IMG/VR virus record: IMGVR_UViG_3300031227_002298
Location: 1-25,968 of that record
Length of the DNA stretch: 25,968 nt
Direction: 5' to 3' (one strand)
Source: a virus
Shown piece by piece: positions 1 through 25,968 of the stretch. The notes under the pieces are model-generated. The model worked only from the letters and a program-made list of their open reading frames with translations, made no database searches and was not told the DNA's origin. Each line of letters opens with the position of its first letter. Within the stretch, counting starts at the first letter, position 1. The position numbers were made by a program, and so were the translations under genes.

Positions 1-1415
1 AGAACAGAGTTATTATCAGCGAGCGTGTTGCTTCCAATAGCGTCAGCTCTCGTTCCAGATTCTTCGTCTAGCTTCCAATAACTCACAATCCCCTGCTGCT
101 GAATCGGTAAGGCACAGGCGAGGGATTTAATCTCAGCAGCAGTAAGGGCATATCCCTTCCAGATTGCAACATCCTGCATCTCTCCGTCCCAACACTGCGT
201 TCCGATCTGACCGCCACCGACCCTGAATGTTCCAGTGTAATTCGCACATCTCCCAGCATCATCTCCACCAGAAGCTGTGACATCAATTCCATCAAGATAA
301 ATCTTCCAAGTATCCCCGTCTTCTGTGACGGCTACGTGATACCACGTGTCAATACTGATAATTCCAGTGTCTGATAAGACATTAACGACTACGCCCGTTG
401 CATTAACGTAAAGTTGAATTCCTCCATTTGCGAGTATTGTGCCCTTGAAATAATTATCCGCATTATTTGGATGGCTAATTATATTATGAATACCTAAACT
501 TTCAGCTCTGACCCAAGCAGACATTGACCAAACACCACCACTAAAATCAAAGGCTGTATCATCGGTAACTGCAAAATATTCGTTTGATCCTGTCTCAAAG
601 TCTCTTGCTATTCCTTCGATATATCCACCGCTGGATAGAACCGTGTTTGTATCAGTCCCAGTATGAGAGTTTCCACTTGAGTCCGTTGCATTTCCACTCA
701 CCTCATTGAGCTTCCACCACGCCGTAGGAGCCGTACTCACATCATCAGGACGATAGGCGTACTTGTCTAAGTCCACTCCGAGAGCGAGGGATTTGATTTG
801 GATGGGGGTGAGGGCTGCGTCCCAAACAGCAAGGTCTTTAATGTGACCATCGAACGGAGCTGTGGAAGCATCGTCCTCTACCGCAATATGAAGGTCTGTA
901 GCCGTTGCCTGACAGTCCGTGGAATAAGCCGATGTATTATCAAGGTTTCCATTTATGTAAACAATAGCTGCCGCTTGCGTATAAACTCCAGCAACATGAG
1001 TCCATTTCCCAGCACTTAAAGCGGTTGCGGAAGTAGCCCTTGCTCCGTTGTTCATGTTCAGAACAAGTTTGCTGGAAGCATCAATCTGTAATGCGTACCC
1101 AGTTGCACCAGACCCCTTGTCGACTATTGTGGTCGTTGTAATATCATCGGCTTTAATCCATCCAGCGAATGAGAAAGCATTCACGAAATCAAGAGCGTCT
1201 GCGTCAGCTCTTGTAAAATACATCGGTATCGCACCATTCAGGTCTGTAGAATACTCACCGCTTTTCCAGTAATCTTCTACGACATAAGCAGGAGTTCCTG
1301 ATGCTGTTAAATCATAGGTTCCCTGCTCATCCGTCGCATCATTATTAAACTTCCAATACCCAACGAGATTGGTCGGGATGTCACTCGGTCTGAATGGAGT
1401 CTCTAGATCACTCAT
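1..1415 (-). CDS. LamG/concanavalin-like repeat tail protein (3' end outside window)
   Basis: The frame is open for 471 codons from an ATG at 1415 to the left edge, so the C-terminus is missing. The start overlaps the stop of the fibre gene as TAATG, which implies translational coupling. Three copies of a domain can be seen, each opening with a 'YWKLDEESG'-like motif, at about residues 20, 231 and 446 (period about 215). Each full copy carries the LamG-type signature: an aromatic-rich strand ('FAGWIKADD', 'MSAWVRAES'), then 'THVAGVYT' or 'YHVAVTEDG', then 'YINGNLDNT' or 'YLDGIDVT', and a closing 'WDAALTPIQIKSLA' or 'WKGYALTAAEIKSLA'. This is the LamG/Laminin_G_3 concanavalin-like fold, which typically binds glycans or glycoproteins. 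By position next to the fibre I infer a receptor-binding or virion-surface adhesin. The ligand is unknown. Confidence 0.85.
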   Translation of the reverse strand, partial: MSDLETPFRPSDIPTNLVGYWKFNNDATDEQGTYDLTASGTPAYVVEDYWKSGEYSTDLNGAIPMYFTRADADALDFVNAFSFAGWIKADDITTTTIVDKGSGATGYALQIDASSKLVLNMNNGARATSATALSAGKWTHVAGVYTQAAAIVYINGNLDNTSAYSTDCQATATDLHIAVEDDASTAPFDGHIKDLAVWDAALTPIQIKSLALGVDLDKYAYRPDDVSTAPTAWWKLNEVSGNATDSSGNSHTGTDTNTVLSSGGYIEGIARDFETGSNEYFAVTDDTAFDFSGGVWSMSAWVRAESLGIHNIISHPNNADNYFKGTILANGGIQLYVNATGVVVNVLSDTGIISIDTWYHVAVTEDGDTWKIYLDGIDVTASGGDDAGRCANYTGTFRVGGGQIGTQCWDGEMQDVAIWKGYALTAAEIKSLACALPIQQQGIVSYWKLDEESGTRADAIGSNTLADNNSV

Positions 1416-2338
1416 TATGCAATCCCCTTAGAATAAGCGACGACATCCCAAAAAGTGTCGGTCACGTTATAGATTGCTCCGATGTAGTCGGTCGCACCAG
1501 ATGTGGTCTCAGTCAATGCAGTGACAGTAGTCCCGAAACGGAACCCCCCGGCTCCTGCGTTAAGAGCCAACGTCCTCGCTCCACCCGTAGCAGTATGACG
1601 GATGATGATTCTCTGACCATTGGTGGGGTTCGTGGGGATGCCGATGGTTCTATCTCCTCCTGCGGCGAGCGTGAACACACCACCCAACTCCGCATCAAGA
1701 GCAGGAGTAGCACCGTCAGTCAAAGCAACGACTGTGCCGTAGATAACGACCGAGGCAGCAGAGGTCGCAGCGTTAGTCTCAGATGTCCCGGCGTTAGTCT
1801 CGCTCACCAAAGCAGCAGCGGCACTCGCAGCAGCAGCGATAGAGGAATCAGCGGCGTTATCATAGTTCTCTAAAGCATCAGCCGCAGAGTTCCAGCCAAT
1901 GACCTTGGAAGCCTCTGGAGCCGGGAGAGTTACGTCCACGCCCGTCTGCGTAGCATCTATTTTAACCGACCGATCCAAAGGTTCCTTCAACTGCTGGCTC
2001 AACATCACGCCTCTGTCGGCCACGGTCTCGTGAGTCTCCGCAGGGAATGGATCGTTTGCCACATAATCAGAGGTCTGCGTTAAAGGCAGAACCCTCTGGA
2101 TGATGAGCTTGTACGCAGAGGAAAGAGTGGCGACCGTGGTCACAGTCCCCCCGTCCTCGCCGTCGATGGACACGGTATAATCCGTGGTCAAAGCAAGAGT
2201 CTCCTCCGTGCCGTCAGCGATGGTGTATTTCTTGCACACCAAGTCCGTTTGTAAGAAGATGCGGAACGTGAAATCGAACTCCGTCACAGAGCCGTCCCCG
2301 GTGAAGATTACTGTGTTTGTAGTAGATGATACTGTCAT
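1415..2338 (-). CDS. Tail fibre protein with T7 gp17-like N-terminus
   Basis: A 307-residue protein. Residues about 1-150 fit the virion-attachment domain of T7-type fibres: a start like 'TTNTVIFTGDGSVTEFDF', a beta-rich stretch, then 'LPLTQTSDYVANDPFPAET' and 'DRGVMLSQQLKEPLDRSVK'. Residues about 170-205 are Ala/Ser/Thr-rich with repeated 'SETNA' (coiled-coil-like shaft), followed by a small beta-rich tail domain. It is shorter than T7 gp17 (about 550 residues) and lacks its receptor domain. The LamG protein translated from the overlapping start may supply binding. The ribosome site AAAGGAG lies before the ATG. The adapter role is known for the family; the split of adapter and receptor domains over two genes is inference. 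Confidence 0.85.
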   Translation of the reverse strand: MTVSSTTNTVIFTGDGSVTEFDFTFRIFLQTDLVCKKYTIADGTEETLALTTDYTVSIDGEDGGTVTTVATLSSAYKLIIQRVLPLTQTSDYVANDPFPAETHETVADRGVMLSQQLKEPLDRSVKIDATQTGVDVTLPAPEASKVIGWNSAADALENYDNAADSSIAAAASAAAALVSETNAGTSETNAATSAASVVIYGTVVALTDGATPALDAELGGVFTLAAGGDRTIGIPTNPTNGQRIIIRHTATGGARTLALNAGAGGFRFGTTVTALTETTSGATDYIGAIYNVTDTFWDVVAYSKGIA

Positions 2339-2355
2339 GATGTTTCTCCTTTGAT

Positions 2356-5300
2356 TTAAATTGTACCCTTCATTCTTTCAAACTCTAACTCTGCTAAAGC
2401 CTTATCAAGTAAAGATGCCCCATTCTCAAGGTGCATCTTTTCTTTTGTGAGTCGTTTAATGCGGCTCATGAGAGCCCTCATATCGTTTGGATCATCGGCG
2501 TTCTTTAAAGCCACTTCGGCTTGCTCAAGGTTTTTAATGGTACTGAGAGTGTCCCTTGTGCTTTCAGCTTTTAAAGTCTGAGTCGCAACCTTGGAAAGCT
2601 CATAAGGAGAAATCCCGTTTCTAATGCTTCCCTTCCAGACTTCTTTAAACAGTCTTTCGTTCTTATGCTCAATCGCATTTTTAAAAAGGTCGATGGCTTT
2701 GTAGCGAGTCATTCCCTTGGAAGACGGCATGACAAAATCCGTGATATGAAACTCTCTGCCTTCCTCTGTCATGGATCTCAACGTAAACGGAACTGGAGTT
2801 AACATAAGATGTTTCGTTATCGCCCATACTTTGTCCCAACCCTGCTGACCGTCAATGTCACGGATTGTATAACCAGAAGGAGTTCTCCCTGTCATTACGG
2901 TGGAGATGCTTTGGAGTGCCGGAGCTGTCTTACCTCCTATCTTCTTCAGTGACGCTGTTATCGGAGAGAACCCAGAGTAATCAAAGAAGAACTCTGCCAA
3001 CTCACGGAACTGCTTGCCCCATCTCAAGTAGATCTCAGTCCCATCCTTGTTCCTCCCTCCGAACAAATGAGTCTTATGACCGATTGTGTTCCCAAACATG
3101 GTGTATTCGTGCCACTTAAAATCTTCCTCGCCGTAATACTTCTTGTTTTCTTCTTTGCTATAATCGTATTTCCGCATCGCCACGTTAAGAAGGTTGATAC
3201 CAACCCCGAAATAGATTGCGGCTTTTATCCAGAACATTCTTCCTATCTCAGTTCTAATCCCTTTTGTCTCATCGTGGATGTTTCCAACGCCTGTTACAGA
3301 AAGAGCTTGTCGGAGAGTAGAGAGAGTCCAGTCTGGGGATAGAAGCAACCAACTCATCACCTGAAGAGTTCTAGGGCTGACCATTAAGGTTTCCCAATTC
3401 TGACCACCAAACGTGTCGTTAATGATCTGAGCGATTTCCTCTTCCTGCTTCTGGATATCTCCCTTAGGATCAATCTTTGAAGCCATAGCTTCCGCTCCTT
3501 GGAGCTTGAGCGAGTCATGAAGGTAGTCCCATAACGCCGTATCCCAGGCTTTGTTGAAGGAGGAGATGAACTCTGTGGTCTGAGCAACGACCGGGATGCC
3601 GTGAGTCTTGTCCCTCAAATCATTGAGGTTCTTCTGTATCTTAGCAACAGGGATGTCTGCGGTTGCTCCCAATTGAAGACCACGTTTTATCCATCTCTTT
3701 GCCATTGGTATGTCTTTATAAACGTCAAGCTCACCTTTTGCGACTGCTTTGTAAATCTTAGGAAGGTTAAACATGATCCCAAGAGTTTTTCCAAGACCGA
3801 GCATAGGGACTCCCGTTTCACTCAAAGCCCCGGCATGGAAGAAGGATAGACTCAGCATCCCCTTCTTAAAGTAATGGTTCAGCACTTCATAGCCCTTGCG
3901 GATTGCGTCTAGCTTCTCGTTTGCAAAGCTGATGCGGCTCTCAAAAATTATGTTTAGAATAGGGGCAACGTCTGGATGCACCTTGATAGGAAGCTTCACG
4001 AACTTCGATAACTGCTCTTGGATCAGACTCTTTGCTTTAGTCTCAAACTTCAAGTCGACTAGTTTCGTTAGCACGTTGTCCGCTCTCAGTCTTTGGAGAA
4101 CATCAACGGTAGCGTTAGGAGCAAGCTTCATAGCCTTTTCAATATCGGTGAAGATGAAGGCGAAGAGTTCTGCTATCTGCTCCTCTGTCTTCTCTGCGTA
4201 TTTTGAACCGCCGTATTTAGACGGTGCTGGGTTCTTACGAATCCTTTCGATCCTCTCTTTGTTCAAAGCTAGAAGTTCGTTCTTATATTTCTTAACGAAT
4301 CCATCTCCGAGTTTCAATATCCAATCGAGATGATGACCAACCTCGTGAGCGACAGTCGATGTCTGGAAAAATCTTTGAAGGCGAATCTCTTTCTTTTCCT
4401 TATACGCTAACCCGGCTGCGAATACTGGCTTTCCAAATGCAACGGGAGATATTCTTCTGCCGATAGCAATGCCCATTTCATTAAGAATCGCAATGAGGTC
4501 ATCCCCAACCTTCTCCCCAGACTGAATCTGACCGGGGACGATAAGACCCTCCCTCAAAGCGGGGTGATCGATGAGCACCCAATCTTGCGGGGCGAGGTCG
4601 GAACGCATGGCAACAGGAACGCCGTCTTGCGTCAATTCCTTCAAGACTTCGACAACCTTCTGATTCTCAATAGCTCTATTCATTGCTTGGTCGTGGATAC
4701 GGATCAGTTCAGAGATGTCCAGCGTCTTAGGCTTTAGACCTTTCTGGATGCCCTCTTTATATGTCGCAATAAAGCGTTTCTTGAGAAACTTGTTTTGAGT
4801 CGTGAACCAAGCAGTTGTCATGGGACGGCTCTTCTTGGGAATGTCCCAGATGTGATTGACGTAATCCTGTATCTGATCTACGTCAAGCTTGTCCATGTTC
4901 GCTTTCATGTATTGCCAAGACTTATCAAAACGCTCTTTCACTTGCAACGCAATAGGCATCAACTCATCCTTTTGCTCTGCGTATATCTTCTCAAGATCTG
5001 TGCGGTTCAACTCTTTGGGGATATCGGTGTTCTCAATGAGAAACGGAATGACTTGTCTCTGTGCCAGAGTCGTGACCCTATCAATCTCGTGAGTGAAAGC
5101 GTTGGTTTCAAAGGCTGCCATATTAAGAGCAAAACGTCTATCCATGATAGCTCTGTGCATCCCGGTCTTAGCGTCCTTCGCACTCTCCAAGTTTTCTTGC
5201 TTCTTTTTGACTTCTTTATCCTTAGCCATCTTCTCTTTGCGGGCTTGGGTTATAATCGGCTTAACCGGCCTCTTAGAGGTAGCCGGGGAATCTGACGGTG

Positions 5301-7710
5301 ACGCTTGCGGCTTCTCCCCATACTTAGCGTTGTATTCTGCGGTGAGTGGCTTGCGAATCATTGAGCCGTCCTCACCATCAACGAATCCTTTTCTTCCGTA
5401 CCATTCCCTCAACTGGTCATAAGAAAGTTGCCCCCTCTCTTTCTTAAAGATTCTTGGGTGAAGAACAAGCTCCACTCCACGCTTATCAGCAGAGTCAGTT
5501 ATTTCTTTCAAGGCTTTAGAAGCGGCCCCCTTGCCCTTGTCCTTGCTTTCGATAGTGTCAATAAATACCTGATTGTCATCGGCTCCCTTCGACCTTCTAA
5601 ATGTCTGAAGCCCGCCTTTCCCTATGACATCCTGAGAAATTTTTACAGTAACACCTTCTTTAGTTGTGTATTCGTTTGCACTTCCATACTTGTCTTTTAA
5701 ATCCTGAAGAACATCGTGAAACCTGGGAAGCCCTTGCTTGCTCCATTTTCCTTGCTTCGCCCTCCCCTCCACAAACTCATCGGGGGTTGGCTTCTTAGGT
5801 TCAACGGGGGCTGACGGTTTCTCCGGCTTCGGTTGCACCTTCACCTTATTAGTCTTTGGATCGTAGCGGGGAGACAGACCACGCCTCTCAACCGCACCAG
5901 AAACAACCTCGTCAAGCTTATCCTTACGAACATCTAGTCCTATCTTAGCCATTCTAATAGCTTCATCCATCGTGTTCTTCTTCATGCCAGAACCAGAGGA
6001 AACCGCAAGACCAGACCTTGCCTCTGATACAATCCACGTTCCCTGCTGATTTTTCATCACAAAGAAGTCGTGCTTAGGATGCCCTTTGATTTTGATGGGT
6101 CGTGCTTCGACTTCAACGAACTCCTCGCTCTGCTTAGTCGCATCGAGGTTCTTCGTGTAAAATATCTCCTTGCCAGCGGGAAGCTTCTTAGGAGCGACCG
6201 CCTTCGGCTTAACCGGGGTCTGCTCACCCAGAAACATTGTCTGGAGGTCTTGGAATACTTTGTTTGCATCGTCCCCGGAAAGAGTCTCTGCCATTTTAAT
6301 GATCCTAGCCACCTCTTTCACCGCTTCGGGAGTTATCTGTTTCCCTGCAAACTCATTCTTTAAGAAGGATTCAACGAGCTTCCGTGGCTCTTCTGGGAGT
6401 TCATTAAGCTTTCTTTCCAGATACTTCACTTCATCAACCTCAAGCTTCTTAGGCTTCTGCTTGCCGGGAGGAGTTCTTGGATTATCCGGGGATACCTTAA
6501 CACCAGCTTTAGTGCCGATCTTAGGAACTTTAACAGGGCCTCTAGGACGAGTGCTACGCATCGCTTGGTTCATCTTCTCAAAGAACTGAAAGAACGACTT
6601 TCCGTTCCCCTCAGTCAAACCAACCTTAATAAGATCATCAACGCACTTAAATCCAAGCTTATTAGCAGTCGTTTGCATCGTTCCGATAGTAGCTTCATAA
6701 GCAGCTTTCACTCCAACATCGGGGTTTGATGTCCTATAATAATTGAATAAGGTCTTCTCAAAGTTGCTCATAACTTCTATTGCCATCTTCTTGTTCCTGC
6801 CAATGCTCCCAACCGCCTCAAACCCAGCAAACACCGCCGCCATCATAATCGCTTCTGGGTCTTCCATGCCTTCGGCTTTTGCGTAGATGTAACCGATCGC
6901 CGCCGCAGAAGAGATTGCAGTCTTAGCTCCATAAAGACCACTTATTCCACCCAGCGTAGAACCAAGAAGACCATCCATGAGAACGCTCTTCCCCATATCA
7001 ACGATATCAAACTTCTGTTCTTGGGCTTGCTCTATGATCTTATTTATCATAGTCTTCCCAGCGAAGGTTGAACCACTCATTATCATTCTTGGGACAAACC
7101 GCAACGCTTTCTCAGAGTATTTCATTGCTTTTATTCCAGCGTCAACGGCAACTGGGGCAAGCTTTGAGGCTCTTAGAAGACCACCAGTAACCAAAAACGC
7201 ACCAAGCTCCCCAGCACCAGTCCCTACTAAGTTGGAGACAGGATATAGTTCACGCTCTGCAGACTCGTCCTTGCCACTATAAGCCCCGAAGGACAGGCGA
7301 TTAAAAAGACCAGACATGAACGCATTGGTTCTGTCCGCTACGATCCTGCTATCATTGAAAGATGTCCTTAAATCTCCTACTCCTGACTGGGTGATGTCCA
7401 CACCATCAAAGCCGGGGACATCATAAGTGATATTCCCAACAAACTTGTCATAAGCTCGTTCCCTTGGAGGTACGTTTGGAGATACCTTCCCCTTGTCAAG
7501 CCCGACTGCTTCCAGAGCGGGATCGACAAACTTCTCTTTGAATGTCGGTTCATGCGATGAGATAGACCCGAACTCCTCAGCCTTGCTTGCTATGGCGTTC
7601 TCCGCTGACTCTGGAGCAGAGAAGCCCGCAATCGTAGACTTGATGTCGGATGGCGACATATCATTGGGGACATCAAACTTCATCCCCGACTTCTGGTCTA
7701 AGACTATCAT
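2356..7710 (-). CDS. Giant polyvalent internal virion protein (gp16-like position) with GNAT and HExxH domains
   Basis: A 1784-residue protein, last of the three internal virion proteins, starting in a TAATG overlap with the 494-residue protein. The N-terminus is a short domain; residues about 170-300 are Ala/Gly-rich and hydrophobic and could insert into membrane. Residues about 400-520 and 640-670 are Pro/Lys-rich linkers. Residues about 690-785 look like a GNAT acyltransferase fold ('KDKGKGAASKAL', 'WYGRKGF'). Residues 1122-1127 are HEVGHH, a zinc metallopeptidase motif, with a possible third ligand in 'EEQIAELFA' (about 1176-1184). Residues about 1460-1530 are hydrophobic. In T7 the protein at this position is ejected and forms the DNA conduit, but no lysozyme-like transglycosylase motif is evident here. 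The mix of enzymatic domains resembles phage 'large polyvalent proteins'. Ejection and host modification are inferred. Confidence 0.8.
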   Translation of the reverse strand: MIVLDQKSGMKFDVPNDMSPSDIKSTIAGFSAPESAENAIASKAEEFGSISSHEPTFKEKFVDPALEAVGLDKGKVSPNVPPRERAYDKFVGNITYDVPGFDGVDITQSGVGDLRTSFNDSRIVADRTNAFMSGLFNRLSFGAYSGKDESAERELYPVSNLVGTGAGELGAFLVTGGLLRASKLAPVAVDAGIKAMKYSEKALRFVPRMIMSGSTFAGKTMINKIIEQAQEQKFDIVDMGKSVLMDGLLGSTLGGISGLYGAKTAISSAAAIGYIYAKAEGMEDPEAIMMAAVFAGFEAVGSIGRNKKMAIEVMSNFEKTLFNYYRTSNPDVGVKAAYEATIGTMQTTANKLGFKCVDDLIKVGLTEGNGKSFFQFFEKMNQAMRSTRPRGPVKVPKIGTKAGVKVSPDNPRTPPGKQKPKKLEVDEVKYLERKLNELPEEPRKLVESFLKNEFAGKQITPEAVKEVARIIKMAETLSGDDANKVFQDLQTMFLGEQTPVKPKAVAPKKLPAGKEIFYTKNLDATKQSEEFVEVEARPIKIKGHPKHDFFVMKNQQGTWIVSEARSGLAVSSGSGMKKNTMDEAIRMAKIGLDVRKDKLDEVVSGAVERRGLSPRYDPKTNKVKVQPKPEKPSAPVEPKKPTPDEFVEGRAKQGKWSKQGLPRFHDVLQDLKDKYGSANEYTTKEGVTVKISQDVIGKGGLQTFRRSKGADDNQVFIDTIESKDKGKGAASKALKEITDSADKRGVELVLHPRIFKKERGQLSYDQLREWYGRKGFVDGEDGSMIRKPLTAEYNAKYGEKPQASPSDSPATSKRPVKPIITQARKEKMAKDKEVKKKQENLESAKDAKTGMHRAIMDRRFALNMAAFETNAFTHEIDRVTTLAQRQVIPFLIENTDIPKELNRTDLEKIYAEQKDELMPIALQVKERFDKSWQYMKANMDKLDVDQIQDYVNHIWDIPKKSRPMTTAWFTTQNKFLKKRFIATYKEGIQKGLKPKTLDISELIRIHDQAMNRAIENQKVVEVLKELTQDGVPVAMRSDLAPQDWVLIDHPALREGLIVPGQIQSGEKVGDDLIAILNEMGIAIGRRISPVAFGKPVFAAGLAYKEKKEIRLQRFFQTSTVAHEVGHHLDWILKLGDGFVKKYKNELLALNKERIERIRKNPAPSKYGGSKYAEKTEEQIAELFAFIFTDIEKAMKLAPNATVDVLQRLRADNVLTKLVDLKFETKAKSLIQEQLSKFVKLPIKVHPDVAPILNIIFESRISFANEKLDAIRKGYEVLNHYFKKGMLSLSFFHAGALSETGVPMLGLGKTLGIMFNLPKIYKAVAKGELDVYKDIPMAKRWIKRGLQLGATADIPVAKIQKNLNDLRDKTHGIPVVAQTTEFISSFNKAWDTALWDYLHDSLKLQGAEAMASKIDPKGDIQKQEEEIAQIINDTFGGQNWETLMVSPRTLQVMSWLLLSPDWTLSTLRQALSVTGVGNIHDETKGIRTEIGRMFWIKAAIYFGVGINLLNVAMRKYDYSKEENKKYYGEEDFKWHEYTMFGNTIGHKTHLFGGRNKDGTEIYLRWGKQFRELAEFFFDYSGFSPITASLKKIGGKTAPALQSISTVMTGRTPSGYTIRDIDGQQGWDKVWAITKHLMLTPVPFTLRSMTEEGREFHITDFVMPSSKGMTRYKAIDLFKNAIEHKNERLFKEVWKGSIRNGISPYELSKVATQTLKAESTRDTLSTIKNLEQAEVALKNADDPNDMRALMSRIKRLTKEKMHLENGASLLDKALAELEFERMKGTI

Positions 7711-9194
7711 TATGATTTGTCTTTCTTCGTTTCTATCTTAGTGATTTGGTAGTCTCCGACAGCCGAGGTCTGACGGTCTGGTTCAAAGATAGACTTAAAA
7801 GTTCCGTCTACTGTTAGGACTGCGTTAGGAACTGAGTCAATGTCCGTGATCTCTGGATGCTCCTCAACCATGTAATTCTTATAAACCTTCTCAGCCATTT
7901 CCATATATTGTTCCGGCTTTAGATTATCTTTTTCGATGAAATAGTTTAGACGCTTGGAAAGATATGTCTTAGCAGTGTCAGTCCTCTCAGGGTCATAACG
8001 ATCAGCTTGGTAAGTGAAGTAATTCCAAGTCTCTTTTCTCTTAGCGAACTTTAACTGAGACTCCGGGGAGTCAGAGATATCTGTAATGTCAGCCATGAGT
8101 TCCCTAACGGATTCATCCCTTATCACTCCCTCGTCCATCATTGTTGCTATCTTCAACCGAACATCAGCGATAGCGTCCATATCAACGCCTTTATCCATAT
8201 CAAGATTAAATAGGTCATCTTTGATATTCACATAGGAAGCATTGTTCTCCGGGGATTTCCTTGTGGTAAAATACATCCCCTCAATGAGACGGGCGACTTG
8301 CGGCCTCACACCTTCTGCGATTGACTTTTGAGCAAGCTGCGGATCATCAACACCAACAAGAGATTTCAAGATAAGGTCAGTCTCTTGGTCGTGTTCGTTC
8401 ACCTTCAGACCATCTTTGTATTCGTTGTCTAAGAAATCTCTCTTGCTCGTGGCTTTCTTGTCTTGATCGTTCCATTCATCGACTGTGAGATACTGGTCTA
8501 ACTCGCCGCCATTTAAGATGTCTTGGGCTCGCTCTGGGTTTGTCTTCATAATGTCTTGCAGATAAGTCCTAGCAACGAAAGACTGAGTTTGCTTAATCTT
8601 TTTCTGTGAATCTGTGCCAGATACATGACCAGCCGCTAATATCTTTTTTCCGTCAGTATCAAGCAACTCAATCATAGTGACTGCGTTTTTAAGCGGTTCG
8701 ATGCCAATGACCTTGCTAATCTTATCAGCCATAACACCGTAACTTGCAAGAGTCTTGTCCTGTTGCTGGCGAACCGCTTTTGTCTTATAGCTAATCTCGT
8801 CTTGATTTAGAGATTGGTTGAATCCATAAAAAAGCTTCGACTGGACTTCGGGAGATACTCCTTCCATGCTAGTCGCCATAATCTCTTGGCGATAAACGTC
8901 CCACCCACCACCTGTTTCTGTCTCTGTGTCGAAAGTTTTCATCTCAGACTCAAGATCATCGTTATCAACTTGAGAAACATTGTAAGCGTGACGCTTTTCC
9001 ATGAACTTTGTTTTTGCATCAAACTCAGCGTTAAGGTCTTTTGACTCGTCGTACTTCTCCGCTAACGCAGAGAACCCTTTTCCCGCCGCTTGCCAGTTCC
9101 TACCCTTCTGTCCAGCGAGAGAAACGTCACGCACCGTAACGTCCGACTGCTTCGATAACTGCCCTTGTGAATCGTGTACCGGGATCTTTGCCAT
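7710..9194 (-). CDS. Internal virion protein (T7 gp15-like position)
   Basis: A 494-residue, hydrophilic, mostly helical protein without signal peptide or membrane segments. It lies between the 145-residue and 1784-residue proteins, the order gp14-gp15-gp16 of T7, and is tied to both by TAATG overlaps. The N-terminus ('MAKIPVHDSQGQLSKQSD') is like those of podovirus internal core proteins that start with a short extended arm before a long helical array. I see no catalytic motif. The assignment rests on position, size and composition. The family's role would be to form the ejectosome with its neighbours. Confidence 0.65.
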   Translation of the reverse strand: MAKIPVHDSQGQLSKQSDVTVRDVSLAGQKGRNWQAAGKGFSALAEKYDESKDLNAEFDAKTKFMEKRHAYNVSQVDNDDLESEMKTFDTETETGGGWDVYRQEIMATSMEGVSPEVQSKLFYGFNQSLNQDEISYKTKAVRQQQDKTLASYGVMADKISKVIGIEPLKNAVTMIELLDTDGKKILAAGHVSGTDSQKKIKQTQSFVARTYLQDIMKTNPERAQDILNGGELDQYLTVDEWNDQDKKATSKRDFLDNEYKDGLKVNEHDQETDLILKSLVGVDDPQLAQKSIAEGVRPQVARLIEGMYFTTRKSPENNASYVNIKDDLFNLDMDKGVDMDAIADVRLKIATMMDEGVIRDESVRELMADITDISDSPESQLKFAKRKETWNYFTYQADRYDPERTDTAKTYLSKRLNYFIEKDNLKPEQYMEMAEKVYKNYMVEEHPEITDIDSVPNAVLTVDGTFKSIFEPDRQTSAVGDYQITKIETKKDKS

Positions 9195-9631
9195 TATTTT
9201 CCTCCTCCAGACTGATACATCTTTCCAAGCCCGGTCATCACATGAGTCCCCATCTTCAGCAACCCGCCGGAGTATGCGTTCTTCGCAGCCGTTCCGTATT
9301 GTGCTTGCTTGCTCCCGGCTCTGCGTTTCTCGATCTCTGCGTTATAAGTCTCCGTGGCTTTGTCCATCTCGTACTGCCCCGCTGTGTCAACCATCACCTC
9401 AAAAGGACTGCCTGAAGTGGTAACGACCCCGCTCTTTGCGTAGAGAGCTTTCTGCCTGCCCTTCATCTTCCCAGCGGCACGAGAGATCTGGTTCTTCTTC
9501 ATCTGCGAAGACTTGCTAATCATCTCGCCTTCTCTTTGCATAACTGCTTCGTTGTAACGATACGCTTTCGCAGTAGCCTTACCTTCTTGGTAAGAACCGT
9601 ATGCTTGAGCAAAGTCTCCTATAAATCCCAT
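9194..9631 (-). CDS. Internal virion protein (T7 gp14-like position)
   Basis: A 145-residue protein. It begins 'MGFIGDFAQAYGSYQEG' with an Ala/Tyr-rich helix and continues with a Lys/Gln-rich helical middle ('RAAGKMKGRQKALYAKSG') and the common 'SGSPFEVMVD' step. This is the pattern of small podovirus internal core proteins such as T7 gp14 (196 residues), which forms the outer-membrane channel after ejection. It lies directly behind tail tubular protein B and ends in a TAATG overlap with the 494-residue gene. No signal peptide is present, as expected for a virion-packaged protein. Function is inferred from order and composition. Confidence 0.7.
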   Translation of the reverse strand: MGFIGDFAQAYGSYQEGKATAKAYRYNEAVMQREGEMISKSSQMKKNQISRAAGKMKGRQKALYAKSGVVTTSGSPFEVMVDTAGQYEMDKATETYNAEIEKRRAGSKQAQYGTAAKNAYSGGLLKMGTHVMTGLGKMYQSGGGK

Positions 9632-9634
9632 AAA

Positions 9635-11920
9635 TTACCTCGCATTAGCTGAAATTTCCATTATGACCGCTTCGATGTGTAACGCTAAAGGCTGAGTCTG
9701 CTGAATCTCCAGCCTTGAATCTTTGTTGTACCCGAACTTTCCTTTGCCGTATACGTCCCCGGTCTTCAAAGGAACCGCTTCGTCCATGTTCATGGAGCTT
9801 GTACGAAACTCCACTAAATCCAAATCCCCGTCCTCAAGCCCGATGCTGAATGACCCGGACTTATAAAGACGAACGGTTGCGTTGCAGATTCTCTTCACCA
9901 TTCCTTGCGTGGATTGTTTCGGATCGCTTCCAAGCTCCGGGCGGTTAAGCACTAGCTTCGGAGTGTACGCCATCCCCACATGAACCACCGAGGAAGACCA
10001 ATCGAGAGTGATAGCTCCAGAAGCAACCACCTTTGAAGGATGAACAGCACCGTCTGTCATGATTGCGACAGTCTCTCCCTCCAAATGATCGAGCCCGGAG
10101 ATAGCGGTCGTCGCCGTGGAGTCATACGTCAATCCGCAGTCCACGAAGAACTGATCCTCTTGGTCATCGCCCCAATCAAACGTCTTCATGTATTCAACGT
10201 AGCGAACCGCACTCCCGTCAATCGTGCGATTAACCAACAACCACACCTGATCCTCAGAACCGTTAGGTATCACAGCGACCGACTCAACCGTGCCGTCCGT
10301 GACCAAGCGACACCATCCCAACACCTCTTGCTCAATCTCTCTTCCCATGATTGCGACTTGCCCGTCATCTCTTACGCACCACAACAGATTGTGCGGGGAC
10401 TGGTCGTAGTCCATATCCACGATCCCCGACTCCGTAACGTGGTCGGAGAAGATGGTAACGTCAGGAGCGATGTAGCTGTCCTGTTGAAAGCTGTAAGAAA
10501 TCTCCCGCATCCTTCGGCTATCCCGTTGCATATAATATACGTTATTCGCAATTTTTCTTGCAGAAACGTCAGATGAGCCATAGGTAGTCTCACGCAGGAC
10601 TATGACGTTCGTAGGAGTCAACGGCTCTGAGGTAGACCCAGAATCGAGGGTGAAGCCACCGCCTTGAGTGCCGATGTGGAGAGTAGTCCCCGCAACCATC
10701 CAACGAATAGCGTTCACTTGCTCGGAGTAGATCGTGTAGTCCAACGCCTCGTCGTCCTTGTCCCCGGTCGTGAAGTTCTCGAACTCTCCGATGTAACTGC
10801 CCCACACCGTCTGCGGTTGCGAGTTCGTGGAAGCAACGAACAGTCTCTGCTCGTAGAACGTCCCCACTCCAGGGTATCCCGTCCTGTCACTCCACGCTCC
10901 GTAAGCCCAGTCGGTAGTCGCAGCGGAAGCGGAAAGAGTTCTTCGGACATTAGCTACAACAACTTTCCTGTTCGTGTATGCGGTGATTTCTAAATATCCT
11001 TGAATGTCATCGGGATCTTCGCCAACCGTACCAGCCATTCGCATCAAGCGACCAACGTCATCGGATGTGAATACAGTTACGTCCTCAAGCACCCATTTAT
11101 TTGCCGCAAGCTCAGTAGCAAACGTAGCGGATAAATGAGCGACGATGCATTTGTATTCGCTCCCGCCAGAGGTGACATAATCTCCGACCTTGTATTTCGT
11201 AGCAGCAGCCCACGCAACCACGGAAGCTGTAAGCGTCGCAACCCCGGCTGCGGTCGTGCTAGAAGCCATCTTTAGATTAGTTAGATTGTTCGGCATCCAC
11301 GGGCCACCGTCCACAGACATAGCCGTAATTGCCCAGGATGAGTGTCCTGTGCGACTAATCTTGTTAGGGGTGTAGTCCTTATGGAACACAAAGAGAACGT
11401 CCGCAGACTGCGTGAAATTGATGTCGAATAAATCCGCCTCCAGGTAAGGGGTAACCATCTCATAAATCGTTTGAGCCACCCACTTGCCTGCGGCTAGATC
11501 GGCAGAGAACGAGCTGGTAGACGTGTGAGCGACGATGCAGTAATAGACAGTTGAACTTGATTCGACGTAATCGCCAACCACGTAATCCGTGATGACCACC
11601 CAATCGTCCGTGTCGGCGAGAGTCTTCACGACCTGCCCGTTGTCCTTGTACACTCGCATATAAAGATTCCCGAACTCAAGGATGTACGCTTGCGTGACAG
11701 AGAACTGAAAAGGAATGAGGCGGGTTACTTTCGTGGAGTCTTTTACTTCGCTGACGTAATACGTCCCGGGTCTACGAACCGCTCCACCGTAAGGGAGAGG
11801 AATGAAGTTCTCCATCGTGTGAACGGATTGTCCGTACTTCACGATGTCTGTTCTTCCTTCTAACTTGGGAGATAACTCACCGCCGGTGAAACTCGTCTGC
11901 ATCAGTTGTGTGCTAGGCAT
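9635..11920 (-). CDS. Tail tubular protein B (nozzle) with two CBM5/12-like modules
   Basis: A 761-residue protein, close to T7 gp12 (794). The N-terminus has the family's 'SFTGGELSPKLEGRTD' and 'ENFIPLPYGGAVRRPGT' motifs, and the middle has 'PGVGTFYEQRLFVA' and 'QTVWGS'. It forms the nozzle of the short tail. Two related segments of about 40 residues stand out: residues 112-149 and 241-277 both read Y-x-VGDYV, then Y-x-CIVAH, then LAA-x-KWV. They fit the pattern of CBM5/12 (chitin-binding ChtBD3-like) modules and look like a duplication inserted in the N-terminal half. It overlaps tail tubular A by one base (TAATG). Confidence 0.92.
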   Translation of the reverse strand: MPSTQLMQTSFTGGELSPKLEGRTDIVKYGQSVHTMENFIPLPYGGAVRRPGTYYVSEVKDSTKVTRLIPFQFSVTQAYILEFGNLYMRVYKDNGQVVKTLADTDDWVVITDYVVGDYVESSSTVYYCIVAHTSTSSFSADLAAGKWVAQTIYEMVTPYLEADLFDINFTQSADVLFVFHKDYTPNKISRTGHSSWAITAMSVDGGPWMPNNLTNLKMASSTTAAGVATLTASVVAWAAATKYKVGDYVTSGGSEYKCIVAHLSATFATELAANKWVLEDVTVFTSDDVGRLMRMAGTVGEDPDDIQGYLEITAYTNRKVVVANVRRTLSASAATTDWAYGAWSDRTGYPGVGTFYEQRLFVASTNSQPQTVWGSYIGEFENFTTGDKDDEALDYTIYSEQVNAIRWMVAGTTLHIGTQGGGFTLDSGSTSEPLTPTNVIVLRETTYGSSDVSARKIANNVYYMQRDSRRMREISYSFQQDSYIAPDVTIFSDHVTESGIVDMDYDQSPHNLLWCVRDDGQVAIMGREIEQEVLGWCRLVTDGTVESVAVIPNGSEDQVWLLVNRTIDGSAVRYVEYMKTFDWGDDQEDQFFVDCGLTYDSTATTAISGLDHLEGETVAIMTDGAVHPSKVVASGAITLDWSSSVVHVGMAYTPKLVLNRPELGSDPKQSTQGMVKRICNATVRLYKSGSFSIGLEDGDLDLVEFRTSSMNMDEAVPLKTGDVYGKGKFGYNKDSRLEIQQTQPLALHIEAVIMEISANAR

Positions 11921-12504
11921 TAGATTTGTCCCGTAGAGCGTGCGTCCATGAACCCGTCGGTCTGGAAAGTGAGATGAGCGTTCCCTTCCTGAGCGTCTAT
12001 GCTTTTTGACAAAGGAAGTTTTGATTTAAAGTAAATCTCTAGCTTCTCTTTGCCGAGAGTGGCGTTGTTGCTTACCGAGTACGCAAGCTCCGCTTCAAGT
12101 CTCGCAGCTAACGCTGTCACAAACGATGCCGTGAACTTTGTAGCGTCCGTGATCCTTTGGATGTATTGAATCTTAACCGCAGTCTCGTTCGTTACGATAG
12201 TCTCTCCTTCTCTGTCCCAGATGAGGCCGTTCTCATCGAGGTCAGTCTTCACGACTCTTAGAGAGTCCGAGGGAATCTGGAAAGCGTTATCGTAGGTGAA
12301 CAGCGGAGCGGTGTCGAGCTTCGCAATCTGCCGACTCTTCAGAGCGAACTTCCAAGGGTAAGTCGAAAGAACCTCGTCCCTTACAGGCTCATAGATTGCT
12401 TTCACTTGTCTCGCAGTCTCCTGATCTTGGTCGAGGCTGACGATCCTCGCCTCGCCAATCCCGGTCAAAGCCATGTTCACGATCTGTGTGTCTGAGTACG
12501 CCAT
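11920..12504 (-). CDS. Tail tubular protein A (gatekeeper adaptor)
   Basis: A 194-residue protein, the size of T7 gp11 (196). It has the family's opening 'MALTGIGEARIVSLDQDQ', then 'YEPVRDEVLSTYPWKFALK', the typical helix with the 'YPW' step, and a closing 'ALAARLEAELAYSVSNN'. It forms the ring between portal and nozzle. A GGGGGAAAAT ribosome site lies just before the ATG. The neighbour downstream is tail tubular B, as in T7. Confidence 0.92.
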   Translation of the reverse strand: MAYSDTQIVNMALTGIGEARIVSLDQDQETARQVKAIYEPVRDEVLSTYPWKFALKSRQIAKLDTAPLFTYDNAFQIPSDSLRVVKTDLDENGLIWDREGETIVTNETAVKIQYIQRITDATKFTASFVTALAARLEAELAYSVSNNATLGKEKLEIYFKSKLPLSKSIDAQEGNAHLTFQTDGFMDARSTGQI

Positions 12505-12529
12505 AATTATTTTCCCCCGATAAACTCTT

Positions 12530-13225
12530 CTACAGTTTTGTGTGTTTTCTTGAATTGCAAGTTACGCAAGCAACGTCTAAATTACTATAATCATTTAACC
12601 AGTCTTTAGTTGCTTCCCCGAAGAACTCCAGCGTCTTCCCACTCACGCTACGAACCTTCTTCTTGAACGATGGCTTCTGTGCGTACTCTTCCCAAGAGGC
12701 AGAGATGGAACCGCAACTGAAGTTGTTATTAGTCGAGAGATTAGGATTGTCGTAGAATCTGTGCTTCCCTTCCAAGTCCATACCGCAACAGATGATTTTG
12801 TCGTAGCCGAGAAGTAATGCGACCTTGATGATGAATAAACTTGTGGTGCCGTTGTTATCACGAATTGGCCACACGATTGAACCCTCTTGCTGGTTCACGA
12901 ACGGACAATGAGCGTAGGTCTTATGCCCTACTCTGCTCACCGGCAAGTCTTCCGATAACTCGTAAAAGTGTGGGAGCTTGTTCTGGTGAAGACTCCCCAA
13001 ATGCTCAAGCGTTCCGTTCCAAGCGAGATAAGAAAGATTAGCTGCGAACGTGTGATGAGGAGTGTCGCCCAACACGCACTGTGCTCGCTTAATGTCTGAG
13101 AACAACCGAAGACCAGAGCCGAGAACAATAATAGCACCAGAGAACTTCCCGATCATGTGGTCAGGGACGAACTCGTTCTTGCTACATTCATTCCCCGATA
13201 ACTCAATGTCTTCGATGAATTTCAT
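12530..13225 (-). CDS. DUF115-like Rossmann-fold phage protein
   Basis: A 231-residue protein set between the head genes and tail tubular A. It opens its core with 'AIIVLGSGLRLFSDIKRAQ', a glycine-rich first strand-loop, and later has 'LLLGYDKIICCGMDLEGK' with 'HRFYDNP' and a closing 'KVRSVSGKTLEFFGE'. This layout is shared by phage proteins related to DUF115/MptE-like and some glycosyltransferase-like enzymes. The substrate cannot be read from sequence. It has its own AAAGGA ribosome site and is separated from the upstream structural gene by a GC hairpin and GTAC repeats, so it may be transcribed separately. It is likely an accessory (moron) gene or a minor modifier of virion or host glycans (inference). 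Confidence 0.6.
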   Translation of the reverse strand: MKFIEDIELSGNECSKNEFVPDHMIGKFSGAIIVLGSGLRLFSDIKRAQCVLGDTPHHTFAANLSYLAWNGTLEHLGSLHQNKLPHFYELSEDLPVSRVGHKTYAHCPFVNQQEGSIVWPIRDNNGTTSLFIIKVALLLGYDKIICCGMDLEGKHRFYDNPNLSTNNNFSCGSISASWEEYAQKPSFKKKVRSVSGKTLEFFGEATKDWLNDYSNLDVACVTCNSRKHTKL

Positions 13226-13247
13226 AGCGTCCTTTATGTCCTTTTTC

Positions 13248-13283
13248 GTACATACTTATGTACAATTACATACATTTTGTACA
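13248..13283. repeat. Overlapping GTAC inverted repeats
   Basis: GTACATA-CT-TATGTAC is a perfect 16-base palindrome at 13248-13263. TGTACAA (13259-13265) and TTGTACA (13277-13283) form a second perfect inverted repeat sharing its right arm. They lie 23-58 bases before the start of the DUF115-like gene and after the hairpin that ends the capsid unit. The position fits an operator or an mRNA-processing hairpin for that gene. No clear -10 or -35 pair was found. Confidence 0.55.
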
Positions 13284-13294
13284 CTCGATAAGGA

Positions 13295-13313
13295 GGGGGG
13301 CAAATCGCCCCCC
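13295..13313 (-). terminator. GC-rich hairpin after the decoration gene
   Basis: GGGGGGC-AAATC-GCCCCCC is a perfect 7-bp stem with a 5-base loop. It lies 17 bases past the decoration gene stop, which is a triple stop TAG TAG TAA. No U run follows on the leftward strand (TCCTTATC), so it may be a weak terminator or an mRNA-stabilising hairpin that separates abundant capsid messages from tail gene messages. Confidence 0.6.
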
Positions 13314-13329
13314 ACCAAATCAGTTACTA

Positions 13330-13767
13330 CTAGTCCACCAGATACAGCGTGGTGATGTTCAGCAACCCAGTAGCAGGGTCACCGGCAGTAAGCACCGTGA
13401 TAACATCATCACCGGACAAAGTACCGACCGTATAAGAAGCGGCGGTATTCAGACCGTACAACGTGCTGTCGATAGCGGAAGAAGCCGAGAACGCCGCTGC
13501 AAACTTCGCAGAATTTCCCGATCCACCGTTACCGATTGCAAGCGTCACTGCCGTGCCAAGAGCGGCACAACTAACAACAACGCCGATCACACGAGCACCC
13601 TTGGGCAGCTTACCCATGCGAACAGTGGTAGCAACCGCTGTTGACGCAAAGGTGTAAGTGTCCGCCTGTGCTCTCACACGCCCGCCCCAGATACCAGGAC
13701 CGACGATGTTAGAACCACTAGGATCGATGATCTTAGTGTATTGAACTCCATTAACAGTTGTAGCCAT
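13330..13767 (-). CDS. Probable capsid decoration/head-associated protein
   Basis: A 145-residue protein rich in Ala, Gly, Thr and Ser with short beta-strand-like runs ('ATTVRMGKLPKGARVIGVVV', 'VTLAIGNGG', 'LLNITTLYLVD'). It follows the capsid gene by 32 bases with a strong AAGGAGG ribosome site. The 'MGKLPKGARV' segment recurs in small proteins encoded next to podovirus capsid genes that are thought to coat or stabilise the head. Position, strong translation signals and beta-rich composition support this role, but no named domain is recognised. Confidence 0.6.
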   Translation of the reverse strand: MATTVNGVQYTKIIDPSGSNIVGPGIWGGRVRAQADTYTFASTAVATTVRMGKLPKGARVIGVVVSCAALGTAVTLAIGNGGSGNSAKFAAAFSASSAIDSTLYGLNTAASYTVGTLSGDDVITVLTAGDPATGLLNITTLYLVD

Positions 13768-13799
13768 TGTAAAATCCTCCTTTAGGATTTATAGATTGA

Positions 13800-14657
13800 T
13801 TAAGATTCTAAGCAAGCAATCTCAACGCACTTCGCTTCTTCCATGCGGGTTGCACCAATGCTCATGCAGGCATACACCTGATTAGCATAAGATTTGTCCG
13901 CTCGACGAGTGATCTCGGTCTTGATGTCTGCGCTATTCGCCATCAACATTCCGCTCTTCACCCATGCGAGACAGGTGCGAGTGGAAGAGGATAACGTCAA
14001 AAGCTCAGTTCTCAAGAACGTGAATCCCACGAAGCTGTTGATCTCACCATTCACAAGCGTACGGATCGTGTTGTAATCCGCAGAGGTGAAGGTGGAGATG
14101 TTCAGCATGGAATAGATCTGGCTCGCCGTAAGAGCGATGTAACGGGACTCAGAAGCGTCCGTTTCATTGGCGTCCAGAATCTTTTTCGCTTCGGTCAGTT
14201 TCGCCAGAGTCATGTTCGCCGAAGAAGCGGCGATCTGGTTGTCTGAGTCGAACGAAGTTGAAGTGCCACCAGCTTTGCCCGTGTAAGCAGTGCCGGAGAA
14301 CGCATCGATGATGGCTTCGTCCTTGGCACGCCCGAGAGCATGAGCGGCGTTATTAGCGATCGTCGAGTCAGGGTCAACGAGCATTTTAAGCTTGTCTTCC
14401 TTGTCAATCAGATCAGCCCATTCATAGTCGTACATTGTCACACGCCGACGAGAAAAATCGCTCTTGATAAGCGGAGTGTCTGCGTTGCGAGCAACTTTCT
14501 GCACGGCCGTGGTGGAAGCCAACTGATCGTAGTACGCTTCCTCACCAGTTACTGATTCCTGCCGGACACCCATCGAAAGACGGGATCCTTTTTGCTGGAC
14601 TAACAGTTCCAGCGTACTGCCAAACTGTTTAACAAACGCTGTATCAATGGTACCCAT
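13800..14657 (-). CDS. Major capsid protein
   Basis: A 285-residue protein, small for a capsid protein. It starts 'MGTIDTAFVKQFGSTLELLVQQKGSRL' and continues with 'RRRVTMYDYEWADLIDKEDK', 'YIALTASQIYSMLN' and 'FVGFTFLRTELL', the order seen in the podovirus family usually annotated 'phage capsid protein' (probably HK97-fold). It follows the scaffold gene and is translated from an AAAAAGGAG site. The scaffold-to-capsid gap of about 130 bases is the largest within this part of the late operon and holds hairpins. Identity is well supported by sequence pattern and context; the fold is inferred. Confidence 0.88.
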   Translation of the reverse strand: MGTIDTAFVKQFGSTLELLVQQKGSRLSMGVRQESVTGEEAYYDQLASTTAVQKVARNADTPLIKSDFSRRRVTMYDYEWADLIDKEDKLKMLVDPDSTIANNAAHALGRAKDEAIIDAFSGTAYTGKAGGTSTSFDSDNQIAASSANMTLAKLTEAKKILDANETDASESRYIALTASQIYSMLNISTFTSADYNTIRTLVNGEINSFVGFTFLRTELLTLSSSTRTCLAWVKSGMLMANSADIKTEITRRADKSYANQVYACMSIGATRMEEAKCVEIACLES

Positions 14658-14677
14658 TTGAGTAATCTCCTTTTTAT

Positions 14678-14790
14678 TTTGAAATAAAGATTGTCCGCTA
14701 ATCGGGTCTTTTTACTGCTTGTGCTTCTAGCGGGGTCTCCAAGGAGATTGTCCCAAACAAATACCTAACCGAGGGGCTTTCGCTTATCCT
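14678..14790 (-). other. Structured scaffold-capsid intergenic element with amber-separated open frame
   Basis: This gap between scaffold stop and capsid ribosome site contains a 9-base direct repeat AGATTGTCC (14688-14696 and 14745-14753), an inverted repeat of TAGCGG (14728-14733) with CCGCTA (14695-14700), and the small palindrome TCTCC-TT-GGAGA. In the scaffold frame the amber stop is followed by 30 open codons, a second TAG, eight more codons and TAA. It may regulate the ratio of scaffold to capsid or encode a rare read-through tail. Neither is shown. Confidence 0.45.
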
Positions 14791-15642
14791 CTAGCTAGGG
14801 TACGCCATCTTGTGAAGTCTTGTCATCTCTTCTACTGCGATCTTATGTTCCGGGTGGTCGCCCTTTATGAACGCCTCGCTGGTCTTCATCTTCGCAATCC
14901 CAGAGAGTGCTTCCTGTGGGCTGAGAACATCGCCACCAGCTTTTCCAGTAATCCCGGCTTCGCTAAACTTCCCGCCGATCTTCGCTAAATCCCTAATCAC
15001 ATCGGGATCGTTCTTGAACTGTGCCGTGATCTTCTTCTGTGACTCGTCAGAGAACTGCGAGAGAGCTTTATTCGCAGACACGAGTTTCTCCGTGTACGCC
15101 ATGCCCCACTCCCTGCGAAGCGAGGTCTCTGTCTCTTTGGCTTGCTCGCCATCGTTCTCACCAGCACGACTGAGCTCAGCGTTAGCTTCTTCAGCGTACC
15201 ACTTACGGATTCCTTCCGCTTGCTTCTGCGAAAGACCTTCCTTGTGAGCCATCGTAGCGAAGTTCTTCTCCCTCGACTCGTTCTGTATGCCTTCGGGAAG
15301 AGCTTCGAACTTGTAGCCATCAACCGTTTCTGGCCTGCCGAGCTTGTTGTAGAACGTGTCCAGTTCCTCTGGAGTCGCTTTGTCTCCAGGCACTACAACC
15401 TTGTCAGAGCCGATCAGCTTGGACATCTCTTTATAACTCTTAAACATATCGTTAGGAGTCTTGAACTTCGTGGCACTTGGATCATTGCGATACTCCGGGT
15501 CTAAGCCTTCCACCCAAGACGCAGGTGCTTCTTTCTCCACAGTTTGCGTGTCAGTAGCGGGAGTGTCCCCAGTCGCTTCGCTCGTGTTCGTGAGGTCTGA
15601 ATTGTCCGGGGTGACCGGGTCCAAGATTGTCTCTTCAGCCAT
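14791..15642 (-). CDS. Capsid assembly scaffolding protein
   Basis: A 283-residue acidic protein without Cys. The N-terminus is disordered and rich in Asp, Thr and Pro; then come 'ASWVEGLDPEYRNDPSATKF', 'KSYKEMSKLIGSDKVVVPG' and 'TFYNKLGRPETVDGYKF', typical for podovirus scaffold proteins, and a long charged helical C-terminus ending 'HPEHKIAVEEMTRLHKMAYPS'. I chose the ATG at 15642 because AAAAGGAG lies 10 bases upstream. An ATG at 15651 is only one base from that site. It lies directly upstream of the capsid gene and ends in TAG. Confidence 0.87.
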   Translation of the reverse strand: MAEETILDPVTPDNSDLTNTSEATGDTPATDTQTVEKEAPASWVEGLDPEYRNDPSATKFKTPNDMFKSYKEMSKLIGSDKVVVPGDKATPEELDTFYNKLGRPETVDGYKFEALPEGIQNESREKNFATMAHKEGLSQKQAEGIRKWYAEEANAELSRAGENDGEQAKETETSLRREWGMAYTEKLVSANKALSQFSDESQKKITAQFKNDPDVIRDLAKIGGKFSEAGITGKAGGDVLSPQEALSGIAKMKTSEAFIKGDHPEHKIAVEEMTRLHKMAYPS

Positions 15643-15889
15643 GATTGTCATTCTCCTTTTGCTGTTGTTCTAGTTTAGTAACGTCCACTGAGAGCATATT
15701 GAGTAAGTCTAAGAGGAACGCTCTCCCTCCCTCTGTAAATGCGTGTTGCCGTGCGTCCTGGTGATAGGTCGTGGTCTTCTCGTATCCTTTCACCTTCAAA
15801 TCCTCAAGCACTCTTATCCCGGCTTCCGTGGCGAACACCGATTGATAGTCCAGATATAACTGTTTCTGCTTATCTACGGAATCGCTCAC
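15635..15889 (-). CDS. Small Bbp19-like structural-region protein
   Basis: An 84-residue protein if started at GTG 15889, which overlaps the stop of the 31-residue gene as GTGA and has GGAAG before it. A TTG at 15910 would add seven residues. The pattern 'FATEAGIRVLEDLKV' then 'FTEGGRAFLLDLLNML' fits the Bbp19-like family found beside portal genes in podoviruses such as Bordetella phage BPP-1. Its role in the virion is not well defined. The C-terminus is Gln/Glu-rich. It overlaps the scaffold start by eight bases. Confidence 0.7.
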   Translation of the reverse strand: MSDSVDKQKQLYLDYQSVFATEAGIRVLEDLKVKGYEKTTTYHQDARQHAFTEGGRAFLLDLLNMLSVDVTKLEQQQKENDNHG

Positions 15890-15981
15890 TTCAGTTCTTC
15901 CATTATCCAAAAAGTTCCTTCGGACATATACCAGAAATACCGCTTACCTTCGTGATCGCCAAGCAGTTTTATGGGACTCAT
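15886..15981 (-). CDS. 31-residue aromatic mini-protein between portal and Bbp19-like gene
   Basis: It starts in an ATGA overlap with the portal stop and ends in a GTGA overlap with the next gene, so it exactly fills the gap with translational coupling at both ends. The product (MSPIKLLGDHEGKRYFWYMS, then EGTFWIMEELK) is rich in Trp, Tyr, Phe and Met and has no predicted signal or membrane helix. Its function is unknown. The double stop/start overlap is the main support. Confidence 0.65.
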   Translation of the reverse strand: MSPIKLLGDHEGKRYFWYMSEGTFWIMEELK

Positions 15982-17603
15982 TTAACACCTTTCTGTTCTG
16001 GTTCCAGGTTCTTCATCGCTTCAGTCCCGGTCTTCGCAGTCTCAGCGACTTGCTGTGCCATCATCATCTCTTTCTGTGCTTGCTCTTCCTCGGCTCTCTC
16101 CTCACGCATCTGAGATACTTCATCTCCGTCACGGACGAGTTCCGGGTTCACGCCGTAGATGTCCGCAGCGTCATCGATCGTCTTGTCGCTATCGATCTTG
16201 TCGAGCACGCTTGGGAACACTTGAGCCATGTTTCCTACCAACGCCATCAACTGCTGGATGGAGTTGATCTCCTGATACTTCTGTGCTTTCGCAAGCGGGG
16301 AGATGTAATCAACGACGTACTCCACGTCCAGCAACTGCTCTGGGACTTGAGGTAACGCTTTTCTCTCGGCGAGCAATGCGAACGTGCGATTGATGAGAGG
16401 ATTGAGGAACTCACTCATTAAGCGACCGAGCACCGGCCCGACTATCAACATCTTCTCAGCGACTAAAGCGTTCACCTCAGTTGCGGTCTTAACTCCACCC
16501 TCTTGCTGGTTCAGCATCAGGAACACGTCCACGAAGAACGCCTTCTGAATCGCAGCTCTCAAGTCCTTAACCATGTCCATGCCGACCGGGATGTTCCCGC
16601 CCGTAGCGATGGGTTTGATCTCAGCGTCCGCAGTCCTTTGAATCCTGAAGTTGATGCCACCAGGGTTCGTGTTGAGCGGAAGAAGATATGCATTGTTAGG
16701 AACCTGCATCGGAGGATCGACGATCTTCTGAGCGGAACGAATCATGGTCTTCGTGACAGCGTTCAGCATCTTGATGTCAGGCATTGAAATCATCGCAGGG
16801 CTGTAACCCCACACGTCACCAGCGAGCTTAGAGAAACGAGTGATGAAGTACGGGAACTGAATGTACCCTCCCTCTTCGCAGATGTGTTGCTTGCTCTTCT
16901 CTAGATACACGGAAGCGAACGGCATATCCTTCGACTCTTTGCTTTTAACGTCACGCTCTTCACGAGGAGTCACGCAATGAATGAAATCCACTTCCTTGTC
17001 GGGTTGTTTAGCCGTCAACGCTTCTTCGACCACGCTTCCACAGGACTCTGGCCATCTCTGCTTCGCTTGTCTAGCGGTCATCTTGATCATTCGGTAAGCC
17101 GTGTCCACTCTCCCGTCAAACCCTTCAGCGATCAGCATCTCCTTCAAAGGACGACAGTAGAACCGAACGAACTCCTTCGGGTCTTCCTCTTCGTACAGAC
17201 AGAACGTGCCGAACACGAACAGATCGAGGTACGCTTCATGCACCTCTTGAGCGAAGTTCGAGGTGTTTAGGACGTTGTAGATCGTGTCCTCCACCGCCTT
17301 GAACCACATCTTCACTTCCTTGTCGTCCATCAAATCCTTCTGCTTCGTCCTAAGCCCGAACCATTTACTAGCCGGGTTCGTCATGTAACTGTGGATCGCA
17401 GCGGAAGCCACTTGAACAGCGTTCCTCGCAGTAGCGTCATAGTTCTCGGTCGATACCTTCTCGCCAGATACCTTGATGACGGTGATGTTCGTCTTCGTGG
17501 GACGGCAATACTCAGCAGCCTCTTGCCACTGGTTATCCCAGTTCCTACGCTCCGCTTGAAGTTTCTCTACTCTCTTGATGATGTCGTGTGCGTTTACGCC
17601 CAT
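15978..17603 (-). CDS. Portal protein (T7 gp8-type head-tail connector)
   Basis: A 541-residue protein, the normal length for this family (T7 gp8 is 536). It has the family's start 'AERRNWDNQWQEAAEYCRPT', then 'SYMTNPASKWFGLR', 'YLDLFVFGTFCLYEEE' and 'GRVDTAYRMIKMTARQAKQRW', then the wing and crown region 'MISMPDIKMLNAVTKTMIRSA' and a helical Gln/Glu-rich C-terminus. This is the Head-tail_con family (PF12236), which forms the dodecameric DNA gate. Gene order terminase-portal-scaffold-capsid is standard. Confidence 0.95.
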   Translation of the reverse strand: MGVNAHDIIKRVEKLQAERRNWDNQWQEAAEYCRPTKTNITVIKVSGEKVSTENYDATARNAVQVASAAIHSYMTNPASKWFGLRTKQKDLMDDKEVKMWFKAVEDTIYNVLNTSNFAQEVHEAYLDLFVFGTFCLYEEEDPKEFVRFYCRPLKEMLIAEGFDGRVDTAYRMIKMTARQAKQRWPESCGSVVEEALTAKQPDKEVDFIHCVTPREERDVKSKESKDMPFASVYLEKSKQHICEEGGYIQFPYFITRFSKLAGDVWGYSPAMISMPDIKMLNAVTKTMIRSAQKIVDPPMQVPNNAYLLPLNTNPGGINFRIQRTADAEIKPIATGGNIPVGMDMVKDLRAAIQKAFFVDVFLMLNQQEGGVKTATEVNALVAEKMLIVGPVLGRLMSEFLNPLINRTFALLAERKALPQVPEQLLDVEYVVDYISPLAKAQKYQEINSIQQLMALVGNMAQVFPSVLDKIDSDKTIDDAADIYGVNPELVRDGDEVSQMREERAEEEQAQKEMMMAQQVAETAKTGTEAMKNLEPEQKGVK

Positions 17604-17604
17604 A

Positions 17605-17799
17605 TCAGTTTCCTAACAGGGACTTCCCCGATGTGGATGCACTTCCAAGCCCGCCAGAGGTGAGAACATAGTTCGCAGCTCCACGTCTTGCTTTCTTCGG
17701 ATCGTCCTTCGGCCCGGCTTCGCTTACTGGAGCTGGTGCTGGAGCGGGTTTAGGTGCGGGTGAATCGTTCTTTTTTTTGCTTCCGAATAGGAACCCGAT
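17605..17799 (-). CDS. 64-residue 'GFLF...SLLG' protein with no AUG start
   Basis: The frame reads 'GFLFGSKKKNDSPAPKPAP', a Pro/Ala linker, 'KKARRGAANYVLTSGGLG' and ends 'GKSLLGN'. The same layout (MGFLFSK ... basic linker ... LLT..GL ... KSLLGV) occurs in the product of 18827-19042, whose ATG aligns with ATC here at 17799. There is no ATG or GTG before the upstream in-frame TAA. Either translation starts at ATC or ATT, or is coupled to the upstream ORF (its TAA ends five bases before), or the start was lost. Proteins of this type are common between terminase and portal in podoviruses; their function is not known. It ends just before the portal ATG. Confidence 0.65.
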   Translation of the reverse strand: MGFLFGSKKKNDSPAPKPAPAPAPVSEAGPKDDPKKARRGAANYVLTSGGLGSASTSGKSLLGN

Positions 17800-17803
17800 T
17801 TTG

Positions 17804-17968
17804 TTACCCTGCCTTTCTCTTAGACCAATGGTCTGTTATGTGTTCCGAGTGGGTCGCATAAAGTTTTAAGTTCTCTAGGCGATTGTCCTTCGTGTCTCCG
17901 TTAATATGATGAACGACTTCTGATTGTGTTTTCTGCGTGTGTGAACTGTTCTGAATTATCCCAATCAT
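17804..17968 (-). pseudogene. HNH endonuclease C-terminal remnant
   Basis: A 54-codon frame contains 'VVHHINGDTKDNRLENLKL' followed by 'YATHSEH' and a basic tail 'HWSKRKAG'. This is the catalytic half of an HNH nuclease: His-His, NG, Asn, Asn and a final His are all in place. The N-terminal half (zinc knuckle and 'EHRL..E..LGR' helix, both present in the 25274 nuclease) is missing. It overlaps the 3' end of the GNAT-like gene by 68 bases in another frame and ends five bases before the ATC of the 64-residue gene. I read it as the relic of a homing nuclease gene inserted between the two. Expression is doubtful. Confidence 0.8.
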
Positions 17969-18413
17969 CCCAAGTGAAAGACTTGTAGTCCTCTCTCGTC
18001 TTGCTATACACCACTCGTCCGTTCTCTTCGTGATCGTGAACGAGGTTAAGCATCTTGCAAAATCTGTGGAGCTTTATATCTCCCTTGTCGAAGCGGACGT
18101 ACACCACGGTCGTGAACTTGAAGAGATGCTCAAACATCAAGTGTGCCGCCTCCAAAGAGAACAACGCACCGCCCTTCATCTCGCTGTACGCATCAAGACT
18201 AAGCCCGCCGAGGTAATGCTTTGCGAACACCACTCCCGATCTTATGCCGTGGACGTATCCCACGTAGAACTGGAAACCATTCTCCATCCCCTCTTTAAGC
18301 ATCATAGCCGGGGTGAGTCGTTTATCATGCTTCCCGGCTAGCTTGAAGGCGTACTCCCAATCATCCCAGCCGACGAACGGAATCAACTCAACGTGACGGC
18401 CTGTAAGGATCAT
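17901..18413 (-). CDS. GNAT-like protein (T7 gp13-like position)
   Basis: A 170-residue protein. The C-terminal half has a GNAT-like end: 'LEAAHLMFEHLFKFTTVVYV' then 'DKGDIKLHRFCKMLNLVHDH', with a strand, turn and short helix as in acyltransferases. Small GNAT-like proteins are frequent near portal genes in podoviruses. The start overlaps the preceding gene as ATGA. The last residues, after about 'YSKTREDYKSFTWDD', run into DNA that also encodes the HNH remnant, so the natural C-terminus has probably been replaced. Acetyl-CoA binding and substrate are unknown. Confidence 0.65.
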   Translation of the reverse strand: MILTGRHVELIPFVGWDDWEYAFKLAGKHDKRLTPAMMLKEGMENGFQFYVGYVHGIRSGVVFAKHYLGGLSLDAYSEMKGGALFSLEAAHLMFEHLFKFTTVVYVRFDKGDIKLHRFCKMLNLVHDHEENGRVVYSKTREDYKSFTWDDWDNSEQFTHAENTIRSRSSY

Positions 18414-18826
18414 TTAGCTTCCTCTCGGATTGCTTGGGCTATATCTTTCATATCGTTATCTGCAACCCTGTCTTCGTTGGCTTTAATCTTTGCCTCCGCT
18501 ATCTCCGCAGCTTTGAGTAAGCCCTGTTTCTTTGCAGCCTTGATAGCCTCATCCATCACACCTTGAATCATAGGAACACCCCAAGAGTCTCCCTCTGCAT
18601 CTAACTCGGTTAAAACCTTCTTCGCCTCATCCCTTGCAGCCTGTTCGTTCTCGCACATATTTTGAACAACCGAATGATTCAAAGAAATTCCATATTGCTT
18701 ACCACGATCCTCAGCTTTCTGGATGGCTGCGGCTATAACCTTCTCTGGAAGAGGAGAGAACTTATCAACCTCATACTTCCATATCTTCTTGCAAACCTCT
18801 CTAGCCTCAGTCTCGCTATCTGTCAT
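18410..18826 (-). CDS. Helical protein of unknown function (138 aa)
   Basis: Its ATG follows the TAG stop of the preceding gene with no gap and in the same frame. It is almost entirely charged helix, with the related segments 'VIAAAIQKAEDRGKQYG' and 'VMDEAIKAAKKQGLLKAAE', and has no membrane segment or motif I recognise. It overlaps the GNAT-like gene by four bases (ATGA). Because of the amber junction, a small amount of read-through fusion with the 71-residue protein is possible, but the ATG right after TAG makes separate translation the simple reading. Confidence 0.7.
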   Translation of the reverse strand: MTDSETEAREVCKKIWKYEVDKFSPLPEKVIAAAIQKAEDRGKQYGISLNHSVVQNMCENEQAARDEAKKVLTELDAEGDSWGVPMIQGVMDEAIKAAKKQGLLKAAEIAEAKIKANEDRVADNDMKDIAQAIREEAK

Positions 18827-19042
18827 CTACACCCCTAAGAGTGACTTGCTCTGCGTATCAGCTTGCGTAGCCAACCCAGCGGCCGGAGTCAGGAGCGTGC
18901 TTTGACCGCTAGCAGACCGCTGCCTCTTCAACATCTTCGCTCGTGCTTTTGCGTCTAACGCCGATTGACTCGGAACAGCAGGAGCGTCCGGGAGCTTCGG
19001 CATACTGATCTTGTCTTTAGCTTTTGAAAAGAGGAACCCCAT
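18827..19042 (-). CDS. Small 'MGFLF...SLLG' protein between terminase and portal
   Basis: A 71-residue basic protein: 'MGFLFSKAKDKI', a Pro/Ala linker, 'AKMLKRQRSASGQSTLLTP' and an end 'KSLLGV'. It overlaps the large terminase stop as TAATG. It is a likely paralogue or domain homologue of the 17605-17799 product, sharing both ends of the protein. Such proteins are typical in the terminase-portal interval of podoviruses, and their role is not known. The stop is TAG, followed at once by the ATG of the next gene. Confidence 0.75.
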   Translation of the reverse strand: MGFLFSKAKDKISMPKLPDAPAVPSQSALDAKARAKMLKRQRSASGQSTLLTPAAGLATQADTQSKSLLGV

Positions 19043-20577
19043 TATGATATCTCCGTTGTTATATTTGCTTCCCGTTGAAGCCCACGAACGTCTGCCATTG
19101 CGTTCATCGGAGGCTCAGCAAATTGCATAAACATACTTAACGCATCAATGAGATCGACAAACAGAGATTTAAACGAATCTCTTGTAACGCCCATCAACTC
19201 TGACTCCATCTCTGCCAACCAATGTGCTTCGTTAGGGAACCAGATGGTGTGAGCTTTGAAGCGAGGCCCCATCATCTTGATCCTCTCAAGCTTCGTCCCT
19301 TGCTTGGCGTGTTCGATTGGCACGATGTTGAAGAAGTTCCTGCGAAGTGGCATCTCTTTTAAGAAGAAAGGCTCTAACACTTGCTTGAGCATCCCTTTCT
19401 CGATCCCGACATCCTTCGGCTTCCATTGCCTGACCTTGGCGAACGTGGTGTCAATCAACTCTACTGAGTCCCAACGTCCAAACGGGCAGTCCACGACGAA
19501 CCAGTTATTGTCCTTGTCCACAGCGATGACGGGGATAGCTCTGTAACAAGCGTCCTTCTGCGTGCTCGACGCCGGATCCATTGCCATGTAAAGCGTGCAT
19601 CCTTTGATGATGTTGTCCACGGTGTTCGCAGAGTAATAGCGGAAGTCCTCTTTGTGGAACTGTCTCGCTTCCTCAGAGATGGACTCGCACATCTTCTCTC
19701 GCATCCATAGGTCTAGCTTCCCGAGCTTTCGGTAGTCCTCACGCTGCTTATCAATCTCCTCAATCGAGTATGCGGAAGGCCAGCTTGATTCTCCGTTTGG
19801 CATGATCGCCGGAACCTTCATCGTCTGGAAGCGTAGTTCAGAGCGATTGGCAAACACTCGTTCAGTGATGCAACGCTCCCCTAGGTTGTTCCCGATGATG
19901 AAGATGCGAGTGGAGTTGCCGAGGAACATCACGTCACTCAAGAACCATTCCCAGTCTTTGACGGTGACAGCATCGCTCTTTGCGTCGTCTACGTCCTGGG
20001 GGTCGTCAATGATGCAGATGTGCGGTCTTCGGTCGATGTTCGCTAGTCCACGGATTGAACTGCCTTTCCCGAAAGCGGCGATACGCACGTTGATAACGTC
20101 CCCTTTCTCGTCATACACGTCAACCGAGAACACGGACGCTGACTTCTCTTTGACTTCTTTCATGTTGAAGTTGAGGGATGGAGTGGTGAGATACTCGTTC
20201 TCGATCTCTTTGAGCTTCTCAGCAGCGAGGTCGGAGTTGTTCTTGATTATGACGATGTACGCTCTATCGGGAGTCGGGAAGCGAAGAGCGTATAATGGGA
20301 ACGCCCGTAATATGTATTGCGTCTTCGCTGATTCCCTAAACCCTTGAATACAGAAGTGTTCTTTATCGTGGAGCAACGCCCGTGACCAGTCGTAGTGGAA
20401 CTGAGCCGGGGTGCATTGCTTCTCCCCGTTCACCAGCATGATGTGTCTGAAATCAACGAGAGATGACTTAGCCTTAGCAAACGCAGTCTCAAGCCTGATC
20501 TTTAACTCTGCCTGAGCCTCTAACGCAGCGTCCGGCTTAGTTTCTGTTGCTGATAGGATCGTATCTTGATTCACCAA
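19042..20577 (-). CDS. Terminase large subunit
   Basis: A 511-residue packaging motor ATPase and nuclease. The deviant Walker A is GFRESAKT (79-86), Walker B is ICIIDDP (about 167-173), and a coupling-type segment 'RIFIIGNN' lies at about 204-211. The RNase H-like nuclease has acidic residues at D304 ('MAMDPAS'), E363 ('GIEKG') and D445/D448 ('FVDLIDAL'). The start is TTG (20577) or GTG (20574); both are non-AUG and lie inside the 3' end of the candidate small terminase (about 40 bases of overlap), with AGAGGG upstream. Length fits the T7/Sf6-type range. Confidence 0.95.
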   Translation of the reverse strand: MVNQDTILSATETKPDAALEAQAELKIRLETAFAKAKSSLVDFRHIMLVNGEKQCTPAQFHYDWSRALLHDKEHFCIQGFRESAKTQYILRAFPLYALRFPTPDRAYIVIIKNNSDLAAEKLKEIENEYLTTPSLNFNMKEVKEKSASVFSVDVYDEKGDVINVRIAAFGKGSSIRGLANIDRRPHICIIDDPQDVDDAKSDAVTVKDWEWFLSDVMFLGNSTRIFIIGNNLGERCITERVFANRSELRFQTMKVPAIMPNGESSWPSAYSIEEIDKQREDYRKLGKLDLWMREKMCESISEEARQFHKEDFRYYSANTVDNIIKGCTLYMAMDPASSTQKDACYRAIPVIAVDKDNNWFVVDCPFGRWDSVELIDTTFAKVRQWKPKDVGIEKGMLKQVLEPFFLKEMPLRRNFFNIVPIEHAKQGTKLERIKMMGPRFKAHTIWFPNEAHWLAEMESELMGVTRDSFKSLFVDLIDALSMFMQFAEPPMNAMADVRGLQREANITTEIS

Positions 20578-20821
20578 GGCCTGCCCTCTCTAGTAACTGC
20601 TGAAAGAAGTATTGATTCACGACCGGGCCTGTCTGATTCACTTGCTTCCCGATATCCTTAGTCACAACGTCTAGTGCTGTCTTGAACTGTCTGTGATCTT
20701 GTTCCGGAGTGACATCCTTCTTCCTCATCAACCGCAGAAGATAAGTGACGGAATACCTTTTGAGCATCCCGTAATCAATGTGCTTACTCTTTTGCCATGC
20801 ACCGCTTCCCTTACCGCCCAT
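20537..20821 (-). CDS. Candidate small terminase subunit
   Basis: A 94-residue basic helical protein ('MGGKGSGAWQKSKHIDYGML', then 'YLLRLMRKKDVTPEQD'), first gene of the leftward operon and overlapping the large terminase. A GGAAAGGG ribosome site lies five bases before the ATG. Size and position fit a terminase small subunit that recognises phage DNA, although I do not see a definite HTH. It could also be an unrelated DNA-packaging accessory. Confidence 0.55.
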   Translation of the reverse strand: MGGKGSGAWQKSKHIDYGMLKRYSVTYLLRLMRKKDVTPEQDHRQFKTALDVVTKDIGKQVNQTGPVVNQYFFQQLLERAGLGESRYDPISNRN

Positions 20822-20870
20822 AAAACCCTTTCCAAAATCTACAACTCTTTTCTGACGTAGCGTTTACTGC

Positions 20871-20910
20871 AAAAGAACCCCCGCTAAGATCCGTAGACCT
20901 TAAACGGGGG
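20871..20910 (-). terminator. Leftward intrinsic terminator with UNCG tetraloop
   Basis: On the leftward strand the arms at 20896-20910 and 20878-20891 form a stem of about 14 bp with two G-U pairs and one bulged base, closed by the stable C(TACG)G loop, and followed by TTCTTTT. It would stop leftward transcription about 50 bases before the candidate small terminase gene, so late genes must either have a promoter between 20870 and 20821 or depend on antitermination. Confidence 0.7.
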
Positions 20911-21240
20911 AGAGAGGCATCGCCTTCTGAGGAGCGATTGCCGATTCCGTTATCTCTAATATTCATAAGCACACCCCAACCACTTATCTGGCATAAGACC
21001 TAGGCGTAACAACCTAGTAGAAAGAGAGTCGATTATATCGGTCACTTGCTATCGTGCAAGTAAGACGCTGGCTTCATATGCCTTATAAGACCGTTTTCCC
21101 ATCAACATTTCAATGGCAATCGTGGTTCCGTCAGCCGGAGCTGATTTCGTTTGGGTGTTATCACCCGCAGAATTGATGTTCTCTCTTTTCTAGTATCTCT
21201 TTGAGTTAAGGTCAAAGTCGTAAAAACACCCTAGTTACTA
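20911..21240. other. Hairpin-rich tract without a normal gene
   Basis: No open frame with a normal start was found here beyond short ones. Stems (plus coordinates): 20916-20923/20934-20942; 20983-20987/20993-20997; 21000-21004/21013-21017; a three-way-junction-like unit 21039-21043/21089-21093 enclosing 21044-21049/21056-21061 and 21070-21072/21080-21082; 21131-21135/21140-21144; 21153-21157/21162-21166; and 21199-21204/21212-21217 inside 21191-21195/21236-21240. On the leftward strand one frame holds open segments of 46 and 29 codons separated by TAG. It may be a structured RNA ended by the 20871 terminator, or a decayed gene. Confidence 0.4.
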
Positions 21241-21408
21241 ATATCTAACCCAAGCCGAATCAATCGCTTGGTTCAATTCCCTATAATCACTCGCTTCTAA
21301 CCTTGCGAACTTTCCGATTTCATCTAATCCATTGATCGACTGCAAAGCGTGACGGATATCCTCGTTCAAGAAATATCGCTTGTTTGCGATATCCTGTCTT
21401 TTACCCAT
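21238..21408 (-). CDS. Possible 56-residue leftward protein
   Basis: The ORF from ATG 21408 to TAG encodes 'MGKRQDIANKRYFLNEDIRH', 'ALQSINGLDEIGKFARLEAS' and 'DYRELNQAIDSAWVRY', a plausible helical, charged protein. The stop is doubled (TAG TAA). No ribosome site precedes the ATG, and the frame stays open 19 codons further upstream without another ATG. The DNA also contains perfect hairpins (21250-21255/21266-21271 and 21373-21379/21386-21392). It could be a real small gene, part of a structured RNA, or a decayed gene. Confidence 0.4.
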   Translation of the reverse strand: MGKRQDIANKRYFLNEDIRHALQSINGLDEIGKFARLEASDYRELNQAIDSAWVRY

Positions 21409-21509
21409 GCAGTATTTTGAATCTGCAATTTTCCATACGTTTATCCTATATAACTATTATATAATAATTCGTTGACGATATCTACCCAAAAGAAAGTTAA
21501 TAATATAAT

Positions 21510-21538
21510 TTGACATATCTGTTGATACACTATAAAGT
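21510..21538 (+). promoter_or_regulatory. Candidate promoter of the rightward operon
   Basis: TTGACA at 21510-21515 is a perfect -35. TATAAA at 21531 (15-base spacer) or TAAAGT at 21533 (17-base spacer) could be the -10. It sits in an AT-rich stretch (about 21430-21545) 50-75 bases before the first rightward gene. No other sigma-70-like pair in this gap is as good. Confidence 0.55.
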
Positions 21539-21586
21539 ATATTCCATAAGGTGACGTTAAGGTAATAACCATAAAGGAGGTTAGCC

Positions 21587-21748
21587 ATGACAGACTTTGA
21601 CGTGAAAGAATGTAACGGATGCGGAACTCACCTTTGCGAAGACGAGATGAAACAAGGAGCGGATGAGAACTGGTATTGCCCGGAGTGCTATTACCCAGAA
21701 CCCCAACCAGATTTAGTGGACTTCATGTCCTGCAAGGAGGATCGATAA
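21587..21748 (+). CDS. Small zinc-ribbon protein
   Basis: A 53-residue acidic protein with CNGC (C9, C12) and CPEC (C31, C34): two CxxC knuckles 18 residues apart, the form of a zinc ribbon. It is the first gene of the rightward operon, with a very strong site (AAAGGAGG, six bases before ATG). It may be a transcription or host-takeover factor, but the sequence shows only the metal site. It ends in a TAATG overlap with the next gene. Confidence 0.8.
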   Translation: MTDFDVKECNGCGTHLCEDEMKQGADENWYCPECYYPEPQPDLVDFMSCKEDR

Positions 21749-22074
21749 TGCTTACCGTTGAAGAACGAATCGAATATCTCACGGAACTGAGACTCAACCG
21801 GGAGTTTTACTCCGCAGTTATCGACGACAGGATCAGAGACTTAGCCCACGGACACGTTGAGAAGGATGACCCGAAGTTCTTCGAAGAGATCGATTACCTT
21901 GAAACCAAGGGTGACGTTCTTCGTGCTCACCTCGGCATCAAAGCTGTCGGAGAATTGATGCTGTGCGAGGAATGTAACGGGTTCTACACCGCAAACGAAG
22001 TCAAGCACGAGAAATGCACGCTCAACTACGCTTGCTGTGCCTTACACGCCGGCAAGACCTTAATCAGAATATAG
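21748..22074 (+). CDS. Helical protein with C-terminal Cys cluster
   Basis: A 108-residue protein starting at the ATG that overlaps the previous stop, with AAGGAGG nine bases before. Residues 1-65 are charged helices ('LTVEERIEYLTELRLNREF', 'EEIDYLETKGDVLRAHLG'). Residues 73-100 hold CEEC, a further C at 90, CC at 96-97 and His 100, probably a zinc-binding site. It is the second Cys-rich small protein in a row. Function not recognised. Confidence 0.75.
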   Translation: MLTVEERIEYLTELRLNREFYSAVIDDRIRDLAHGHVEKDDPKFFEEIDYLETKGDVLRAHLGIKAVGELMLCEECNGFYTANEVKHEKCTLNYACCALHAGKTLIRI

Positions 22075-22082
22075 GGGGGAAT

Positions 22083-22283
22083 ATGATCAACTTTACTGTA
22101 GAATGTTACAACCTCGAAACGAATAGGTGGGACGTTACCGACACCGCTCCCACTCTTGACACAGCCTTTGATAAGGCAGCCCTTCGCATCGGCTACTCAA
22201 AGATTCACGACACCGTAGCGATCCTTGATATGAAGGGTGAATTCGTCTATAAGTCTGACGACCCGATTGCGAGGGTGCGATAA
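22083..22283 (+). CDS. Small beta-rich protein of unknown function
   Basis: A 66-residue protein starting at ATG 22083 with AGGGGGGA before it. 'MINFTVECYNLETNRWDVTD' followed by 'ALRIGYSKIHDTVAILDMKG' and 'EFVYKSD' suggests a strand-helix-strand-strand fold; residues about 40-60 look like two strands with a turn. It overlaps the next gene by one base (TAATG). I recognise no family. Confidence 0.7.
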   Translation: MINFTVECYNLETNRWDVTDTAPTLDTAFDKAALRIGYSKIHDTVAILDMKGEFVYKSDDPIARVR

Positions 22284-22462
22284 TGTCCACCCTCTTAAAC
22301 AAGAAGAACGTCAAACGCATCGCCCTTGAGGTTGCCAAGGAATCCCGAGCACACGAGTTCACGAGAGTATCATCGGAGTTCATTGAGAAGATGGACTTCA
22401 AACTTCGCATTGAAATCCAACGCTACATCACATCAATCCCCTCCAAAGGGAAAACGATTTAG
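22283..22462 (+). CDS. Small basic histone-fold-like candidate
   Basis: A 59-residue basic protein starting in a TAATG overlap. The order is a first helix 'KKNVKRIALEVAKESRAH', a short turn 'FTRVS', a long helix 'SEFIEKMDFKLRIEIQRYIT' and an end 'PSKGKTI'. This resembles small bacterial and phage proteins with a histone-like fold, which end in a 'GrkT'-type loop. It is short of a full second strap and third helix, so it may be a minimal dimer. DNA binding is inferred. The stop TAG is in frame with the next gene's ATG nine bases on. Confidence 0.6.
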   Translation: MSTLLNKKNVKRIALEVAKESRAHEFTRVSSEFIEKMDFKLRIEIQRYITSIPSKGKTI

Positions 22463-22471
22463 AAAGGAACT

Positions 22472-22681
22472 ATGACACTCCAGAAGAAGCACCTAACAGT
22501 CGGCGAGGCTCAGGAGTATCTTGAGCTGAACGGCATAGATTTCAGTCAGGTCTGGATCAGAACCTTGATTATGACCAAGAAAGTAAAGAGCAAGAAGGTG
22601 TTTAGTAGCCGTATCATTCCACGCACCGAATTAGATAAAATCATCGACGACAGAAAAGGGAGAGAAAAACAATGCCGATAA
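22472..22681 (+). CDS. Small helix-turn-helix (MerR/excisionase-type) protein
   Basis: A 69-residue basic protein: 'LTVGEAQEYLELNGIDFS' then 'QVWIRTLIMTKKVKSKKV' and 'RIIPRTELDKIIDDRKG'. The first part fits the helix-turn-helix of excisionase or MerR-like DNA-binding proteins (choice of helix, then 'I...I..G' type wing, then 'I....LD..I'). AGAAAGGA lies before the ATG. It overlaps the recombinase gene by 10 bases. It is probably a small DNA-binding regulator. Confidence 0.65.
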   Translation: MTLQKKHLTVGEAQEYLELNGIDFSQVWIRTLIMTKKVKSKKVFSSRIIPRTELDKIIDDRKGREKQCR

Positions 22682-23175
22682 CGATACATGGAAATTCATA
22701 CGTCACGGTAGCTGAGAGGTTGCAAGAGGTTCACAAGATTCTCAAAGGATCACGGGTGAGCATCACGACCGAAGTGCTAGTCCACTCCCCGGTCGTCGTG
22801 AAAGCAACAGTCGTAACCGATCAAGGAACGTTCACAGGCACGTCAGCCGCTAACCCTTCAAAGGCCATCGAGAAGGTAAGCCCATACGAGGTTGCGGAGA
22901 CATCAGCCGTGGGCAGAGCGTTGATATTCGCCGGGTTCACGGGCGGGAACGGTGGCTCTATCGCATCAGCCGAGGAGATGCAGAAGGCGACCGGCGAGGA
23001 CGTGGAGTTCATCCTCGACCAGGAGATAATCGTCCTCCGTGACTACATCCTGTCCACGGGAACGGACGAGAAGAAGTTCCTTGCGTGGCTGAAGGTGGAA
23101 GCAGTTGAAGAGATCCCGGTAAGCTCGTACAAGAAAGCACTTGAAGCACTCAAAGCGAAAGGAAAGAAGAAATGA
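22672..23175 (+). CDS. Rad52/ERF-like single-strand annealing protein
   Basis: A 167-residue protein: 'YVTVAERLQEVHKIL' opening, 'VVVKATVVTDQGTFTGTSAA' strands, and the strongly conserved 'VAETSAVGRALIFAGF' (about 74-89) followed by 'SIASAEEM'. This pattern is shared by phage annealing proteins that remote-homology searches place near Rad52/DdrA/ERF. The C-terminus ('KFLAWLKVEAVEEIPVSSYK') is a small helical tail typical of phage annealing proteins. It would anneal ssDNA made by the exonuclease encoded four bases of overlap downstream. Confidence 0.75.
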   Translation: MPITIHGNSYVTVAERLQEVHKILKGSRVSITTEVLVHSPVVVKATVVTDQGTFTGTSAANPSKAIEKVSPYEVAETSAVGRALIFAGFTGGNGGSIASAEEMQKATGEDVEFILDQEIIVLRDYILSTGTDEKKFLAWLKVEAVEEIPVSSYKKALEALKAKGKKK

Positions 23176-23771
23176 TAAAAATCGACTGCGAACAAGGAAG
23201 CCAGGAGTGGTTCGATGTAAAGCTGGGAGTCCCTAGTGCGTCGAACTTCGACAAGATCGTAACCATGAAAGGAGAACCATCGAAGCAAGCTCAGAAGTAT
23301 ATGTATCAACTCACCGCCGAGCGTGTCAGCGGCGTGAGAGAGGAGACATTCCAAAGCCAAGCCATGACCCGAGGCATTGAGATGGAAGCGGAGGCACGAG
23401 GGCTGTACGAGATCGCTACGGGTGCTACCGTTGACCTGTGCGGTCTTTGCTTCAAGGACGAGGCTAAGCTGTTCGGTGCGTCACCAGATGGGTTGGTCGG
23501 TGAGGACGGTTGCATTGAAATCAAATGCCCGAACGCAGCGACTCACGTTGGATATCTCCTGGGCAAAAAGTTGCCAAGCGAATACTTCCAACAGACCCAG
23601 GGGCAGTTGCTCGTGACCGGGCGTAAGTGGAACGACTATGTTTCATACTTCCCAGGACTGAAGCCTTTGATCGTGAGAGTCGTGAGGGACGAGGTGTTCC
23701 TTGAGGCTCTTGAGAAAGAATTGAACAACTTCGTAACCGAATTAAACAAACTAGTAAACCAAATCAAATAG
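23172..23771 (+). CDS. YqaJ/lambda-type viral exonuclease
   Basis: A 199-residue PD-(D/E)XK nuclease. Motifs in order: 'GSQEWFDVKLGVPSASNF' (9-26), 'RGIEMEAEAR' (67-76), 'GASPDGLV' with catalytic D106, 'CIEIKCP' with E116 and K118, and 'QTQGQLLVTG' (141-150). All catalytic residues are present and the length is normal. It makes 3' ssDNA from dsDNA ends for the upstream annealing protein, with which it overlaps (ATGA). Confidence 0.95.
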   Translation: MIKIDCEQGSQEWFDVKLGVPSASNFDKIVTMKGEPSKQAQKYMYQLTAERVSGVREETFQSQAMTRGIEMEAEARGLYEIATGATVDLCGLCFKDEAKLFGASPDGLVGEDGCIEIKCPNAATHVGYLLGKKLPSEYFQQTQGQLLVTGRKWNDYVSYFPGLKPLIVRVVRDEVFLEALEKELNNFVTELNKLVNQIK

Positions 23772-23779
23772 GAGGATGT

Positions 23780-23974
23780 ATGGAAAAGAAATTCTTGTGT
23801 GTAGGAGAGCCGTATAAAGGCAGTGATGGCTCTGATAAGATGTACTTCAACAGGATAGGGGAACTGTTCACCGGGAAGAATGGTAAAGAGTACGCTAAGA
23901 TTTACCACATCCCCGGAACACTAGTCCATGTGTTTGAAGACAAACCCAAGGAAACGGAAGGAGCTGCATTCTAG
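23780..23974 (+). CDS. Small protein of unknown function after the exonuclease
   Basis: A 64-residue protein with AGGAGG before the ATG. 'FLCVGEPYKGSDGSDKMYFN', 'RIGELFTGKNGKEYAKIYHI' and an acidic tail ('DKPKETEGAAF') suggest a small beta-barrel with a disordered acidic end, somewhat like ssDNA-binding accessory proteins. No family is claimed. It ends in TAG, and a promoter and leader RNA begin just after it. Confidence 0.7.
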   Translation: MEKKFLCVGEPYKGSDGSDKMYFNRIGELFTGKNGKEYAKIYHIPGTLVHVFEDKPKETEGAAF

Positions 23975-23993
23975 TGGACTTTCCGTTCTCTAG

Positions 23994-24002
23994 TGGTATA
24001 CT
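23994..24002 (+). promoter_or_regulatory. Extended -10 promoter (TGGTATACT)
   Basis: A TG one base before TATACT makes an extended -10 element that needs little -35; TGGACT lies about 16 bases upstream. Expected start about 24009-24010, exactly at the base of the long leader stem. The promoter is nested in a perfect 9-base inverted repeat, TTTCCGTTC (23980-23988) and GAACGGAAA (24018-24026). Confidence 0.6.
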
Positions 24003-24008
24003 CTTTCT

Positions 24009-24108
24009 GCTTGAAGGGAACGGAAATTTTGCGTCTAAAATCTTGGCCGTTAGTAGGTGTGGGGACTTAATCGTTTCCTTCAAGCCACCGAAAGCGGCCA
24101 TTTTTTTT
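24009..24108 (+). ncRNA. Structured leader/small RNA with predicted pseudoknot
   Basis: P1: CTTGAAGGGAACG (24010-24022) pairs with CGTTTCCTTCAAG (24072-24084), 13 bp with one G-U pair. Inside it lies a small hairpin, ATTTT-GCGTCT-AAAAT (24026-24041). P2: TGGCCGTT (24044-24051) pairs with 24093-24100 (AGCGGCCA), eight pairs with one G-U, crossing P1 as an H-type pseudoknot. P2 is followed at once by eight T. The transcript would end 10 bases before the HNH-like gene's ATG. It could be an attenuator of that gene or an independent small RNA. No known class was recognised. Confidence 0.55.
24044..24108 (+). terminator. T-run terminator candidate of the leader
   Basis: The right arm 24093-24100 precedes TTTTTTTT (24101-24108). 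The only strong partner is 24044-24051, giving a stem of eight pairs with a long loop that contains the right arm of P1. A small local CCG-AAAG-CGG stem (20 bases before the run's end) also exists. The long-range nature makes termination likely to depend on how the leader folds. Confidence 0.5.
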
Positions 24109-24118
24109 AGGGGGAAAC

Positions 24119-24457
24119 ATGACTAGCAAAGAATCTAGAAAAGCACACTTTGAAAGAAACCCGTGGATGCGGTCTTTTTACTACGCAAGACTTAGGTGCA
24201 CTCAGAAAACACACCCAAGCTATAAGACCTACGGTGCAGCCGGGATAAAATTCTTAATAACTAGAGAGGAAATCAAAGCTCTTTGGATTCGTGATTCAGC
24301 TTGTTTAATGAGTAGACCATCAATTGATAGAAAAATAAACACATCAGACTACTCGTTTGAAAATTGTAGATTCATTGAACTTTCGGAAAACATAGGAAAT
24401 AGGAACAGAATCTATCGCAAACAAGGTGGCCCTGGGAGGTGTAACAGTCATGCCTAA
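24119..24457 (+). CDS. HNH-like mobile nuclease-type protein
   Basis: A 112-residue basic protein with the arrangement 'RLRCTQKTHPSYKTYGAAGI', 'LWIRD', 'SIDRKINTSDYSFENCRF' and 'ENIGNRNR'. This is the 'RCxxP..YxxYGgrGI ... SIDRiDN.G.Y...NCRw' family found scattered in phage genomes and generally taken as an HNH-like homing-type DNA nuclease. The typical G of the DN-G step is replaced here. It has its own promoter and leader, a different base composition (A-rich) from its neighbours, and interrupts the recombination cluster, which fits insertion. Its 3' end overlaps the NinB-like gene by eight bases. Confidence 0.7.
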   Translation: MTSKESRKAHFERNPWMRSFYYARLRCTQKTHPSYKTYGAAGIKFLITREEIKALWIRDSACLMSRPSIDRKINTSDYSFENCRFIELSENIGNRNRIYRKQGGPGRCNSHA

Positions 24458-24881
24458 AGTAAAATGCAGGATGATTTCAAGTAAGTGGGATGAAGGTAAG
24501 TTGATTGGAGTCGTCCGCTTTGACCAAAAGTGTCCGGGCAACGGAGAGCTGTTCACGAGCAAATGGGGGTCGGTTCGCACCGGCTCCCAAAACTCGCTCT
24601 ACTGGCTCTTGTTGTCTTGGTGCATCGAGGTCGGAGGGCTGAAGGACAAAGGACATTTCGATCCCCAGGCTCTCCACCTCGACATCAAAGCGTATTTCCT
24701 CGCTGAGAAGGTGTTCGACAAAGGACAATTCAAAGTCATCGAGTCTGAAGACCCTACCACGACGGACATGACACGTTCAGAGTTTGGAGAGTATGTCGAT
24801 AAGGTAGATGAGTTCATAAAGGACTTCTTTGAAATAAGCACCGCACCGTTCTTCGAAGAATACAGGAGAAACTACACATGA
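24450..24881 (+). CDS. NinB-like recombination protein
   Basis: A 143-residue protein when started at the ATG at 24450 (GGGAGG 11 bases upstream). An in-frame ATG at 24426 inside the nuclease gene is less likely. Motifs: 'NSLYWLLLSWCIEVGG', 'DPQALHLDIKAYFL' and 'TTTDMTRSEFGEYVDKVDEF', the NinB/Orf pattern (short first domain, then the 'ST..L....F..Y...I' segment). In lambda, Orf helps exonuclease and Beta load onto SSB-coated ssDNA, which fits the annealing protein and exonuclease upstream. Confidence 0.75.
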   Translation: MPKVKCRMISSKWDEGKLIGVVRFDQKCPGNGELFTSKWGSVRTGSQNSLYWLLLSWCIEVGGLKDKGHFDPQALHLDIKAYFLAEKVFDKGQFKVIESEDPTTTDMTRSEFGEYVDKVDEFIKDFFEISTAPFFEEYRRNYT

Positions 24882-25237
24882 AAACGATTCTGTTGCTCGT
24901 GGCTTTGCTGACGATATCGACAACCGCTCTCGCACAGCCGGACTTTAACGAAGTCGTGGACGCAATCTACAAGACCGAGGGATCGGAGAAAGCTAAGAAG
25001 CCGTTCGGAATTCTTAGCGTGAAGTGCGAAGGGTACGACGAGTGCAGGCAGATCTGCTACAACACCGTCAAGAACAACTGGCGGCGGTGGGAGAACAAGA
25101 CTCACGGTGCTGAGAAGTATAACGATTACCTCAGTTTTCTTGCGAGCCGGTACGCACCCATCGGAGTCAAGAACGATCCCACGAACCTAAACAAAAACTG
25201 GGTGCGTTTAGTTAAATATTTTTATTCATTGAATTAG
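24878..25237 (+). CDS. Secreted lysozyme-like protein (candidate endolysin)
   Basis: A 119-residue protein starting in an ATGA overlap. Residues 1-19 form a clear Sec signal (MKTILLLVALLTISTTALA, cut after ALA). The mature part opens 'DFNEVVDAIYKTEGSEKAK', with a Glu placed like the catalytic Glu of small lysozyme-like folds, followed by 'PFGILSV', 'CRQICYNTVKNNWRRW' and 'LASRYAPIGV' with 'NKNWVRLVKYF'. This order recurs in small phage proteins that I regard as lysozyme-superfamily members. The mature part has three Cys (in the 'CEGYDECRQIC' segment). Peptidoglycan cleavage is inferred. Confidence 0.6.
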   Translation: MKTILLLVALLTISTTALAQPDFNEVVDAIYKTEGSEKAKKPFGILSVKCEGYDECRQICYNTVKNNWRRWENKTHGAEKYNDYLSFLASRYAPIGVKNDPTNLNKNWVRLVKYFYSLN

Positions 25238-25244
25238 ACAGGCG

Positions 25245-25253
25245 TGGTATAAT
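25245..25253 (+). promoter_or_regulatory. Extended -10 promoter (TGGTATAAT)
   Basis: A perfect TATAAT with TG one base upstream, about 20 bases before the HNH gene's start. The sequence matches the element at 23994 in eight of nine bases. No good -35 is present, as is common for extended -10 promoters. It gives the nuclease gene its own transcription. Confidence 0.7.
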
Positions 25254-25273
25254 GTAAGAAAGGAGAAAATACC

Positions 25274-25762
25274 ATGAAAACTTGTTCCGTAAAAGGATGT
25301 ACTAAGAAACATTGTGCGAAGGGATTATGCCCGATGCACTACAGAAGAAAAAACTATGCAAGGCATATTCCAATGAACGCACCGCCAAAACATGTTTTTG
25401 GAAAAGGGTTCATAGTGGACAAAGACGGATATAAACAGGTGAGAAACGAGTTCGGAAAATACGTCAGAGAACACCGACTGATAAAGGAAAAAGAAACTGG
25501 TAGAAAACTGTTAAGAACAGAACTTGTCCACCATAAAAACGGAGTTCTAACGGATAACAGAATCGAAAATCTAGAGATTATGACATTTGCGAAACACGCA
25601 AGGTTGCACAATTTAACAATTCCAAAATCAGTAAAAGAAGATGCTTTGAGATTGTATAAAAACGGAATGTCCTTGATGCGAATTCCAAAAGAAATTCCAA
25701 TAAGTTACAGCTGTGCTTATTGGTATATAAGAAACTCTGGATTTCCAATAAGGGGAAGATAA
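25274..25762 (+). CDS. HNH homing endonuclease
   Basis: A 162-residue protein: zinc knuckle with C4, C9, C14, C19, H22; an 'REHRLIKEKETGRKL' helix (65-79); then the HNH core 'ELVHHKNGVLTDNRIENLEI' (83-102) with H86-H87, N89, N95, N99 and a His at about 108; and a C-terminal HTH-like segment (about 118-155). AAAGGAG lies before the ATG. Its strong A bias (AAA, AGA codons) differs from neighbours and points to horizontal arrival. It sits as a free-standing nuclease between small early genes. Confidence 0.9.
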   Translation: MKTCSVKGCTKKHCAKGLCPMHYRRKNYARHIPMNAPPKHVFGKGFIVDKDGYKQVRNEFGKYVREHRLIKEKETGRKLLRTELVHHKNGVLTDNRIENLEIMTFAKHARLHNLTIPKSVKEDALRLYKNGMSLMRIPKEIPISYSCAYWYIRNSGFPIRGR

Positions 25763-25764
25763 GA

Positions 25765-25935
25765 ATGACTAGGTTTTGTTCTTGTGGCCTTCCGTTCCCT
25801 TGCAAGAATAAAACCCACGAGGAGTTTGACTCGACGAACTACGCAAAAAAACACCTTCGCCCTAAGAAGAAGTTCTCCGGGGCAAGTCAGCAACGTCAAG
25901 ACGATGGGCAATTTCAGTCCTTGGAGGGGCGATGA
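25765..25935 (+). CDS. Small basic protein of unknown function
   Basis: A 56-residue protein starting at ATG 25765, just two bases after the nuclease stop, with AGGGGAAG before it. 'FCSCGLPFPC' at the N-terminus is Cys-rich; the rest is basic and Gln-rich ('YAKKHLRPKKKF', 'QQRQDDGQF'). It ends in an ATGA overlap with the next gene. I recognise no family. Confidence 0.6.
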   Translation: MTRFCSCGLPFPCKNKTHEEFDSTNYAKKHLRPKKKFSGASQQRQDDGQFQSLEGR

Positions 25936-25968
25936 GAAAAGGGTGGATATTGAAACCGTCTTTTGATA
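25932..25968 (+). CDS. Start of a further rightward gene (cut by window end)
   Basis: The ATG at 25932 overlaps the previous stop (ATGA) and has GGAGGGG a few bases upstream. Twelve codons can be read (MRKGWILKPSFD). Too little is present to say what it encodes. Confidence 0.5.
   Translation, partial: MRKGWILKPSFD

Follow-up and report, generated by a model that had tools for sequence, protein, structure and literature searches.

A homing endonuclease has to cleave rival genomes while sparing its own carrier. To our knowledge, the regulation of free-standing homing endonucleases has been described for only a few T4-like cases. The T4-like leaders are simple hairpins that mostly sequester the ribosome site. 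RNA structures cover the ribosome sites of I-TevI, I-TevII, I-TevIII, segB and mobE (PMC2988022, PMC3014915), so that control of a mobile nuclease by its own leader, which a preliminary description of the present locus had considered unusual, has precedents. In Aeromonas phage 25, the hairpin of seg43 adjoins the ribosome site without covering it (PMC2988022).

Here, we analysed a leader RNA in the virus record IMGVR_UViG_3300031227_002298, part of a podovirus-like phage with a T7-type portal; the 25,968 bases of the record are called the window below. The element is close to the T4-like leaders in function, and in both cases an RNA structure lies directly before a phage endonuclease gene, with an own or late promoter near. 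In structure it is unlike them, because its ribosome site (24109-24114) is free rather than enclosed in a helix, its end is terminator-like and unrelated nucleases are served. It is also a longer, apparently bistable RNA with a sigma70-type promoter and conserved loops.

In mechanism, the nearest described counterpart is the leader attenuator. Attenuators of the trp, pyr and ilvB-II type and some riboswitch platforms share with the window family two exclusive helices, a U-run hairpin and a possible leader ORF. However, the window family has no recognisable leader-peptide code, known ligand or known protein, and its competitor helix is formed with the very 5' end of the RNA. The omega RNA of IscB/HEARO is likewise a structured RNA immediately 5' of an HNH-bearing gene, within a mobile unit. 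Here, small HNH proteins or a DUF559 nuclease, of unrelated types, follow, the RNA ends before the gene and no guide region was recognised. Rfam gave no match to the HEARO RNA model, and the window protein is a 112-aa HNH protein and not of the IscB type. Type III toxin-antitoxin RNAs (ToxI) also combine a promoter, a pseudoknot-capable RNA, a terminator and a nuclease gene; by description, the genes behind our leader differ in being DNA-type endonucleases of several unrelated families, with matches to HNH or DUF559, and no tandem short repeats were noticed in the RNA.

An inserted cassette carries promoter, leader RNA and nuclease gene

The promoter, the RNA and an HNH-like gene form a cassette of 475 bases that parts a 64-aa gene from a NinB/Orf-like gene (Table 1), with the -35 box as its first bases. 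In seven relatives the site is empty, with an overlap of TAATG/TGATG or 12 nt joining the two flanking genes. A Pfam search with the 112-aa HNH-like protein gave no match. The promoter, a perfect 9-base inverted repeat, the two long stems P1 and P2, the run of eight T and the ribosome site all lie where the preliminary description had placed them. P1 (24010-24022/24072-24084) comprises 13 pairs, one of them G-U, and can be extended to 24009-24085; P2 (24044-24051/24093-24100) comprises eight pairs, again with one G-U. The inverted repeat (TTTCCGTTC/GAACGGAAA, 23980-23988/24018-24026) surrounds the -10 box and falls partly within the P1 5' arm; the span 23980-24026 could be an operator. A second HNH gene in the window (HNH_3, 25274-25762) has a TGGTATAATG promoter-like site near its 5' side and no such leader RNA.

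Table 1. Coordinates of the cassette and its surroundings in the window, and of a second RNA set in the contigs named
Feature	Position	Strand	Remarks
YqaJ/RecE-type exonuclease gene	23172-23771
64-aa gene	23780-23974		directly 5' of the cassette
Inserted cassette (promoter, RNA, HNH gene)	23975-24449	+	between 64-aa gene and NinB-like gene
Leader promoter	23975-24002	+	-35 TGGACT 23975-23980, 16-nt spacer, extended -10 TGGTATACT 23994-24002
P1 5' arm	24009-24022	+	purine-rich; begins at predicted transcript start
Loop L1, conserved U-run/A-run block	24023-24043	+	UUUUGCGUCUAAAA in the window; UUUUUUAUGYCUAAAA in most copies
P2 5' arm	24044-24051	+
AGUA, 5' side of internal loop between P2 and P3	24052-24055	+	GUA opposite GAA in 9/10 copies
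P3 5' arm	24056-24059	+	GGUG; P3 score exceeds 3000/3000 shuffles
Hairpin P4	24061-24078	+	GGGGAC 24061-24066, loop UUAAUC, GUUUCC 24073-24078
P1 3' arm	24072-24085	+	shared with P4
P3 3' arm	24086-24089	+	CACC
GAA, 3' side of AGUA/GAA internal loop	24090-24092	+
P2 3' arm	24093-24100	+
T8 run	24101-24108	+	U-tract of predicted intrinsic terminator
Ribosome binding site of HNH gene	24109-24114	+	AGGGGG; ATG at 24119
HNH-like endonuclease gene, 112 aa	24119-24457	+	PHROG 3377 HNH endonuclease, E 7.8e-11
NinB/Orf-like gene	ATG 24450		ribosome site and start overlapped by last bases of HNH gene
Second RNA set, L150	1131-1238
Second RNA set, L167	6413-6524
Second RNA set, L168	8343-8455
Second RNA set, L169	5916-6028
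Second RNA set, L171	1866-1967
Second RNA set, L180	9126-9238

The leader RNA recurs in metagenomic phages

A topology descriptor (long P1, crossing P2, T-run) matched this site alone when both strands of the window were scanned, and eight shuffled windows gave no match. In total, ten copies of the RNA on eight contigs were aligned (alignment A11), comprising the window and nine copies in metagenomic phage contigs. The L010 contig was found by blastn with the window leader (E 2.8e-4), and both stems are rewritten there; the L138 and L143 copies were found with the topology descriptor. A covariance model built on these four copies from P1 and sequence only (R1) retrieved the remaining six. L013 scored E 3.5e-4, L231, L234 and both copies in L232 lay between E 1.9e-9 and 1.8e-8, and L247, which shares its record with the L234 copy, reached E 1.3e-12; the model E-values rest on a short calibration and are rough. 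L236 (2864-2968) and L233 were borderline and left out of the ten, and L008 was rejected as a chance seed match. The L236 element has the L1 block TTTTTTATGTCTAAAA and P2 GCCCGTAGG/CCTACGGGC, and stands before a repeat-protein gene.

The RNA recurs in phages related through replication and recombination genes. It does not follow the HNH family, since relatives of the window HNH protein (L002-L007) have unrelated upstream regions with no leader RNA. Exact-motif scans with GGACTTAATCG returned the L010 contig and otherwise chance matches only. No copy was found in 299 genomes from the phylum of a UBA6915 MAG (L227), in the other records searched or in named phages. In line with the preliminary description, which had recognised no known RNA class, no family in Rfam 15 passed its gathering threshold, and relaxing the cut-off to E 10 brought up only miRNA and sRNA matches at chance level. 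Nothing in Rfam favoured a group I intron remnant or a self-cleaving ribozyme, and no description of the family was found in the open-licence literature searched. The family appears to be new and unrelated to known ones, and the leader class is almost certainly a real RNA.

The two copies in L232 (9015-9118 and 9909-10011) are diverged and lie 900 bases apart in one phage, which suggests a small regulon or a duplication.

Both crossing stems are kept by paired changes

Across the ten copies, 96% of P1 cells are canonical, with changes on both sides in 13 of 16 pairs. For P2, whose register in A11 was set from the best helix in each sequence, 93.8% of cells are canonical and six of seven pairs show double changes. 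P2 contains 21 double-change cells (7.6 ± 2.1 in shuffles), and sliding its arms by 1-3 columns lowers the canonical cells to 41-55%. Between copies, P1 and P2 together are rewritten by paired changes in 62 double-change cells, compared with 19 in shuffles. These figures count sequences, not events, over ten copies on eight contigs, all metagenomic. Six copies (L013, L231, both in L232, L234 and L247) were found with the P1-only model, and all six have P2; its presence there is largely independent, because P2 was absent from the finding model. Thus, the preservation of both stems by compensatory changes, on which the preliminary description had made its reading depend, holds in the nine other copies. 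While the stems change completely, the loop sequences stay (the L1 consensus of Table 1, AGUAGG, ACUUAACC and GAAA). The nested fold of the window leader alone is unremarkable (z -1.6); it is comparison, not folding energy, that mainly supports regarding the pairings as real and not one-off.

P1 and P4 compete for one strand

Beyond P2, an AGUA/GAA internal loop, which we take to be a loop-E/sarcin-ricin-like signature, leads into P3 (three to five pairs) and the hairpin P4 (four to eight pairs, loop UUAAYC). P3 and P4 occur in all or nearly all copies and both exceed all of 3000 shuffles; P4 is present in 10/10 copies, and none of the shuffles (0/3000) was as strong. P4 takes its 3' arm from the inner portion of the P1 3' arm, which makes the two helices mutually exclusive. 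Columns 70-76 of A11 are common to both helices, and both partners are complementary to that strand and covary with it. In ViennaRNA, every copy gave similar energies for the two folds, -21 to -32 kcal/mol for the P1 form and -18 to -24 kcal/mol for the P2-P3-P4 hairpin.

A T-rich run lies directly 3' of P2 in all ten copies, although the terminator has a long loop and in some copies a broken U-run (UCUUUU, UUUAAUUU). Each copy thus places a hairpin with a direct U-run upstream of a gene and, together with the conserved competitor helix P1, which excludes P4 of the terminator hairpin, this amounts to the anatomy of a transcription attenuator. P1 and P2 also cross and are each supported by covariation, as expected of an H-type pseudoknot. 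On the alignment, their coexistence as such a pseudoknot is possible. However, the crossing is no proof of it, because P2 is part of the P2-P3-P4 hairpin and P4 competes with P1; P1 and P2 may instead act in alternative folds. The pseudoknot of the preliminary description thus stands as two crossing, covarying helices, but the step from crossing to pseudoknot does not.

Promoters, spacing and the genes behind the leader

Every one of the ten copies has a sigma70-type promoter of its own, which agrees with the consensus at 9-12 of 12 positions. The matches sum to 107 over the ten copies, and the largest sum in 2000 shuffles was 80. The -10 box ends 6-8 nt before P1 throughout, and the start codon lies 18-19 nt beyond P2 in nine copies, with a longer distance of 23 nt in L013. 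In the window and the other copies, the ribosome site lies 3' of P2 and the U-run, outside every conserved helix.

An endonuclease gene follows nine of the ten copies. It is an HNH gene in the window, L010, L143, L231, L232 (9909), L234 and L247, an endonuclease of PHROG 2340 in L138 and a DUF559 nuclease in L013. The link is not strict, because the L232 (9015) copy precedes a replication-initiation-like protein gene. Only some of the proteins behind the leaders are related by blastp (31-51% over parts). In L010, the leader and another HNH gene occupy a different junction; in L138 the leader lies behind a NinB-like gene, and in L143 between SSB-like and NinB-like genes. Together with the insert in the window, these other junctions with other nucleases indicate that leader and nuclease move together and that the nuclease is exchangeable.

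Other structured leaders

Related phages contain a second set of promoter-proximal RNAs (Table 1), whose loop 1 is A-rich and which have crossing helices and a U-run. The L150 and L169 copies have CUGUyUC..CCAGA in common, and the L169 copy stands before an HNH gene with the ribosome site inside P2. As members of the window family, these A-rich leaders (L150, L167-L169, L171, L180 and L188) were rejected, since none scored with R1 or R2. The same holds for a strongly folded three-way-junction RNA in L015 (8093-8191, z -6.5), which lies directly before another HNH gene and whose GGCCCC could pair with the ribosome site GGGGGG. In L012 (2441-2535), nested hairpins with a T-run after each precede an Slt-like gene and resemble two overlapping terminators.

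Discussion

On balance, we favour the view that the window leader is one copy of a new family of cis-acting leaders, an attenuator working by a choice between P1 and P4. Transcription would begin at the base of P1 from a host-type sigma70 promoter. In one fold, the 5' end of the RNA would pair with the strand around 24072-24085 to form P1; in the other, that strand would fold locally as P4, stacked with P3, the AGUA/GAA loop and P2. The P2-P3-P4 hairpin with its U8 would be an intrinsic terminator at which the RNA stops immediately ahead of the HNH ribosome site, and the balance between P1 and P2-P3-P4 would set read-through into the nuclease gene. From this anatomy we infer termination itself, its control by the choice between P1 and P4, and the direction of that control. 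Leader-ORF translation, a small molecule, a protein or folding kinetics alone may be the trigger. Promoter, leader, ribosome site and nuclease would make up one cassette, into which other phages have plugged another gene, mostly for a nuclease. Of the roles first considered for the locus (attenuator, riboswitch-like switch or free small RNA), that of a conserved attenuator-like leader in cis to the nuclease is thus the one retained, although the third layer of P3 and P4 had been missed.

That the leader exerts cis control of the gene behind it is very probable. A free trans-acting small RNA, with the nuclease reached through leaky read-through only, would suit the compactness of the unit (promoter, 100-nt body, terminator up to the U-run); the fixed 18-19 nt spacing and the nuclease behind 9/10 copies point instead to cis action, every copy found has a gene directly behind it, and we regard this reading as highly improbable. 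Regulation of ribosome loading alone, by the stem before the ribosome site and with the T-run as a U-rich spacer, would follow the RBS-sequestering hairpins of T4-like phages and the seg43 hairpin (PMC2988022). It is quite unlikely here, with the ribosome site outside all conserved helices and, in every copy, a T-run adjoining P2 in the manner of a terminator. A P1+P2 pseudoknot may also terminate constitutively, a reading that persists because both folds contain or permit P2.

Two further models concern what might operate the P1/P4 attenuator. A ribosome on a leader ORF opening at the L1 AUG could decide between P1, P4 and the terminator, and so couple translation to the nuclease; its ribosome site would lie in the purine-rich P1 5' arm, and the ORF would extend across the structure and end at or past the nuclease start. 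L1 provides AUG in eight copies and UUG in one, and this frame is open up to the gene in 8/10 copies, compared with three and none in the other frames. The stop of the ORF overlaps the gene start in L010 (ATGA), L232 (TAATG), L013 and the window, and the ORF is fused in frame to the gene in L138 and L234. There is also a precedent, in which a structured motif turned out to act as a uORF attenuator (PMC10272879). However, the window has GCG where the others have AUG, two copies have early stops, the conserved RNA motifs fall in different reading frames, and a null model keeping the pairs and conserved columns already expects 4.4 of ten open frames (P = 0.015 for at least eight). Terminators can still function when they lie less than 100 bp into a coding region (PMC4824070), which we also count against the leader ORF. 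We consider this model a serious but rather unlikely candidate. Alternatively, a pocket for a metabolite or a phage or host protein could be built from the AGUA/GAA loop together with the conserved blocks of L1 and L2, possibly within an H-type pseudoknot of P1 with P2-P3. The constancy of the loops while the stems change completely would fit such a switch, as would two phages with two copies each before different genes, like a small regulon. Yet no Rfam aptamer matched, the genes behind have no metabolite in common, and the competition of P1 with P4 makes the pseudoknot only one option; a sensing pocket is accordingly unlikely.

For the phages, the leader is probably a control switch for mobile nucleases. 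More tentatively, and with somewhat less than even confidence, we suggest a new RNA switch that senses an infection signal (translation state, a metabolite or a protein) within a portable cassette that extends from the promoter to the ribosome site. Unrelated mobile endonucleases would have been inserted into this cassette time and again, and it would keep them in check as they spread. One RNA design stands in front of six or more unrelated nuclease types and travels with them. Should it be an attenuator, mobile nucleases would share and exchange a regulatory part, and the leader would offer a compact, testable RNA switch.
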